From: Komagataeibacter sp. FNDCR2
Lineage (GTDB): Bacteria; Pseudomonadota; Alphaproteobacteria; Acetobacterales; Acetobacteraceae
Direction of reading: 5' to 3'
NCBI RefSeq assembly: GCF_021295395.1
Contig: NZ_JAIWOU010000001.1
Location: forward strand, 1,735,501-1,799,500
Length of the DNA: 64,000 bases
Both the position numbers and the translations under genes were made by a program. The notes under the pieces were generated by a model. It saw only the letters and a program-made list of their open reading frames with translations, was not told the DNA's origin and did no database searches. Shown one piece after another: positions 1-64,000 of the stretch (position 1 is its first letter; the number at the start of each line of letters is the position of its first letter).

Positions 1-2
1 GC

Positions 3-1706
3 CTGGCCGCCGTGGTGGTGGGAATCGTGACCACGGCGGCGGTGTTCATGGTCACCTCCCCCCGCCGCTCGGACACCCTGTTCGAGCAGATCCACGACCT
101 GTTCCGCGATACGGTCAGCTATATCCTGTCGTTCCACCAGGGCTACAGCACCGTGCCCGCGCCGAACCCGGACGCCCCCCCCGCCAGCACGTTCCGCACG
201 CTGCCCCCCACGTTCCATGATAGCCGGGCCGCCATGCTCGGCCGGATCGCGCGCCTGTCGGACGCGGTGGAATACGCCGCGACGGATAATTACGACATAA
301 GCGTGCGCCAGCGCGAAATCCGCGCGGGACTTGCGCGGCTGTCGGGCATCGTCGCCTCGTACCATCCCCATACCGTCACCGCCTCCAACACCGAGGAAGA
401 CCGCATGGTGCATGGGGAGATCGTGTCCATGCTCCAGTATCTCATGGATCTTACCGCCGGTCATGCGCTGGAAACCGTATGGACCAGCGGCTGCGCGCGC
501 ATAGGCCAGACCCGCGCCATCATGATCGCCCATGCCCGCAACAGCCATTCCCCCCAGTCGCTCCTGTTCCTTGATGACATCCAGGACCTGCTGGGCCAGA
601 TCGAAACGGCGTTGCAGGATCTTGCCCGTCGCGGCAGCGCGGGGCGGCGGCTGCGGCTCCAGCCCTATCTGGAATGGCCCACGGCGCTGCGCAACGGCGC
701 GCGCGGGGCGACCATCACGATGCTGACGACACTGGTCTGGTACGTCCTGCACTGGACGGCAGGCCCGACGATGATGCTGTATGTGGTGGCCGCCGCCAGC
801 CTGCTGTCCACCCTGCCCTCCGCCTCACGCGCGTCGGGGCTCATGGCGGCGGGGACGGCGCTGGGAATACCGGCGGGGCTGCTATGCCATATCTACCTGC
901 TGCCGCAGGTGGACGGCTACCCGCTGCTGTGGCTGTCACTATGCATCATGCTGCTGCCGGGGGTGTGGCTGCAGTTCCACCCGAAGGTGGGGGTCGGGGC
1001 CTTTGGCTACTGCGTCTTCGCCACCGTGATGCTCCAGATCAACAACCCGATCCATTATTACAACGACATAAGCCTGTTCAACGGCTGGCTGGCGCTGTTC
1101 CTGGGCTGCTGCATGCTGGTCCTGTCCTTCCGCGTGATCCTGCCGCCCAACCACCGGCTGGATGCCGCCCGCCTTGTCAGTTCGCTGACGCGCAGCCTGC
1201 GCAGGCTGGCGCTGTCGGGCCGCAGGCAGGGCAAGGAATGGCTGGTATGGGAGAACCTGCAACTCCAGAAGGTACTGCGGCTGGCGATGCGCCTGTCGTT
1301 TTTCGCCCGGCCGGGAATGATGCACCAGTATATCGACGCGGCGCTGGCCACGCTCTCGCTGGGGCGTCTGGTGGAACGTATCCGCACCATCGCGGAAAGC
1401 CCGGAGATTACCGGCGGCCAGCAGGTGGCCATTTACGATGCGCTCGACGCCTTTTCCGAACTGGCGCACAACCCGCTGCTGACCGCGACGGCGCTGCGGC
1501 ATGCCGCGTACATCCTCTGCCCGCCCGACGCGATCACCCTGCGCCCCGCCGCCCAGGTCGAGGCCATGGCCTGCCTGGAACAGGCCGCGCGGATCATCCG
1601 GGACATTCCCGGCTTTCTCGACCAGCGCGGCCCGCTGCAATGGGACGAGAACTATCCCGCCGCCCATCGCCCGCCGCTTGCCGCCGTCAGGCCGGAAGCC
1701 GGCTGA
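3..1706 (+). CDS. FUSC-family (fusaric acid resistance / AaeB-like) inner-membrane efflux protein, 5' end outside window
   Basis: The reading frame is open to the window edge, so this is the C-terminal part (about 567 codons) of a larger protein. A first membrane segment ends at the extreme N-terminus, followed by about 210 polar, helical residues. A second block of five or six hydrophobic helices lies at roughly residues 230-375, then a long cytoplasmic tail. This membrane, soluble, membrane, soluble order is typical of FUSC proteins, which export aromatic acids and similar compounds, usually with an HlyD-type adaptor. No adaptor is visible downstream; any partners lie upstream of the window. 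The stop overlaps the convergent gene at 1687 by 20 bases. It is distinct from the complete FUSC protein at 38284. Substrate unknown. Confidence 0.8.
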   Translation: MAAVVVGIVTTAAVFMVTSPRRSDTLFEQIHDLFRDTVSYILSFHQGYSTVPAPNPDAPPASTFRTLPPTFHDSRAAMLGRIARLSDAVEYAATDNYDISVRQREIRAGLARLSGIVASYHPHTVTASNTEEDRMVHGEIVSMLQYLMDLTAGHALETVWTSGCARIGQTRAIMIAHARNSHSPQSLLFLDDIQDLLGQIETALQDLARRGSAGRRLRLQPYLEWPTALRNGARGATITMLTTLVWYVLHWTAGPTMMLYVVAAASLLSTLPSASRASGLMAAGTALGIPAGLLCHIYLLPQVDGYPLLWLSLCIMLLPGVWLQFHPKVGVGAFGYCVFATVMLQINNPIHYYNDISLFNGWLALFLGCCMLVLSFRVILPPNHRLDAARLVSSLTRSLRRLALSGRRQGKEWLVWENLQLQKVLRLAMRLSFFARPGMMHQYIDAALATLSLGRLVERIRTIAESPEITGGQQVAIYDALDAFSELAHNPLLTATALRHAAYILCPPDAITLRPAAQVEAMACLEQAARIIRDIPGFLDQRGPLQWDENYPAAHRPPLAAVRPEAG

Positions 1707-2283
1707 GGACGGAGAACGACACGGCGTCCATGACGGTCGTGTCCACCTCGTCACCCACCTTGAGTGTCTTGAGGAATTCCTGCATCGGCTTCTGGCGCAC
1801 CAGCACGACGCGGGTAATGTCGTCGGGATCGACGAAGGTAACCTGATTGCGGGCCGTATCCACGCCCGTCACCTTCACGCGTTCGCGCTTGAAGGAAACC
1901 ATCATGCCGTGCGGATGCTGGCCCGTACGGGTTCCGGCGGCGTTCTGGGTCGATTCCGGCAGGGGCGTGCCGGGGGGGACGATCGTGGCGTCGATGGTGC
2001 GCACGATGCGCAGGCCGATCCTGTCGCCCGCATGCAGCACCGGCAACTTTGCGCGGATGTCCGGGTCCACGCGCACGGTGTCCAGGTTGCCCGCCCTGTC
2101 ACGCAGCAGGATCATGCCCGCGTCGTGGTCCACGCTCTCGACGGTCGCGATGCCCAACTGGTTGCCTACGATGACCGGGGCCTGCGCCACCGCGGGGACA
2201 GCCGAAAACCCCACCGGTCCGCTCATGACCGCCACCGCCAGCGCCCATGCGACCCGGCGGGATGCAAACAGCTTCACGCTCAT
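1687..2283 (-). CDS. Exported hypothetical protein (198 aa)
   Basis: An N-terminal signal peptide is clear: basic MSVKLFASRR, a hydrophobic stretch and an AVAQA-type cleavage site near residue 34. The mature part is about 165 residues, beta-rich and without cysteines. It has two similar-looking segments containing valine-rich strands (VESVDHDAGMILLRDRAG near 48-65 and VTGVDTARNQVTFVDPDD near 137-154), which suggests two copies of a small beta fold. I do not recognise a named family. It is probably periplasmic. It converges on the FUSC gene and stands alone on its strand. Confidence 0.7.
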   Translation of the reverse strand: MSVKLFASRRVAWALAVAVMSGPVGFSAVPAVAQAPVIVGNQLGIATVESVDHDAGMILLRDRAGNLDTVRVDPDIRAKLPVLHAGDRIGLRIVRTIDATIVPPGTPLPESTQNAAGTRTGQHPHGMMVSFKRERVKVTGVDTARNQVTFVDPDDITRVVLVRQKPMQEFLKTLKVGDEVDTTVMDAVSFSVLSRLPA

Positions 2284-2415
2284 ATGTATGTTTCTTCCCT
2301 GACATGATTGTACACAGGCTGGTTCCTGCTGGCGGCCCCGGTTCCGGGCCGCCTCCCTCCTCCATAACCCGTGGGGGAAAACATGTATCCAAAAGATGTA
2401 GATGCGGTGAAGATG

Positions 2416-3033
2416 TCAGGCGTAATCCGGCACGCCGGGCATGACCGTGAACCCCGGCAGCGCGCGCAGCCTGCGGGCCCACCGCCGCAGCGCGGGGCAG
2501 GTATCGCGCTCCACCCCGACATCGGCCGACAGCGCGAACACCACGAACAGCACCACATCGGCAATGCTGGCGGCAGGGGCGGCGAACCAGTCATGGCCGT
2601 CCAGCGCGCGCGCGCTCATGTGGTCTTCCATCCGGCGCAGTGCCGTATCCAGCGCGCCGGTGGCGGGCGCGACGGGCTCGGTGGTGCCCAGCGCGCCCCC
2701 ACGGCTGGCGGCCAGCGTATCGAGCGCGCCAGCCCCGAAATCCAGCCAGTCCAGGATGGCCCATTCACAGGCGGGGTCGAGCCACGCCCGCGCCACGGCG
2801 GGCTGGCGGGCGACAAAATGCACAATGTTGGCAGGCCGCGACAGGTACTGCCCCCCACATTCCAGCACGGGCGGGCACAAGCCCCCCGCCAGCGCCGCCA
2901 TATGGCGGGCGGCAGGCAGGTCCATGTCCACCGCGACCGTGCGGTATTCCACCCCCATGAGCGACAGGCCAAGGCGCACGGCATAGCAGCGCACATCCGG
3001 CGTCCAGTCATACAGGACCATATCCATCTTCAC
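2416..3033 (-). CDS. Glutathione S-transferase-like protein
   Basis: About 205 residues with an N-terminal thioredoxin-like half (VLYDWTPDVRCYAVRLGL, then a strand with the cis-Pro region CPPVLE) and an all-helical C-terminal half, as in cytosolic GSTs. The start is taken as GTG at 3033. It overlaps the TGA of the upstream Rieske gene in a GTGA four-base overlap and follows a GGAGAA ribosome site, so the two are translationally coupled. An upstream ATG at 3072 is possible but lies inside the Rieske gene. Tight coupling suggests that it serves the adjacent oxygenase, perhaps in handling the product or redox state; that role is inference. A catalytic Ser, Tyr or Cys is not obvious in the first motif. 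Confidence 0.75.
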   Translation of the reverse strand: MKMDMVLYDWTPDVRCYAVRLGLSLMGVEYRTVAVDMDLPAARHMAALAGGLCPPVLECGGQYLSRPANIVHFVARQPAVARAWLDPACEWAILDWLDFGAGALDTLAASRGGALGTTEPVAPATGALDTALRRMEDHMSARALDGHDWFAAPAASIADVVLFVVFALSADVGVERDTCPALRRWARRLRALPGFTVMPGVPDYA

Positions 3034-3683
3034 GCCAGTTCTCCCATGACCGGGGCCGTCTCGCCCCCACATTCCACCGCATCGCGCAGGCGTTCGGCCC
3101 AGCGCGAAAGGAAGGGAGCGGATGGCCCCTCCGCCCCCGCCGCCCGCACCACATGCAGCATGGCCTGCCCCGCGACCGGCTCATGCACCGCCAGGCCGAC
3201 GGGGCCACGCCAGACCACGGGCATGTTTTCCGCCCCGCCGATCGCGTGACGCAGATGCGTGACACCCGCGCGGACATGCATGCTGCGCACCGGCGTTATC
3301 GCATCCGGCCCCCACGGCGCATGCAGGGGAAAGTCCTCCGCCGCTTCCAGGCTGACCCAGACCAGACCGGCCCCCTCACGCACGCCATAGGCCGCCACAT
3401 GGATCGAGGCGGGCACGCGCACCTGCGGATGGGCCGGGATCAGCCTGCACCGCGCGGCGGGACCGAACTGCCAGCCATGGTACAGGCAGCCCAGCCCGTC
3501 GCCGCGCACAAAACCGAAACTGAGCCGCATGCCGCGATGCGGGCAGCGGTCCTCCCACGCATGGAGGGTGGAGGCGGCGCTGTCCTCGCGCCACAGCACG
3601 ACCTCACGCCCGCCAATGCGCACGCCCGCGACCTCGCCACGGCGTATATCCGACACGACACTGACCGGATGCCATCTGTGCAT
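3030..3683 (-). CDS. Rieske [2Fe-2S] protein with a vestigial oxygenase catalytic domain
   Basis: 217 residues. The Rieske cluster ligands are intact: C47-x-H49 in CPHRG and C66-x2-H69 in CLYHGW, the pattern of ring-hydroxylating oxygenase alpha subunits. After the Rieske domain (about 1-115) only about 100 residues remain, against more than 200 in a full catalytic domain. Residues 137-158 align without gaps to the iron-binding helix of the divergent neighbour at 3870 (its 100-121), but each iron-site residue is replaced: N to A147, D to G150, H to N153, H to W158. The end (GGETAPVMGEL) also resembles the neighbour's C-terminal GGAEVPTMADR. This looks like a duplicated oxygenase reduced to its electron-transfer half. 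It is co-translated with the GST-like gene. Confidence 0.85.
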   Translation of the reverse strand: MHRWHPVSVVSDIRRGEVAGVRIGGREVVLWREDSAASTLHAWEDRCPHRGMRLSFGFVRGDGLGCLYHGWQFGPAARCRLIPAHPQVRVPASIHVAAYGVREGAGLVWVSLEAAEDFPLHAPWGPDAITPVRSMHVRAGVTHLRHAIGGAENMPVVWRGPVGLAVHEPVAGQAMLHVVRAAGAEGPSAPFLSRWAERLRDAVECGGETAPVMGELA

Positions 3684-3772
3684 ATGCTTCCCGCTCCCTT
3701 TCGCCGACCAGAACAGGGCGTGCCGCAGGCCATGCGGGACGCGACCGTGTGTTCAGCCATTCTTTCACGCCA

Positions 3773-3792
3773 CGGGATGGCGTGCCATCCCG
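3773..3792. promoter_or_regulatory. Perfect inverted repeat in the divergent oxygenase promoter region
   Basis: Arms CGGGATGG and CCATCCCG are separated by CGTG, in the 186-base gap between the divergent Rieske and catalytic-subunit genes. The position suits an operator for both promoters, or a hairpin in the leader of the rightward gene. No regulator gene is adjacent. Confidence 0.4.
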
Positions 3793-3869
3793 AGTGGAGC
3801 TAACATTGCGCCTTCGTTACGGCAATCCATGCGCGCCATGGATGGCCTGCCGCAAACAGGAACCGGGCC

Positions 3870-4724
3870 ATGACACAGACCACCCCAGCCGCCGAAACCG
3901 TTCTGTCCGAATGGCATGTGATCAGCCCGCTGTCGCACCTGCGCGCCATGCCAACCGACACCATGCTGCTGGACCGGCACATCACCTTTGGCCACCACCC
4001 GGACGGAACACCCTTCGCCTGTGACGTGGCGGACAGGCGCGCCCTGCCCGTGCAGGCGCGCCATGGCTGCCTGTGGACCTGCCTTGGCACGCCCGACGGC
4101 GATGTCCCCGCCATTGTCGAGGCCACGGAGCCGGACCGCAGGGTCGTGGACTGCGGCGTGTTCACCGTGCGGACCTCCGCCCCGCGCATTATCGAGAATT
4201 TTCTCGACATGGCGCATTTTCCCTTCGTCCACACCAACATCCTCGGGGCCGAGCCGGATACGGAAGTCGCGCGCTACACCATAGAACTGCGCGAAAACGG
4301 GAACGAGGTCTGGGCCACGGACTGCCATTTCTACCAGCCGCAGGCCGCCCTTTCCGCCGCCGGGGGCATAGAGACCGAATACCTGTACCGCGTGGCCGGC
4401 CCGTTCGTGACGCTGCTGTACAAGACCTGCCCCACCCAGCCCGGGCGCTTTGATGTCATCACCCTGTTCGTCCAGCCCATGACACAGGAATGCAGCCGCG
4501 CGCATCCGGTCATGTTCCTGATTGACGATGTCTCGCCCCAGGCCGACCTGATCCAGTTCCAGCAGACCATCTTCCTGCAGGACCGCATCATACTGGAGAA
4601 CCAGCGCCCGCGCCGCCTGCCCATTGCCGGTGGGGCGGAAGTGCCCACCATGGCCGATCGCATGTCGGTGGCGTACCGGCGCTGGCTGCGCGACCGTGGG
4701 GTGACGTACGGCACGACGTCGTGA
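3870..4724 (+). CDS. Rieske-type oxygenase catalytic subunit lacking its own Rieske cluster
   Basis: 284 residues. The mononuclear non-haem iron motif N110-x2-D113-x2-H116-x4-H121 (ENFLDMAHFPFVH) is intact, and D238 in FLQDRIILENQ sits where the third iron ligand lies in vanillate demethylase and dicamba monooxygenase relatives. The N-terminus begins like a Rieske domain (WHVISPLSHL) and ends like one (VQARHGCLWTCLGTP). Both cluster-binding loops (CPHRG and CxYHGW) are missing, and only about 55 residues replace the usual 100 or so. The protein therefore cannot hold its own [2Fe-2S] centre. The likely electron donor is the divergent Rieske protein at 3030. Substrate unknown; an oxygenase or demethylase reaction is expected from the family. 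Start ATG at 3870. Confidence 0.85.
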   Translation: MTQTTPAAETVLSEWHVISPLSHLRAMPTDTMLLDRHITFGHHPDGTPFACDVADRRALPVQARHGCLWTCLGTPDGDVPAIVEATEPDRRVVDCGVFTVRTSAPRIIENFLDMAHFPFVHTNILGAEPDTEVARYTIELRENGNEVWATDCHFYQPQAALSAAGGIETEYLYRVAGPFVTLLYKTCPTQPGRFDVITLFVQPMTQECSRAHPVMFLIDDVSPQADLIQFQQTIFLQDRIILENQRPRRLPIAGGAEVPTMADRMSVAYRRWLRDRGVTYGTTS

Positions 4725-4838
4725 ACCCGACACCTGCGCGTGCTGCATCACCCCCCTTCACCCCACGGGGCTGCGCGGGGGAAGGCCATGGTGTACGCTT
4801 GCGGCTTGCCAGACGGATCAAGCCGGAAAGACCATGAC

Positions 4839-5015
4839 ATGACCGACCAGAACACGCAGGACGCCTTCACGCAGGGCAAGGCCGCCGCCACGAAGGGGGA
4901 GCCGCTGATCGAGAACCCGTTCGACGAATCCCTGCCCGCCTATGGGGAATGGAACAAGGGCTGGTGGAGCGTGCGTGAAAATGACGGCGACTTCGACCCC
5001 TTCGCCGAAAAATGA
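4839..5015 (+). CDS. Rmf/CrpP-like small protein (58 aa)
   Basis: Starts at MTDQNTQDAF. The pattern AFTQGKAAATKGEP, NPF, then EWNKGWWSV matches short alphaproteobacterial proteins of the ribosome modulation factor/CrpP group, which share G-x-x-A-x-x-x-G, NP[YF] and W-x-x-GW positions. In gammaproteobacteria Rmf promotes 100S ribosome dimers in stationary phase; whether this protein binds ribosomes is not established. It is highly acidic at its C-terminus (DGDFDPFAEK). A terminator-like hairpin follows at 5145. Confidence 0.6.
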   Translation: MTDQNTQDAFTQGKAAATKGEPLIENPFDESLPAYGEWNKGWWSVRENDGDFDPFAEK

Positions 5016-5144
5016 CCCGTCCTTCCACGATAGCGTGAGGTCATGGAAACGTGAGCGCGGGCATATTGTGGCGGGTCATGTCCTGTGAAATGAAGGTGGC
5101 GACGGTTCGCCTGTAACCAGCACGGCGTCTGTCCTCAGAAAATG

Positions 5145-5176
5145 AAGGCGGTATCGGCAACGGTGCCGCCTTTTTT
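5145..5176 (+). terminator. Rho-independent terminator after the Rmf-like gene
   Basis: Arms AAGGCGG and CCGCCTT enclose a 14-base loop and run into six T residues. It lies between the Rmf-like gene and the convergent chloride channel gene, and could act for the rightward gene. Confidence 0.6.
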
Positions 5177-5193
5177 CCATCCGGCCGCCTTCC

Positions 5194-6525
5194 TCAGGAC
5201 CGGGCCGACATGCTGCCCGGCGCGTGCGGCTGCGACTGGGCCGCCATTGGCCCGCCCACGCGCGCGCAGATGCGAAAGGCCAGCAGCGCCCCGGCGGAGG
5301 TCAGGAAAATCGGCACCCACATGTCATGGCCGACATGCGTGAACTCGATGCCCAGCGCCAGCGCCGTAAGCGGCATGGCCATGAACGTGCCCAGAAAGGC
5401 GATCCCGCCCAGCAGCGCCGTCGTACCCACATCCACCGCCGGGAACCACAGGTTCCACCCCGCCGCCAGCACGCTGGCCAGCAGCGCGCCCATGGTCAGG
5501 CTGGGCGTGAGCAGCCCGCCCGCCGCACCGGCGCGCAGCGCCCCCATGATGACAAGGATTTTCAGCACCAGCAGGGTCGCGGCCAGTTCCATGCCCAGTT
5601 GCGCCGAAAGCGCCAGTTGCATGGGCCCGCGCCCGTTACCGGGCAGTTGCGGGTAAAAGCATGTCAGCACCCCCATGAGGGGAAACACCACAAGACACCA
5701 CCCCACACGCCCGACACCGCGCGCCGCGTGGTTCTGCGCCACGCCCGCCAGCCGCTTGACCCCATGCGCGCCGATACCGATGACCGGCCCCGCGCACAGC
5801 GCCCACACCATGACGGCGGGCGTCACCACCATCGGCCCGATTTCGTACTGGTGCACATTGCCCAGCACCGCCCACGGCACGAAGGCCCCGATGGCCGATG
5901 CCCCGACCGCGCACATCACCGCGCGCTGTCCCACCTGCGCCAGCAGTACTTCCAGTATGAACAGCGCGCCCCCCAGCGGCACGTTATAGACGGCTGAAAG
6001 CCCCGCCCCCGCGCCACAGGCGATGATGATGCGCCGGTCATCCGCCGCAAGCCGCAGCACGCGCCCCATGCCGGTGGCCAGCACCGCCCCCAGTTCACGC
6101 GGCGCGACCTCGCGCCCCAGTGGCGAACCCAGCGCCACCGTCACGATCTGGAGCAGCACATGCACCAGTGTGGAAAGGGGGGGCATGGGCTTGCCCGGCC
6201 CCGTTTTGCCCACGCTGGCGGCGATGCTGATGAGCGGCTGGCCAAACCGCCCCAGCGCCCACCAGCCCACACCGGCCACGAGACCGGCCGCGCACAGGGC
6301 CGCGACCCGCCGCCACGCCGGCGCCGCGCTGACCCCCTGAAGGAAGTTATGCGGTCCCCCCGCCTGCCCGTAGCCATAGGCCAGGTGCTGGATCATGTGC
6401 AGCAGCAGCGAAAGCGCCGTGCCCCCCAGCCCGGACAGGACGCCCGTGCCAATGACCGCGACAGCCAGCACCGGCCATGGGGATGTTGTGGTGGAAGGGG
6501 ACGGGGAGGAAACGGGTGCGCTCAT
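5194..6525 (-). CDS. ClC-family chloride channel / transporter
   Basis: 443 residues, polytopic throughout. The ClC signature is recognisable at GREVAPRELGA (about 137-147), equivalent to the G-[KR]-E-G-P motif whose Glu is the gating glutamate in E. coli ClcA; the Glu is present (E139). Further ClC-like segments are AGAGLSAVYNVPLGGALF near 195 and the glycine-rich GAAGGLLTPSLTMGA near 355, typical of the GxFxP half-site. The C-terminus lacks CBS domains. It probably acts as an H+/Cl- exchanger or channel in the inner membrane. No strong Shine-Dalgarno precedes the first ATG, so the start is uncertain. Confidence 0.85.
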   Translation of the reverse strand: MSAPVSSPSPSTTTSPWPVLAVAVIGTGVLSGLGGTALSLLLHMIQHLAYGYGQAGGPHNFLQGVSAAPAWRRVAALCAAGLVAGVGWWALGRFGQPLISIAASVGKTGPGKPMPPLSTLVHVLLQIVTVALGSPLGREVAPRELGAVLATGMGRVLRLAADDRRIIIACGAGAGLSAVYNVPLGGALFILEVLLAQVGQRAVMCAVGASAIGAFVPWAVLGNVHQYEIGPMVVTPAVMVWALCAGPVIGIGAHGVKRLAGVAQNHAARGVGRVGWCLVVFPLMGVLTCFYPQLPGNGRGPMQLALSAQLGMELAATLLVLKILVIMGALRAGAAGGLLTPSLTMGALLASVLAAGWNLWFPAVDVGTTALLGGIAFLGTFMAMPLTALALGIEFTHVGHDMWVPIFLTSAGALLAFRICARVGGPMAAQSQPHAPGSMSARS

Positions 6526-7030
6526 GGTGCAATGAGGTATGCCGGATCAGGGGCGGGGCGCAAGCCACGCACGGGCTGGCAACGCATGTTGCGGGCCTGC
6601 CATGGAGAACCCGCGCCGTCTGGCCCACGGGTTCCTATGCCCGATTCGGACCGCAATGGTAGGGATATGTCGGACAGGGGTGTCCAGCCACGACTTCCGG
6701 CACCCCGGCGGCGCCTGTCCTTATGGCCGTTTTACTTCGATATACAGTACTGCCGCCGCCGTGACCGGTGAAGCCGGTGCGCCATACGGGACACAGGGCC
6801 ATGCAACCGGGTGGAACGGGCGCTTTCGGCAGGGAACTTCCCACCCCCGCATGTACTCATACGAAGGGGCGCGAACGGGGCCGGAAGGTGTGCATAACGG
6901 CAACACATCCGCGCCGTAATGAACGCTTCGAAATCCGGTAGCAAGTTCATATTGCTTCAGGATATAGTTGCCTGTACGGAACTAGAGGCAAGAAAATGAA
7001 ATTTCAGGGGCAAGGCAGGAAGGGAACAAA
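6526..7030. other. 505-base gap upstream of glnK with no convincing gene
   Basis: Open frames here lack ribosome sites and any recognisable protein pattern. The right end (about 6915-7020) is more AT-rich than its surroundings and must hold the glnK-amtB promoter. I looked for a sigma-54 -24/-12 pair and did not find GG and GC at the required ten-base spacing. Confidence 0.5.
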
Positions 7031-7369
7031 ATGAAATTCGTTATTGCCATCATCAAGCCATTCAAGCTCGATGAGGTACGCGAAGGGTTGCACTCCATCG
7101 GTGTCGATGCACTGACCGCAACCGAGGTGAAGGGATATGGCCGCCAGAAAGGCCAGACCGAGATCTATCGCGGTGCCGAATACAACATTCAGTTTCTGCC
7201 CAAGATCAAGCTTGAGATCGCGGTGCCGGACGCCCTGTGCGAAAAGGTGGTGGACGTGATCCAGACCGCCGCATGCACCGGCAAGATTGGCGATGGAAAG
7301 ATTTTTGTTCTCGATCTTGAACAGGCAATACGGATCAGAACGCAGGAAACCGGAGAAAACGCACTGTGA
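7031..7369 (+). CDS. glnK: Nitrogen regulatory protein PII (GlnK)
   Basis: 112 residues, the standard PII length. It has [13 protein letters not shown] at the start, the T-loop with the uridylylation tyrosine Y51 (YRGAEYN) and the [11 protein letters not shown] nucleotide-binding B-loop at about 83-93. It senses 2-oxoglutarate and ATP/ADP. GlnK-type PII proteins block the ammonium channel AmtB when nitrogen is plentiful. The GTG start of amtB overlaps its stop (GTGA), so the two are co-translated; this linkage favours glnK over glnB. A good GGAAGGGAA-like ribosome site precedes the ATG. Confidence 0.95.
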
Positions 7370-8736
7370 TCACAAAGATTGGCAAGAAAGCAGGGCTGGC
7401 GGGTGTGATTGGCGCGGCGGCCATGACCAGCCTGCCCGCCATGGCGGCCGACGCGGCCCCCCCCGCGATCGACACCGGCGATACCGCATGGATGCTGGTC
7501 AGCACGGCGCTCGTGCTGATGATGACCATTCCGGGCCTGGGCCTGTTCTATGCCGGCATGGTCCGCAAGAAAAACGTGCTTGCGACGCTTATGCAGTCGT
7601 TTGCGATCTGCTGCATCATGACCGTGGTGTGGATGATGCTGGGCTACAGCCTGGCCTTTACTTCGGGCAACGCCTATATCGGCGGCCTGTCGCGGGTCAT
7701 GCTCAACGGGCTGGGCGCTGGCATTTCCAAGGGTTCGGACGTGGCCTTCACCATGGCGGCGGGCACGCCCGCGGCCGTGGCCATGACCATCCCCGAGAGC
7801 GTGTTCATGACGTTCCAGATGACATTCGCGATCATCACCCCGGCCCTGATTGCCGGTGCGTTCGCCGAACGGATGAAGTTCAGCGCCCTGTGCGTGTTCA
7901 CCATCGCCTGGTCGCTGCTGGTCTATGTGCCCATCGCCCACTGGGTGTGGGGACCGGACGGATGGGTCGCGGGCAAGATCGGCGCCATTGACTTCGCCGG
8001 TGGCACGGTCGTGCATATCAATGCCGGTATCGCCGGTCTTGTCGCGGCCCTGGTGATCGGGCGGCGCAAGGGCTACGGCGTTGATGACCTGTCTCCCTAC
8101 AACCTGACCTATGCCGTGATCGGCGCGTCCCTGCTGTGGGTTGGCTGGTTCGGCTTCAACGCCGGGTCCGCCGTCGGCGCGAATGGCCGTGCGGGCATGG
8201 CCATGGCCACGACCCAGATCGCGACGGCGGGCGCCGGTGTCGCATGGATGTGCGCCGAATGGCTGAAGACCGGCAAGCCCACGGTGCTGGGCATCATTTC
8301 CGGCGCGGTGGCGGGCCTTGTGGCCATTACGCCCGCGGCGGGCTTCGTGCTGCCCGGCGGCGCGCTGCTGATCGGCCTTGTGGCCGGTGTGGTCTGCTTC
8401 TGGGGTGCGACAACGCTGAAGCACCTGATGGGCTATGATGACAGCCTCGATGCGTTTGGCGTGCATGGCATTGGCGGTATTGTCGGCGCGCTGCTGACCG
8501 GCGTGTTCGCCTATGGCCCGCTTTCCGCCACCGACGCCAGCCCCGATGGTGTCAGCGGGTCGTTCGCGCAGTTCCTGGCGCAGGCGGAATCCGTGGGTGT
8601 CACCATCGTATGGTGTGGTGTGCTGACCTTCGTGATCCTGAAGATCGTGGACCTGACGATCGGCCTGCGTGTCTCCGCGGATGAGGAAATGGAAGGCCTC
8701 GACATGGCCCTGCATGGTGAGCGGATCAACTCCTGA
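7366..8736 (+). CDS. amtB: Ammonium transporter AmtB
   Basis: 456 residues starting with GTG inside the glnK stop codon. An N-terminal signal peptide ends near MAADAAPP, as in other Amt proteins whose first helix is cleaved. About eleven membrane helices follow. The conserved pore histidines are visible in HINAGIAGL (near 215) and in [14 protein letters not shown] (near 365). The Amt motif [11 protein letters not shown] lies near 165. It moves ammonium across the inner membrane, and trimeric AmtB is gated by GlnK. A strong terminator follows at 8757. Confidence 0.95.
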
Positions 8737-8756
8737 TCCCTTCCCCCGGAAAATAC

Positions 8757-8787
8757 GAGGGCGGTCCCATGGGGCCGCCCTTTTTTT
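8757..8787 (+). terminator. Rho-independent terminator of glnK-amtB
   Basis: Arms GGGCGG (8759-8764) and CCGCCC (8775-8780), extended by an inner CCC/GGG pair, are followed directly by seven T residues. It lies 20 bases after the amtB stop. Confidence 0.9.
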
Positions 8788-8823
8788 ATGCCCGGCCCTG
8801 CCGGACCCGCCTGGAAGCAGGCG

Positions 8824-8912
8824 AAAGTTTTTTCCAGAAAGCTTCAAAGAACGCCGCCTTTTTGAAAAAAGGCGGCAGCCAGAAACTTTTATCAATTTAT
8901 TATCAATTGGTT
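8824..8912. repeat. Dispersed hairpin repeat, copy A
   Basis: An AT-rich block of the form AAAGTTTTTT, a degenerate first stem, then a perfect second stem GCCGCCTTTTT/AAAAAGGCGGC (8853-8876), then AGAAACTTTTATC and TTTATTATCAATTGG. The same parts recur at 49896 and, tail only, at 59677. It lies between the convergent ends of amtB and the TonB receptor gene and could terminate transcription in both directions. Confidence 0.7.
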
Positions 8913-8927
8913 AACTGAAGGCTCTTG

Positions 8928-11129
8928 TCAGAAATCCTGCGATATTCCGGTCAGGATCGTGCGGCGCAGGCCATATTGCGGCGCCCCCACCCCGATGCCG
9001 GTGCCACTGCGCAGCATGTAGGGGTGATCGAACAGGTTGGTGACATCCAGCCGCAACTGCGTGGTGCGGAAAAACGGGGAATGGAACAGATCCCGAAAGG
9101 ACTGCACCAGCGCCATGTTGAACGTGGCGTATTGCGGCACCACGCCGCCATTGGGAACGTCCGTATCCTGCCGCAGCCCGCTGCCATAAACCATGGTGGC
9201 CGACAGCCGGGTGGGATGGCCCGTGCGGTAAAAGAACGTGTAGGCCCCCCCGGCCGAGGCGGTCCACCGCTGGTCATGGTCCAGATGCACCCAGTGCTGG
9301 CTGATATAGGCCAGGTCACCGGACGCGAAATTGAACTGCGCGCTGGTAATGTCCTTCCCGATCGCCCGGGACCACGCCATGTTGCCATAGAGCGAAAGCG
9401 GCCCGTGATCGTAGGACGTGGCGAATTCATACCCGTTCACCTGCCCGCGCCGGTAATTGAAGCCGGACAGGATGATGGGCGCGCCGAACTGTCCTTCATC
9501 GATCAGGTTATGGGCCAGCTTGTAATAGGCATCGAACGAGACGCGCCAGCCCGGCATGAGAACCTGCTCGATCCCGGCATCGAAGTAGTGGTCGCGCTCG
9601 GCGCGCACCGTCCCGCTTCCCCCGGACGGCGCGGCGCCGGACGTAGTGGCGAACTGCCGCAGGTCCGTCCCGCCCACGACCTCGAACGGCGGCGGCGTGA
9701 AGTAGCGTGAATATCCCGCATGCAGCGTCGCCCCCTTCCATGCGCGCCAGACCACGTTGATGCGCGGGCTGAGCTGGTGCTCATCGGTATATTCGCCCAC
9801 GCCGTCAAAACGCAGGCCGTAATTGAGGGTCACGTTACGCAGCGGCCGCCATTCATCCTGCGCATACAGGCCATAGATATCGCCCGTGCGGCCATTGCCG
9901 GTGTGAATGTTGACCATCTGGTCCCGCGCGTCGAACACCGTGGCGTCGGCCTTGGTTATATTCCGCTCGGCAAAGACCTGAAAACCGAAACGGATGGTAT
10001 GGTCGGGCCGGACCCGCCATGTCACGTCGCTCTGGGCGCCGGTGGACATGACCGAGCGTTCGGCATGCTGGCTTATGCCCATATAGGCCAGGTCACCCCC
10101 ATTGGGGTCGGGGCTGTAACCAAGGCTGCTGTAGCGGGAGAAAACCGATGTCTGCAGGCTGAACGCCCCGATATCCTTCTGTAGCGACAGGATGCCGAAA
10201 TCAGTGATTTCCTTCTGGCGTTCGTTCAGGTCACCGCTCTGTGGCGCATGGGGCAGCAGGCTGCTGTAATTATCGCCAAACAGGGGCTGGCCGCCGATAT
10301 TGGGCAACTGGTACTGCGCGTTCGAAACCCCGGCGATCAGGCTGATCCGGGTGTTTTCATCCACCGTATAGCGCAGATGCCCGAGGAAATGGTACTGGTT
10401 GCTCAGGTCATGCGGCGCATTGAACGACGGGGTCGTGTTCTCGATCCCCACCCGGTCATGCACGTAATCGGCGGTCAGGAAATAATCCCACTTCCCGTAC
10501 TGCCCGCCATACTGTGCGGAGGGGAAGAAATAATCCCGCGCGCCGCCGTAAACCGAGATATTGCCGCCTTTGTTGGTCGCGCCGTTCTTGGTGGTGATGT
10601 CCACCACGCCCGCCTGCAGGAACCCGTATTCGACCGGCAGCGCCCCGGTGGTGAGCGAGAGGTTATCGGCAAAGCGGGTCATCAGCGTCTGGCCGAACAC
10701 ATTCATGCCCTCGGGTAGCTGCACGCCATCCAGCCGGAACTGCACCTCGTTATGGTCGCCGCGCACATGGATCTGCCCGTAGCTGTCCTGCGCCACGCCG
10801 GGGGCCTGCAACAGCACGCTGTTCAGGCCCGCGTTATCCCCGCCGGGAATGGTTTCAAGCGCCTTGCGGCTGAAGGCGTGGACCGTGGCCCCGGTGGAAG
10901 GCTGCAATTGCAGGCGCGCCCGGTCCAGCCGGGCCGTGACCGTCATGGTCTCGGGCGCGGAGGAGGGTTGCGTCAACCCGTTCCCCCCAGCCTGCGCGGG
11001 GGTGGTGGACGTGGATGGTGTGTCGACCGCCACGCCCTGCGCCATGGCCACCGCAAGCGGGGTCAGGCAGGTCATGGCCGCCAGCACGGCGGGAGAGAGG
11101 GGATGGGGGAAAAACCATAAACGCAGCAT
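8928..11129 (-). CDS. TonB-dependent outer membrane receptor
   Basis: About 733 residues from the chosen ATG at 11129, which gives a signal peptide ending at AVAMAQG; longer forms starting at 11147 or 11237 are possible. The plug domain (about 60-190) contains IHVRGDHNEVQFRLDGVQLPEG and the DITTKNG-type strand. The rest is a beta-barrel with repeated aromatic-ended strands, closing with RLDVTNLFDHPY and a terminal Phe for Bam-mediated assembly. It takes up a siderophore, cobalamin, sugar or similar ligand across the outer membrane using TonB energy; the ligand cannot be told from sequence. No FecI/FecR pair or partner transporter is adjacent. The TetR gene lies behind it on the same strand. 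Confidence 0.9.
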   Translation of the reverse strand: MLRLWFFPHPLSPAVLAAMTCLTPLAVAMAQGVAVDTPSTSTTPAQAGGNGLTQPSSAPETMTVTARLDRARLQLQPSTGATVHAFSRKALETIPGGDNAGLNSVLLQAPGVAQDSYGQIHVRGDHNEVQFRLDGVQLPEGMNVFGQTLMTRFADNLSLTTGALPVEYGFLQAGVVDITTKNGATNKGGNISVYGGARDYFFPSAQYGGQYGKWDYFLTADYVHDRVGIENTTPSFNAPHDLSNQYHFLGHLRYTVDENTRISLIAGVSNAQYQLPNIGGQPLFGDNYSSLLPHAPQSGDLNERQKEITDFGILSLQKDIGAFSLQTSVFSRYSSLGYSPDPNGGDLAYMGISQHAERSVMSTGAQSDVTWRVRPDHTIRFGFQVFAERNITKADATVFDARDQMVNIHTGNGRTGDIYGLYAQDEWRPLRNVTLNYGLRFDGVGEYTDEHQLSPRINVVWRAWKGATLHAGYSRYFTPPPFEVVGGTDLRQFATTSGAAPSGGSGTVRAERDHYFDAGIEQVLMPGWRVSFDAYYKLAHNLIDEGQFGAPIILSGFNYRRGQVNGYEFATSYDHGPLSLYGNMAWSRAIGKDITSAQFNFASGDLAYISQHWVHLDHDQRWTASAGGAYTFFYRTGHPTRLSATMVYGSGLRQDTDVPNGGVVPQYATFNMALVQSFRDLFHSPFFRTTQLRLDVTNLFDHPYMLRSGTGIGVGAPQYGLRRTILTGISQDF

Positions 11130-11425
11130 GGCGCAGCAGCCTCGCATCCGGAATGAAGAGTTCGGGAGGCGCAGCTTTATTTGGTACAATATAACATAAC
11201 AATATGAAAAAGCAGGACGCGTGCGCCAACACGCCATCTGTTGCCTGTCTGCAACATATCGCAGGCATGAATCCGCACCCCGGCCTGCCGGCCGGCCGCT
11301 GGAAACGCGGCCCTGGGTGTTCAGTCCCAGGTCATGGGACGGGCTGAAGCATATGGATGGGTCGGGAAACGGGGCGCGCGGCCCCTGTGAGCGGCCCCTG
11401 CGCGCGACCCCTGCGCGCGGCCGGG

Positions 11426-12139
11426 TCAGTCCCTGCCGGGCCGGGGTTCCATGACAAGCGGCGGCAGATGCGATGCATCGCGCAGATAGGCATTGAGGAA
11501 CGTCCGCACGGCGGAACGGGCGATGAAGTCAATATGCGCCTGATCCGTATTGACCGGCAGTTGCAGCCGCGCCCGCGCCGCGATGCGGGTCTGGCACAGG
11601 GCATAGAACTGCTCGGCCGCGAAAACGGGGTCGGGAATATTCAGCACGCCGGCGTCATTATGCTGCATGAGCCATGCGGCGAAGATGTCGATGGCCTTCT
11701 GCGGGCCATGGGCCCAGAACGTCTCGGCCAGGGTGGGGAATTTGGCGGCTTCGGAAATGATGATCCGGTTGAGCATGAGCGACAGCGGCGATGTCAGCAG
11801 CCTGATCATGGCCACCGCCAGATGCTCCAGCGATTCCGTAAGGTTCGCCCCCTCGTCTATCCGCCGGAACAGCAGGGGCAGCTTTTCGCACGCGCACTGT
11901 TCCACAAAGGCGGAGAACAGCGTGGCCTTGCTGTCGAAGTAATTATACAGCGTCCCCTTGGACACCCCGGCATCGCGCGCGATGCCGGACATGCTTGCGC
12001 CTTCATACCCCTTTTCAGCAAAAACACGCGCGGCACCGGCCAGTATCTGCTGGCGCTTGGCGGCAGAGGCACCCGAGAGCGGGCCGTCTTCCGCCTGCGT
12101 CCTGCCTGAATGGTCTGCCGTGATGCCCATTGAAATCAT
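11426..12139 (-). CDS. TetR/AcrR-family transcriptional regulator
   Basis: 237 residues. After a 25-residue polar extension the helix-turn-helix lies at about 49-70 (SMSGIARDAGVSKGTLYNYF), a textbook TetR DNA-binding domain, with a C-terminal ligand-binding and dimer domain that includes a TetR_C-like FAARSAVRTFL-type helix. It is transcribed away from the outer-membrane efflux gene at 12300, and a palindrome in the shared promoter region (12205) fits autoregulation and control of the efflux gene. The ligand is unknown. Confidence 0.9.
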   Translation of the reverse strand: MISMGITADHSGRTQAEDGPLSGASAAKRQQILAGAARVFAEKGYEGASMSGIARDAGVSKGTLYNYFDSKATLFSAFVEQCACEKLPLLFRRIDEGANLTESLEHLAVAMIRLLTSPLSLMLNRIIISEAAKFPTLAETFWAHGPQKAIDIFAAWLMQHNDAGVLNIPDPVFAAEQFYALCQTRIAARARLQLPVNTDQAHIDFIARSAVRTFLNAYLRDASHLPPLVMEPRPGRD

Positions 12140-12204
12140 CCTGCCTGCGTAATCGGAGCGTACTTTCGATTGACCCCGTGTGGAAAGCCGATAGGCTAGG
12201 GGAC

Positions 12205-12223
12205 TGACCGAACTGATCGGTCA
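12205..12223. promoter_or_regulatory. Probable TetR-family operator
   Basis: Perfect inverted repeat TGACCGA-ACTGA-TCGGTCA between the divergent tetR and outer-membrane efflux genes. The half-site resembles operators of AcrR/TetR repressors, which commonly contain GACCGA/TCGGTC. It is placed to control both genes. Confidence 0.7.
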
Positions 12224-12299
12224 TTCATGCCATGGTAGCGAAACCATGCCATGGAGAACAGATTTATATTAACTGTTTCAGGGACAACAGGGGGCCGGG

Positions 12300-13943
12300 T
12301 TGGTAGGCAGGGGAATTTCATGGCGAACGGCGGTGGTCGGGTTGTCGGTCATGACCGCCGGGTGTGCGGTTGGCCCGAATTTCCACAAACCCACCCCCTG
12401 GACACCCAAGCAGTACGGCGGCCCGGACCGTATTCAGGCCGCGACCGGCGCCAGCGGCAGCCCTGCGCAGGTTGCAAGCCAGACCACCCCCGATGATCCC
12501 GACACCGCATGGTGGAATGTGTTCCACGATGCCGAACTGACCAAGCTCGAGCAGCGCGTCGCGACCGACAACCTCGATGTCCGCCGCTATGCCTACCGCA
12601 TGGCCCAGAGCCGCGCGGAACTGCGCATCGCGGGCGCCGAACGCTACCCCGCCATGTCCGCGACCGGATCCTACGCCCGCCAGCAGTACAGCACCAAGAT
12701 GCTCCAGCGCATCGTGACCGATGTGGAGAGCGACCCGCAACTGAGCAACAACCCGGTATTTTCTCAATACGCCCCCCCTCCCGGTCAGGCCAAAATCCCG
12801 CTGTTCAACCAATGGCGTGACAGCATCGACGCGACATGGGAAATCGACCTGTGGGGCCGGGTGCGCCGCCAGTACGAGGCCGCCGCCGCCGAAACGCAGG
12901 CCACGAACGAAGCCCGCCGCGCCATCCTGATTTCACGCCAGTCGGAAGTGGCGCGGGATTACATGGAACTGCGCAACACGCAGCAGCAGGTGCGCATCGT
13001 CATGGAAAACCGCGACGTGGCGAAATCCCTGCTGGACCTGAACCAGCAGCGTTACGCCAAGGGACTGTCGAGCGACCTGGAGGTGGAACAGGCCCGCGCG
13101 CAGTACACGGACACACTGGCCCGCCTGCCGCAGCTTGAGCAGCAGCTTGTCGCGCAGGTCAACGCGCTCAGCCTGCTCATGGGCGAGCCGCCGCGCGCCC
13201 TGTCCGATGAACTGCTCGATGCATCGGCCATTCCGCCCGTGCCGTTGCGCGTGCCGGTGGGCGTGCCCTCGGAACTGGCGCGCCGCCGCCCCGATATCCG
13301 CCGCGCGGAAGCCAGCCTGCACGCGGCGACCGCGCAGGTGGGCGAAGCCGTGGCCGAATTCTACCCCCGCGTCACGATCAATGCGGGATTCGGGTTCGAA
13401 TCCCTGTCCTTCCGCGATATGGGGTTCTGGAACGCCAAGGCATGGAATGTCGGGCCGTCCATCACGCTGCCGCTGTTCCAGGGCGGGCGGCTGCGCGGGC
13501 AGCTTGAACTGCGCAAGGCCGCGCAGAAGGAAGCCGCCATTTCCTACCAGCAGACCGTGCTGGGCGCATGGCATGACGTGGATAACGCCCTGACCGCCTA
13601 TACCGATGAGCAACTGCGCCATGACGAACTGACCCAGCGCGCGGAAGCCAGCCACCATGCCCTGCAACTGGCGCAGGACCAGTACCGCCAGGGCATGATC
13701 ACCTACCTGACCGTGCTGGACACGCAGCGCCAGTATCTGGCCGCCCAGTCCGACCTGACCACCAGCACCGCCACGATATCGGGCAACCTGGTGCGACTGT
13801 ACAACGCACTGGGCGGCGGATGGGAAACCACCTACCCCGAACCGGCCCGCCGCCAGACACAGTCCGCCGCACAGGCCACACCGACCCCGGCGATGCCTGC
13901 GGCAGGTGAATCCGCCCCTTCCACGTCACGCAAACCCGCCTGA
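12300..13943 (+). CDS. NodT/OprM-type outer membrane efflux lipoprotein
   Basis: 547 residues from a TTG start preceded by AGGGGG. The signal peptide ends in the lipobox TAGC, giving an N-terminal lipid-modified CAVGPNFHKP, which is the standard start of RND-type outer membrane factors. Two OEP repeats follow (coiled-coil and barrel strands), with SELARRRPDIRRAEASLHAATAQVGEA in the middle (about 323-350). Such proteins form the trimeric exit duct of tripartite pumps. No inner-membrane pump or adaptor is next to it, so it probably serves a pump encoded elsewhere. The TetR gene and palindrome upstream suggest inducible expression. The last 25 residues are low-complexity Ala/Pro/Thr. Confidence 0.9.
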   Translation: MVGRGISWRTAVVGLSVMTAGCAVGPNFHKPTPWTPKQYGGPDRIQAATGASGSPAQVASQTTPDDPDTAWWNVFHDAELTKLEQRVATDNLDVRRYAYRMAQSRAELRIAGAERYPAMSATGSYARQQYSTKMLQRIVTDVESDPQLSNNPVFSQYAPPPGQAKIPLFNQWRDSIDATWEIDLWGRVRRQYEAAAAETQATNEARRAILISRQSEVARDYMELRNTQQQVRIVMENRDVAKSLLDLNQQRYAKGLSSDLEVEQARAQYTDTLARLPQLEQQLVAQVNALSLLMGEPPRALSDELLDASAIPPVPLRVPVGVPSELARRRPDIRRAEASLHAATAQVGEAVAEFYPRVTINAGFGFESLSFRDMGFWNAKAWNVGPSITLPLFQGGRLRGQLELRKAAQKEAAISYQQTVLGAWHDVDNALTAYTDEQLRHDELTQRAEASHHALQLAQDQYRQGMITYLTVLDTQRQYLAAQSDLTTSTATISGNLVRLYNALGGGWETTYPEPARRQTQSAAQATPTPAMPAAGESAPSTSRKPA

Positions 13944-14053
13944 AACTGCGTTAAAGGCTTGGCGCGGGCGCGCCTTGCTAGTATAAGCCGCCCCGTTCCC
14001 GACTGGCTGGTCAATAGCGGCCCTACGGAACCACGGCGCAGGGATATGTCATA

Positions 14054-14467
14054 ATGATTACATTGCCCCCCGATTATCGCCCTTCGGAGGATGAGGAATT
14101 CATGAATCCGCAGCAGGTGGAATATTTCCGCCTCAAGCTGCTGAAATGGCGAACGGATCTGCTCAAGGAAGCGGATGAAACACTTGCCAGCCTGTCCGAA
14201 GGCGGCATCCACGAAGCGGATATTACCGACCGGGCCAGTGTCGAGACCGACCGCGCGCTGGAACTGCGCACGCGCGACCGGGCCCGCAAGCTGATTTCAA
14301 AGATCAATCAGGCGCTCCAGCGTATCGAATCCGGAACATACGGTTACTGCGAGGAAACGGGCGAGCCCATCGGCCTCAAACGGCTGGAGGCCCGCCCCAT
14401 CGCGACCCTGTCGATCGAGGCGCAGGAACGCCACGAACGCATGGAACGCATCCACCGCGACGACTAG
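14054..14467 (+). CDS. dksA: RNA polymerase-binding transcription factor DksA
   Basis: 137 residues. A coiled coil (about 22-95) carries the tip motif D56-I-T-D59-R-A-S that enters the RNA polymerase secondary channel, and the globular domain contains GYCEETGEPIGLKRLEARPIATLSIEAQERHER-like sequence. Only the first zinc-finger cysteine (C99) is kept; the other three positions are Thr, Ser and Ala. Single-cysteine DksA is common in alphaproteobacteria. With ppGpp it adjusts rRNA and amino-acid promoter activity. It stands alone upstream of tRNA-Thr. Confidence 0.92.
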   Translation: MITLPPDYRPSEDEEFMNPQQVEYFRLKLLKWRTDLLKEADETLASLSEGGIHEADITDRASVETDRALELRTRDRARKLISKINQALQRIESGTYGYCEETGEPIGLKRLEARPIATLSIEAQERHERMERIHRDD

Positions 14468-14565
14468 GGGCCGCTTCCACCCGTCCGGCCACCCCGATTT
14501 GTCAGAACGCGGCAAATAAGGGGTTGCCAGCCGGGACAGGAAAAGTTAGGAAGCGCCCATACAGT

Positions 14566-14640
<75 letters not shown>

Positions 14641-14917
14641 TGATTTCCCCTGATATTTATGGTTTGCAGGCTGTCGCGCTTCATAGGCGGGACCGTAATG
14701 CGTGGCCCCGTTCCGCCCGTTGTCTTACGGGCATGGAAATCCCCGGCCCGCTCACGGCGCAGGCGGAACCCCGCTATGCTCCAAAAGCAGTTTCGCCCCT
14801 GCTCTCCCACGCGCTACGTGGTTGCGCTTGCGGGGGAATGCATACAACGCACCACCCGTTAAAACCGGACAGGCCACGCCCGCACGGCGCGACTGTCCGT
14901 ATTTTCTGGAGTTACGG

Positions 14918-15937
14918 ATGCGTATTCTTGTTACTGGCACGGCGGGATTCATCGGCTACCACATCGCCTGCCGCCTGCTGCGCGACGGGCATGCCGTAAC
15001 GGGTATTGATGGCATGACGGCCTATTACGATGTGGCGCTGAAGCATGAACGCCATGCCATGCTACGGGAATTCGCCGCGTTTACCTGCCATGAATTCCTG
15101 CTGGAGGACGCGCAGGCCCTCAAGAACGTCTTTGCGCAATGCGAACCGGAACTGGTGATCCATCTGGCCGCGCAGGCGGGCGTGCGGTACAGCATGGAAA
15201 ATCCGGGCGCCTATATCAACGCCAATGTTATCGGTACCTATAATGTACTGGAACAGGCCCGCGCGTACCATCCCTCCCACCTCATGATTGCCTCGACCTC
15301 CTCGGTCTATGGGGCGAACCGGGATGTGCCCTTTACGGAATCCCAGCGTTGTGACTATCCGCTCAGCCTTTACGCCGCGACCAAGAAGGCGACGGAGGAT
15401 CTGGCGCATTCCTATTCCAACCTGTGGAAGATACCTGTCACCGTCTGCCGGTTCTTCACGGTTTATGGCCCATGGGGGCGGCCGGACATGGCGCTGTTCC
15501 GCTTTACGGCCAATACCCTGCGGGGCAGGCCGATCGACGTTTACAATAACGGCGATATGGCGCGCGACTTTACCTATATCGATGATGTGGTGGAGGCGGT
15601 CCGCCGTCTCTGCGGCACCCCACCGCGCGGACCGGGGGAGAGCGATGGCGGCGCAAGTCCAGTCGCGCCCTATCGGGTCGTCAATATCGGCAGTGGCAGG
15701 CCGGTCAGCCTGCTGGCGTTTATCGAGGCCATTGAAAAAGCGCTGGGCAAGCCGTGCATCCGCAATGACCTGCCCATGCAGCCCGGTGACATGCCGCGCA
15801 CCTGGGCGGACTGTTCCACCCTGCGCGCCCTGACCGGCTTCAGCCCCGATACCCCCGTGCAGACGGGGGTCGATGCGTTCGTTGCATGGTACAGGGCCCG
15901 TTACGCGGTTCCTGCATCCAACCCGGCCATATCCTGA
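14918..15937 (+). CDS. NAD-dependent sugar-nucleotide epimerase, probably UDP-glucuronate 4-epimerase
   Basis: 339 residues from ATG 14918, preceded by TCTGGAG. It is an extended short-chain dehydrogenase: GTAGFIG nucleotide-binding loop near the N-terminus, STSSVYG, and the catalytic Y-x3-K (YAATKKATE). FFTVYGPWGRPDMALF is the segment typical of UDP-GlcA 4-epimerases (CapI/LpsL group). It would supply UDP-galacturonate for surface polysaccharide. It is not in an obvious polysaccharide operon; tRNA-Thr precedes it and the leftward c-di-GMP operon follows. dTDP-glucose dehydratase is less likely because the GRPDM segment and length favour the epimerase. Confidence 0.85.
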   Translation: MRILVTGTAGFIGYHIACRLLRDGHAVTGIDGMTAYYDVALKHERHAMLREFAAFTCHEFLLEDAQALKNVFAQCEPELVIHLAAQAGVRYSMENPGAYINANVIGTYNVLEQARAYHPSHLMIASTSSVYGANRDVPFTESQRCDYPLSLYAATKKATEDLAHSYSNLWKIPVTVCRFFTVYGPWGRPDMALFRFTANTLRGRPIDVYNNGDMARDFTYIDDVVEAVRRLCGTPPRGPGESDGGASPVAPYRVVNIGSGRPVSLLAFIEAIEKALGKPCIRNDLPMQPGDMPRTWADCSTLRALTGFSPDTPVQTGVDAFVAWYRARYAVPASNPAIS

Positions 15938-15958
15938 CGCAGGGCGGACGGCGCGGCC

Positions 15959-16417
15959 TCAGCCCCGTGCCGCACCGTCCAGATCCAGCGTGGCCATATC
16001 CGCCGGGGGTGCGGCCAGCATGCAGGCCACCCCGGTCGTGCGGTCCACGACCATGCGGATGTCCACCGGGCCTTCCGCGCCGAACAGATCCGATGTCACG
16101 CCATAGGCCGGACGCAGCGGTTCGTCCTGATCGGCTTCATGCCGGGCGATCTCGGTCATGATCCGGGCCAGCGCGCGCTCAAGCCCCTCCATCACGCGCG
16201 AAGGCGCAAGGCGGGGACGGTCCGGCGCGCCTTCCCCCGTGCAGTGCAGCTCCAGCAGCCGCGCCCAGGATGCCGCCGGAATGAACATGGGCATGCGCGT
16301 ACCATCGTTATGGCGTTCGGCATGCATGATGCGGCGCGTGTTGGCCAGGCCGATCACGTCGATACGCGGCAGGTCGTCGCCAATGCGGGCGGTAACGGTG
16401 CGGGGCGACTCAGCCAT
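15959..16417 (-). CDS. Hypothetical protein co-translated with the diguanylate cyclase (152 aa)
   Basis: A soluble protein with no signal peptide or membrane segment and no family that I recognise. Its ATG lies inside the last codons of the diguanylate cyclase gene (8-base overlap), so it is the third member of the c-di-GMP operon and translationally coupled. It is acidic, with an N-terminal half containing a basic patch around RRIMHAERHNDGTRMP and a C-terminal beta-rich end (PVDIRMVVDRTTGVACML). A regulatory or accessory role for the cyclase is inferred only from coupling. Confidence 0.7.
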   Translation of the reverse strand: MAESPRTVTARIGDDLPRIDVIGLANTRRIMHAERHNDGTRMPMFIPAASWARLLELHCTGEGAPDRPRLAPSRVMEGLERALARIMTEIARHEADQDEPLRPAYGVTSDLFGAEGPVDIRMVVDRTTGVACMLAAPPADMATLDLDGAARG

Positions 16418-18140
16418 GGGCCTCTATCCGGTCAAAATGCTGCGGAAGTTTCAGGATATCCTGCGCCGACAGGGCCGAGGAAATGAAGAATCCCTGTATC
16501 CGCTCCGGCGCCATGGCCATGACCAGATCGAACTGTTCGCGGGTTTCGACCCCTTCCACCGTAACTTCCATTCCCAGCCCCTGCCCCATCTCGATCAGGC
16601 TGGACAGGACCATGCACGCACCGGGGGTGCCCACAAGGTTCGCCACGATGGACTGGTCAATCTTGATCTGGGAAAAAGGCAGGTCGCGCAGATGGCTCAG
16701 CACGGTCATCCCCTTGCCGAAATTATCCAGCGCGATCCGGAACCCGGCCTGGGCAAGGTCGCGCAGGTGGCGGATGCCCTGATCTGCCCGGCGGCCGTGC
16801 AGCATGGCTTCCGTCACTTCCAGAACGAAATTGTCCGGTGACATTTCAAAACGCTTCGGCGCCTCTTCCAGTTCACGGCGGTAATCGTCACGCACCAGGT
16901 CCATGCGCGACAGGTTGATGGCCAACTGGCGCGGCGGCAGGCCATGGCCGCTCCATATGGTGGCGTCGCGCTGGAAGGCCTCGATCATGCATGGGCCCAT
17001 GGCCTGCGCCAGACCGGCATCGGTGAACACGTCGGAAAAATCTTCCGCCGCCAGCAGCCCGCGTTCGGGATGGTGCCAGCGCAGAAGGGCCTCGACCTGG
17101 TCGATGCGCAGGGTGTGGCAGTTCAGGACCGGCTGGTAATAGACCTCGAACTGGTTGCGCTCGACACCGCAGCGCGCCTCGCTCAGGATCGTGACACGGG
17201 CCTGCGCGCGCTCACGCAGCGCCTGCGTGAACATCTGCGACTGCTTGCCGCCCGCGCGCTTGGCGGCATACATGGCCATGTCCGCGTTTTTCTGCACGTC
17301 CTCCATCGTCTCGGTCCCGTCCAGCAGCACGGCCCCGATGCTGCCCGCGACACTGACCGTGACCGTCTCGATATCTATGGGGCGTTCCAGAATGGCCTGA
17401 AGGCGGTCCATGTACCGCTCAAGCGACATGTCCTCCAGCGTGCGGTGCAGGATCACCGCGAACTCATCCCCCCCCAGCCGGCTGACCGGATCATCGGGAT
17501 GGGTGAGTTCGATCAGGCGCGAGGCAATGGCGCGCAGTACGGTATCGCCCGCATGGTGGCCATGCACATCGTTGATCTGCTTGAAACCATCCAGATCGAA
17601 CATGACCAGCGCGGGCTGGACCGTGCCCGGCTCGCGACAGCGCGCGACCTCATCGGCCAGGGCGGTATTGAAGCCGCCGCGATTGAGCAGGCCGGTCAGC
17701 GTATCCGTTTCCGCCAGTTCGCACAGGCGGTCGCGGGTGTTCATGAGTTCGGTGATCTCGAAGCGGCTGGCCACATACCCCTTGATCTCGCCGTCATCGT
17801 CGTCGATTTTGGGGATGATGGTGGTCGCCACCCAGTACAGCGTACCATCCTTGGCGCGGTTGCAGATATTGCCCCGCCACAGTTCGCCCGACGTGATCGT
17901 GCGGTACATGTCACGAAAAAAATTCGCGTCATGATACCCCGAATTAACGATACGATGGGTAGAACCGATCAGTTCCTGCCGTGAATACTGGCTGATCTCG
18001 CAAAAGCGGTCATTTACATACGTAATAACCCCCTTGCTGTCGGTAATGGCAACAATCAGGATATGATCTACCAGATCAGCCCAGAAATCCGCATCCTGAC
18101 GTGTCAGTGCCCGCAGCCGGTCATCGTGTTGCAATGCCAT
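16410..18140 (-). CDS. dgc: Diguanylate cyclase: FAD-type PAS, GGDEF and degenerate EAL domains
   Basis: 576 residues. The PAS domain (about 20-130) has the flavin-type signature around W88 and NRAKDGTLYW, as in NifL and Aer. The GGDEF domain is intact: TDTLTGLLNRGG, FDLDGFKQIND, GHHAGD and R-L-GGDEF (223-227). The inhibitory I-site RxxD is replaced by HPDD. The EAL domain keeps E350-A-L, EVTEAM and EGVET, but the canonical DDFGTG is D472-N-F-G-K-G, losing a metal-binding Asp, so phosphodiesterase activity is doubtful. Family knowledge: in Komagataeibacter xylinus, Dgc proteins with this layout make c-di-GMP for cellulose synthase, and one binds FAD through its PAS. It lies 112 bases behind the phosphodiesterase gene and overlaps the next gene. 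Confidence 0.88.
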   Translation of the reverse strand: MALQHDDRLRALTRQDADFWADLVDHILIVAITDSKGVITYVNDRFCEISQYSRQELIGSTHRIVNSGYHDANFFRDMYRTITSGELWRGNICNRAKDGTLYWVATTIIPKIDDDDGEIKGYVASRFEITELMNTRDRLCELAETDTLTGLLNRGGFNTALADEVARCREPGTVQPALVMFDLDGFKQINDVHGHHAGDTVLRAIASRLIELTHPDDPVSRLGGDEFAVILHRTLEDMSLERYMDRLQAILERPIDIETVTVSVAGSIGAVLLDGTETMEDVQKNADMAMYAAKRAGGKQSQMFTQALRERAQARVTILSEARCGVERNQFEVYYQPVLNCHTLRIDQVEALLRWHHPERGLLAAEDFSDVFTDAGLAQAMGPCMIEAFQRDATIWSGHGLPPRQLAINLSRMDLVRDDYRRELEEAPKRFEMSPDNFVLEVTEAMLHGRRADQGIRHLRDLAQAGFRIALDNFGKGMTVLSHLRDLPFSQIKIDQSIVANLVGTPGACMVLSSLIEMGQGLGMEVTVEGVETREQFDLVMAMAPERIQGFFISSALSAQDILKLPQHFDRIEAHG

Positions 18141-18252
18141 CTTCCCGTCTGGAAACTACAATAGACAATATAGAATACTTCATTAAAATCAAATCGGCAC
18201 TCCGCCCGCCACCGGCGCGCCCTTTACCTGTGGCTGTGCAGGTCCTGTTTGA

Positions 18253-20514
18253 CTATGACTGCGCGCCAGCCCCTGCAGCACCCTGCTCATCCGCCACGGG
18301 AAGAATAAACGAGCCGCGTTCCTGCCCTGTCCGGAACCAATTTTCCAGATCGGCCGGTGGAAGCGGCCTGGCGAAAAGATAACCCTGCATAACATCGCAA
18401 TGCAATTTTTCCAAAAGGCGATGCTGCTGTACCGTCTCCACCCCTTCGGTCACGACCGTCAGCCCCAGCCTGCTGCCGATCCCGATCACCGCCATGGTCA
18501 CGGCCTGTGCGTTGGCGTCATGCTCGAAATCATTGATGAAGCTGCGGTCGATCTTGATCTCGCTCAGCGGCAGGCGCGTCAGCCGCGACAGCGAGGAATA
18601 ACCCGTGCCGAAATCATCCATCGACAGGCCGACATCAAGCTTGCGGATGCCGTGCAGCACCTCTTCCGTATCGCCGCTGCCATCCATCATCACGCTTTCC
18701 GTAATTTCCACCGTCAGGCGGTCGGGCGTGAGGTCATGGTGTTCAAGCAGGTTCGAGATGAATTCGGGCAGCGCGCGGTTGCGGAAATGCACCGCGGACA
18801 GATTGACCGAAACGGTCGGCACATGCATGCCCGCCTTGTCCCATTTCACCATCTGCTGGCAGGCTTCCTGCAGGGACCACCGGCCAATGGCCTCGATCTG
18901 CCCGGTTTCCTCCGCCACGGCGATGAAGCGGGAAGGATAGATGTTGCCCAGCTTGGGATGGTGCCACCGTGACAGGGCTTCCACCCCGTACAGGCCGCCG
19001 GTCATGGTTTCCACCTGCGGCTGGTAATGCAGCTTCAGCAGGCCCTTGGCCAGCGAGTCCCGCAGCGCCGAGCCGAGCATGAGCCGCTCCTGCGCCACCT
19101 GGTTCTTCTCATGCCCCGCGAAGCGATAGACGCCGCGACCGTCTTCCTTGGCCTGGTGGGCCGCCACATCGGCCAGGCTGAGCAGGGTTTCGCTGTCGGG
19201 TCCGTTTTCGGGGAAGGTGCATATCCCCACGCAGCACGAGATGCTGAGCGTGTTCTCCTCCACCTGCAGTGGCTTGGCGATGGTGTTGATCAGCCCTTCG
19301 GCAAACAGCTCCGCCTTTTCATGCGGGCAGTCGGGAATGACGATGATGAACTCATCCCCCCCCGAACGGCTGACGATGCAGTCATCCGTGACCTGCGAGC
19401 GGATGCGCCGCCCGATCTCGATCAGGAAACGGTCGGCATTCACATGGCCGAGCGCATCGTTGATGTCCCGGAAACGGTCGATATCGACCATGAACAGCGA
19501 GAACCGGCTGTCACCGCCGCGCATGATCAGCCGGTCGATGATGTTGTGCAGCGAGGTACGGTTGAGCAGCCCGGTCAGGCGGTCGAAATTGGACAGCTTG
19601 GCGATATGCAGCCGCGTCTCGTTCTGTTCGATCGCCAGCGCGCAGAACGGTACGCAGGTCGAGACCACGCGCTCGGGCCATTCCCGCGCCTCGTCGTTGC
19701 CGCGCATGTAAATGGCGAAAATTCCCATTATCTGCCCGGTGCGCGAGATGATGGTGGATGAGCAGCACCGCTCCAGCCCCAGCGAACGGGCGACGGACTG
19801 GTAGCTCGACCATACGACCGCATTGCTGCTGGCCGGATCCTGCCCCAGTTCGGTAAGCTGTTCGTCCGTAATGACAATGCTGTCCAGCGCCGTGCGGAAA
19901 CGGGCGGGCATGCCGGGCGAGGCGAGAACCTTGAGCTGGTGCGTCCGGTCGATCAGTATCAGCGCGGCCATGCCATCGGGCACGAACCTGTCCACCCGGC
20001 GGCACAGCAGGTCGCCCACTTCCCTTAGGGTCTGGTCGGAAGCCAGGGCCTGAAGCACGTCGTTCTGGAGGATGAGAATCTTGCGCTGGCGGCTCTGCTC
20101 CGTCACGTCCTTCATAACGGCGATGTAGTAGATCCTGCTCGTATCGGTCAGTTGCACGCGCGAGATCGAGAGTTCACCCGTCACATGCTCGCCATTGGCG
20201 CGCTGGAACTCGACCTCACGCGATGTGCCGACGATCCGGCCGATTCCCGTCGCGCGGTTACGGTCGATGAACTCGTTATGCTGTGCGCGATCCGGCACGG
20301 GGATGAGACAGTCCACATTCTGCCCCATGACCTTTTCCCGTGAGAGACCCCATATCTTCTCGGCTGCCGGATTAAAGAAGATGATGCTGTTATGCTCATC
20401 AATCACGACCATGGGGTCAATCGCCTGCTCCATCGCGGAAAGCAGGACGTCGGCGCTAATCTTCGGCTGATCCACCGTAAACTCCAGAACATCGGCGCGA
20501 CTGCTGCACCACAT
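18253..20514 (-). CDS. pdeA: c-di-GMP phosphodiesterase with haem-type PAS sensor (PAS-GAF-GGDEF-EAL)
   Basis: 753 residues from ATG 20514, with GGAG upstream; a longer reading frame reaches 20604. The PAS domain (about 25-140) aligns with the haem PAS of E. coli DosP and FixL: H79 (RAQHNEF) matches the proximal haem His and R99 matches the oxygen-contacting Arg. DosP's distal Met is Thr here, as expected for an oxygen-binding site. A GAF-like domain (about 155-305) follows. The GGDEF motif is present (385-389), but GHxxGD reads GHVNAD and FK reads FR, so cyclase activity is doubtful. The EAL domain is complete: EAL 512-514, EITES, DDFGTG 632-637, EGVET. This matches the oxygen-sensing AxPDEA1 type of Komagataeibacter, encoded upstream of dgc. 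Confidence 0.88.
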   Translation of the reverse strand: MWCSSRADVLEFTVDQPKISADVLLSAMEQAIDPMVVIDEHNSIIFFNPAAEKIWGLSREKVMGQNVDCLIPVPDRAQHNEFIDRNRATGIGRIVGTSREVEFQRANGEHVTGELSISRVQLTDTSRIYYIAVMKDVTEQSRQRKILILQNDVLQALASDQTLREVGDLLCRRVDRFVPDGMAALILIDRTHQLKVLASPGMPARFRTALDSIVITDEQLTELGQDPASSNAVVWSSYQSVARSLGLERCCSSTIISRTGQIMGIFAIYMRGNDEAREWPERVVSTCVPFCALAIEQNETRLHIAKLSNFDRLTGLLNRTSLHNIIDRLIMRGGDSRFSLFMVDIDRFRDINDALGHVNADRFLIEIGRRIRSQVTDDCIVSRSGGDEFIIVIPDCPHEKAELFAEGLINTIAKPLQVEENTLSISCCVGICTFPENGPDSETLLSLADVAAHQAKEDGRGVYRFAGHEKNQVAQERLMLGSALRDSLAKGLLKLHYQPQVETMTGGLYGVEALSRWHHPKLGNIYPSRFIAVAEETGQIEAIGRWSLQEACQQMVKWDKAGMHVPTVSVNLSAVHFRNRALPEFISNLLEHHDLTPDRLTVEITESVMMDGSGDTEEVLHGIRKLDVGLSMDDFGTGYSSLSRLTRLPLSEIKIDRSFINDFEHDANAQAVTMAVIGIGSRLGLTVVTEGVETVQQHRLLEKLHCDVMQGYLFARPLPPADLENWFRTGQERGSFILPVADEQGAAGAGAQS

Positions 20515-20701
20515 ACATGAGACTACTCCACCTGACTCCGGCAGGCCCGCAGCCCATACCACGCCAGTCCACATTGCGTCAGTCCTGTCATGGCCCGGCA
20601 ACAAAGCGTCACACGCATGGTTGACCTGTGCCTACGCCGTGCGCGCCGCGCCAGGGGGAAAACACATTTTGCCGATACGGCCTGCCAGGGTCACGATCCG
20701 C

Positions 20702-21835
20702 TCAGCCCCGCTGGCGTTCGAGATCCTGTGGTAACATACCGGCAAGCGGGCGGCAGGCGTAGGCACTCTCGCTTTCGGGCTGGGGTATGTTCTGGCGCAA
20801 CTCGGCCGCGCCGGCCGAAACCGCGCGCCACGCCGCCTGCGCCAGCGCCTTGCGGCTGGGAAAATCCGCCGGGTCAAGCGGGGGATGCAGCAGCACGGTC
20901 GCGCGCATCGACCGCCATTTGAGCAACTGCCACACATGCGGGCCAAGTTCCATGTCGCCATACCACGCGAAGACCGGACGCCGCGCACGATTGACCGGCA
21001 CGCCTTCAAGCTGGTCATACACGACGGAAACCGGCTGGATCAGCGGTATCATGCCCGGCTTCGCGGCAATAAGGGCGGCCTCGCTGGGGGCTTCGGCCGG
21101 TTCCCTGCCCGGCGGCAGGCGCGGCGGCTTGGCAATGGCGAAAAAGGCCGACAGGAAGGGCAGCACGCGCGACCCGTCCGACGACGTACCTTCGGGGAAC
21201 AGGATCAGGTTGTCGCCTTCCACCATGAGCCGGTGCAGCATCTCATCGCGTTCGCGGCCCGTGGTGCTGCGCTGGCGGCTGACGAATATGGTCCGCCCGA
21301 TACGCGAGACCAGCCCCATGATGGGCCAGCCCTCGATATCGCCCTTGGCCACGAAATTGGAAGGCAGCACCGTGCCAAGCACCGGCACGTCAAGCCATGT
21401 GGAATGGTTGGAGACGTAAATGACCGGCCGCTCACCGCGCTGGCGCGCGCGCCGCCCGCCCACGCCGCCCGCCCTGCGGCCCACCACCCGGATGCGCAGC
21501 GAAAGCAGCAGGCACAGCCCGCCCCAGACCATGCGCGTCCAGCGGATCTTGGCCGTGCCGGGCAATACCAGCAGCAGTGCTTCGAACCCGACCGACAGCG
21601 GCACCCATACGGTAATGGCCGCAAGCCGCCCCACGCAGCGCGCGGTACGGGCATAGTCACGCATACGCCCCGACGGCGCCACGGACATGGCGGCCACGGC
21701 CCGCGCCGCGTCCGATCCGGCTTCCGGTGCGATCACCTGCCGTGAAGCGCGCCGCGCGGGCAGCGAGGTAACAGGTGACGGAGAACGACGCCGGATGAAG
21801 CGGCGGATGAAATCGGCGATCATGCGCCTATCCAT
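20702..21835 (-). CDS. 1-acylglycerol-3-phosphate acyltransferase (PlsC/OlsA family)
   Basis: 377 residues. The acyltransferase motif H-x4-D is present in NHSTWLD, and the second motif is FPEGTSSDG. One or two hydrophobic segments (about 70-115) anchor it in the inner membrane, and GLVSRIGRTIFVSR sits between the motifs as in PlsC. Family members acylate lysophosphatidate or, in OlsA, lyso-ornithine lipid; acetic acid bacteria make ornithine lipids, so either is possible. The 60-residue basic N-terminal extension is long for the family and the true start may be internal. It is upstream of pdeA on the same strand with a 187-base gap. Confidence 0.85.
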   Translation of the reverse strand: MDRRMIADFIRRFIRRRSPSPVTSLPARRASRQVIAPEAGSDAARAVAAMSVAPSGRMRDYARTARCVGRLAAITVWVPLSVGFEALLLVLPGTAKIRWTRMVWGGLCLLLSLRIRVVGRRAGGVGGRRARQRGERPVIYVSNHSTWLDVPVLGTVLPSNFVAKGDIEGWPIMGLVSRIGRTIFVSRQRSTTGRERDEMLHRLMVEGDNLILFPEGTSSDGSRVLPFLSAFFAIAKPPRLPPGREPAEAPSEAALIAAKPGMIPLIQPVSVVYDQLEGVPVNRARRPVFAWYGDMELGPHVWQLLKWRSMRATVLLHPPLDPADFPSRKALAQAAWRAVSAGAAELRQNIPQPESESAYACRPLAGMLPQDLERQRG

Positions 21836-22076
21836 AGCCCGCCATCATGGCGCACGACAATATACACGAAACCGACGGCCGCCGGACGTGTCATGCGCGC
21901 AACGCCCGCGGCATCATGCTTTCCCATATCCGTAACGATCCACGCGAATGATGCATGGCGCCCATACGGACAGGGCTGTCAGGCCCGTTATTACTTCCGG
22001 CCATGGGCGGGCTGTCCGCTGGACCCTGCCTGGATACAGGTCCATGCTGCGGATTGTCCTTCAGGAGTTTTTTTCC

Positions 22077-23255
22077 ATGCCCACACGCAGCCGTCGCGGC
22101 AGGTCCGTTGCCGTAACGACCGCCCTCATCATCATGGCCGCCCTCGGCTCCGCCCCGGCGCGGGCGGCGGATGATGCGCTGAATGTGCTGACATGGTGCG
22201 ATCATGAAGACCCCGAACTGCTCACGCCCTTCGAGCAGGCCAACAACGTGCGCATCCACTTCAAGGATATCGACAGCACGGACGCCATCCGCGCCATCGT
22301 GCGGCAGTCACAGCCGGGGGACTGGGATGTCGTCATCATGGATGAGACGGACGCCCCGCGCCTCGCCGCCGACGGGCTGCTGATGGCGCTGGACCCGGCG
22401 GACTTTCCCGCCGCCGAGGTGCCCGCCCCGATTGCCGACCCGGCAACGGGATCCTATCGGGGGCAACTTTATTCCGTGCCCGAAAAATACGACTACAACG
22501 CCGTGGCCTTCAATCAGGCGCGTATCAACGCCGCCGACATGAACGACATCAACGCGATCTGGCAGCCGCGCTATCGCGGGCGGATCGCGATTTATGACAG
22601 TTACCTGCCGGTGCTGTCCTATATCGCGCTGGCCCTGGGCCGGGATCCCGCCCATCTGGTCGATGCGGACCTGCCCGCCCTGCATGCCCGGCTGGCGGCC
22701 CTGCGCGCCAATGCCGCGCTGGTGGACGACATGCCCGGCGTGCAGCAGGCGCTGGCCGATGGGCAGGTGGATATTGTGGTTGGCGGCGGCGCATGGACCA
22801 CCGCCGGCGTGGATGAAGACGGCGCCGTCGCCGCCGGCCCGGCCACGCCAGCGGCGGCCCGCACCGACCTGACCTTTACCGTGCCCCGGCAGGGGGGCAT
22901 GCGCTGGCAGCACGGGATTTCGGTCATCGCGGCCTCGCAGCGCAAGGCGCTCGCCCTTGCCTTCGCACGCTATCTGCGCACGCCCGCCGCGCAGGCCCGG
23001 CTGGCCACGTCATCATGTTACCGGGGCATGCCAGCCAGCCCCCTCGCCCCGCTCGACGCCGCCGACAGGGCAGCCCTGCACTGGGAAGACCAGCCCGCCT
23101 ACATCGCGGCAAGCCACCCCTATCCCGTCATGGACCGCGCGATGGACGGCAGGCTGCGCGCCATGTGGGACGACGTGATGAAACATGGCGCGGGCGCGCC
23201 TGTCGCGCCCCCCACCCCTGTCCGGGCGGGGGACGACGAGACGGCTCAGCCGTAA
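22077..23255 (+). CDS. PotD/PotF-like periplasmic substrate-binding protein
   Basis: About 392 residues from ATG 22077, preceded by CAGGAG. The signal peptide ends at APARAADD. The mature protein begins LNVLTWCDHEDPELLTPF, the usual opening of polyamine-type binding proteins, and continues with WDVVIMDE, YDYNAVAFN and WQPRYRGRIAIYDSY segments that match the PotD fold. It would deliver polyamines or a related compound to an ABC importer. No ABC transporter genes are adjacent, so it is an orphan binding protein here. The C-terminal 30 residues are Pro/Ala-rich and variable. Confidence 0.8.
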   Translation: MPTRSRRGRSVAVTTALIIMAALGSAPARAADDALNVLTWCDHEDPELLTPFEQANNVRIHFKDIDSTDAIRAIVRQSQPGDWDVVIMDETDAPRLAADGLLMALDPADFPAAEVPAPIADPATGSYRGQLYSVPEKYDYNAVAFNQARINAADMNDINAIWQPRYRGRIAIYDSYLPVLSYIALALGRDPAHLVDADLPALHARLAALRANAALVDDMPGVQQALADGQVDIVVGGGAWTTAGVDEDGAVAAGPATPAAARTDLTFTVPRQGGMRWQHGISVIAASQRKALALAFARYLRTPAAQARLATSSCYRGMPASPLAPLDAADRAALHWEDQPAYIAASHPYPVMDRAMDGRLRAMWDDVMKHGAGAPVAPPTPVRAGDDETAQP

Positions 23256-23974
23256 TGCGCGCTGTTCCGGCGCGCCAGGACCCGGTCCGCCAGCGTGCCG
23301 AATATCAGGCCAAGACCGCCCCACAGGACCAGTTGCATGCCCAGCGCGGCCTCACGAAAGCGCCACAGCACCACGGCGGGGAAATTATCGGGCACTTCAT
23401 GAATGTCGGGCAGCGCCCATTGTAGCAGGGCGACCAGCACCACGAACACGGCCCCGCCACATAACGTGGCGTTCCAGTGGCCCATCCGGGCGGCCAGCGC
23501 CCGCCCGGCCAGAACCGCCAGTGTCAGCGCGCACAGCGAAAAGACCACCATCTCGAAATACGCCACCGTACGCATGCCGATCGTTTCCGGCTGGCCCACA
23601 GCGGGGGGATTGGCGGGGTATTTCAGGTCAGGCACCACAACCACCGCCAGAAAACCCGCCCCCGCCAGCAGCAGCGCCAGCATACGGGGTGAAAAACGCC
23701 CGATCCGGCCATAAGCGGTCGCGAACACCAGCGCGAACAGGCCCCCATAGGCGGCGCCGTACATGATGGCGGCAGTCAGCAGGCCAAGCGACGCCTGCAC
23801 CCCCCGGCTGACCAGTTCCGGCTCCGGCGGTTCACCGGACGCCGCATCCAGCGCGGATTCAAAGGCAATGGCCAGGTTGACCTGCGGTTCCCCGAAGATC
23901 CGGGCGAAACCGAAGGCGAGACAGGCCGCGAGAATACCGGCCAGCATGCCTCGCAGCAGAAGGCGCCCGGCCAT
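23246..23974 (-). CDS. cbtA: CbtA-type putative cobalt transporter
   Basis: 242 residues with five hydrophobic helices: an N-terminal one (RGMLAGILAACLAFGFARIFGEP), LLTAAIMYGAAYGGLFALVFA, LALLLAGAGFLAVVVVPDLKYPANPPAVG, FEMVVFSLCALTLAVLAGRAL and a C-terminal pair. The PDLKYPANPP loop is characteristic of CbtA. CbtA is predicted to import cobalt and is normally preceded by the His-rich CbtB. Here no CbtB is found; a cobalamin riboswitch (24063-24200) and a 13-codon leader ORF stand upstream instead. ATG overlaps the leader stop as TAATG. Its 3' end overlaps the convergent binding-protein gene by 10 bases. Confidence 0.85.
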   Translation of the reverse strand: MAGRLLLRGMLAGILAACLAFGFARIFGEPQVNLAIAFESALDAASGEPPEPELVSRGVQASLGLLTAAIMYGAAYGGLFALVFATAYGRIGRFSPRMLALLLAGAGFLAVVVVPDLKYPANPPAVGQPETIGMRTVAYFEMVVFSLCALTLAVLAGRALAARMGHWNATLCGGAVFVVLVALLQWALPDIHEVPDNFPAVVLWRFREAALGMQLVLWGGLGLIFGTLADRVLARRNSAHYG

Positions 23975-24015
23975 TAGCGGATACCCCGGCGCGGGGGGAT
24001 GGGAAGAAAGGTCAT
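23974..24015 (-). CDS. 13-codon leader ORF coupled to cbtA
   Basis: Reads MTFLPIPPRRGIR and stop. An AGGAG sequence lies 11 bases before its ATG, and its TAA overlaps the cbtA ATG (TAATG), so ribosomes leaving it could restart on cbtA, whose own ribosome site is weak. It sits between the riboswitch and cbtA, where cbtB would normally be. It could be a functional leader or the remnant of a lost cbtB. Confidence 0.4.
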   Translation of the reverse strand: MTFLPIPPRRGIR

Positions 24016-24062
24016 GGAAATCAGGTCTCCTGTCGGGAAAGCGCGTCCCGCAACGGAAATAA

Positions 24063-24200
24063 GGCCCTATCCGCCGGAGGGGTCTGACTTCCGCATGTCC
24101 GCATGCGGTGTACAGTGGCGCGACCGTGCCGGAGTCTCACCGGCTTCCCACCCACGGATGACGAAGGCGGCAGTCAATACCGCGCCCGCACCCAAGTCAA
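24063..24200 (-). promoter_or_regulatory. Cobalamin (B12) riboswitch upstream of cbtA
   Basis: Reading leftward, the conserved core is present in order: GGGAAGCCGGTG, AGACTCCGGCACGG, GCCACTGTA and a final GGAAGTCAGACCC. These are the invariant blocks of the AdoCbl aptamer. It lies about 90 bases upstream of cbtA and its leader ORF, as expected for B12-dependent repression of a cobalt importer. The outer boundaries are approximate. Confidence 0.92.
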
Positions 24201-24230
24201 TGCGCCATAAGCCAATGCGCCAGCCGGCCC

Positions 24231-24860
24231 TTACGGTTTGGCAGGGGATGCGGCCGGGGGAAGCGAAACCCGGCTGGCCTGCCCGTGGGCGGCGCGCCAC
24301 TGCCGCAGCGCATCGAGCGTGTGGGTCACGTGGCCTTCGGGCGAAAGCGCGCTGTAGGCGTAGATGACCTTTCCATCGGGCGCGATGACGTAGGAGGTGC
24401 GATTGGCGCGGTTGAGCAGCGGCAGGCGGCTGTCATACATGCGCGCGATCTGGCCCTGCGGGTCGGCGGCGACGGGAAAACGGCCATGGCCCTCGCTTAC
24501 GGAAAAGCGGTCGAGGGTCGGCATGTCATCGGTCGAGACGCCAATGACCGTGGCCCCGAGGGCGGTGTACTGATCCATGGCGTTGGCGAAGTCATGCGCT
24601 TCCATGGTGCAGCCACGGGTAAAGGCGGCGGGGTAGAAATACAGCACGACCGGCCCCTGCCGCAGCGCATCGGCCAGATGGAAGCTGAACTCGCTGCCAT
24701 TGCGGGTGGCCCTGGCATCGAACAGCGGGGCCTGGCTGCCCACCGGCAGGGCGGCACGCGCGGGGGAGAAACATACGAACCCGGCGAAAGCCAGCACCCC
24801 CACCAGCGGCAGGCACAGTCCCGGCAGGCACCAGCGCGAACGCCTGTAAAAATACCTCAT
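24231..24860 (-). CDS. Exported peroxiredoxin (AhpC/TSA, Bcp-like)
   Basis: 209 residues with a signal peptide or membrane anchor (GLCLPLVGVLAFAGFVCF, AxA site near 37). The peroxidatic motif is FYPAAFTRGC with C84 in the P-x3-T-x2-C context. Further family markers are VIGVSTDD, PLLNRANRTSYVIAPDGK and a terminal helix. No resolving cysteine five residues on is seen, so it is a 1-Cys type or relies on a partner thiol. It would reduce peroxides in the periplasm. It follows the lytic transglycosylase gene by 34 bases and is probably in the same operon. Confidence 0.88.
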   Translation of the reverse strand: MRYFYRRSRWCLPGLCLPLVGVLAFAGFVCFSPARAALPVGSQAPLFDARATRNGSEFSFHLADALRQGPVVLYFYPAAFTRGCTMEAHDFANAMDQYTALGATVIGVSTDDMPTLDRFSVSEGHGRFPVAADPQGQIARMYDSRLPLLNRANRTSYVIAPDGKVIYAYSALSPEGHVTHTLDALRQWRAAHGQASRVSLPPAASPAKP

Positions 24861-24894
24861 GTTTCCTTATCCCCCGCAAACGGGGCCACTGTCT

Positions 24895-26040
24895 TCATGT
24901 GGTCGGTGGCAGGATCTGGCATCCACCCCCGCCCAGTTGCTGGCAGATCTTCTGCGCCGCCTCGTGCGACAGGCCGGTCAGCCTTGCACGATAGACATGA
25001 CCATGTTGCGATGCAACGCTCGCAACCTGCGTATGTATCCCGCCAAAGGAAACTTTGGCCCGGGCCTGCCCCGCCGCCTGCGCCGCCTGCCCGGCCGAAC
25101 CGAAGGCCCCCACCTGCACCGACCAGGCGCGCCCGTCCGCCATGCTGATGACACCCGGTTGCCCCGAGGCCGGGACCATGGGGGCGATGCCGCTGTGTTC
25201 ACGCGCGCTCCATGCCGCGCGGATCGCCGCCGCCTGCGGCGAAATGGCCAGTGTGTCGGTCGCCGGGGCCTGCTGCCGGGCCGAAGCCGAGGCCAGCAGC
25301 CTGCGGCCCCGGTTGCGTCCCTGCTGCTGCGCCTGCGCGCGGGCAAGCGCGCGCGCCTCGATCAGCATGTCCGCCTGGGAACGGTTGGCGGGCGTAACAC
25401 CCGCGATCCGTGGCCCGATGGAAGCGACATAATCGCGCGTTTCCTTGGGCAGGGTATGGTAGCGGTCCAGAAACTCATCCAGTCGCCCCGGCCCGCTGTT
25501 ATAGGCGGCCAGAAAACCCGGTGAGCCGTAAATATCGTACATTTCACGGATATAGGCCGTGCCCGCCACGATATTGTCGTGCGGCTCGAACGCATCGGGA
25601 CCGAGGCTGTAACGCGCACGCATCTCGTCATAGGTGGGGGGCATGAGCTGCATGAGCCCCATCGCCCCGGGCAGCGAGGTCACGAACTGCCCATTGCGGT
25701 AAAGCTGCCCGCCCGACTCGCGCTGCATGACCTGCCGTATCCAGATATCAGGCACATCGAAACGCTGGGACGCCTCGGTAATATAGGGCCCCCACGGGTC
25801 ACCGGGCGGGCCGGGCGGGGTATAGCTGGCATGGGCGCGGGCGCGGTAGGAATCGGCCTCCTGCAGCATCTGTTCATCGCTCATCTGGCGCGGGCCGTTC
25901 TGGGCGCAGGCGGCCAGCATCCCGGCCAGCCCGAGCGCGATCCAGTGCAGGAAAGGGCGGCGGGAGGCGGATGGACCACCCCTGACCGTATCATTGCCGC
26001 CCGTGGTGTCAGATACCGCCCCTGCCTGCGCTGCCGCCAT
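24895..26040 (-). CDS. Lytic transglycosylase lipoprotein with C-terminal SPOR domain
   Basis: 381 residues. The lipobox LAAC at 42-45 follows a hydrophobic segment. The SLT domain (about 85-230) has the catalytic Glu in MQRESGGQ (E108), then GAMGLMQLMP and FLAAYNSGPGRL, the standard family 1 motifs. A Gln/Arg/Ala-rich linker leads to a SPOR domain (about 305-381, WSVQVGAFGSAGQA) that binds denuded septal peptidoglycan. It cleaves murein glycan strands, probably at division sites. The peroxiredoxin gene follows. Two short GC-rich hairpins near 26073 and 26123 lie upstream. Confidence 0.9.
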   Translation of the reverse strand: MAAAQAGAVSDTTGGNDTVRGGPSASRRPFLHWIALGLAGMLAACAQNGPRQMSDEQMLQEADSYRARAHASYTPPGPPGDPWGPYITEASQRFDVPDIWIRQVMQRESGGQLYRNGQFVTSLPGAMGLMQLMPPTYDEMRARYSLGPDAFEPHDNIVAGTAYIREMYDIYGSPGFLAAYNSGPGRLDEFLDRYHTLPKETRDYVASIGPRIAGVTPANRSQADMLIEARALARAQAQQQGRNRGRRLLASASARQQAPATDTLAISPQAAAIRAAWSAREHSGIAPMVPASGQPGVISMADGRAWSVQVGAFGSAGQAAQAAGQARAKVSFGGIHTQVASVASQHGHVYRARLTGLSHEAAQKICQQLGGGGCQILPPTT

Positions 26041-26177
26041 ATGCTGTCGTGATCCCGCTCATGCCCCTTAACCCATGCCGGATGGACCGGCATGACCCGC
26101 CCGGGCGGAAAGGCCACGCACCATAACAGCGTGGCCCGGGCTTGCGCAATCCTGCCGCGCACGCCGTGGGCCGGGAT

Positions 26178-27011
26178 TTATTCCTCGGTGCAGGTGGCGG
26201 GGTCTTCCCCGGTGCGGTGGCCCGGCGCGTCCAGCGTGGCGAGGTCGCGCATGTCCTCATCCGTAAGCTGGAAGCTGAAGGACTGGAGGTTGGCGCGCAT
26301 GCGGTCGGGATGCGCGCTTTTGGGAATGGGTACCGAGCCGGTCTGCACCACCCAGCGCAGCATGACCTGCACGGGCGATTTTCCGTGCCGCTCCGCCACG
26401 CGCCGCAGGGTCGGGTTTTCCAGTATCCGCCCCCGGCCCAGCGGGCTCCAGGCTTCGGTCAGGATGCCGAGCCGGGCATGGAGGGCGCGCTGCTCGGTCT
26501 GGGCGAAGTCAACATGCATCTCGATCTGGTTGACGGCGGGGGTGACGCCGGTCTCGTCAATCAGGCGCTGGAGGTGTTCGGGCAGGAAGTTGGAAACGCC
26601 GATGGAGCGCACGCGCCCCTGGTCGCGCAGTTCGATAAGGGCCTTCCAGCTTTCCACGTACAGATCCTTGGCGGGCAACGGCCAGTGGATGAGGTAGAGA
26701 TCCACATAGCTCATCTTCAGCAGTTCAAGGCTGCGGTCGAAGGCGCGCAACGTGCTGTCATATCCCTGGTCCGCGCCACGCAGTTTGGTGGTGACAAAAA
26801 TGTCCTCACGTCCGATATCATAGCTGATCAGCCCCGTTCCGACCCCGCTTTCATTGCCATAGCGCGATGCCGTGTCGAACAGCCGGTAGCCCGCGTCAAG
26901 CGCCTCGCGCACCGCGCGTTCGGCCTGCGGGTTGTCCAGCGGGTAGGTGCCGAAACCCATTGCCGGAATCCTGTGGCCGTCATTCAGGGTAAGCAGGGGG
27001 ATGGTGGTCAT
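26178..27011 (-). CDS. Aldo/keto reductase, diketogluconate reductase-like
   Basis: 277 residues from ATG 27011, preceded by GAAGGAACG. It is an AKR (beta/alpha)8 barrel: GFGTYPL, catalytic Asp and Tyr in DTASRYGNE, Lys in FVTTKLRG and His in YLIHWP. SIGVSNFLPEHL and the C-terminal IPKSAHPDRMRANL (NADPH-binding) motifs are also clear. The AKR5-type length and sequence fit 2,5-diketo-D-gluconate reductases or methylglyoxal/aldehyde reductases; the exact substrate cannot be set. It diverges from the dipeptidase gene. Confidence 0.88.
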   Translation of the reverse strand: MTTIPLLTLNDGHRIPAMGFGTYPLDNPQAERAVREALDAGYRLFDTASRYGNESGVGTGLISYDIGREDIFVTTKLRGADQGYDSTLRAFDRSLELLKMSYVDLYLIHWPLPAKDLYVESWKALIELRDQGRVRSIGVSNFLPEHLQRLIDETGVTPAVNQIEMHVDFAQTEQRALHARLGILTEAWSPLGRGRILENPTLRRVAERHGKSPVQVMLRWVVQTGSVPIPKSAHPDRMRANLQSFSFQLTDEDMRDLATLDAPGHRTGEDPATCTEE

Positions 27012-27196
27012 GATCGTTCCTTCGCCAGATGCCCGGCCGTCGGGATGCCTGTCGTGCACGAAGGCATGGGCGTGCGGGCCGGGGCGGGACGTGTCGCCTC
27101 TGCCCAGCCTAACGATATCGGGCCCAGTCCGTTTTATGCCCAGTTTTCAGGACTGGGCTGCATATGGTTCATTGTCACCGTTCAGAAAGGACCCCC

Positions 27197-28234
27197 ATGA
27201 CCGATCCATCCCCCCCATCAACCGCCGACCTGCACCATGAAATCCTGACGCTGGATACGCATGTCGATATTCCATGGCCCGACCGTGGCGACTTCGCCAC
27301 CGGCGCGCCGTCGCGTCGGCTCGACCTGCCGGGCATGCGCGCGGGCGGGCTGGGGGCGGCGTGCCTTGTGGCCTATGTGGGGCAGGATGCGTGCGATGCG
27401 GCGGGGCATGCGGCGGCCTCCGCCCGGGCGGAGGCCATGCTGCGCGTGATTGCCGGGCTGGGCCAGATCGCGGACGTGCGGGTATGCGACAGCGCCGGGG
27501 CCGTGCGCGCGGCCCATGCGGCGAGCGACATCGCCCTGATCCCGGCGGTCGAGAACGGCTACGCGATCGGGGAGGATCTGTCCCTGATCGCCACGTTCCG
27601 CCGCCATGGCGCGCGTTACATGACGCTGACGCATAACGGGCATAACCGGCTGGCCGACTCGGCGCGTCCCATGCGGCATCTGGGGGATCCGGACAGCGTG
27701 CATGGCGGTCTTTCGGCGCTTGGGCGCGACGCGGTGGTGGAGATGAACCGCGTGGGCATGCTGGTCGATGTTTCCCACACGGCGCGCAGCACGATGATGC
27801 AGGCGCTCGAACTGTCCCGCGCGCCGGTCTTCGCCAGCCATTCCTGCGTGCGCAGCCTGTGCGACCACCCGCGCAACCTCGATGACGGACAGCTTGACGC
27901 CCTGAAGGCCTGCGGCGGCGTGATCCACATCACCGCCATGGACGCCTTCCTGCGCCCGCGCGACGTGCGCGAGGCGCGTGCCGTCACGGTGGCGGATTTT
28001 GTGGACCATATCGATTACGCCGTGCAGCGAATCGGAATCGCGCATGTCGGCATCTCGTCCGATTTCGATGGCGGGGGCGGCATACGCGGCTGGGCCAATG
28101 CCGCCGAATCGGGCAACCTGACGGCGGAACTGCTGCGGCGCGGTTATGACCGCGCCCAGATCGCGGCGCTGTGGGGGGAAAATTTCCTCCGCATCCTGAA
28201 ACAGGCCGAAGATGTGGCCGACACAATGGCGTGA
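27197..28234 (+). CDS. Membrane dipeptidase family (peptidase M19) protein
   Basis: 345 residues from ATG 27197, preceded by AAAGGA. Zinc-site motifs are in order: DTHVD near 17, the bridging Glu in [17 protein letters not shown] and [10 protein letters not shown], with [24 protein letters not shown] in the C-terminal half. The family hydrolyses dipeptides, including D-amino-acid-containing ones, and is cytoplasmic here because no signal peptide is present. ahcY starts 80 bases downstream on the same strand. Confidence 0.9.
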
Positions 28235-28314
28235 ACATCGCTGCCCGCCCGCTCTGGATCACTTGCCCCCAACCGGCTATATCCTGTGCCGGATTGATGA
28301 ACATGGGACAAGAC

Positions 28315-29613
28315 ATGACCACCAGCACCGACTACAAAGTCAAGGATCTCTCACTGGCCGAGTGGGGACGCAAGGAAATCTCCATTGCGGAAGGCGAAAT
28401 GCCGGGCCTTATGGCCCTGCGCGCGGAATATGGCGCATCCCAGCCGCTCAAGGGCGCGCGCATCGCGGGTTGCCTGCACATGACGATCCAGACCGCGGTC
28501 CTGATCGAGACGCTGACGGCGCTGGGGGCCACGGTCCGCTGGTCTTCGTGCAACATCTTCTCGACCCAGGACCAGGCCGCCGCCGCCATCGCCGCGACGG
28601 GCGTGCCGGTCTTCGCGTGGAAGGGCCTGACCGAGGACGAGTTCAACTGGTGCATCGAGCAGACGGTCAAGGGACCGGACGGCTGGACGCCCAACATGAT
28701 CCTCGATGACGGTGGCGACCTGACCATCCTCATGCATGACAAGTACCCCGAACTGCTCGAGGACGTGCGCGGCCTGTCCGAGGAAACGACGACGGGTGTC
28801 CACCGCCTGTGGGAAATGGCCAAAAAGGGCCTGCTCCGGGTGCCGGCCATCAACGTGAACGACAGCGTGACCAAGTCGAAATTCGACAACCTGTACGGCT
28901 GCCGTGAAAGCCTGGTGGACGCCATCCGCCGTGGCACGGACGTGATGATGGCGGGCAAGGTCGCCGTCGTGGCCGGTTACGGCGACGTGGGCAAGGGTTC
29001 CGCCGCCTCCCTGCGCAACGCGGGCTGCCGCGTGCTGGTGACGGAAGTCGACCCCATCTGCGCGCTTCAGGCCGCGATGGAAGGTTATGAGGTCGTGACG
29101 ATGGAAGAAGCCGCCCCGCGCGGTGACATCTTCGTGACCGCCACGGGCAACGTGGATATCATCACGCTCGACCACATGCGCGAGATGAAGCACCGCGCCA
29201 TCGTGTGCAACATCGGTCACTTCGATTCCGAAATCCAGATCGGCGCGCTGCGCAACTTCAAGTGGGACAACATCAAGCCGCAGGTGGATGAGGTCGTCTT
29301 CCCCGATGGCAAGCGCCTGATCGTCCTGTCCGAAGGCCGCCTGGTGAACCTGGGCAACGCGACGGGCCATCCGTCCTTCGTCATGTCCGCGTCCTTCACC
29401 AACCAGACGCTGGCGCAGATCGAACTGTGGAACGCGCCGGAAAACAAGTACGAAAACAAGGTCTATACCCTGCCGAAGCATCTTGATGAAAAGGTCGCGG
29501 CACTGCATCTGGCCAAGGTGGGCGCCCATCTGTCCAAGATGACCCCGAAGCAGGCCGAATATATCGACGTACCGGTGAACGGGCCGTTCAAGAACGACCT
29601 GTATCGTTACTAA
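28315..29613 (+). CDS. ahcY: Adenosylhomocysteinase
   Basis: 432 residues from [22 protein letters not shown]; in-frame ATGs at 28297 and 28303 are alternatives. It breaks S-adenosylhomocysteine into adenosine and homocysteine in the methyl cycle. Markers: [30 protein letters not shown], the NAD-binding [10 protein letters not shown], and the C-terminal K-x6-Y (FKNDLYRY) that contacts NAD of the neighbouring subunit. Length and sequence are standard. No SAH riboswitch was recognised in the short leader. A GC-rich hairpin follows at 29651. Confidence 0.97.
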
Positions 29614-29650
29614 GACTTAAGTAACCACTACGGGTCCCGATACGCGTAAC

Positions 29651-29672
29651 CGGCCCGGCATCCGCCGGGCCG
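29651..29672 (+). terminator. GC-rich hairpin after ahcY
   Basis: Perfect arms CGGCCCGGC and GCCGGGCCG with loop ATCC. No T-run follows; it ends nine bases before the ribosome site of the DUF3597 gene, so it may act as an attenuator or mRNA 3'-end stabiliser. Confidence 0.45.
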
Positions 29673-29695
29673 GATCCTTGATGGAGAACGAGAAT

Positions 29696-30097
29696 ATGAG
29701 CATCTTCGGTTCAATCATGTCCCGGATCTTCGCGTATACGGGCCTCGACCACGCCAGCGCCGCGCCCCCGGCAGCGGCCCCGGCCGCGCAGTCGGCTGCC
29801 GCCACCACGGCACCAGCCGCCGCCCCCTCCCCCGCCCAGCCGGTGGATGTGGATGCCGTGCTGGGCGCCATGGCCGCGAAAAACCCGGAAAAGCTGAACT
29901 GGCGCACCTCCATCGTTGACCTGATGAAGCTGCTGGGGCTGGACAGTTCCCTGACCGCGCGCAAGGAACTGGCCACCGAACTGCACTACACCGGGGATAT
30001 GAACGATTCCGCGTCCATGAACATCTGGCTGCACGCGCAGGTCATGCAGAAACTGGCGCAGAACGGCGGCAAGGTTTCCCCCGACCTGCTGAAATAA
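29696..30097 (+). CDS. DUF3597 domain protein (133 aa)
   Basis: Starts MSIFGSIMSRIF after GGAGAACGAG. A low-complexity Ala/Pro/Gln linker (about 22-52) separates a short N-terminal helix from the C-terminal DUF3597 domain (about 55-133): VDVDAVLGAMAAKNPEKLNWRTSIVDLMKLLGLDSS, then ELHYTGDMNDSASMNIWLH. The domain resembles LysM-associated stress proteins of alphaproteobacteria; its function is unknown. No signal peptide. Confidence 0.75.
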   Translation: MSIFGSIMSRIFAYTGLDHASAAPPAAAPAAQSAAATTAPAAAPSPAQPVDVDAVLGAMAAKNPEKLNWRTSIVDLMKLLGLDSSLTARKELATELHYTGDMNDSASMNIWLHAQVMQKLAQNGGKVSPDLLK

Positions 30098-30116
30098 GAC
30101 GGGACGGGGCGATTAC

Positions 30117-30170
30117 CGGGCGGGCGGACAGGCGGGGGCCAGCGGGCACGACGCGCCTGCCCGCCCGTTT
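30117..30170 (+). terminator. Probable terminator after the DUF3597 gene
   Basis: Arms CGGGCGGGC (30117-30125) and GCCCGCCCG (30159-30167) with a 33-base GC-rich loop, then TTTCGTATT. Confidence 0.5.
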
Positions 30171-30233
30171 CGTATTGGCCCCGCCAGAACCGACACGACA
30201 CCCGCGACACGCGGCATGATGGAGGGATACGCG

Positions 30234-31295
30234 ATGGAGACCGTGCCCGATTTCCCCTTGGCCGACAGCACATCCCTGCTGTCGGACATGCCATCGGCCG
30301 CATCCGTGTCCAACGGGCTGGTCTGGGCCATTGCCTGCCGGGCGGGCCACCGCCCTGTGCGCCTGGATGACGGGCAGATCGTCCACGCGCTGGAAGGTGG
30401 CTCCCCCCCCATCCCGGATTCATGGGTCTGGCTGCATTACGATATCGTCCATACAGCCAGTCGCGCCCACATACAGGCCATACCCTGCCTGCCCGAAGAG
30501 GTACGGCTTGCGCTGGGCAGCACCGATCGCGGCACCAATGTGGAGGCCGAAGGCGACATCGTGTACGGCGCACTGCCGGGTTTTGACGATGCGATGTCGG
30601 AGGATGACAAGAACCTCTCGGCCTGGCGTTTCGCGGTGCTGCCCGAACTGCTGATCACGACGCGCCGCCAGCCGGTTCCAGCACTCGGGATGGTCTATCG
30701 TGCGCTGCAGCGCGCCGATTCCTTCGATTCCCCCGCCGAAGTGGTCGATTACACCTTGCTGGAATTCGCCGATACCGTGCGGCGCAATATCGCCATGCTC
30801 GACGACAAGCTCGACCGGGCGGAGGATCTGCTGCTGACACTGGACCAGCACACGGATTTCGGGCGCATAAGCGGGCTGATCGGGCGCGTGCGCCGCCGTT
30901 CGACCGAATTGCGGCGCGTCATCTCGCCAGTGGACCGTATTTTCCATAACGAGGATCTGGAACTGCCCGAATGGGCGGAAGACGACATACGCGACCGCTC
31001 CCAGCGCCAGATTCACGCAGCCCTTGACGATCTTCTGGCATTACAGGACCGCGCGCGCTCCCTGCAGGACGAACTGGCTTCAGGGCAGGCGGAAGAAACC
31101 AACCGCCGCCTTTACACCGTCTCCATCGTGACCACGCTCATGCTGCCCGCCACCTTTGTCACCGGGTTTTTCGGCATGAACACCGGCGGCATGTTCCTGG
31201 CCACGGGCGCGCTGGGCACGGTGGAGGCAGGTGGCATCTGCTTCATATTCATGATGATTACGTGGCTGCTGCTCAAGATCATGAAGCTGCTGTAA
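30234..31295 (+). CDS. CorA-family metal ion transporter (ZntB-like)
   Basis: About 353 residues from ATG 30234, preceded by GGAGGG; an ATG at 30216 is also in frame. A cytoplasmic domain of about 280 residues ends in a long helix. Two C-terminal membrane helices follow, with the signature GFFGMNTGG at the end of the first. The loop after GMN lacks the acidic MPEL of true CorA Mg channels and resembles ZntB, so zinc or another divalent cation is possible. Inner membrane pentamer expected. Confidence 0.88.
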   Translation: METVPDFPLADSTSLLSDMPSAASVSNGLVWAIACRAGHRPVRLDDGQIVHALEGGSPPIPDSWVWLHYDIVHTASRAHIQAIPCLPEEVRLALGSTDRGTNVEAEGDIVYGALPGFDDAMSEDDKNLSAWRFAVLPELLITTRRQPVPALGMVYRALQRADSFDSPAEVVDYTLLEFADTVRRNIAMLDDKLDRAEDLLLTLDQHTDFGRISGLIGRVRRRSTELRRVISPVDRIFHNEDLELPEWAEDDIRDRSQRQIHAALDDLLALQDRARSLQDELASGQAEETNRRLYTVSIVTTLMLPATFVTGFFGMNTGGMFLATGALGTVEAGGICFIFMMITWLLLKIMKLL

Positions 31296-31340
31296 GCTGC
31301 TGCTCATGTGGTATATGAAAACTTGGGCGAATGTATCATC

Positions 31341-31462
31341 CTCTTCTTTTTCTGAATAAAAAGAAGCAAAGAGACTTTTACTATTTTTCCATTATTTCTT
31401 CTTAAGCACATAATGCTTAAACAGACAGATGTTTTTTGGTTCTTTTTTACAAAAAAGAACAC
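31341..31462. repeat. AT-rich hairpin block upstream of the restriction gene (repeat copy D, rearranged)
   Basis: Three perfect hairpins in 120 bases of low-GC DNA: CTTCTTTTT/AAAAAGAAG (31343-31366), TTAAGCA/TGCTTAA (31402-31420) and GTTCTTTTTT/AAAAAAGAAC (31439-31460). The flanks GAGACTTTTA and GTTTTTTGGT resemble the tail and head of copies A and B, but in swapped order. The block separates the CorA-like gene from the restriction gene. Confidence 0.55.
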
Positions 31463-31507
31463 AAACCCCACCGCGAATTCATCAGTCCCGACAGGATGGG
31501 AATACAT

Positions 31508-32320
31508 ATGACCGATACGACCGACCTCCCCCGGGTCATTTCGATCACATCGCGGGACAGGGTGGACAGGCGGCTGTTTCCGGATGGGTTTTTCGATCTT
31601 TACGAAGTTCTCAGTTACCGGAACGCGGCGCAGATTCTGGCCGCATCCTGCCCGGATGAATTCCGTGAACTGACGGAAACATTAATGGGATTCCGCATCG
31701 CACCGGACGACATCATCGCAGGGGGCGGCAATAAATCGCGCATCGCCAAGGGGGTGGAAGACCTGTTTCATCCGCTCGGCTGGCGTGAAACCCGCGTGAC
31801 GGCGGACCTGCTGATCAATCGCATCACCTACACCGACCCGTCCAAACGCGGCAGGGCGGCCCCGCGCCAGATCGAACGTTACAAGATCGACGCCTTCGTT
31901 GATGGCCACAAGATTGATTTTGTCAAAAACCGCGTGGCCTTCGACATGGAATGGAATTCCAAGGACCAGACTTTCGACCGCGACCTGTATGCCCTGCGCA
32001 GCTTTTATGACTGCAACATAATCGCGGCGGGCGTCCTGCTGACGCGCAGCCGCGAACTGGTGCCCGCCTTCAACGAACTGCAGAGCCGTTCCCCCACGGA
32101 AATGAGCAAGGGCAAATTCGGCGCTTCCACCACATGGATGGGCAAGCTGACCTATCGCATCGAAGCCGGGCGCGGTGGCGGGTGCCCCATTCTGGCCCTT
32201 GGCTTCAGGCCCGCCCTGATCGACACCTTCGAGGCGTGGAAAGACGCCCATCCGGTCATCCGCAACACCCCCGCCCTGGACGTGACCGAGACGGAAAGCG
32301 ATGACGAGACGGAAGGTTAG
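31508..32320 (+). CDS. Type II restriction endonuclease, BglII/BstYI family
   Basis: 270 residues from ATG 31508 (AGGATGGG upstream). FFDLYEVLSYRNAAQIL, the core HKIDFVKNRVAFDMEWNSKDQTFDRDLYALRSFYD region (about 134-167) and GASTTWMGKLTYRIEAGRGGGCPILALG are the conserved blocks of BglII/BstYI-type nucleases. The acidic residues D137, D146 and E148 with K152 probably form the metal site. The family cuts sites containing GATC (AGATCT or RGATCY); specificity here is not proven. It converges with an MT-A70-type methylase gene, with a 4-base overlap. The AT-rich leader suggests acquisition by transfer. Confidence 0.9.
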   Translation: MTDTTDLPRVISITSRDRVDRRLFPDGFFDLYEVLSYRNAAQILAASCPDEFRELTETLMGFRIAPDDIIAGGGNKSRIAKGVEDLFHPLGWRETRVTADLLINRITYTDPSKRGRAAPRQIERYKIDAFVDGHKIDFVKNRVAFDMEWNSKDQTFDRDLYALRSFYDCNIIAAGVLLTRSRELVPAFNELQSRSPTEMSKGKFGASTTWMGKLTYRIEAGRGGGCPILALGFRPALIDTFEAWKDAHPVIRNTPALDVTETESDDETEG

Positions 32321-33000
32321 TCAACGCCCAGGGGCGGTTTGGTCTCGTTACTGGCGGCTGCACGTTCATTCGTGCTGTTATGCTTGTACGTCTCCCACGT
32401 AGGCGCGTAATTCTCGGCCTGATTGCCCCATACGGACCAGCCCTGGCGCGGGCCACGGGCAAACATTTCCAGATAAGGCCCCGGTGAGCAGGATTCGATC
32501 AGGTCATACTGTTCATCGGGCTTGCGGCTGTGTTCCCGCTTGCGGGTCGCCAGATAGTTGACCTGGGTGCGGCCGGGCGCAAGCGTGCGGGCGTTTTTGC
32601 CCCGAACCCCGAATAACAGGATTTCCGTGACATTACGGAAGTAAAAGCCCACGCCCCGGCCATCGGAACCGCCATCCTTGCGGATTTTATGCCAGATGAT
32701 GTTGGATTTGTAAGTAAAACCCCATTCCGACATCACCCGCAGGCCATCGGGCAGAAGCGCGTTGGGCACCCACAGGTACAGGTGCGCCGTCTCCGCCGCC
32801 GCCTGCGCCACCGGCAGGGCACAGATGTCATCCAGCGTCATGGTTTCATAACGGGTGAGCCGACGGTGCTCGGGCGCGACCTTTCCGGTCCGGTTCGTGA
32901 ACTGCCAGGGCGGATCGGCCAGAATGGTCCTGGCCTTGCCCATGCCGACATCCGCCAGGAATTCCTGCCCGATATCCTGTGCTGCGCGGGTTCTGGGCAT
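32317..33000 (-). CDS. MT-A70-family DNA adenine methyltransferase (cognate modification enzyme)
   Basis: 227 residues. The catalytic DPPW is at 29-32 (ILADPPWQF). LYLWVPNALLPDGLRVMSEWGFTYKSNIIWHK is the standard MT-A70 strand-helix region, and the C-terminal EMFARGPRQGWSVWGNQ segment binds SAM. The family transfers a methyl group to N6 of adenine. Placed tail-to-tail with the nuclease, it is the probable protecting enzyme. A shorter start at 32943 (MGKART) is possible; neither start has a strong ribosome site. Confidence 0.88.
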   Translation of the reverse strand: MPRTRAAQDIGQEFLADVGMGKARTILADPPWQFTNRTGKVAPEHRRLTRYETMTLDDICALPVAQAAAETAHLYLWVPNALLPDGLRVMSEWGFTYKSNIIWHKIRKDGGSDGRGVGFYFRNVTEILLFGVRGKNARTLAPGRTQVNYLATRKREHSRKPDEQYDLIESCSPGPYLEMFARGPRQGWSVWGNQAENYAPTWETYKHNSTNERAAASNETKPPLGVD

Positions 33001-33182
33001 GGGGCACCGTTCGTATTCTGTTCACAATCAATCGCAAGGACATCAACCGCCATCACGCCCTGTGATGGATACCGCCTGCGGGACTCAGGGGCAAATGATT
33101 TGAATGCCCGGACGGGAAGAATAGCAGCCCCCGCATGGGGAAGCGCCACGGTGTCCGGCCTGGGCCAACGCCAGGCCTGAAA

Positions 33183-33209
33183 AACAAAAACAGCCCCGAA
33201 GGGCTGTTT
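33183..33209 (-). terminator. Rho-independent terminator of tRNA-Gly
   Basis: Reading leftward, arms AAACAGCCC and GGGCTGTTT enclose TTCG, followed by TTTTTGTTTTT. It lies 25 bases past the tRNA 3' end. Confidence 0.85.
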
Positions 33210-33233
33210 GAAACCGCTGATTTTCTTGAAATC

Positions 33234-33308
33234 TGGAGCGGGCGATGGGATTCGAACCCACGACCCCAACCTTGGCAAGGTTGTGCTCTACCCCTGAGCT
33301 ACGCCCGC
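33234..33308 (-). tRNA. tRNA-Gly (anticodon GCC)
   Basis: On the minus strand: acceptor GCGGGCG/CGCCCGC, D-arm GCTC-AGGGGTA-GAGC, anticodon arm CAACC-TTGCCAA-GGTTG with anticodon GCC, T-arm GTGGG-TTCGAAT-CCCAT and an encoded TCCA end. 75 bases. Confidence 0.97.
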
Positions 33309-33528
33309 GCTCCGTATCGGTGAGGCGGTGTTTACGGTAAACCACCGGCACGCGCAAGAGGGTAAAAATGCTTTTGGCGAATTTTTTTCATCCCCCCACA
33401 AGACGGTTGCGGCCATGGCGTGGAATGCCAATCTATCATGAAGCGACAAGAACCGGCCACCATGGGCATAAAGGCACATGCCGCCTTCTTTCCCATGCTG
33501 GCCGCAGACCAACAGGATACAGAACCAG

Positions 33529-34491
33529 ATGGACTACATTATCGGCCAGACACCCCGGCCCGCCAGTTCCGGCCCGGTTGCCGCAGCACCCGGCGGCGCG
33601 CCCGACCCGGTGATGGACGGCACCCAGAACACCTTCATGCATGATGTGGTGGAAGCGAGCCGCGACGTGCCGGTGCTGGTGGATTTCTGGGCGACGTGGT
33701 GCAACCCGTGCAAGCAGCTCACCCCGGTGCTGGAAAAGGTGGTGCGCGCGGCGGGGGGCCGGGTGCGGCTGGTCAAGATTGATGTGGACGCCAATCGCGC
33801 GCTGGTGCAGCAGCTCGGCCAGATCGGCCTGCCGCTGCAGTCGATCCCGCTGGTCGCCGCCTTCTGGCAGGGGCAGATACTGGACATGTTCCAGGGCGCG
33901 AAACCGGAAAGCGAGATACGCCGGTTTATCGAAACCGTGCTGAAGGCGGGCGGCGGCGCGCTGCCGGCGGCGGACCTGATCGACGCGGCCCGCGCCGAGA
34001 TGGAGGAAGGCCGCGCCGAAGCGGCGGCGGGTCTGTTCTCGCAGGTGCTGGAAATCGAACCGGAAAATCCCGCCGCATGGGGTGGCCTTGTCCGTGCGTT
34101 CATTGAAATGGGTGAAGATGAAGGGGCCGAAACCGCGCTGAAGGACGTGCCCGAGGCTATTGCCGGCCATGCCGAAATCACCGGGGCGCGGGCGGCGCTC
34201 GAACTCAAGCGCGAAGGCCGCAAGGCGGCGGAGGAAGCCGAGGAAATCCGCGCCCGCATCGCCGCCAACCCCAAGGATTACGCCGCCCGTTTCGAACTGT
34301 CCGCCGCCCTGAACGCGGCGGGCAAGCGCGCGGAAGCCGCCGATGAACTCCTGGCCATCATGAAGGAAGACCGGCAGTGGAATGACGATGCCGCCCGCCT
34401 GCAGCTTATCCGCCTGTTCGAGGCATGGGGCCAGACCGATCCCGCCACCATCGCCGCGCGGCGGCGCATGTCCTCGCTGCTGTTTTCGTGA
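33529..34491 (+). CDS. Thioredoxin-fold co-chaperone, CnoX/YbbN-like
   Basis: 320 residues from ATG 33529. An N-terminal thioredoxin domain (about 35-140) has the active site WCNPC (C58, C61), followed by a C-terminal TPR-like helical region (about 155-320), the architecture of CnoX/YbbN. Alphaproteobacterial CnoX keeps the CxxC and has holdase and redox activity towards chaperonin clients. It is followed by a LON-domain gene and a Trm112-like gene, an order I recall as common in alphaproteobacteria. Confidence 0.88.
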   Translation: MDYIIGQTPRPASSGPVAAAPGGAPDPVMDGTQNTFMHDVVEASRDVPVLVDFWATWCNPCKQLTPVLEKVVRAAGGRVRLVKIDVDANRALVQQLGQIGLPLQSIPLVAAFWQGQILDMFQGAKPESEIRRFIETVLKAGGGALPAADLIDAARAEMEEGRAEAAAGLFSQVLEIEPENPAAWGGLVRAFIEMGEDEGAETALKDVPEAIAGHAEITGARAALELKREGRKAAEEAEEIRARIAANPKDYAARFELSAALNAAGKRAEAADELLAIMKEDRQWNDDAARLQLIRLFEAWGQTDPATIAARRRMSSLLFS

Positions 34492-34562
34492 CGCGGCATG
34501 ACAGATGGGGGACCGTCATAATCCATGATGACATCCCCCGCCGCATTCCCCAGCTCGGGGAC

Positions 34563-35258
34563 ATGACCCTGGCGGATTTTCCGGTGGAGCTGGGGCTGTT
34601 TCCCCTTGATGAGGCCCTGCTGCTGCCACAGGGGCGGCTGCCGCTCAATGTGTTCGAACCGCGCTATGTCGCGCTGGTGGAGGACGCGCTGGCGGGCAAC
34701 CGCCTGATCGGCATGATCCAGCCCCGCCCGCTGGACGGGATGGAAGACACCGGCCCCGACGACGACATGCCGGACGCCGGAATGGATGACGGCCACAGCG
34801 ACACCCCGCCGCTGTACGGCATTGGCTGCGTGGGCCGCATCACCGCCATGACCGAACGCGCGGATGGCACCTACGCCATCACGCTGACGGGCATCGCGCG
34901 CTTTCGCCTCCTGCGCGAGACGGCGCTGCGCCGGGGGTACCGGGTGGGGCGGATTGACGTGTCCTCCTTCGTGGCGGACATGACGGACAGCGAGGATGAC
35001 ATCCCCTTCGACCGGGAGGGACTGCTCAATGCGCTGCACGATTTCTGCGAGGCGCAGGGCGTGAGCACGCAGTGGGACGCGCTGCGCCAGATGGATGACG
35101 CCGCCCTGCTGGTCACGCTGCCCATGATCTGCCCGTTCGGCACCGCGCCGCGCCAGATGATGCTTGAAGCCCCCACCCCCGCCGCCCGCGCGCAGATCCT
35201 GCGCAATCTGCTGGACGGGGCTGGACATGAACCCGAGGAGGGTGCATCCCCCTCGTGA
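34563..35258 (+). CDS. LON-protease substrate-binding (LAN) domain protein
   Basis: 231 residues from MTLADFPVELGLFPLDEALLLP; an upstream GTG at 34488, overlapping the previous stop, is an alternative. The LON_substr_bdg domain covers nearly all of it: LPLNVFEPRYVALVEDAL, IGCVGRI, LTGIARFRL and a C-terminal helical part ending LPMICPFGTAPRQMMLEA. There is no ATPase or protease domain. An acidic Asp/Met insertion lies at about 60-80. Role unknown, perhaps an adaptor. Confidence 0.88.
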   Translation: MTLADFPVELGLFPLDEALLLPQGRLPLNVFEPRYVALVEDALAGNRLIGMIQPRPLDGMEDTGPDDDMPDAGMDDGHSDTPPLYGIGCVGRITAMTERADGTYAITLTGIARFRLLRETALRRGYRVGRIDVSSFVADMTDSEDDIPFDREGLLNALHDFCEAQGVSTQWDALRQMDDAALLVTLPMICPFGTAPRQMMLEAPTPAARAQILRNLLDGAGHEPEEGASPS

Positions 35259-35302
35259 CCGATGTCGCATGAATGATCGCAACCTGCATGGGATACGCCG
35301 CC

Positions 35303-35497
35303 ATGACCGAAACGCCACCCGCACCCCCGCTTGATCCCCGGCTGCTGTCCGTCCTTGTCTGCCCCGTGACCAAGGGGCCGCTGGTCTATGACCGCGAGGC
35401 CAGTGAACTGATCAGCAAGCGCGCGGGGCTGGCCTTTCCGGTGCGCGACGGCATTCCCATCATGCTGCCCGACGAGGCCCGCAAGCTCGACGCCTGA
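35303..35497 (+). CDS. Trm112-family (YcaR-like) small protein
   Basis: 64 residues: [46 protein letters not shown], matching the Trm112p-like fold. Only one of the four zinc cysteines (VCPVTKG) remains, which is usual in proteobacterial members. Eukaryotic Trm112 activates methyltransferases; the bacterial role is poorly known. It lies 44 bases after the LON-domain gene. Confidence 0.88.
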
Positions 35498-35515
35498 CCC
35501 GCCGCGGCCACGCCT

Positions 35516-36382
35516 TCAGGCAGGGGGCGGCACGGGCATGCCGTCTATCAGGCGCACCGTCCCCAGCCATGCCGCCGCCAGCAGGCGCGCGCGCGTCGTC
35601 GTGGCGGGCATTGCATCCAGGGGCCGCAGGTCGGTCTCGGCCCGTAGTTCCACGTAATCCACCGGATCGAAACCGGCGGCGGCCAGTCGTGCCGTGGCCC
35701 GCGCCAGCGCATGGGCCACATCCGCCCCCGCCGCGATGTCCCGCGCGCAGGCCTCAAGCGTGCGGGGCAGGGCAAGGGCCGCCTGGCGCTGTTCCGCCGT
35801 CAGCCGCCGGTTGCGCGATGACAGGGCCAGCCCGTCGGGCTCGCGCTTCGTGGGGCAGGTCACGATCTCGACCGGCAGGTCAAGGTCGGCCACCATGCGG
35901 CGGACCACCTGAACCTGCTGGAAATCCTTTTCCCCAAAAAAGGCGCTGTCCGCCAGCGTCTGCATGAGCAGCTTGCACACCACCGTCGCCACGCCATCGA
36001 AATGCCCCGGCCGCGCGCCGCCGCACAGCCCCTCCGACACGCCGGAGACCGTAATGCGCGTGGCGAAGCCGGGCGGGTACATCTGCGCCGCCGTGGGGGC
36101 ATACAGCACATCCACCCCGGCATCGGCCAGCAGGCGTGCATCCGCCTCCAGCGTGCGGGGGTAGGTGGTCAGGTCATCGGCGTTGTCGAACTGGATCGGG
36201 TTGACGAAAACCGTGGTGACCACGCGGTCCGCGCGCGCGCGCGCCGCCTGCACCAGGGACAGGTGGCCCGCATGCAGCGCGCCCATTGTCGGCACCACGC
36301 CCACGCGCTGCCCGGCCTGTTTCCATGCCCTGACACGCGCGCGCAGCTCGTCCACGGTGCTTACGATTTCCATCGACTGCAT
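35516..36382 (-). CDS. panC: Pantothenate synthetase
   Basis: 288 residues. It joins pantoate and beta-alanine with ATP to make pantothenate for coenzyme A. Class I synthetase-like HxGH motif in [12 protein letters not shown], then [17 protein letters not shown] and the [13 protein letters not shown] loop. Start ATG 36382 with AGGAACAGGG upstream; ATG 36373 is also in frame. Monocistronic as far as seen, and panB is not in the window. Confidence 0.96.
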
Positions 36383-36553
36383 TCACCCTGTTCCTTTCCA
36401 CGGTCCACGGCCGTGCGGGTGGCAGGCCGGCGCATGCTGCTTACCACCATTCCCGCCCGGGCGTGAGGGGCGCGTCCCATCAATTCATGTAGGGGCGTGG
36501 TGAAGGCGGGGCTTTTCTGCTATGTCGGCCCTTGCGTCATGCAGGAGGTTTTT

Positions 36554-36703
36554 TTGGCCCGTTTTCTTCCCGTTCTTGGTCTCTGCGCCATCATGCTGTC
36601 GCTGGCCGCATGCGCCACCAATACGCCGGGATCGGTCAAGGACCGTTCGACATGGGCACGCTGGGGCTATGCCGAAGGGTTGAAGAACGTCGCCTCCCAC
36701 TGA
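36554..36703 (+). CDS. Small lipoprotein (49 aa), TTG start
   Basis: AGGAGG lies five bases upstream of a TTG that begins MARFLPVLGLCAIMLSLAAC. The lipobox LAAC gives a mature lipoprotein of about 30 residues (CATNTPGSVKDRSTWARWGYAEGLKNVASH region). An upstream ATG at 36539 is in frame but has no ribosome site. Function unknown; probably outer-membrane anchored. Confidence 0.65.
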   Translation: MARFLPVLGLCAIMLSLAACATNTPGSVKDRSTWARWGYAEGLKNVASH

Positions 36704-36789
36704 TATGGCGCGGCATGCCGCACCACATGACATGACTGACCAGCCCCCCACCAGCCACGGGATGCCGGCGCGACCGGCTGTTTGACCGC

Positions 36790-38187
36790 ATGACCAATAT
36801 TTCCGAACCCGCATGGTTCCCCCTTGCGCTGCGTCTGGACGATGTCCGGGTGCTGGTGGTGGGCGGGGGCATGATCGCCGCCAACAAGGTGCGCCTGCTG
36901 CTGGCGCATCGCGCGCGGGTGCAGGTCATCGCCGCCCGCCTGGATGACGAGATGCGCGAATGGGAGAAGAATGGCGCGATCATCCATATCGCCACCAGCG
37001 CCGATGACCGCACGCTGCGCGATGCCATGCCCGGCTGCCGCCTTGTCTATGCCGCGACCGATGACCGTGCGATCAACCGCGCCGCCGCCGCCATCGCGCG
37101 TGAGATGAACATTCCCGTCTGCGCGGTGGATGACCCCGCGCCCTCCAGCTTCATCACACCCGCGCAGATTCATCGCGGGCTTGTGCGCATCGCCATCTCG
37201 ACCGGGGGGGGCGCACCCGTGCTGGCGCGCCGCCTGCGTGAACAGGTGGAAAGCGTCATACCCGAGGGCACGGGCGAACTGGCCCTGTTCATGCAGGACC
37301 AGCGCGAGCATGTCGGGCGCGCCTGTCCCGACATCGTGCGCCGCAGGCGGGTATGGGAAACCTTTCTGGACGGGGCGGGCGCGCAGGCGGCCCGGCAGGG
37401 CGAAAGTGCCCGCGCGCGCGCCATACTGGACGACATCATTGCCGGAACCACCACGCGTGGCGAGGTATGGCTGGTGGGCGCAGGCCCGGGCGACCCGGAC
37501 CTGCTGACCCTGCGCGCGCTGCACATGATGCAGAACGCCGACAGCGTGCTGTACGACCAGCTTCTTTCCCCCGCGCTGCTGGACCGGGTGCGCCGGGACG
37601 CGGAACTGGTTTTCGTGGGCAAGCGCCGCAACAGGCACACCATGCCGCAGGAGGAGATCAACGCCGAACTGGTGCGCCGCGCGCAGGCAGGCCAGCGCGT
37701 GCTGCGCCTGAAGGGCGGCGACCCGTTCGTGTTCGGTCGGGGGGGAGAGGAGATCGAGGCCCTTCTGGACTCGGCCATTCCCTTTCAGGTCGTTCCCGGC
37801 ATTACGGCGGCGAACGGATGCGCGGCCTATGCCGGTATTCCCCTGACCCATCGCGACTGCGCGCAGGCATGCATGTTCGTGACCGGCCACGCCCGCGCGG
37901 ATGGCACGCTGCACCTGCCATGGGACAGCATGGCCCGGCCGGGACAGACGGTTGTCATCTACATGGGTGTCTCCGCCCTGCCCGCGCTGTGCGCGCGGCT
38001 TATGGATCACGGCCTGCCGGCGGACTGGCCCGCCGCGATCGTCGAACGCGGCACCCGCGCGGACCAGCGCGTGCTGACCGGAACGCTGGGCACGCTGGCG
38101 CGGCAGGCGACTGAAGCGGGCATAGGCAGCCCCGCGCTGATCATTGTGGGCGAAGTCGTCCGCCACCGGGTGATCTCCCCCGGCTGA
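36790..38187 (+). CDS. cysG: Siroheme synthase (multifunctional CysG)
   Basis: 465 residues. The N-terminal domain (about 1-150, VLVVGGGMIAANKV) is the precorrin-2 dehydrogenase/ferrochelatase with an NAD-binding loop, followed by a helical dimerisation part. The C-terminal domain (about 220-465) is SUMT uroporphyrinogen-III methyltransferase: WLVGAGPGDPDLLTLRAL, RLKGGDPFVFGRGGEE and VPGITAANGCAAYAGIPLTHRD. It makes sirohaem for sulfite and nitrite reductases. No sulfite reductase gene is adjacent. Confidence 0.95.
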   Translation: MTNISEPAWFPLALRLDDVRVLVVGGGMIAANKVRLLLAHRARVQVIAARLDDEMREWEKNGAIIHIATSADDRTLRDAMPGCRLVYAATDDRAINRAAAAIAREMNIPVCAVDDPAPSSFITPAQIHRGLVRIAISTGGGAPVLARRLREQVESVIPEGTGELALFMQDQREHVGRACPDIVRRRRVWETFLDGAGAQAARQGESARARAILDDIIAGTTTRGEVWLVGAGPGDPDLLTLRALHMMQNADSVLYDQLLSPALLDRVRRDAELVFVGKRRNRHTMPQEEINAELVRRAQAGQRVLRLKGGDPFVFGRGGEEIEALLDSAIPFQVVPGITAANGCAAYAGIPLTHRDCAQACMFVTGHARADGTLHLPWDSMARPGQTVVIYMGVSALPALCARLMDHGLPADWPAAIVERGTRADQRVLTGTLGTLARQATEAGIGSPALIIVGEVVRHRVISPG

Positions 38188-38283
38188 GGAAGGGACCGTA
38201 CGCCCCGGTACACGATTTGTTATGAATGTACAGCGACTTTGAGTGTATCAAACACAACGAGCCACTGAACGGTCAGGGAGTCC

Positions 38284-40347
38284 ATGCCAGACATAGAGGC
38301 AGGAAGTGCGCGACGCCTGCATGACATGGCGCGCGCGTTCTTACCATGGATGGACCGGCTCCCCCCGGGCTGGGTGGGGTTCAGCCTGCGGACGTGGTGT
38401 TCCCTTGTCATCGGGCTGGCCGCCGCCTTCTGGGTCCAGATCGACAACCCGCTGCTGGTAGGGGTGACGGTCATGATCCTGGCGCAGCCCCTGCGTGGGC
38501 AGGCGCTTTCCAAGGCATTTTACCGGCTGCTGGGCACCGTTGTGGGCATGGGGGTGTCCATTGTGCTGGTGGCGGTGTGGAACGAGCAGCGCGGGCCGTT
38601 CCTGGGCGGTGTGGCGCTGTGGCTGGCCGCCTGCGCGTTTGTGGGATCGCTGGAGCGGGACTTCCGCTCCTATGGCGCGCTGCTGTCGGGCTATACCGTG
38701 GCGCTGGTCGCGGTCAACTGCATCGACCGGCCACAGGATGTATTCAACGTGGCCGTCTCGCGCGCATCGGCCATTTCCATCGGGGTGTTCGCGGTGGCGG
38801 TGGTCAACATCATCTCCGGCTCGCCCGAGGCATGGCGTGGTCTGGCGGATGGGCTCAGGCAGTTGACCCGCCCCGTAAGCGAGACCGCGCGCGCCGCCCT
38901 GGTGCACATGCATGACCGGGGCGCGCAGGCCGATGTGCAGCTCGCGGCCCGAATCCTCGCGCTGACCACGCGGCTGTCCTATGCCCGCACGGAACTGGAA
39001 GGCGGCGGCGCGCGGGCGAACGGCGCGCGGCTGGCCATGGTGTCCATGCTGACGGTGCTGGACTGCGCGCGCGGGCTTGGCCGCCATGCGGGCCATAGCG
39101 CCATCCACCCCGTGATCGAGGGCGCCATCGCCCGCATCGCCAGCCAGACCGACCTGCGCACCGACCAGGCCGGATTTACCGCCCGTATCCTCGACATGAT
39201 GCGTACGGACCTGCCCCATCACATTCCCAACGCGGATGAGGCCTTCGCCATCGAACGCGCGGCCCGCATGCTGGAGGCGCGCGCCGCCATCCACGCCGGG
39301 CAGGCCCGGCTGGCGGGGGAGGCCGGGCGCTTTCCCGCATCCGGGACCGTGCGTATCGCCACGCAGCCCAATTACGGGCTGGCGCTGATCGGCGCATTGC
39401 GGCTGCTGATCGGTTTCTCCTTCGCTGCCGGTGTATGCGTCGTCACAGGCCTGCCGGGGGCGACCGTGGCGCTGGCCCAGACCGCGCTGACCCTGACGCT
39501 GGCGGCCACGAACGTGGACACGGCCCGCTTTGGCATGGGGGCCGTGATCGGCATTCCATGCAGCGTGCTGGTGGCGGCGGTGCTGAACTTTGTCGTGCTG
39601 CTGCATGGGGCGGACATGCCGTTTCTCGCCCTGAGCCTGCTGCCGCAGACACTGGTGGCCTGCTGGCTGCTCATGCGCCCCGCAACGGCGGCCATTGGCT
39701 TCAATTACGGGGTTTTCTTCTTCGCCATACTGGGTCTGGACAACCACCAGGGCTATGACCCGACCGAATTCCTCAACCGCAACATCTTCTACCTGCTGGC
39801 GGCCCTTCTGGCCTTCATCGTGCTGGTGCTGCTGTTTCCGCCCTCCCCGCGCAGGCAGCGGTTCTGGATGGCCGCGACCATCGTGCGCGCGCTCCAACGC
39901 CAGATGGCGGGACGCGGCGAGGCCGAAGGCACGCCCCGCCTGACCCGCGCCTATGACCGGCTGGCGCAGATGCAGTTCTGGATCGAACGCCTGCCCGCCA
40001 CCCCCACCAGCCGCAACCAGATGGAAAGTGTCGCCGCCCTTACGGAACTGGACGGCGCGCTGGCCCGCGCGCGCGCCTATGCCCGGCAGGCCGGCAAAAT
40101 CGGCATGCTGCGCCCCGCGGCCGAGATGGCCCAGCGCGAACTGGTCCTGCACGCCCCGTGGAACGTGACGGAACGGATGCAGGATGCGGTGCGGGCCGTA
40201 CCCGGCCCCACGCGGCACCTGCCCGCGCAGACGCAGTACGCAGCGCTGAACCTGCTGGCGGGGCTGAACGCGGTGCAGCGCGCATGGCACGCGGCGCGGC
40301 CGCACATGCGGCATTACGGTCTCATTCACGAACGCAGGGCGGGCTGA
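38284..40347 (+). CDS. FUSC-family efflux transporter (AaeB-like)
   Basis: 687 residues, with two blocks of about five membrane helices (about 35-180 and 365-520) separated and followed by cytoplasmic regions, the FUSC duplication. LRTWCSLVIGLAAAFWVQIDNP is the typical first helix. With the small membrane protein and HlyD adaptor downstream it makes the AaeB-AaeX-AaeA arrangement known for p-hydroxybenzoate and fusaric acid efflux. The stop overlaps the next start by one base (TGATG). Substrate unknown. No LysR-type regulator is adjacent. Confidence 0.9.
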   Translation: MPDIEAGSARRLHDMARAFLPWMDRLPPGWVGFSLRTWCSLVIGLAAAFWVQIDNPLLVGVTVMILAQPLRGQALSKAFYRLLGTVVGMGVSIVLVAVWNEQRGPFLGGVALWLAACAFVGSLERDFRSYGALLSGYTVALVAVNCIDRPQDVFNVAVSRASAISIGVFAVAVVNIISGSPEAWRGLADGLRQLTRPVSETARAALVHMHDRGAQADVQLAARILALTTRLSYARTELEGGGARANGARLAMVSMLTVLDCARGLGRHAGHSAIHPVIEGAIARIASQTDLRTDQAGFTARILDMMRTDLPHHIPNADEAFAIERAARMLEARAAIHAGQARLAGEAGRFPASGTVRIATQPNYGLALIGALRLLIGFSFAAGVCVVTGLPGATVALAQTALTLTLAATNVDTARFGMGAVIGIPCSVLVAAVLNFVVLLHGADMPFLALSLLPQTLVACWLLMRPATAAIGFNYGVFFFAILGLDNHQGYDPTEFLNRNIFYLLAALLAFIVLVLLFPPSPRRQRFWMAATIVRALQRQMAGRGEAEGTPRLTRAYDRLAQMQFWIERLPATPTSRNQMESVAALTELDGALARARAYARQAGKIGMLRPAAEMAQRELVLHAPWNVTERMQDAVRAVPGPTRHLPAQTQYAALNLLAGLNAVQRAWHAARPHMRHYGLIHERRAG

Positions 40348-40541
40348 TGCGGCAGGTTGTCGATGTGGAGGGCGTATTGGTTTCCGCCTTCGTCATGAAC
40401 CTCGGGCTGGCGCTGTGCACGCTGCTCGTACTGCGCAGCCTGCTGTCATGGCTCAGGCTATGGCGGTTCGTCTGGAACCCGCCACTGGCGCAGTTCGGGC
40501 TGCTGATCTGCCTTGTTGGTCTCTATACACTGATCCTGTGA
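40347..40541 (+). CDS. DUF1656 (AaeX-like) small membrane protein
   Basis: 64 residues starting MRQVVDVEGVLVSAF, with two hydrophobic helices and the DUF1656 pattern in which a short N-terminal amphipathic segment precedes LGLALCTLLVLRSLL and ends in WNPPLAQFGLL. The ATG overlaps the stop of the FUSC gene, and the adaptor gene begins 12 bases after its stop. Always found between or next to FUSC and HlyD genes; role unknown. Confidence 0.88.
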   Translation: MRQVVDVEGVLVSAFVMNLGLALCTLLVLRSLLSWLRLWRFVWNPPLAQFGLLICLVGLYTLIL

Positions 40542-40553
40542 AAGAATCCTGAC

Positions 40554-41504
40554 GTGTTCGCTTACGCAAACCGCCTTGTGCGTCTGGCCATTACGCTGAT
40601 TATCCTGCTGGTCGCGATGATCGTGGCCGTGGTGCTGTGGGATTACTATACCGCCTCCCCCTGGACACGGAACGGGCAGGTCCGCGCGCAGGTGGCCAAC
40701 ATCGCCCCGCGCATTTCCGGGCAGATCAATGAAGTGCGCGTGCACGACAACCAGTTCGTCCACAAGGGCGACATCCTGTACGTGATCGATCCGTTCGATT
40801 TCCGGGTGAAGGTGGATATCGCCACCGCCGCCGTGAATGAACGCCGGGCGGATCTGGAGTTCAAGACATCACAGTTCGAACGCCGCCAGCAGATTGCGGG
40901 CGTTGCGGTATCGGGCGAGGAAAAGCAGCAGTTCGAGGCCGTGGCCGAGCAGGCGGAAGCGCAATACGCCGCCGCGCTGGCCGACCTGCGGCAGGCGCGC
41001 ATCAACCTTGAGCGGACCGAGGTGCGCAGTTCGATCAACGGCTATGTCACCAACCTGACCATGCGTTCGGGCGACTACGCCAATGCGGGGCAGGTCAATA
41101 TCCAGATCATCGACACGGATTCCTACTGGGTGGACGGGTATTTCGAGGAAACGAAAATCCACGCCATCAAGGTAGGCGACCCGGTGCGGCTGGATCTCAT
41201 GGGGTTTCATGAACCGCTGTTCGGCCATGTGGAAAGCATTACCCGCGGGATCGCCAGCAACAACGCCGCGACATCAACCCAGGGGCTGCCAGCGGTGGAC
41301 CCGGTCTATACATGGGTGCGGCTGGCGCAGCGGATTCCGGTACGTGTCCATATCGACAGGGTGCCCCCCGACCTGGTGCTGGCCGCGGGCATGACCGCCA
41401 CGGTTACCGTGGTCTCGGCGGCGGGCAATCGCCGCCATATGTCCATCCGCGATGCGCTGCGTCATGTGGGCGATGACATCCAGCATCTGGTGGGGCACCG
41501 TTAA
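40554..41504 (+). CDS. HlyD-family periplasmic adaptor (AaeA-like)
   Basis: 316 residues from a GTG start. One N-terminal membrane helix (about 8-30) is followed by the barrel-lipoyl region NGQVRAQVANIAPRISGQINEVRVHDNQFVHKGDILYVID, a short coiled coil (about 85-150) and a second lipoyl half with TEVRSSINGYVTNLTMRSGDYANAG. TMTATVTVVS near the end closes the membrane-proximal domain. It links the FUSC pump to an outer-membrane channel; the NodT protein at 12300 is one candidate in the window, but not linked. Confidence 0.9.
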   Translation: MFAYANRLVRLAITLIILLVAMIVAVVLWDYYTASPWTRNGQVRAQVANIAPRISGQINEVRVHDNQFVHKGDILYVIDPFDFRVKVDIATAAVNERRADLEFKTSQFERRQQIAGVAVSGEEKQQFEAVAEQAEAQYAAALADLRQARINLERTEVRSSINGYVTNLTMRSGDYANAGQVNIQIIDTDSYWVDGYFEETKIHAIKVGDPVRLDLMGFHEPLFGHVESITRGIASNNAATSTQGLPAVDPVYTWVRLAQRIPVRVHIDRVPPDLVLAAGMTATVTVVSAAGNRRHMSIRDALRHVGDDIQHLVGHR

Positions 41505-41534
41505 CGGGCCCGGAGCAACACCCCGGGCGCCACC

Positions 41535-41581
41535 TTATCCACAGATTCAGGGGACGAATATCCGGGCAACCCTGTGGATAG
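41535..41581. promoter_or_regulatory. Pair of DnaA-box-like sites
   Basis: A perfect DnaA box TTATCCACA (41535-41543) and an inverted near-match TGTGGATAG (41573-41581) face each other in the gap after the efflux operon. Spacing between outer ends is 47 bases. Confidence 0.4.
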
Positions 41582-41673
41582 GCGTGGGCATGGACGGGGA
41601 TAATGTGAAGGAACGTGGCGACTCGTGAACGGGAGTGGGAAATTTTCTCCCACCCGTCATCGTGCCCGTACCT

Positions 41674-41934
41674 TCAGCGTTGGGGCGGGAGGGAATAGGG
41701 ATCGGGCTTGGCCACGCTGGTCGTCATCCCCATGCGATGCGCCCGGTACAGCAGGCCATGGCCGCGCTTTTCAATCACCACGCCGCGCTGCTGAATCCTG
41801 TCACTGCTGATGGCGTAACCCATCTCACGTACGATCTGGCCCCGCAGCACCTGTAACCACCCCCGCAGGGCAAGCCTCATCCGTGTCATGTCCCGCACGC
41901 TCCCTTTCACCACCCAGGCAATCATCTCATTCAT
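41674..41934 (-). CDS. Hypothetical protein (86 aa)
   Basis: A small basic protein with amphipathic segments (MNEMIAWVVKGSV, MRLALRGWLQVLRGQIVREMGYAI). No family is recognised, there is no clear signal peptide, and the ribosome site is weak. It fills the only frame open across this stretch and has no shadow partner on the other strand, so it is a candidate gene only. Confidence 0.4.
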   Translation of the reverse strand: MNEMIAWVVKGSVRDMTRMRLALRGWLQVLRGQIVREMGYAISSDRIQQRGVVIEKRGHGLLYRAHRMGMTTSVAKPDPYSLPPQR

Positions 41935-42090
41935 AGCAGATAGGATTTATATGCATGACTTTCAAGGGAACCCACGTGGATCGGGCGGTTATTTTTATTT
42001 ATTTCATATCATGACATGCAATTTGTAGCCATTCATGCGCAACGGCATGCCTCATCCATGACAAGGATGAACGGAACCAGTTCTGCTGCC

Positions 42091-42600
42091 ATGGGGGATA
42101 TCTTGCGTTACCTGTTCCTGATTTTTGCCCTTGCCGCCAGCCATTGCGGCACGGCGGGCGCCCAGACACCGGCGGCCCAGGTGATCAGCACATTGTTTGC
42201 CGACAAGCTGACCATGATGGATCTCGGCCTGATCCGCGCCGAACGCGCCATGCAGCATGAAATTGACAGCCTGCCCGACAGCTATGACAGCGACCTGGCG
42301 CCGGTGGCCGATTTCGACCCCCGCCGCAACAGCATCCTTGTGGGCATCTGGTACGAAAACCATGACAGCTTTACCCGCGACCAGTGCGGGAAGCTGCTCG
42401 ATACGGTCCGGAAATCCTTTGGCAACCAGCCCACCACCATCATCGCCTCATGGTTCCGCCACCATGGCTATACGTCCCTGCGCGATGCCGGGCAGTTTTA
42501 CACGGGGCTGCGCAACATCATCTGGCTGGTCGTGACGGATGGGGAGCGGGCCTGCTCCTATTCCATGGCCAGCGGGCAGCAGACCTTAACCGGGTTCTAG
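42091..42600 (+). CDS. Exported hypothetical protein (about 169 aa)
   Basis: The signal peptide MGDILRYLFLIFALAASHCGTAGAQ is followed by about 145 residues with two cysteines (DQCGKLL and RACSYSM). No family is recognised. Upstream ATGs at 42016, 42058 and 42067 are in frame, but the chosen start gives a normal signal peptide. Probably periplasmic. The preceding 80 bases are AT-rich and could hold its promoter. Confidence 0.6.
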   Translation: MGDILRYLFLIFALAASHCGTAGAQTPAAQVISTLFADKLTMMDLGLIRAERAMQHEIDSLPDSYDSDLAPVADFDPRRNSILVGIWYENHDSFTRDQCGKLLDTVRKSFGNQPTTIIASWFRHHGYTSLRDAGQFYTGLRNIIWLVVTDGERACSYSMASGQQTLTGF

Positions 42601-42665
42601 GGAGCGCCTGAAACAGTGTGATCAGGGCATACCGCGCAAATCATGAAGTTTTTTGGTGCGGCTGC

Positions 42666-43178
42666 CTACCGACCTTCCCGGGCGCGCCAGAACGTACGCT
42701 GGAGTTCGGCGGCCTCGGCCTCCAGCATAGGGCCGATGACTTCCACCGGGCGCTGACCGGCAGCGAACACCGTACGACAGGGCAGGTCGAGGGTCGGGTT
42801 TTCCGGGTGGTTGCCGGTCATCTCCTTCAGGTCATGTTCGCTCTGCCCGAATACGACGCGACCGATCCCACTCCAGTACACCGCACCCGCACACATCGCA
42901 CACGGCTCGGCCGAGGTGTACATCGTGTATGACGCGAGTTCTGCGGGCGGAAATTTCCTGGAGGCACGCGTAGCCAGCAGGCGCTCCGCATGCGCCGTCA
43001 TGTCGCCGCCTTCCGCCGTGTAGCCATTGCCCTGTTCCAGCACCACGTTACCCTCTCCATCGACCAGGATGCAGCCGAAGGGATGGTCGCCCCCCTGACG
43101 CGCCTGCTCGGCCACGGCAAAGGCGCGGCGCAGGAAATGTTCATGATCGAGGGGAGGCGGGGAGGTGGGAGAGGTCAT
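42666..43178 (-). CDS. Nucleoside/nucleobase deaminase (CDA fold, guanine deaminase-like)
   Basis: 170 residues. The zinc-site motifs are HAE (MTAHAERLLA) and PCAMCAGA, the cytidine deaminase-like fold. FGCILVDGEGNVVLEQGNG and YWSGIGRVVFGQSEHDL match the guanine deaminase/TadA-like branch rather than cytidine deaminases. It is cytoplasmic. Start ATG 43178 with GGATATGGA just upstream; a start at 43232 is also in frame. Confidence 0.85.
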   Translation of the reverse strand: MTSPTSPPPLDHEHFLRRAFAVAEQARQGGDHPFGCILVDGEGNVVLEQGNGYTAEGGDMTAHAERLLATRASRKFPPAELASYTMYTSAEPCAMCAGAVYWSGIGRVVFGQSEHDLKEMTGNHPENPTLDLPCRTVFAAGQRPVEVIGPMLEAEAAELQRTFWRAREGR

Positions 43179-43238
43179 TCCATATCCATGTAAATCAGGG
43201 TGCGTGGTCTTTGCTTGTGCCGGTTCCCGCATGCCTTT

Positions 43239-43508
43239 TCAAACGGAAAAGCCTGCCTGACGCCTGAGGGGATCGGCCATGGCCGCGCTGACCGTTTCGA
43301 TCTCATCATCAATATACCCCACGATATCCGTGTTGTCATACGGCCCGTCGAAACGGGTGGCGGCCAGTTCGGCCCGCATGGCCACAAGCCGGTCGCGCCG
43401 GTGCGCGAGCTGGACCACGTAACGCGCGGCCCAGGCGGGTTCCTCCGGTTCGAATCGGGCATCAATGAAAGCCTGCGTGCAGTTATCGGGCAGGTTGGGA
43501 TCATGCAT
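43239..43508 (-). CDS. Hypothetical protein (89 aa)
   Basis: Starts MHDPNLPDNCTQAF after GGAG (nine bases). It is acidic, soluble and helical, and no family is recognised. The frame extends upstream to 43676, but the added residues overlap the promoter region and look non-coding. It is divergent from the small HTH regulator at 43625, and its upstream region contains a TGTGTG-AAAAA-GATACACA motif that resembles a similar sequence next to the regulator gene. Confidence 0.55.
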   Translation of the reverse strand: MHDPNLPDNCTQAFIDARFEPEEPAWAARYVVQLAHRRDRLVAMRAELAATRFDGPYDNTDIVGYIDDEIETVSAAMADPLRRQAGFSV

Positions 43509-43597
43509 GAACCGTATCTCCATGTGTGTGAAAAAGATACACAAATGGAACGCAGGCACCGATGAGAATCTCACGGGGCAATTATTTCCTTGCTGTA

Positions 43598-43638
43598 TGT
43601 GTATTTTTTTAGCACAGATTGAGTATGAAAAATACACA
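43598..43638. promoter_or_regulatory. Inverted repeat at the start of the HTH regulator gene
   Basis: TGTGTATTTTT (43598-43608) and its complement AAAAATACACA (43628-43638) flank the start codon at 43625. A related TGTGTGAAAAAGATACACA lies at about 43525-43543 in front of the divergent gene. This could be an operator for autoregulation, or an mRNA hairpin that hides the start. Confidence 0.45.
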
Positions 43639-43936
43639 CATCGTCGCACAGACACCATCGCCCCGCACACGCCCACCCCGCGTTGACTGGGGCACCCTGA
43701 CCCCCACCCTTGCCCAACTGCGCATGCAGGGCTGCTCCACCCGTGAAACGGCGCGCAGGCTGGGCCTGAACATCAAGACACTGGAAGCCTACCTGCGCCG
43801 CCACCGGATCCGCCACGCCATTCCGATGGACCGGCCCGACCAGGTACGTCGCACCTGCCTCAACTGTGATACCGCCTTTGTGGCCGATGGCCGTTTCCTG
43901 CGCCTGTGCCCGGAATGCCGCGCCATGTTCGGTTAA
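43625..43936 (+). CDS. Small HTH protein with C-terminal zinc ribbon
   Basis: 103 residues. The helix-turn-helix at about 36-60 (GCSTRETARRLGLNIKTLEAYLRRH) is followed by a CxxC-CxxC zinc ribbon (C78, C81, C95, C98) at the C-terminus. It looks like a small DNA-binding regulator of the kind found in mobile or phage-related regions and beside short hypotheticals. No Shine-Dalgarno precedes the ATG (a TTG lies at 43619), so translation may be leaderless or atypical. Confidence 0.65.
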   Translation: MKNTHIVAQTPSPRTRPPRVDWGTLTPTLAQLRMQGCSTRETARRLGLNIKTLEAYLRRHRIRHAIPMDRPDQVRRTCLNCDTAFVADGRFLRLCPECRAMFG

Positions 43937-44148
43937 GGATGCTCACATTTACGTGCCATGGGAACCGTCCCCGCGGCCGCCCGCTTTAACAGGGCACCAC
44001 AGCGCATCAGGATCCCCCGGATATGGACATGCACACGCCACGCGACGCGACCCTGCCCGAAAGCCATTTTGAAAACATCCACATCCGCCTGTCCCTGCAT
44101 CACGACCGTATCGGGCATGACGGGGCCTTACCGGCGGCATCGCGCAAA

Positions 44149-44373
44149 ATGGCGGCTGGTGGTTCCGTCCGGCGTAGGCCGCGCGCCCTTCCCCTTCTGG
44201 TGCTGGCCCTGGTCCTGGCCAGTCAGGGACTGGGCGGGTGCAAACGGCACAACGAAACCGTGGGTGAGAAAATAGATCATTTTGGCGACAAGGTGCAGGA
44301 CAGCATCGACCCGCCCAAGGGCCCGGCGGAAAAGGCCGGCCGGTCGATCGACCGTACCCTGCATAATGACTGA
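44149..44373 (+). CDS. Small lipoprotein (about 74 aa)
   Basis: A basic start MAAGGSVRRRPRALP, hydrophobic LLVLALVLASQ and lipobox LGGC lead into a short acidic and basic mature part (KRHNETVGEKIDHFGDKVQDSIDPPKGP). The frame is open from 44023, but the extra 42 residues would precede the signal peptide. Similar short lipoproteins with a GDKVQDAIDPPKGPAEKAGR-like end occur in acetic acid bacteria as I recall them. Function unknown. Confidence 0.55.
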   Translation: MAAGGSVRRRPRALPLLVLALVLASQGLGGCKRHNETVGEKIDHFGDKVQDSIDPPKGPAEKAGRSIDRTLHND

Positions 44374-44519
44374 GCGCATGCCCCATCAGATGCGCCTGCC
44401 CTGGCATATGCACAGCCAGGAAGTTTTCTTACGATTTAGCGCAACGGAAGCCGATGACCAGGCCGCACCCTGCCAGCAGGCGCACGGAACCAGCCCGTCA
44501 CCTGCATGGCGTGTGCGTT

Positions 44520-44750
44520 TTACGCTGGCGGGGTATAGGACTGCACGTCCTCCACGGTATGATTGAGCGTGATCTTGTCGTTGGCGGTGGACTGCACCCA
44601 TGATACGGGAATGGTGAACGCACTTTCCGCCGGGCCATCCACGGTAATCTGGATTGTCGCATCGGCGTTGACGGCGGTAAGGGTACCCATGCGGCCCGTG
44701 CCAGCCGCGATCACATCCTGACCCAGCATGGCCTGATTCATTTCCGTCAT
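44520..44750 (-). CDS. Small hypothetical protein (76 aa)
   Basis: Starts MTEMNQAMLGQDVIAAGTGRMGTLTAV after AAAGGGAAAA. A small all-beta pattern (GQDVIAAGTGRMGTLTAVNADATIQITVDG) resembles PRC-barrel or DUF2171-type proteins, though no family is certain. No signal peptide. Confidence 0.6.
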   Translation of the reverse strand: MTEMNQAMLGQDVIAAGTGRMGTLTAVNADATIQITVDGPAESAFTIPVSWVQSTANDKITLNHTVEDVQSYTPPA

Positions 44751-45072
44751 TTTTTCCCTTTCCCTGTTTGGCATGAAGGTGGCGGCAGGACATTTTGCAT
44801 GTCATGCGCCAACACTGTACCGACCCGCGCTACAGATAGGCCCCCGGATGCACATCGTTACGTAACGCACGCCCCGGATGCAAGTTGCCCGGCAGCACTG
44901 CCCGTATTTCAGGCCGGTCCGTTTCCTGTTCCTTTAGTGCGGAAAAGAACCGAAAACGCCTGATTATTTGAAAAGTATATGGCAGGCTGGCCTGATGTAT
45001 TAAGAAAGCGGAAATTTTCCGCTTCTTTATTCTAGATAAAAAAAGATACGATTATTTCCCGCCCCGCACCCT
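44751..45072. other. 322-base gap with no gene seen
   Basis: It contains a 12-base perfect palindrome CGTTACGTAACG (44856-44867), then AT-rich DNA with a terminator-like hairpin at 45006. No frame with a ribosome site was found. Confidence 0.5.
45006..45024 (-). terminator. Probable terminator of the gene at 45073
   Basis: Arms AAGCGGAA and TTCCGCTT with a 3-base loop. Reading leftward it runs into TCTTAATA. The stem extends with mismatches into AGAA/TTCT. Confidence 0.55.
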
Positions 45073-45543
45073 TCAGTCCACGCCGAACTGGTGGCGGTGG
45101 GACATGACCTGGTTCAGCTCCTCGCTGTAATGATGATACGTACCTTTGGGTACGCAGCCCATTTCTTCCAGATCCTCAAGCTTTATGCTGTCATTGAGCC
45201 AGTCATTGACCTCGTTGAACTCGATCTTCTGTGGCACGTCGCGCCCGCTGAAGACGACCGGGTCGTCCTGTCCCTGCACATAGCCGAATTTCTTGTACAC
45301 ACCATCCGCCGGCGGGTTGTGGTCCGCCATCTCGCCACACACCACGGATGCGCCATCCATGGAATGCACCACGACATCGCGGAACGTGGCGCTGTGGGGG
45401 TCCGCAAGGGTGGCCGCCACATGGCGCTCGCCCTCGGCAATCAGGGCGGACGCGCCCCCATGGCTGGCCGCCCATGCCCCCGTGCCCCCCAGACACCCCG
45501 AATACAGGCACAGGGATACGCCCAGTGTAATGAACCTTTTCAT
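45073..45543 (-). CDS. Exported hypothetical protein (156 aa)
   Basis: The signal peptide [20 protein letters not shown] ends near GAWAASHG. The mature part starts with a short helix rich in Ala and contains [21 protein letters not shown], a pattern seen in small periplasmic proteins of alphaproteobacteria. Two cysteines (VVCGEM and MGCVPK) could form a disulfide. Function unknown. Ribosome site GGCGGAGC precedes the ATG. It diverges from the UvrA-like gene. Confidence 0.65.
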
Positions 45544-45766
45544 GCTCCGCCTGCCCCGCTCGTTCCGCCTGTACATAACATCATGCTGTCTTTTCTGATG
45601 CGCTGCCCGCACCCATCGGTCAAGCGCGGCGGATATGACCACCCCACTCCCAAATGCATGATGTGCGATAACATAATGACCCGCTCCGGTTGCCTGAAAT
45701 CCCCCGACCGCAATAGGATGGCATGGCGCCGGGGGTGTCCGGCATTTCACATAAAGACCCGATTTC

Positions 45767-48310
45767 ATGCCGCAGTTCCCCACGACCGCGCCCGTTCCCA
45801 CCGACCCGCGCAACCAGACAGGTTTCACGCATGTTCGCGGCGCGCGGGAACACAACCTGAAAGACGTGAACGTGGACATCCCGCGTGACAGGCTGGTGGT
45901 GTTCACGGGGGTTTCGGGCTCGGGCAAATCCTCGCTCGCCTTCGGCACGCTGTATGCCGAAGCCCAGCGCCGTTACCTTGAATCCGTCTCCCCCTATGCC
46001 CGGCGGCTGTTCCGGCAGATGCCGGTGCCCGATGTCACCGCGATCGAGGGACTGCCCCCCGCCATCGCCCTGCAACAGCAGCGCGGCACGGGAACGGGGC
46101 GTTCCTCGGTCGGGAGCATCACCACGCTGTCCAACCTGCTGCGCATGCTCTATTCGCGCGCGGGCCGGTACCCGGCGGGCATGGAGCGGCTGGAAGCGGA
46201 ATCCTTTTCCACCAACACGCCCGCCGGGGCCTGCCCGCGATGCCACGGGCAGGGCCGCATCATGGACACGACCACGGACCTGCTGGTTCCTGACGACAGC
46301 CTGTCCATCCGCCAGCGCGCGGTCGCGGCCTGGCCCACCGCATGGCAGGGGCAGAACCTGCGCGATATCCTGATCACCAAGGGCGTGGACGTGGACCGCC
46401 CATGGCGCGACCTGCCAGCCGCCACACGTGAATGGATCCTCTATACGGAGGATACGCCCACCTTCCCGGTCTATCCGGGGCTGGATCATGCCGCCGTGCG
46501 GCGCGCGATCCATGACCACGTACCCCCTGCCTATAACGGCACGTTCACGGGCGCGCGGCGCTATGTGCTGCATACCTTCGCCACATCGCAAAGCGCCACC
46601 ATGCGCAGGCGGGCCGAACGCTTCCTGACCGCAACACCCTGCCCCGCCTGCCATGGCCAGCGTCTCAACCCCGATGCGCTGCGTGTGACGCTGGCGGGGC
46701 TGAACATTGCCCAGCTCACCCGGCTGCCACTTTCGGCCATCGCCCGCACGCTGGCTCCGCTGGCCAACGGAACGCAGGCCCCCGATGACGCCGCGCAGGC
46801 TGGCGCGGCCACGGCCATCGCCGCGCACCGCATGGCGGGCGACCTCGTGGCCCGCATCGCGGTGCTGGAACATCTGGGGCTGGGCTACCTGCAGGCCGAC
46901 CGCGCGGTGACCACGCTCTCACCGGGGGAATACCAGCGCCTGCGGCTGGGCACGCAGATCCGCTCCAGCCTGTTTGGCGTGATATACGTGCTTGATGAAC
47001 CCTCCAGCGGGTTGCACCCCGCCGATGCCCACAACCTGCTGGACGCGCTGATGGGGTTGAAGACGGCGGGCAATTCCCTGTTCCTGGTCGAACATAACCT
47101 CTATCTGATCCGCCGCGCGGAGTGGATTGTCGATGTAGGCCCGGACGCGGGCGCCAGGGGGGGCGAGATCCTGTACAGCGGCCCCCCCGACGGGCTGCGC
47201 ACCGTACCCCTTTCGCGCACCGCGCCGTACCTGTTCGCCAGTGCCACGCCCATCGCGGGCACCCCGCGCAAGGCCACGCGGTGGCTAAAACTTACGGGGG
47301 TGACGTGGAACAACCTGCATGACCTGACCGTCGGGATCCCGCTGGGTGTTTTCGTCACGGTGACGGGCCTTTCGGGGTCGGGCAAATCCAGCCTTGTCAG
47401 TCAGGCGCTTCCCGAAATCCTGGCCCGCGCGCTGGGCCAGAAACGCACCGGGGACGCGGAGGTGGACGGCATGGAGGACTACCCCCTCGGCACGCCGCAG
47501 GGGCAGGTGGCCCCGGGGCCGCACCCCGTGAAACGGCTGGTCATGATCGACCAGAAGCCGATCGGCCGCACGCCGCGCTCCAACCTTGCGACCTATACCG
47601 GGCTGTTCGACACCATCCGGCGGATATATGCGGCAACCGATCTGGCCCGGACGCGGCATTATGACGCGGGGCGTTTTTCCTTCAACCTGCCCAAGGGCCG
47701 CTGCCCCACATGCGAGGGCGCGGGATCGGTCATGGTGGAACTGCTGTTCCTGCCCAGTGTCTATTCGCCCTGCCCCACATGCCACGGCACGCGCTACCGG
47801 CCCGATGTGCTGGAGGTGACGCTGCACGGCAAATCCATTGCCGATGTGCTGGACATGACGGTGGATGAAGCCAGCGCGTTTTTTGCCGATACACCCGCCC
47901 TGCATGCGGCCTTGGGCACGTTACGGCAGGGTGGGCTGGGCTACCTCCGGCTGGGACAGCCCGCAACCGAACTGTCCGGCGGGGAAGCGCAGCGCATCAA
48001 GCTCGCCACCGAACTGCAAAAGCAGCGGCGGGGCCATACGCTCTATATCCTTGATGAGCCGACCACCGGCCTGCATCCCGCCGATGTGGACCGGCTGCAG
48101 GACCACCTGCAATCACTGGTCGAGTCAGGCCATACGGTCGTGGTGGCCGAGCATGACATGCGCGTGGCCGCGCGCGGGGACTGGATCATCGACATGGGAC
48201 CGGGGGCGGGCGACGATGGGGGGCGGATCGTCGCGGCAGGCACGCCGCGTGATGTCGCCCGCGCCCCGGCCAGCCGGACGGCCCCGTTCCTGCTGCCCCT
48301 GACGGGCTGA
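45767..48310 (+). CDS. UvrA paralogue (UvrA2/DrrC-type ABC ATPase)
   Basis: 847 residues, shorter than UvrA (about 940). Two ABC modules: Walker [10 protein letters not shown] (48-56) and GLSGSGKSS (about 537-545), with zinc-finger CxxC pairs ([32 protein letters not shown]). The first signature is degenerate (LSPGEYQRL), the second intact (LSGGEAQR). The UvrB-binding insertion appears reduced. UvrA2 proteins are linked to drug or DNA-adduct tolerance, not general excision repair. It stands alone, divergent from an exported protein gene and convergent with the permease gene. Confidence 0.9.
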
Positions 48311-48340
48311 AACGCCGCCGGGCGGGCTGTCGTCGGGCGT

Positions 48341-49741
48341 TCAGCCGGGCAGCAGGCCCCACAGGGCGCATACCCCGGCAAACGCCAGCAGCGCCGCCAC
48401 CAGTGTCATGAGGCTCCAGCTCTGTAATCCCTCACGCACGGTGACACCGCACATGCGCGTCACGATCCAGAACCCGGCATCATTGACATGGGACAGCGCC
48501 ATGCCCCCCGCCCCCATGGCCAGCGCCACCAGCGCCAGATGGGTCTGGTCCAGATGCATGCGCCCGATCAGGGGGCCAAGGATGCCCGCCGTGGTCATGA
48601 GCGCCACCGTGGTCGGCCCCTGCGCCACCCGCAGGATCATGGTCAGGATAAAGGCCAGAACCAGCAGCGGCAGCCCCGTGGCCGCCAGCAGGCTGCCCAG
48701 CGCATCGCCCACGCCGCTGCCCACCAGCACCTGCGCGAACGCGCCGCCCGCACCCGTGATCAGGATGATGATGGCCGTGCCCGGCAGGGCCGCCGCCACC
48801 ACGTCCGACACCGTGGCGAGCGCCATGCCCCGGCGCAGCCCCAGAAGCCACGCGCACAGCATCACATCCAGCCCGAGGGCGACGAAGGGAATGCCCGCGA
48901 ACACCATGACCGCGCGCAGCCGCCCCGGCGCCATGAGCTCACCCGCCAGCGTGCCCGCCACTATCAGCACCACCGGCACGACAATGACCGTGGCGATCTC
49001 CGCGCCGCTGACCGGGTGGCGCTGGCTGGCCCCCATGAACAGCCGCGCGGGTTCATCCGCCACGTCATGGGTCTGGCGGGCGTGCCGCGCTTCATCCACC
49101 ACGGCACGGATGTCGGGTGAGCAGCCAAAGGGCTGCGCCATGATCGGGCGGGTGAACACATAGGTCAGCCCGGTCACCACCGCCGCCAGCGGCAGGCCCA
49201 GCAGCAGCATGTGGCCCGCGCCCACATCCAGCGCACCCGCCACGGCCACGGCCCCCGGGTGGGGCGGCAGCAGCGCGTGCACGGTCAGCATGGTCACGGC
49301 CATGGGAATGCCGAATACGGCGGGCGGGCGGCCCGTCTGGCGCGCCATGCCATAGACCAGCGGCATGAGCATGATGACGCCGACTTCGAAAAAAACCGGA
49401 ATTCCCACCCCGAAGGCGGCGATAACCAGCGCCAGCGGCACATGGGCGGCCCCCACGCGGCGCACCAGCGTGCCCGCCACCACCGCCGCCCCGCCCGAAA
49501 GGTCGATCATCCGGCCAATCATGGCCCCGAGGGCCACGATAATGGCGATATGGCCCATGGTGCGGCCCATGCTGCCCTGGACCGCATCGGCCAGCTTCGC
49601 CACGGGCATGCCGGTCAGCAGCGCCACACCCACCGCCACGACCAGCAGCGCCACGAAGGGATGCAGCCGTACCCTGAGAATGAGCAGGAGCAGGACGACG
49701 ATGGAGCCGGTGCCAATCACAATCAGCGCGAGCGGAGTCAT
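48341..49741 (-). CDS. GntP-family gluconate:H+ symporter
   Basis: 466 residues with twelve or more membrane helices. GntP markers: LRVRLHPFVALLVVAVGVALLTGMP at the start, FGVGIPVFFEVGVIMLMPLVYGMARQTGRPP, LLPPHPGAVAVA and a C-terminal SHVNDAGFWIVTRMCGVTVREGLQSWSLMT. It imports gluconate or a related sugar acid; acetic acid bacteria oxidise glucose to gluconate in the periplasm and take it up this way. No gluconate kinase gene is adjacent. Confidence 0.92.
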   Translation of the reverse strand: MTPLALIVIGTGSIVVLLLLILRVRLHPFVALLVVAVGVALLTGMPVAKLADAVQGSMGRTMGHIAIIVALGAMIGRMIDLSGGAAVVAGTLVRRVGAAHVPLALVIAAFGVGIPVFFEVGVIMLMPLVYGMARQTGRPPAVFGIPMAVTMLTVHALLPPHPGAVAVAGALDVGAGHMLLLGLPLAAVVTGLTYVFTRPIMAQPFGCSPDIRAVVDEARHARQTHDVADEPARLFMGASQRHPVSGAEIATVIVVPVVLIVAGTLAGELMAPGRLRAVMVFAGIPFVALGLDVMLCAWLLGLRRGMALATVSDVVAAALPGTAIIILITGAGGAFAQVLVGSGVGDALGSLLAATGLPLLVLAFILTMILRVAQGPTTVALMTTAGILGPLIGRMHLDQTHLALVALAMGAGGMALSHVNDAGFWIVTRMCGVTVREGLQSWSLMTLVAALLAFAGVCALWGLLPG

Positions 49742-49895
49742 GGGCAGATCCCGTATAAAGGAACGGCCAGTCTCGCCCGGCCCCTGTTTCCCTTATCAGG
49801 CATCCCGGCATGGCTCGCAATGCTGCCACGCGTAAAAAGCAATTCACGCTATAGACCGGAGGCCGCGAACGAACAGCCACCCTGAAAAAATAGAA

Positions 49896-49990
49896 GAAAG
49901 TTTTTGGTGAAGCTTTTTTCAAAAAGCTTCGGTAATGCCGCCTTTTTTTAAATAAAGGCGGCACCCAAAAAACTTCTATCTTTTATCAAC
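49896..49990. repeat. Dispersed hairpin repeat, copy B (most complete)
   Basis: Head AAAGTTTTTGGT, stem 1 GAAGCTTTTTTCAAAAAGCTTC (49909-49930), spacer, stem 2 GCCGCCTTT/AAAGGCGGC (49937-49962), then ACCCAAAAAACTTCTATCTTTTATCAA. It lies upstream of the permease gene and past the end of an exported-protein gene. Same order as copy A. Confidence 0.7.
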
Positions 49991-50022
49991 CCGTTATTTT
50001 CAAAACAGCTTTTTAGCGCGCC

Positions 50023-50547
50023 TTACGACCTGCTGGGCCGATGCGTTTTTTCACGCTCCTGCGTGGCGGGTTCCGCCAGCCAGTGGATACGGACATTGCG
50101 CAGCTCGAAATTGCGCTGCCCCTGCACGCCCATGTCACCAAACGGATCGTACACATCGCCGCTGACTTCGGCGCGGCACTGGTCATGACGGCCCGTATCG
50201 CCACAGATCTGCTGGGCCTTGCGGAAGGAAGCATCCTCCATCGTGGGACCATCGAGCGGCACGGAGCCGTTCCAGTCCACCTTGCCCGGCAGGTCGGCGA
50301 TGCGGAACGCCGCACAGTCCGCGCCACCCGAACTGGCGGAGGTAATGTAGCACCCGTTCACATGCACCAGCTTGCCGACATACTGGCCCGCCTCCGTCTG
50401 GAACGCCGCGACATCAAGCACGGTCACCGGGGCGGGAGGGGTTTCATGCCGCGCCTTCGTTTCGCGTGCGGTGGCGGGAGTCCAGCCCGCGCCCGCAGCC
50501 ACCACGGCCAGCCCGGCCAGCACGCCGGAATGAAAACGTCGCCTCAC
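50023..50547 (-). CDS. Exported hypothetical protein (174 aa)
   Basis: The signal peptide ends near TPATARE. The mature part contains VGKLVHVNGCYITSASSGGADCAAF and later AQQICGDTGRHDQC, so four cysteines form two probable disulfides. An OB-like or SH3-like beta core is suggested by LVHVNGCY, but no family is certain. Repeat copy B follows its 3' end. Confidence 0.65.
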   Translation of the reverse strand: MRRRFHSGVLAGLAVVAAGAGWTPATARETKARHETPPAPVTVLDVAAFQTEAGQYVGKLVHVNGCYITSASSGGADCAAFRIADLPGKVDWNGSVPLDGPTMEDASFRKAQQICGDTGRHDQCRAEVSGDVYDPFGDMGVQGQRNFELRNVRIHWLAEPATQEREKTHRPSRS

Positions 50548-50679
50548 GTCCCGTATTCCTTCTCTTTCGCTGCCAGCCCGTGCTGACGATACGAAAGGAA
50601 GTTTCTGCCATACACGCCGCCAATGTCACCACGGGGCAACGTGCGGGCAGCCATGCATGGGGCAGTGGTTACGCGCCGG

Positions 50680-51291
50680 CTAGAAGGGGGACGCCTTCTG
50701 TCCCGCGCCCTGCCCCAGATCAGCGAAATGCTGGGTTTCCGCACAGCCACGGAAACGGTCGAGCACCGGCACGCTGCCCGACAGCCCGACGCTAAGGGTG
50801 GTGTGGTCGCCAAATTTCACCACCGCCATATGGTTCTGCGCCATGGCGTTGAGCAGGCCGGTCAGGTCGGCGGGCCTGATGTCGGCCGCAAGGGTCGTGG
50901 CGTCATTAGCCTGCATGTGGAACACACGGGTATAGGCGCCGACGGTTACGGTCATGTCGCCCTTTTCCCCCGTTGCCAGCGTCCAGTGGTCATCGGCGCT
51001 GCGCACCTGTAGCGAATCGGCATCGGCGCGGAACATCAGGATCTCGCTTTCCGACCCGGCAATGCACAGGTCGGTATGCACCCCCGCATCGGGCGTGTGA
51101 TGGATGGCGACCCAGCCACCCGCCCGTTCATCCACCAGCATCCGTGAGGGGCTGGGCCCGCCATTTTCATCTTCCGGCTGCATGGCGACGGGCACGGCCT
51201 GCGGCCTGTCATCGTAGGACTGGGCCATCGCCCCCCCGGACAGGGAGACAAGCGCCAGACACGCCAGAAGAAAATTCTGCTTTCTAATCAC
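50680..51291 (-). CDS. Exported hypothetical protein, paralogue of the divergent neighbour (203 aa)
   Basis: The signal peptide MIRKQNFLLACLALVSLSGGAMAQ is clear. The mature part resembles the middle of the protein at 51662: VTVGAYTRVFH, LTGLLNAM, VKFGDHTTLSVGLSGSVPVLD against VVIGKFTVALQ, LPALVDAL, LPFEHEPVSFSMAGGAAALD. An invasion-protein (IalB)-like fold is possible but not shown. It and the neighbour share a 370-base promoter region. Confidence 0.65.
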   Translation of the reverse strand: MIRKQNFLLACLALVSLSGGAMAQSYDDRPQAVPVAMQPEDENGGPSPSRMLVDERAGGWVAIHHTPDAGVHTDLCIAGSESEILMFRADADSLQVRSADDHWTLATGEKGDMTVTVGAYTRVFHMQANDATTLAADIRPADLTGLLNAMAQNHMAVVKFGDHTTLSVGLSGSVPVLDRFRGCAETQHFADLGQGAGQKASPF

Positions 51292-51661
51292 TTTGCAACA
51301 ATCCCCATTGCAACAAAGACCGACGAATCGGAGTGGTGAACGACTCTAGCATCACTGTTCCGTGATGTTGACATATATTGTCACAATTCTGGACACGTAA
51401 ACCGTCATGACCCCGCCCGGTTTCCTTTATCCAGCCAGAACATCATGGCGCGGGATCATGGCGAATCTGCGACAAACTATGTCCATATCCTGCTCATACC
51501 TGCCATGTCGCCAGCGACAATAATAGTAAAGAAGATTTTCATTTTCGCCGCCCGCAGCCCTGCACGGCGTCCCGCCGCCATTGGCCTGTGCCCCGGCCGC
51601 CGTTATCATGCCCGGCCAGAACACGCTTTTACGGACATGGACAAGGAAGGGAAAAACCGGG
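51292..51661. other. 370-base divergent promoter region between two exported paralogues
   Basis: The left part (about 51340-51400) is AT-rich (GTTGACATATATTGTCACAATTC), with a GTTGACA/TGTCACA-like dyad that could be a promoter or operator. No convincing gene inside. Confidence 0.5.
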
Positions 51662-52588
51662 ATGCGCCTGCTACCTGCTGCCATCCTGGCAATCGGGACC
51701 ATCTGCGCCACGCCAGCGGCACAGGCGGCCGACCCGGACTGGATCTTCACCAATAGCGGGCCGGACGGCCAGCCCATGGTCGTCTCCCATCAGGGATCCC
51801 TGGATATCATGTTCTACCGCGCGACCAGCGGTACGATCGGCCTTGCCATCCACCAGCGCCACGGTCGCTACCGCAACCCGACGGGGGTGCAGACGGCCAT
51901 GGTCGTGATCGGCAAATTTACCGTGGCGCTACAGACCTTCCAGACCGGACAGGGCAACCAGAAATGGGACACGGCGGGCGGCGATCTCAGCGCGGACAAC
52001 CTGCCCGCGCTGGTCGATGCGCTCAGGACGGCACGGACCGGCACGATACTCCCCTTCGAGCATGAGCCGGTTTCCTTTTCCATGGCGGGGGGCGCTGCCG
52101 CGCTGGATGATCTGGCCCGATACGCGCTGGCGCATGGCGAAAGCCTGCCCCCCCCGCTGGGGCCTGTCCCGGCGGCCGCCGCCCCGGCGGGAGTGGATAT
52201 AGAAAAACTGGCCCATCATCCCTACGACACCCAGCACGGCCGCAGGTTTACGCTGCCGCAGTACGATATCGCCGCCAACTGTGACCGCGCCCACCTGGAA
52301 ATGCAGGACACGGATGGGGAATGCATTACCGCCGAGCAGAAAAGCCAGGCCACCCTGACCGCCCAGTGGACCCGTTACGACAGCGACCTGCGCGGGGCGT
52401 GTCTGTCCCTGGTGGCTGATCCGGGACGGCTGGAGAAATATCAGGCCCTGCTCATGTGCCTGTCACGTTACCAGGATGACCGCCAGCAATGGCAGCTTGT
52501 ATCGGGCTCCAGCGGCAGTGACGATATCCTGCCCACGAAAAACGCAAAGGAAGGCAGGCCCACCCCGCCCCCGGCGGCCCAGCCGTAA
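51662..52588 (+). CDS. Exported hypothetical protein with a C-terminal cysteine domain (308 aa)
   Basis: ATG 51662 follows AAGGAAGGG. The signal peptide ends at AAQAADP. The N-terminal half (about 30-190) is the paralogue of the 50680 protein. The C-terminal third (about 220-290) holds C-x11-C, EQKSQATLTAQWTRYD, C and YQALLMCL, a pattern shared with the exported protein at 59266 and with alphaproteobacterial LprI-like domains, whose conserved cysteines form disulfides. A Pro/Ala tail ends the protein. Function unknown. Confidence 0.7.
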   Translation: MRLLPAAILAIGTICATPAAQAADPDWIFTNSGPDGQPMVVSHQGSLDIMFYRATSGTIGLAIHQRHGRYRNPTGVQTAMVVIGKFTVALQTFQTGQGNQKWDTAGGDLSADNLPALVDALRTARTGTILPFEHEPVSFSMAGGAAALDDLARYALAHGESLPPPLGPVPAAAAPAGVDIEKLAHHPYDTQHGRRFTLPQYDIAANCDRAHLEMQDTDGECITAEQKSQATLTAQWTRYDSDLRGACLSLVADPGRLEKYQALLMCLSRYQDDRQQWQLVSGSSGSDDILPTKNAKEGRPTPPPAAQP

Positions 52589-52672
52589 TACGTGCGGGTT
52601 ATCCCCCGGGCCACATGCCGACCTGCGCAGCGGAACTTTGGAAAACAGGCTCTTACGGGGCGGGCATCCTGA

Positions 52673-52782
52673 CTATCCACAGGGGAAAGCCTGCCTGTTT
52701 TTAGCTGTTTTCCCGGCCATGCGGTTGGAAACCGGCCGAGTCATCCACGCCCTTATCCACATTATTTGCAAAATGATCCACA
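52673..52782. promoter_or_regulatory. Cluster of DnaA-box-like sites between convergent genes
   Basis: CTATCCACA (52673-52681), a perfect TTATCCACA (52753-52761) and TGATCCACA (52774-52782), all in the same orientation, with a weaker TCATCCACG at 52741 and AT-rich ATTATTTGCAAAATG between the last two. The 204-base gap has no gene. Confidence 0.5.
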
Positions 52783-52792
52783 AGGCGGACAT

Positions 52793-53269
52793 TTATTCCG
52801 CGCCATGATGGCCATCATTCACGCGCGCGCAGGCAATGCGTCGGCCATCGCGCAGCGAAGGATCGACCGTCATCTCGCCACGCGGCACCGGACCATCGGC
52901 TATCCTGTGGCCGGTGCCCATATGGCCCGACCAGGTGGAATAGGACAATGTGCGGTAGGTATCCGCCGCGCAGTTGTACATGACGGAAAACTGGACCGAG
53001 GCGAAAGGCAGTCCATGCCGGAGCATGTCCTCGTCAAAATCCTGTATGAACGTGGCGGAAGAATGGGTGCCATGAACCTGCACGGAAGCCAGGTCGATAT
53101 ACTCGTTGACGTTGTGCTGATAGGGCGGCAATTTCTGTAACTTCGCGCCGGCATGCGCGGGTGGGGATGCTGGCTGCCCCTGTTGTGCCTGTGCCGTCCG
53201 CGCACCAGCCGCCATGCCGCCGCAGGCGATACCCGCCGCCATCATGGCCACTGCAACCCTGTATGCCAT
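52793..53269 (-). CDS. Exported surface-adhesin E-like protein (158 aa)
   Basis: ATG 53269 follows GAAAGGGAG. The signal peptide ends near ARTAQAQ. The mature part has YIDLASVQVHGTHSSATFIQDF and FASVQFSVMYNCAADTYRTLSYSTWSG, the arrangement of the surface-adhesin protein E domain, with paired cysteines (NCAAD and IACARV). Members are small periplasmic or outer-surface proteins; adhesion is known only for a few pathogens, so the name is by fold. Confidence 0.65.
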   Translation of the reverse strand: MAYRVAVAMMAAGIACGGMAAGARTAQAQQGQPASPPAHAGAKLQKLPPYQHNVNEYIDLASVQVHGTHSSATFIQDFDEDMLRHGLPFASVQFSVMYNCAADTYRTLSYSTWSGHMGTGHRIADGPVPRGEMTVDPSLRDGRRIACARVNDGHHGAE

Positions 53270-53410
53270 TTTCTCCCTTTCATACGCGCCGGTCGCGCCT
53301 GCGCGTGCCAGCCCCATGGTTCATGACACTGTTTTGCAGGATCAGCCCGATAGCGGCAAGATAAACAGCCCAAGACAGTCTTTCCCAAGCCCAGATAACG
53401 GGAGCAGTCC

Positions 53411-54631
53411 ATGCATTCCCTTTTTCCAGACACGCCCCGCATCCTGCTTCTTGCCGCCGTGCTCCTGCCCCTCGGGGGGGGCGCACGGGCCGCCGCGCCC
53501 CCCGTCACGCTGGAACGCGCGCCATTTGGCGCCATGTCGAACGGACGGCAGATCGAACAGTTCACCCTGACCAACCCACGGGGCATGCGCGTGAAGGTAC
53601 TGACCTATGGCGGCATCATTTCCGCCATCGAGGCGCCAGACCGCACGGGCCGTGTTGCGGATGTGGTGCTGGGTTTTCCCACGCTGGAGGGCTACACCGT
53701 GGACAGCGCACAGGGTGGGCTGTTTTTCGGGGCCACGATCGGGCGGGTGGCCAACCGGATCGCGAACGGCGCCTTCACGCTTGATGGCCATACCTACCAT
53801 ATTCCCCGCACCGAAGGGACCTCCGCCCTGCATGGTGGGTGCACGGGGTTCGACAAGCATGTCTGGACGGTCGAGGGCACCACGACCACCGCGCATGACG
53901 CCAGTGTCACGCTGGGCCTTGTCAGCCCGGACGGGGACCAGGGTTTTCCCGGCACGCTGACCACGCATGTGACCTTTACGCTCAATGACCGCAATGAGCT
54001 GTCCCTGCATTACCGCGCGACGACGGACCGCCCGACCGTGGTGAACCTGACGAACCACAGCTATTTCAACCTGGGCGGGGAGGGCAGCGGCCCGGTTGAA
54101 AACCATGTCCTGCAGATCAATGCCGGAAGCTACACACCGCTGGATGCCCGCTCGCTCCCGCTGGGCACCATCGCGCCGGTGGCGGGCACCCCGCTTGATT
54201 TCCGCACGGCGCACCGCATTGGCGCGCGGCTGCGCGATGCGACGCCACAGATGATGTTCCCACGCGGCTACGACCATAACTGGATCGTCAACAGCCAGCT
54301 TTCACCCGTTCCGGTGCTGGCCGCGCATCTGCTGGACCCGGCATCGGGGCGGACGCTGGATGTGCTGACAACCCAGCCCGGATTGCAGGTCTATACCGCC
54401 AATTCGCTTGACGGGCGTTACAAGGGCCCATCCGGCCATGCCTACCGCCAGACCGACGCCGTGGCGTTCGAGGCCGAACATTACCCCGACAGCCCGAACC
54501 ACCCGGATTTTCCCACTACGGAACTGCGACCGGGCCAGACATACGATGAAACGACCATCTACCGCCTGGGCGTGGAACCCACCCCCGCCCCCATGGTTAA
54601 GGGCCGGGGGCAGCCCGGTGAAAGCCGGTAA
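53411..54631 (+). CDS. galM: Aldose 1-epimerase (galactose mutarotase), exported
   Basis: 406 residues with a signal peptide (LLLAAVLLPLGGGARAAAP). Catalytic His in TNHSYFNLGG (about 210-220) and catalytic Glu in VAFEAEHYPD (about 355) are present; GRVANRIANGAFTLDG and GYDHNWIVN are standard GalM motifs. It interconverts the alpha and beta forms of glucose or galactose, here in the periplasm, next to the membrane sugar dehydrogenases expected in acetic acid bacteria (inference). A small lipoprotein gene follows at 54673. Confidence 0.93.
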   Translation: MHSLFPDTPRILLLAAVLLPLGGGARAAAPPVTLERAPFGAMSNGRQIEQFTLTNPRGMRVKVLTYGGIISAIEAPDRTGRVADVVLGFPTLEGYTVDSAQGGLFFGATIGRVANRIANGAFTLDGHTYHIPRTEGTSALHGGCTGFDKHVWTVEGTTTTAHDASVTLGLVSPDGDQGFPGTLTTHVTFTLNDRNELSLHYRATTDRPTVVNLTNHSYFNLGGEGSGPVENHVLQINAGSYTPLDARSLPLGTIAPVAGTPLDFRTAHRIGARLRDATPQMMFPRGYDHNWIVNSQLSPVPVLAAHLLDPASGRTLDVLTTQPGLQVYTANSLDGRYKGPSGHAYRQTDAVAFEAEHYPDSPNHPDFPTTELRPGQTYDETTIYRLGVEPTPAPMVKGRGQPGESR

Positions 54632-54672
54632 GGCCGGCACCCCCGTCACCCGCATGGGACAGGACAGAAGCA

Positions 54673-54846
54673 ATGAGAAAAATCGTCATGCTGTTATGCC
54701 TGGCAGGGCTCGGCGCATGCCAGGAGAACCACCCCCCGTCCGATCCCGCCCAGAGCGGTGGCGTTGGCGGCATGACCGGATCACCGGGTCAGGATGCGCC
54801 TGACAGCGGGCCGGGAGGGTCCGGGGGGCCGGGAATGGGCAACTAG
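54673..54846 (+). CDS. Small Gly/Pro-rich lipoprotein (57 aa)
   Basis: MRKIVMLLCLAGLGAC ends in the lipobox LGAC, then a low-complexity mature part rich in Gly, Pro, Ser and Asp ending GPGMGN. AGGACAG lies upstream of the ATG. It is 41 bases after galM on the same strand and probably co-transcribed with it. Function unknown. Confidence 0.6.
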   Translation: MRKIVMLLCLAGLGACQENHPPSDPAQSGGVGGMTGSPGQDAPDSGPGGSGGPGMGN

Positions 54847-54850
54847 CCGT

Positions 54851-55057
54851 TCAGTCCCGCCCGCCGCTTATGTTGACCAGCCCGATACCCAGCAGGCCCA
54901 GACCGGCCAGCCCCTCGGCCACCATCCATGAAACCGGCCCGATTCCATCCGCCGTCATACCGCGTACCAGAACGCCAACGCTGCCAATCATCAGCAGCAG
55001 AGACATGATAGTCGCCCATTTCAAAATCTTGCCGCGGTTCATTGATCTCTTCGCCAT
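54851..55057 (-). CDS. Small membrane protein (68 aa)
   Basis: Two hydrophobic helices (WATIMSLLLMIGSVGVLV and MVAEGLAGLGLLGIGLVNI) with a basic N-terminus. ATG 55057 or 55042 (after GAAGAG) could be the start. No family recognised. It converges with the lipoprotein gene, with four bases between stops. Confidence 0.6.
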   Translation of the reverse strand: MAKRSMNRGKILKWATIMSLLLMIGSVGVLVRGMTADGIGPVSWMVAEGLAGLGLLGIGLVNISGGRD

Positions 55058-55445
55058 CTGTCGGTCTGCTCACTGTTCCGGACCGGTTACCTGCTTTCTA
55101 TCACCTAGCGGGTCCGGTCGTCCAAACACAGCATGCGCAGCCGCAATGCGCCTGTCGCGCAACAGCGTCCCGATCATGCAGATGTGATCCGATTCCCGGC
55201 CATTTCCCGGCTGGCAGGCACGTTAGGCAATCGCATCCCCTTATCATCTACCCCTGTAGCCGGACCTGTCCCCATGGAAAAACGGAACCAGCCGGTAGTA
55301 TCGCTGTCCGGCCAGCGGGAATGGAGTGCGTATATGCGGCACATCGTGCAGGTGTGGCGCGCCTATCCTTATGTCTTCATGTACCTGTGGGATGGGGATT
55401 GAATCTGTTCGGCAGAGTGTCCAGCGGGGAAAGGAGGATGAATTT
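55058..55445. other. 388-base gap; one doubtful 42-codon frame
   Basis: A frame at 55274-55402 (MEKRNQPVVSLSGQREWSAY to a Trp/Tyr-rich end) is open rightward but lacks a ribosome site, so it is not called. No other structure was seen. Confidence 0.4.
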
Positions 55446-55622
55446 TCATTCCTGCCGCAGGTCGGATGCGGGGAACCATTCATCATTGCCGGTGCCGTCA
55501 TTACGCACCCGGATCTGGCCGTTCTCAATAATTTCGACAACCGTCCCCTTCTCGCCGCGCTGTTCGGGCGCGACCGGCGCATCGTCCCTGACCACGACAA
55601 TATCACCCATTTTGAAATCCAT
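55446..55622 (-). CDS. Small SH3-like protein (58 aa)
   Basis: MDFKMGDIVVVRDDAPVAPE, then GEKGTVVEIIENGQIRVRND and EWFPASDLRQE. The V-x-V-R, G-x-V-V-x-I and I-R-V-R strands form a KOW/SH3-like beta barrel. A good GGGAGA site lies before the ATG. Short proteins of this type occur widely in alphaproteobacteria; role unknown. Confidence 0.65.
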   Translation of the reverse strand: MDFKMGDIVVVRDDAPVAPEQRGEKGTVVEIIENGQIRVRNDGTGNDEWFPASDLRQE

Positions 55623-55845
55623 GACATGATCTCCCTGTTATGAATTATGACGCCGGGAAGCAGGCAGGCCACCAGAAGAGGGTGGTGACGGTCTCCCTGC
55701 CTCCTGTATTTCCCCGCCGCCTGTCAAGGCGGACGCCCGGTATGCAGGCATGCGGCCCGCCCCCTTGGATCGGATTACAACCACCTTATCTGTACTCAAC
55801 CGGGCACAGGACGTGACCCGCTTACCATAATGACAGGACGCGATC

Positions 55846-56022
55846 ATGAGCAAAGCAGCAACCAGTGGTCCCGACGCACAGGGCAAATACAGCCTTGAGG
55901 TCAATATTGGCGGGCTGACCGCCGCACTTTCCGGCTTCAGCTCCAAGATGGAAGCCGAGGATTATGCCGTCTCCCTGTTGCGCCGGGTCAAGGAACTGGC
56001 CAAGGCCGATGGCCTGAAATAA
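55846..56022 (+). CDS. Small hypothetical protein (58 aa)
   Basis: MSKAATSGPDAQGKYSLEVN opens the protein, then a Gly-rich stretch and the helix SKMEAEDYAVSLLRRVKELA. AGGACG precedes the ATG by seven bases. It has the coding base use of its neighbours. No family recognised. A 13-bp stem-loop follows its stop. Confidence 0.55.
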   Translation: MSKAATSGPDAQGKYSLEVNIGGLTAALSGFSSKMEAEDYAVSLLRRVKELAKADGLK

Positions 56023-56035
56023 CCCCACACGCAAC

Positions 56036-56076
56036 GCGACCGGACGGCGCGCGCGGATCGCGGGCCGTCCGGTCGC
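56036..56076. terminator. Long perfect stem-loop after the 58-aa gene
   Basis: Arms GCGACCGGACGGC (56036-56048) and GCCGTCCGGTCGC (56064-56076), 13 bases and perfect, with a 15-base GC-rich loop. No T-run follows, so it may work as a stable 3' end rather than a classic terminator. Confidence 0.55.
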
Positions 56077-56231
56077 GTCATGCGTATGGCAGTATCCGAT
56101 GCGCGGGGTCCGTGCGCCCGCATCGGATCCATTGAAACATTCCCCCTGTTCGCGCCTTCTTTCTTTATACAGTTATGAACCTGACCGCTTCAGGACCGAT
56201 AATCGTAATGGAAAAAAGGAACGCCGCCCCC

Positions 56232-56615
56232 ATGAAACGACTGACCCGATCACTGTTGGCGCTGGCCCTGGCCGGTAGCCTTGCCGCCTGCGCGGATGGC
56301 CCGGCCGGCGGCTATTACGACGGATATGGAGGCTATGGCGGTTATGGTTATGGCTATGACGGCGGCTATTACGGCGGATACGGCGATTATTATGGCGGCT
56401 ATTATGGCGGCGCGCCCGTCTATTATTACGGACGCGACGGCGGCAGATGGCGCGGGCGCGGCGGCGGGGGTGGCCCGCGTGGTGGCGGCCGGGGTGATGG
56501 ACATGGCGGCCCGGGCCGTGGCCCCGGTGGTGGCGGCGGCCATGGTGGGGGTGGACATGGCGGCGGTGGCGGGCATGGCGGCGGCGGCCACGGCGGGGGT
56601 GGTGGACGGCGCTGA
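56232..56615 (+). CDS. Gly/Tyr-rich lipoprotein (127 aa)
   Basis: MKRLTRSLLALALAGSLAAC is a lipoprotein signal with lipobox LAAC. The mature part is low-complexity: a Tyr/Gly block (about 30-70, GGYGYGYDGGYYGGYGDYY type) and then an Arg/Gly and His/Gly block (about 80-127). Such sequences are flexible and may coat the surface or bind metal through His; neither is shown. The repeats make frame-shift and length variation likely. An upstream in-frame ATG at 56208 is possible. Confidence 0.6.
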   Translation: MKRLTRSLLALALAGSLAACADGPAGGYYDGYGGYGGYGYGYDGGYYGGYGDYYGGYYGGAPVYYYGRDGGRWRGRGGGGGPRGGGRGDGHGGPGRGPGGGGGHGGGGHGGGGGHGGGGHGGGGGRR

Positions 56616-56650
56616 TGGCACGGCGGGTTCCGTCATGGAACCCGCCCCGT

Positions 56651-57001
56651 TCAGTCGTGCTGGCCCGTATTGGACAGAAGGTTCATGACCAGCACCCCGC
56701 ATATGATCAGCATCATGCCCGCCATGGCCGCCAGATCCAGTTTCTGCCCCAGCACCACGCGGCAGACCAGCGCGATCAGCACGGTGCCGATACCAGACCA
56801 GATGGCATAGGCGATGCCGGTGGGAATGACGCGCAACGCCAGCGAAAGCGCATAGAACGCCACGACATACCCCACCACCGTAACACAGGACGGCCACAGC
56901 CGGGTAAAACCCGCCGATAACGTCAGGCAGAACGTGGCCGTTACTTCAGCGGCAATGGCGATGGCCAGATAAAGATAGGGCACGCCCTCACCACGCCCCA
57001 T
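56651..57001 (-). CDS. Small multidrug resistance (EmrE-like) transporter
   Basis: 116 residues with four membrane helices. The essential Glu is in the first helix (AIAAEV, E19). Strong EmrE signatures: LSAGFTRLWPS, IPTGIAYAIWSGIGTVLIAL and LGQKLDLAAMAGMMLIICGVLVMNLLS. It exports lipophilic cations or guanidinium-like compounds as an antiparallel dimer. A GTG at 56983 is another possible start. Confidence 0.92.
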   Translation of the reverse strand: MGRGEGVPYLYLAIAIAAEVTATFCLTLSAGFTRLWPSCVTVVGYVVAFYALSLALRVIPTGIAYAIWSGIGTVLIALVCRVVLGQKLDLAAMAGMMLIICGVLVMNLLSNTGQHD

Positions 57002-57188
57002 GCGCCGCCGGTCCCGCCGGGTGCTGTCTCGATCCTGCCCTCATCGCGTCATCATCTCCATTATTTTCCTGTCCGGGCCGAATATGTCCCGCCTATGGCG
57101 TTGTGACGATAAAAAACTTTCGTATCGTGCAGGAAACCTTCGCTTTGCTAAAACGATTCATGTATAGCGTAGATAGGAGGTATGAACC

Positions 57189-57290
57189 ATGAGCAACTCT
57201 GCACGTATGATCGCCCATCTGCTGATCACGGTTCGCCTGAGCACGCGCAACCGCCCTGCAGCGCCGGTTTCCCAGCCCACGAAGGACTGA
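57189..57290 (+). CDS. Candidate 33-codon peptide with near-perfect ribosome site
   Basis: AGGAGG (57175-57180) lies eight bases before an ATG that opens a 33-residue frame, MSNSARMIAHLLITVRLSTR followed by a Pro/Thr-rich tail. The 70 bases upstream are AT-rich and could hold a promoter. The peptide has a short hydrophobic stretch and basic residues. It lies between the EmrE-like gene and the convergent Mrr-type gene. No family recognised. Confidence 0.45.
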   Translation: MSNSARMIAHLLITVRLSTRNRPAAPVSQPTKD

Positions 57291-57332
57291 AATCCCGGCC
57301 ACGGCGCACGACTTCATAGCCCTCCAGTCATG

Positions 57333-58424
57333 TTATGACATGGAGACCCCTTTGCGCAGTCGCATCAGGCGGGCGGCAAGGGCTGGCAGTTCGTCGTGAT
57401 GCAGCAGGAATACATTGTTCGACCGCGCCAGCGCGCGGGCCGGGATGGTGTAATCGGCATTGGAAACAACGGCGGCGAAATCGGCACGATAATGCAGGCG
57501 GGCGGCGGCGACCTGCTGCACCGCCTCGTTACCCACCGTATTGCGGTACAGTTTGCACTGCACGACCAGCCGCATGTTATCGCGGGTTGCGATTACATCG
57601 GCCCCCTGGTCGCTGCCCGGCGTCGTGGCGCGGGCTTCCCAGCCCGCCCCGCGCAGGCGGCGGGCGCAATAACGTTCATAGGCAATCGGGTCCATGGTCG
57701 GGGTATAGACCCCGTCATCATGGCGGCTTCCCGCCGTGGCGAGCGGCTGGCGGGCCACCCGTTCAATACGCGCCAGTACGGAGCCTGCAATGGCGGGCCA
57801 GACGTCATGCAGGCATGCGCGGCGCAGGGCGGGCTGAAGCACGGTCTTGACGAACTCCGCCTGTTCGCGCCGCCATTTGCCGACACGTTCCACCCCGTAA
57901 CTGTTGACCTGCACAAGCTGCCTGCGCCGGATGCGCAGTGTCTCGGCATGGCGGTTTACCATGCGATAGCACAGCCGCAGCGCCCGTCGGCGGCGCAGCC
58001 GTCGCCAGCCAGACCGTAGCAGGGGCCACATGGCCACGACCGCTCCCGCCACCAGCGCGCCGCGCACCAGACCGGCGGGCAGCGACCCGGATGCGGAGCC
58101 CACGGCGCTGGCGGCGAAATAAAGCGGTGTCTCGCCATGATGGAAGGGTAGCTGACGCAGCAGCACGATGTCCCCATGGCGCTCAAGCAACTGCCAGTCC
58201 GCATCCGTCCCCACGCGGCGGCAATGCAGTTGCGCCAGCGTATGGTCCCGCCCGTCCGGAGTGAGCGACAGCCCGCTGGCCCGGTGCAGGGTGCTGGGCT
58301 GCGTGCATCCCACGGTCGCGGGCGGCAGCCGGTAGGTTACGCTGGCCCCCAGGGCGGGCCCTGCGGCGGATCCATAGCCCAATAGCAGCCCGTAACACAG
58401 CCATGCCGCGATCCCTGCCCGCAT
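57333..58424 (-). CDS. Membrane-anchored Mrr-type restriction endonuclease domain protein
   Basis: About 363 residues from ATG 58424; the frame opens at 58556. A signal-like N-terminus and a second hydrophobic segment (GLVRGALVAGAVVAMWPLL, about 120-140) precede a basic Arg-rich helix. The C-terminal Mrr_cat domain (about 245-363) has the D-x-Q-x-K-type active site (GSDQGADVIA, then VVQCKLY). Mrr domains cleave modified DNA, but membrane-linked versions in defence or stress contexts are less studied. It diverges from the SGNH hydrolase gene. Confidence 0.8.
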   Translation of the reverse strand: MRAGIAAWLCYGLLLGYGSAAGPALGASVTYRLPPATVGCTQPSTLHRASGLSLTPDGRDHTLAQLHCRRVGTDADWQLLERHGDIVLLRQLPFHHGETPLYFAASAVGSASGSLPAGLVRGALVAGAVVAMWPLLRSGWRRLRRRRALRLCYRMVNRHAETLRIRRRQLVQVNSYGVERVGKWRREQAEFVKTVLQPALRRACLHDVWPAIAGSVLARIERVARQPLATAGSRHDDGVYTPTMDPIAYERYCARRLRGAGWEARATTPGSDQGADVIATRDNMRLVVQCKLYRNTVGNEAVQQVAAARLHYRADFAAVVSNADYTIPARALARSNNVFLLHHDELPALAARLMRLRKGVSMS

Positions 58425-58542
58425 TGTCCTGTCACTACTCCCCGTTCCGTATTGCCGGGCTGACATTAAAGGATGAGAACAAAATAAGAAAGTATGGAAA
58501 ATCCAGTTACTTCCGCCATGGTATCTCCCAAATTGCGCACGT

Positions 58543-59172
58543 ATGATCATGCCCATGCGAATCTGTTTTATCGGTGACAGTTACGTCACGGGAACGGGCG
58601 ATGAAGCCTGTCAGGGCTGGGCCGGACGCCTGTGCGCCATGGAGCGTCGGGGTGGGCGGGATGTCACCCTCTACAATCTTGGCGTACGGGGGCAGACCAG
58701 CCGCGACATCGCACGGCGCTGGCGGCAGGAGACTGCGCCACGTCTCGATGGCCGCGATGAGGGCGGTATCGTCCTGTCATACGGGGTCAATGACTGTACA
58801 TGCGCCACGGGCGGGCGGCCACGGGTCGCCCCGGCGGAAAGCCTCGAGATCACGCGGCTGATACTCAAGCAGGCGCGCCAGCTCTGCCCGGTGCTGATGG
58901 TGGGGCCACCGCCCGTGGGGCGGGAGGATCCCGATGCACGCACCCATGCCCTTTCCGCCGCCATGGCGGATCTGTGCGCGCAACTGGCCGTGCCCTTCCT
59001 GCCCATATGGGAGCCCCTGCGCATGGACCCGCTGTGGTGCGCCGAAATCGCGCATGGTGACGGCGCGCACCCGGCGGGCGGGGGGTACGCCGCGCTGGCC
59101 CGGCTGGTCCATCAATGGCCCGCGTGGCGGGCATGGATGCGTACGGTCGCACCCTTTGGCGCGCAGGCATGA
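58543..59172 (+). CDS. SGNH/GDSL-family hydrolase
   Basis: 209 residues. Catalytic Ser in GDSY (S13), Gly/Asn blocks (YNLGVRGQTS and SYGVNDCT) and the DGAHPAGGGY Asp-His block near 170-180. The family cleaves esters, including acyl and acetyl groups on lipids or polysaccharides. No signal peptide. Start ATG 58543 or 58555; no ribosome site is visible. Confidence 0.85.
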   Translation: MIMPMRICFIGDSYVTGTGDEACQGWAGRLCAMERRGGRDVTLYNLGVRGQTSRDIARRWRQETAPRLDGRDEGGIVLSYGVNDCTCATGGRPRVAPAESLEITRLILKQARQLCPVLMVGPPPVGREDPDARTHALSAAMADLCAQLAVPFLPIWEPLRMDPLWCAEIAHGDGAHPAGGGYAALARLVHQWPAWRAWMRTVAPFGAQA

Positions 59173-59265
59173 AACCACTCCCTTCTGCTTGGCAGAACGG
59201 GGCGGCATTGCCACATTAGGGGGCGCGATCCTGCCGGTCCGCGTTTTTAACGAAGGCATACAGAC

Positions 59266-59661
59266 ATGAAAACGATTGTATCATGCGCCCTGCTGGGCGT
59301 GCTGGCCGTGGCCTGCGGCCCCGCCGCCCATGCCGAAGTACCCGAAGGGGAACTGAACTCCCTCTACATCCGGCCCGAGGTGCAGTTGCCCGCTCCCTCC
59401 CTGTCGTTTCCCGGTTATCCGGTTGTGGATGACTGCACCACGGAATTTGGCGATGCGGTGACCAATGCCTGTGTCACGGTGGAGAAGGAGCAGGCCCTGG
59501 TCCTGCAACCCGCATGGGATGCGTATCAGGACAGCGACAAGATCGCCTGCCAGGAAGATGTGATCCGCGTCCGCCATATCCAGCTTTACAAGAACCTGGC
59601 CTACTGCCTGGACAGCCGCCGGTACGAGGCATGGCGCAGGGACCACCCGCAGGGACACTGA
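59266..59661 (+). CDS. Exported cysteine-domain protein (131 aa)
   Basis: The signal peptide ends near AAHAEVP. The mature part has two CTTE/CVTVEK segments, EQALVLQPAWDAYQ, IACQED and YKNLAYCL, matching the C-terminal domain of the 51662 protein in order and spacing (C, E-x-A, W-x-x-Y, C, Y-x-x-L-x-x-C-L). Possibly an LprI-like periplasmic domain with disulfides. Function unknown. Confidence 0.65.
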   Translation: MKTIVSCALLGVLAVACGPAAHAEVPEGELNSLYIRPEVQLPAPSLSFPGYPVVDDCTTEFGDAVTNACVTVEKEQALVLQPAWDAYQDSDKIACQEDVIRVRHIQLYKNLAYCLDSRRYEAWRRDHPQGH

Positions 59662-59676
59662 CCCCCTTCCTGACGA

Positions 59677-59711
59677 CACCAAAACTTTTATCATTTATTA
59701 TCAATTGATTA
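59677..59711. repeat. Dispersed hairpin repeat, copy C (tail only)
   Basis: CACCAAAACTTTTATCATTTATTATCAATTGATTA matches the tail of copy A almost base for base, but the two hairpins and head are absent. It lies between the convergent ends of the 59266 and 59709 genes. Confidence 0.65.
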
Positions 59712-61385
59712 TTTTGAAACAGTCTCCTGGTCCCGCGTGATGTGACAGTTCGCGTCATCATGGCTGTGGTCGTAATCCACGTCGCGATTGGCGCTGCCAT
59801 CTCCATGCACGATGCGCCGGGGGCGGGCGGGATGGGGTGACAGCGCGGACATGTCCATATCCGCGCCCACGTACCCCAGCCCCGCCGCATCCAGCACACT
59901 GGCGGGCAGCGCCCCCAGTGTGAGCGGCGCATGCAGGTTGTCGCGCGCGGCCTGTACGGCCTGCGGGTGGGCAGCCTGCCAGGCGGCGGATGTCCAGAGA
60001 TAGAACGGGATCTCATAGGCCGCGCGCACATCCCCATGCATCGGGATGCCGGCGGTGCATTCATTCACCCGCACCCCATGGTCCGATACGTAAAACAGCG
60101 CCGCCGGGCCGCCATGGGCCCGCAGGGTGGCGACCACATGCGCCAGAATATGGTCGGTATAGGCGATGCTGTCATCATAGGGCGCGCCAACCCCGCCAAA
60201 CGCGGCGGGGTAGCGGTCGGCCGCGTTTTCATGGCTGCCGAACAGATGCAGCACGATGAAGACCGGCCCCTTCGCCCCCCTGATCGCACCATCCACCACC
60301 GGCAGCATGCGTTCATCCAGCACCGGGCGGCTCATCAGCCCGCCATGGACGGTGGTATAGGCAATATGGTCCGCCTGCTCGGAATAGGCGCCGATCACAC
60401 TGTCATACGGGCCAAGGCGGGGGTGGTTGCTGATCCACCATGTATCGTATCCCGCCGCGTTGAACACCGATACGAGGTCATGCCCCGGCGTGGAACCCGG
60501 ACGCAGCCGGTCATAACCCGACAGGATGACCGGCACCGCGCCGACCGTGTAATCGAAGGGGGTCACCATGTCATCAAAACGCAGCAGGTCCGTGACCTGT
60601 TCCATTTCCGGGGTGGTGGGCACGCCGTAACCATACAGGTGATGGTGGTCGCGCCGCGCGCTTTCCCCTATGGCCAGCACGATGACCTGCGGCGTGCCGG
60701 GCTGCGGCGGGGTCAGGAAATGCACGGGTTCATGGCTGATGCGCCGGGCCATGTCGGTCACGCGCCGTGTTTCACGCCGGGCGGCGACATAGCCCGTCAG
60801 CAGGCTCCATGGCCATGCCCGGTCGAAACGGGAATGAATGGCCACCATCGGGTTTTCGGTCCCGCCGCGCGTGGGGGGCAGGTGCTGCCACAACCGCACC
60901 GTCGGCACCACGATCCATGCCAGCAGCACGGCCGCGCCGACTGCACGCGCCACCGGCCCCCAGCGTACCACCGGACCGCGCGGGCGGGCGAGGTACAGCC
61001 CCACCAGCACGCTCCACACCCCCACCCACAGGCACAGGAACGGCAGCACGGGCCGCACATAGCCCAGCACGACCGGAACGGAGCAGTAGAACAGGATCAG
61101 CCACAGGGGATAGCCCGGCGGCACGCCGCTTATGTGGATGTAGTACAGCGCCGCCGGCAGCAGCGCGACCACAGGCCAGAACAGCGCCACCAGCACCCGC
61201 CTGCTGTTGCAGGCCAGCGCCAGCACCAGCCACACCGCCCCCGCGCGCACCACCCCCTGCAACGCCGTGCAGGCGGGCAAAAGCACCAGCGCGGCCATAA
61301 GGCCAAACAGCGCATCGGCGGGCCACGCCCCATGCCACAGGCGACGCCACCACGGGCTGGAATACGGTCCATTCGGGATGTTCAT
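59709..61385 (-). CDS. Sulfatase-fold membrane transferase (EptA/CptA-like phosphoethanolamine transferase family)
   Basis: 558 residues from ATG 61385. Five hydrophobic helices lie in the first 180 residues, followed by a periplasmic catalytic domain. VIVLAIGESARRDHHHLYGYGVPTTPEM (about 230-258) is the start of the alkaline-phosphatase-like domain, and DYTVGAVPVILSG holds the probable Thr nucleophile. HLFGSHENAADRYPAAF and YVSDHGVRVNE supply further metal ligands. It probably adds phosphoethanolamine to lipid A or another glycolipid, or transfers a similar group. No regulator is adjacent. Confidence 0.82.
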   Translation of the reverse strand: MNIPNGPYSSPWWRRLWHGAWPADALFGLMAALVLLPACTALQGVVRAGAVWLVLALACNSRRVLVALFWPVVALLPAALYYIHISGVPPGYPLWLILFYCSVPVVLGYVRPVLPFLCLWVGVWSVLVGLYLARPRGPVVRWGPVARAVGAAVLLAWIVVPTVRLWQHLPPTRGGTENPMVAIHSRFDRAWPWSLLTGYVAARRETRRVTDMARRISHEPVHFLTPPQPGTPQVIVLAIGESARRDHHHLYGYGVPTTPEMEQVTDLLRFDDMVTPFDYTVGAVPVILSGYDRLRPGSTPGHDLVSVFNAAGYDTWWISNHPRLGPYDSVIGAYSEQADHIAYTTVHGGLMSRPVLDERMLPVVDGAIRGAKGPVFIVLHLFGSHENAADRYPAAFGGVGAPYDDSIAYTDHILAHVVATLRAHGGPAALFYVSDHGVRVNECTAGIPMHGDVRAAYEIPFYLWTSAAWQAAHPQAVQAARDNLHAPLTLGALPASVLDAAGLGYVGADMDMSALSPHPARPRRIVHGDGSANRDVDYDHSHDDANCHITRDQETVSK

Positions 61386-61588
61386 TCCCGCTTCATGCCA
61401 TGAGTACCGCGCCACCGGTAGCCCGGGCGCGTGCGGCGATGGCACGTTTGTGAATGAACAGGTGCGCGTGGCCGCTTTTTATCCCCCATGCGGACGACTA
61501 ATAATGCGCCCCCCCGCAGGCCCATGCCGACGGGTGCCAGAAAAATAGAAATTACAGAACCGGAATTATAAAGGCAGGCAAACGTACC

Positions 61589-62803
61589 ATGGCAAAAATC
61601 AAGGTCAAGAATCCCGTTGTCGAAATGGATGGTGACGAGATGACCCGCATCATCTGGCATTTCATCCGCGAACGGCTGATCGTACCCTATCTGGATATCG
61701 ACCTGAAATATTACGATCTCGGCATCCGCCACCGTGACGAGACGGACGACCGCGTGACCGTGGACGCCGCCGAAGCCGTGCGCCGCTACGGCGTGGGCGT
61801 GAAATGCGCCACGATCACCCCCGATGAGGCACGGGTCAAGGAATTCGGCCTGAAAAAGATGTGGCGTTCGCCCAACGGCACCATCCGCAACATCCTTGAT
61901 GGCACGATCTTCCGTGAACCGATCATCTGCGCCAACGTGCCCCGCCTTGTCCCGCACTGGACCCAGCCGATCGTGATCGGCCGCCATGCCTATGGCGATA
62001 TCTACCGCGCGGCGGAAACCCGCATTCCCGGCCCCGGCAAGGTCACGCTGCGCTACACCCCGGCCGATGGCGGGGCGGAGCAGGTGCTTGACGTACATGA
62101 CTTCAAGGGTCCCGGCGTGGCGCTGGGCATGCACAATACCCGCGCCTCCATCGAAGGGTTCGCGCGTGCGTCCCTGTCCTACGGGCGCGACCGCAGGCTG
62201 CCGGTCTACCTGTCCACCAAGAACACCATCCTCAAGGCCTATGACGGCATGTTCAAGGATGTGTTCCAGGAGGTGTACGAGCGTGAATTCAAGGCCGATT
62301 TCGAGAAGCTGGGCCTGACCTACGAACACCGCCTGATCGATGACATGGTGGCCTGCGCGCTGAAGTGGAAGGGCGGCTATGTCTGGGCCTGCAAGAACTA
62401 CGATGGCGATGTGGAAAGCGACATCGTGGCGCAGGGCTTCGGCAGCCTCGGGCTCATGACCTCGGTGCTGCTGAACCCGACCGGCGACGTGGTGGAAGCC
62501 GAGGCCGCCCATGGCACCGTCACCCGCCATTTCCGCGAATATGAGAAGGGCCGCCCCACCAGCACCAACCCCATCGCCTCCATCTTCGCATGGACGCGCG
62601 GGCTGGCCTATCGCGGCAAATTCGATGATACGCCGGATGTGACCCATTTCGCCAACACGCTGGAACGCGTGTGCATCGAGACGGTGGAAGGCGGCCAGAT
62701 GACCAAGGATCTGGCCCTGCTGGTCGGCCATGACACCAAATGGCTCGATACCCAGCCGTTCCTGGAGGTGCTGGACCAGAAGCTGCGCGCCGCCCTGTCC
62801 TGA
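61589..62803 (+). CDS. icd: NADP-dependent isocitrate dehydrogenase
   Basis: 404 residues, the length of the monomer-type-II (eukaryote-like) homodimeric enzyme. [23 protein letters not shown], the substrate loop [36 protein letters not shown], and [23 protein letters not shown] with [12 protein letters not shown] (metal and NADP sites). It makes 2-oxoglutarate and NADPH in the TCA cycle. AAGGCAGG precedes the ATG. Acetic acid bacteria have this form. Confidence 0.96.
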
Positions 62804-62883
62804 AGCTTTCTGAAAACATGATTTGCGGGATGTTTCAAAGGCGGGCCTTTCAAACAGCCCCTGGGTGAACATGGCGCGTTTTT

Positions 62884-62913
62884 CCCGCATGGATGAAAAA
62901 TCATCCATGCGGG
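62884..62913. promoter_or_regulatory. Perfect 13-bp inverted repeat upstream of the UPF0114 gene
   Basis: Arms CCCGCATGGATGA (62884-62896) and TCATCCATGCGGG (62901-62913) with loop AAAA. It could be an operator or a terminator-like hairpin in the icd to UPF0114 gap; T-runs are not adjacent in either direction. Confidence 0.5.
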
Positions 62914-62958
62914 ACGATGTGCCTACCTGCCGCAAACAGGGCATGATTATATAGCCCC

Positions 62959-63543
62959 ATGCATGACCAGACCCCCGCCGCACCGCCCCGGCCCACCACC
63001 CCACACGAAACCCCGGGACTGGAAGGCGGGCTGGAGCGCCTGTTCTTTGGCGCGCGCTGGATATGCGCGCCGCTTTACTTCGGCCTGACGGCGGGACTGC
63101 TGGTCATTTTGGTCAAGTTCCTCCAGACCGCGTGGGCCCTGGTGCGCAACAGCTACACGCTGGAATTCGATGATGTGTTCGTCGGCATCCTCGACATGAT
63201 CGACCTTGTGCTGCTGGCCAACCTCCTGCTGATCGTGATGTTCGCGGGGTACGAGAATTTCGTTTCCAAGCTGGATGTCCGCAACCACCGCGATTTTCCC
63301 GACTGGATCGGTCACGTCACGTTCGGGGATATCAAGATCAAGCTCATGGCCTCCATCGTGGCCATGTCCGCCATTCATGTGCTGGCCGATTTCATCCGGG
63401 TCAACGACATATCCAGCCGCACGCTGGGGTGGAGCGTGGGCATCCATCTGGCCTTTGTCGTATCGGGGCTCATGCTGGCGCTGATGGACCGCATGATGGA
63501 AGACCCGGCCAGCCAGGAAAATACCCGGCCGGAACAGCATTAG
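62959..63543 (+). CDS. UPF0114 (YqhA/TIGR00645) membrane protein
   Basis: 194 residues. After a Pro-rich start, LERLFFGARWICAPLYFGLTAGLLVILVKF, the DMIDLVLLANLLLIVMFAGYENFVSKLD motif and DWIGHVTFGDIKIKLMASIVAMSAIHVL are the family hallmarks. Three or four membrane helices. Role unknown; related proteins are abundant inner-membrane proteins in proteobacteria. Confidence 0.9.
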   Translation: MHDQTPAAPPRPTTPHETPGLEGGLERLFFGARWICAPLYFGLTAGLLVILVKFLQTAWALVRNSYTLEFDDVFVGILDMIDLVLLANLLLIVMFAGYENFVSKLDVRNHRDFPDWIGHVTFGDIKIKLMASIVAMSAIHVLADFIRVNDISSRTLGWSVGIHLAFVVSGLMLALMDRMMEDPASQENTRPEQH

Positions 63544-63550
63544 GGCCGCG

Positions 63551-64000
63551 TCACGCCGGCCCGGCTTCCTGCTGCGCCGCAGCTTCCATGCGGGCTTCGC
63601 GCAGGGCCTGCTGCGTCAGGCGCTGTTCATTGCGGCGCAGGAAAATGACGCTGATGACCAGCCCCACCGTTACCGCGGCCCCCAGCGCGATGCTGGCCGG
63701 ACCTGAAACCTGCGTGACCTTGCGGCCGAGATAGTACGCACCCGTGGCGTACCCGCCCGCCCAGCATAACCCGCCCAGCGCATTGAACAGCATGAAGCGC
63801 GGCCATGGCATGTGGTTGGCCCCGGCCAGCAGCGCCACGAATACACGCAGAAGGGCCACGAAACGCCCGAAGAAAACGATGGCGCTGCCATGATGGCGGA
63901 ATAGGAAACGGCCCAGCAGTAGCCGCTCCGGGGTGAGACGGATGCGCGCGCCATATTTTTGCAACAGCGGCAGGCCGACCTTGCGCCCGATCAGGTAGCC
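63551..64000 (-). CDS. DedA-family membrane protein, C-terminal part (5' end beyond window)
   Basis: The frame runs leftward from the window edge, so only the last 150 codons are present. RFVALLRVFVALLAGANHMPWPRFMLFNALGGLCWAGGYATGAYYLG is the conserved DedA core (F-G-R-F-V-A-L-L-R and G-x-x-x-W motifs), with a final membrane helix and a polar Gln/Arg-rich tail. DedA proteins scramble lipids or act in membrane homeostasis and drug tolerance. Confidence 0.9.
   Translation of the reverse strand, partial: GYLIGRKVGLPLLQKYGARIRLTPERLLLGRFLFRHHGSAIVFFGRFVALLRVFVALLAGANHMPWPRFMLFNALGGLCWAGGYATGAYYLGRKVTQVSGPASIALGAAVTVGLVISVIFLRRNEQRLTQQALREARMEAAAQQEAGPA

Follow-up and report, generated by a model that had tools for sequence, protein, structure and literature searches.

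The described system closest to the locus reported here is the caffeine N7-demethylase NdmCDE of Pseudomonas putida CBB5, which takes off the final methyl group when bacteria degrade caffeine. As far as the available portions of PMC4408171 and PMC10380055 describe it, NdmC carries no Rieske cluster, the cluster being located on the reductase NdmD, and NdmE is a GST-like protein required for the NdmC/NdmD system. The same portions report a 3:3:3 complex of about 360 kDa that carries out the N7-demethylation of 7-methylxanthine, and a passage of PMC13237722 gives the structure of this complex as unsolved as of 2026. NdmA and NdmB hold both domains on one chain and form an alpha3-alpha'3 hexamer. 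HpxD (L047, L042), a related full-length purine oxygenase annotated as a molybdenum-independent xanthine hydroxylase, also has both domains on one chain, with its own reductase HpxE adjoining, and acts by ring hydroxylation, while SxtT and GxtA, from the unrelated saxitoxin pathway, are full-length homotrimers.

The window analysed here, a stretch of 64,000 nucleotides from Komagataeibacter sp. FNDCR2, contains a triad of genes that resembles NdmC/NdmD/NdmE in having a catalytic subunit without a Rieske cluster, the cluster on another chain and a GST-like third protein. The triad comprises a 217-aa Rieske partner (3030..3683, minus strand; recognised from its open reading frame and Pfam), made up of a Rieske [2Fe-2S] domain and a vestigial catalytic domain; a 284-aa NdmC-like catalytic partner (3870..4724, plus strand), made up of a vestigial Rieske scaffold and an intact mononuclear iron domain; and a GST-like, NdmE-like gene (2416..3027, minus strand). 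The GST-like frame runs to 3072, with a likely start at 3027, two bases past the Rieske stop, and a divergent intergenic region of 186 bp (3684..3869) separates the Rieske-GST pair from the catalytic gene. Whereas the Rieske domain of NdmD is fused to an FNR-type reductase, that of the triad belongs to a free protein in which Pfam finds no reductase domains, and no reductase gene lies nearby. Measured against the NdmCDE type, the locus shows the 2-His-1-carboxylate site without a Rieske cluster, the cluster on an adjacent gene and the GST-like gene; the Rieske-reductase fusion is absent from it and from all 80 related loci (the best 80 of at least 565 relatives). The catalytic partner shares 45% identity with the NdmC-type protein that P. 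putida KF715 encodes (L042), the Ndm comparison being one with homologues of KF715, 1290, Sinorhizobium and Mesorhizobium rather than with the CBB5 sequences. With NdmA and NdmB the triad shares the fold, the iron ligands and, for its putative substrate, the purine class, and it differs from them, as from HpxD and SxtT/GxtA, in using two chains.

The reading favoured here, with a probability of roughly 70%, is that the triad encodes an obligate three-protein Rieske oxygenase that N-demethylates a purine, with the GST-like protein as a structural subunit. The split as such is not supported as novel, as the pertinent part of PMC4408171 already describes the same split and a GST-like partner for NdmCDE; the locus differs from it in being unfused. 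In the literature searched, which describes NdmCDE and does not include the primary 2013 NdmCDE paper, the unfused triad was not found, and no paper combined "7-methylguanine" with "Rieske".

Beyond the triad, inspection of the translations by eye places a PII-type (GlnK) gene (7031-7369) and an ammonium transporter gene (AmtB, 7366-8736), both on the plus strand, about 2.3 kb away. A small plus-strand ORF at 4740-5015 matches ribosome modulation factor weakly and below the cut-off (17.7 of 27.9 bits), and CrpP-related models likewise weakly.

Regarding the individual proteins, PF00355 (Rieske) and PF19112 (VanA_C) each match one of them alone. The Rieske partner matches PF00355 at 1.5e-20, with 73.4 bits over a curated cut-off of 20.3, and its Rieske domain (residues 1-112; 3348..3683, minus strand) holds the [2Fe-2S] ligands C47, H49, C66 and H69 that had been read from the sequence, which are present in 63 of 63 Rieske partners by column counts. 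Its vestigial catalytic domain (residues 129-208; 3060..3299, minus strand), delimited by model secondary structure, structural alignment, profile register and column counts, has no iron ligands and in the model consists of a strand, a helix, three strands and a long helix. This remnant is under selection, as it has near-invariant residues of its own, namely R133, H177 and R200 (61 of 63 each) and E204 (60 of 63). No conservation is seen in the Rieske partners at the columns that the earlier note had paired with the iron ligands. In the profile register, residues 129-148 and 160-181 of the Rieske partner correspond to 92-111 and 195-216 of the catalytic partner, which leaves the residue-by-residue pairing proposed before unsupported beyond about residue 148; the single-sequence alignment of 137-158 with 100-121 is by itself insufficient to carry the claim.

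The catalytic partner matches PF19112 at 1.1e-19, with 71.8 bits over a cut-off of 23.5. Its catalytic domain (residues 76-284; 4095..4721, plus strand) contains D113, the bridging Asp of this family, and the iron ligands H116, H121 and D238; these residues and N110, all of them named in the earlier note, are identical in each of the 35 catalytic partners. At the column of the NdmA residue that we take to be the pocket amide, 30 of 34 catalytic partners have Gln and 13 of the 22 full-length enzymes compared have Asn. The N-terminal part is a vestigial Rieske domain (residues 12-75; 3903..4094, plus strand) that is devoid of both cluster loops and was recognised by hhalign against the Rieske partners (E 8.8e-7 for the N-terminus, 1.3e-6 for the whole protein).

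Neither protein is thus a canonical alpha subunit with Rieske and catalytic sites on one chain; the split of a Rieske oxygenase into two genes is real and conserved. The AlphaFold model of the Rieske partner aligns with two-domain SxtT over residues 1-208, shrunken catalytic domain included, and that of the catalytic partner over 6-283, loop-less Rieske scaffold included. SxtT/GxtA are the top PDB matches for both halves by structure and by sequence, and NdmA and NdmB are also listed. Structural alignment and hhalign therefore uphold the proposal of two half-enzymes, both of them two-domain alpha subunits that have degenerated and lack the active site of their partner. Simple fission of the gene at the domain boundary, with the additional domain of either half acquired later and no remnant, would agree with the weak sequence similarity of the Rieske-protein tail to the catalytic family (hhalign probability 6%). 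It is nevertheless very unlikely, given that each half matches both domains of SxtT in structure, that the N-terminus of the catalytic protein matches the Rieske domain at the E-value given above, and that after fission neither domain would be present twice. The most economical account is a duplication followed by complementary loss, and to that extent the earlier proposal stands, although the remnants are too short for any tree to show the duplication itself. A pseudogene or fission artefact was ruled out by the intact reading frames in both genes and the active sites invariant in relatives. No full-length alpha subunit was found near the triad (1738 kb): the genome has its further genes of the Rieske oxygenase type at C1:1549, 1891 and 2657 kb, at least 150 kb off.

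The GST-like protein of the window scores below every GST Pfam cut-off (best 22.2 of 24.9 bits), and the proteins at the same position in two relatives (L041 and L058) score above the GST cut-off. R79-P80 stands at what is presumably the column of the glutathione-binding Glu-Ser/Thr pair, and Glu occupies this column, set by motif, in 23 of 87 relatives. Its attribution to the locus holds, as the gene adjoins the Rieske gene here and 79 of 80 related loci (the best 80 of at least 565) have both genes within 10 kb.

These related loci come from a contig scan with the catalytic family, which gave at least 565 relatives among at least 588 pattern matches; the best 80 were taken, with up to 10 kb on either side of the catalytic gene. 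The closest named relatives among the matches listed are from Komagataeibacter (90-85% identity). Within the best 80 of at least 565, Rieske partner and GST-like gene are both present in 79, on the same strand in all 79; the divergent and adjacent (<1 kb) arrangement occurs in 18, and neither an NdmD-like nor a full-length HpxD-like protein occurs in any of the 80 within the 10 kb on either side. The exception is Kaistia, whose genome has a whole-length Rieske partner elsewhere. A locus of genome G042, considered as Rieske-less, was dismissed as such, since its Rieske gene is present some 6 kb away from the catalytic one. In Roseicitreum, searched on the plasmid only, a catalytic gene was found with no Rieske gene on that plasmid, and on a Lichenihabitans plasmid the Rieske gene appears in the search as two overlapping pieces (NZ_CP036516.1:149175-149842) and may be frameshifted. 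The unfused type is found in plasmid records of Rhizobium and Shinella, and the fused type in those of Pseudomonas, Sinorhizobium and Mesorhizobium. The NdmD-type gene is a single ORF on the KF715 plasmid, and on the plasmid of P. putida 1290 its annotation (L043:8850-10605) is divided into three pieces. Many operon-type loci have a small acylphosphatase-annotated ORF upstream of the Rieske gene (L041:5932-6225, for example), with a similar ORF in 19 of the best 80 of at least 565; Pfam returned nothing at E 0.001 for the L041 protein.

Across genomes, the expected co-occurrence of the halves was borne out. The catalytic-protein query matches 27 of 120 Acetobacteraceae genomes at E <=0.001, strongly (1e-73 or better) in 8 and at 2e-28 or weaker in the other 19. 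With up to 25 candidates scored per genome, the Rieske-partner model matches 43 of the 120 at 1e-25 or better, and its whole-length matches (E 1e-56 or better) fall in exactly those 8; the next ones (4e-33 and weaker) are essentially confined to the Rieske domain and, with few exceptions, belong to longer frames. Within the genus of the window, the catalytic protein occurs in 11 of 19 genomes and the whole-length Rieske partner in the same 11. The pairing of the two halves is therefore obligate-looking. This exact pairing speaks against the absence of a dedicated complex, a reading by which the Rieske protein would serve for electron transfer in general, much as a ferredoxin does, and the GST-like protein would be a detoxification enzyme of the usual kind. 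GST neighbours are frequent in aromatic catabolism, and the window genes do lie on opposite strands; against this, the Rieske and GST genes share a strand in every locus that holds both among the best 80 of at least 565, and additional catalytic copies are accompanied by additional Rieske partners (two of each in genome G125; three catalytic genes with two whole-length Rieske partners and one partial match in G123). Together with the NdmE precedent, as the relevant parts of PMC4408171, PMC13237722 and PMC10380055 present it, these observations make such a loose arrangement very unlikely.

Two catalytic genes per Rieske gene were found in at least three cases, with the Rieske and GST-like genes shared: Sinorhizobium L044 (with NdmD), contig L068 and Bradyrhizobium Ai1a-2 (L057/L126, same Rieske gene). 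In these loci, a single electron-transfer module may support the turnover of two substrates.

Concerning the relation of fused and unfused forms, the Rieske-domain tree sets 22 full-length enzymes, a narrow outgroup, against the unfused and NdmD proteins (94/96, just under the starred level), and places the five NdmD rows as a clade (100/96) beside two unfused proteins (99/95), within the unfused set. The tree of the catalytic domain unites all 34 split proteins against the full-length enzymes (99/99), and inside this group the NdmC rows (L042, L044-L046) join three catalytic proteins from loci of the unfused type (100/98). Topology tests gave p-AU 0.101 for the unfused Rieske partners as one clade, the 22 full-length rows standing outside, and, with long-branch warnings, 0.186 for the unfused catalytic partners and 0.181 for the NdmC rows as one clade. 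These results fit a split that arose once and a later reductase fusion (NdmD), which the trees favour without proving; an ancestral NdmD fusion is less favoured, though the tests are compatible with other arrangements (p-AU 0.10 to 0.19).

The genomic context of the relatives suggests a substrate class. Among the best 80 of at least 565 loci, 65 have at least one purine-type gene: a guanine-deaminase-like or other amidohydrolase gene is present in 56 (some matches having merely 25-30% identity), a guanine deaminase neighbour in 30 and a BMP-type substrate-binding protein in 64. The remaining 15 show no purine gene, four of them on contigs shorter than 12 kb. By NCBI cut-offs, L039 encodes a GuaD (419.9 bits over 375.4) and L067 an 8-oxoguanine deaminase (602.5 over 532), the L041 amidohydrolase falls below the deaminase cut-offs, and in Mesorhizobium NdmCDE adjoins guaD. 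No purine gene was found with the references used in the first 14 kb of the window; in the same genome, C1:478-484 kb holds together an amidohydrolase, a 2OG oxygenase, a BMP protein and a GuaD-like gene, about 1.25 Mb from the triad, and a second guanine deaminase above cut-off is encoded at C1:912 kb. A 2OG-Fe(II) oxygenase also recurs near purine genes elsewhere (L067:7532-8512, L144:9505-10515 and L042).

In the relatives, the neighbouring deaminases for guanine and 8-oxoguanine, together with ABC transporters of the BMP type, point to methylated guanine or another purine, and the probable role of the triad is to demethylate purines, 7-methylguanine being one example. Because of the NdmC precedent and the guanine deaminase neighbours, the best guess for the substrate would be a methylated guanine, 7-methylguanine first. 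The earlier note had called the function unknown; neighbours and the NdmC precedent narrow it to purine chemistry, most likely N-demethylation. The same split complex might instead hydroxylate a carbon of the purine ring (C8 of guanine or of a related purine) and leave methyl groups in place, with 8-oxoguanine deaminase acting downstream, as the above-cut-off deaminase of L067, the similar amidohydrolases that adjoin the catalytic gene and the annotated activity of HpxD in the wider family would allow. This is unlikely, since guanine deaminase is an equally frequent neighbour (the 30 of the best 80 of at least 565) and the closest same-split relatives with a GST, those of the NdmC type, are N7-demethylases in the relevant parts of PMC4408171 and PMC10380055.

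For the favoured N-demethylase, we infer complex formation, the electron path, the reaction and the substrate as follows. A reductase encoded at another site would supply the Rieske partner with electrons. From the [2Fe-2S] cluster of that protein they would cross a subunit interface and reach the mononuclear iron in the catalytic partner; this partner would activate O2 and hydroxylate the purine N-methyl group, so that formaldehyde leaves the product. The GST-like protein would be the structural subunit joining the two halves, like NdmE, and demethylation of 7-methylguanine would yield guanine for guanine deaminase. No dedicated reductase was found near the triad or in the best 80 of at least 565 related loci; in the window genome, PF00175 retrieved one flavohemoglobin and one FNR-like protein, Reductase_C nothing, and Fer2 five matches. 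Electron transfer between two polypeptides, which the earlier note saw as required here, is the rule in this family: as the relevant parts of PMC12445004 and PMC10380055 describe, ordinary Rieske oxygenases transfer electrons from cluster to iron between neighbouring subunits, over about 12 A, as against about 45 A within the same chain. The split would merely put donor and acceptor on two proteins.

We suggest that the two remnants form those contacts of a mixed ring that are not productive. A wider proposal, which is tentative and on balance doubtful, would make the locus a widespread 7-methylguanine-salvage triad (drawing on RNA caps, rRNA, tRNA or damaged DNA) that forms an alternating ring with dead but structural vestigial interfaces, NdmCDE being its later fusion offshoot. 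If true, such a ring, in which every second interface would be productive (from Rieske cluster to iron), would explain the persistence of both remnants. The triad offers a concrete prediction, namely an enzyme that would demethylate 7-methylguanine or a similar purine, as well as natural relatives for solving the structure of an NdmCDE-type complex and a natural setting that lets one alter the iron half independently of the cluster half. For the family, it represents a two-centre enzyme whose centres have been allotted to two degenerate copies of one subunit and kept so across Alphaproteobacteria.
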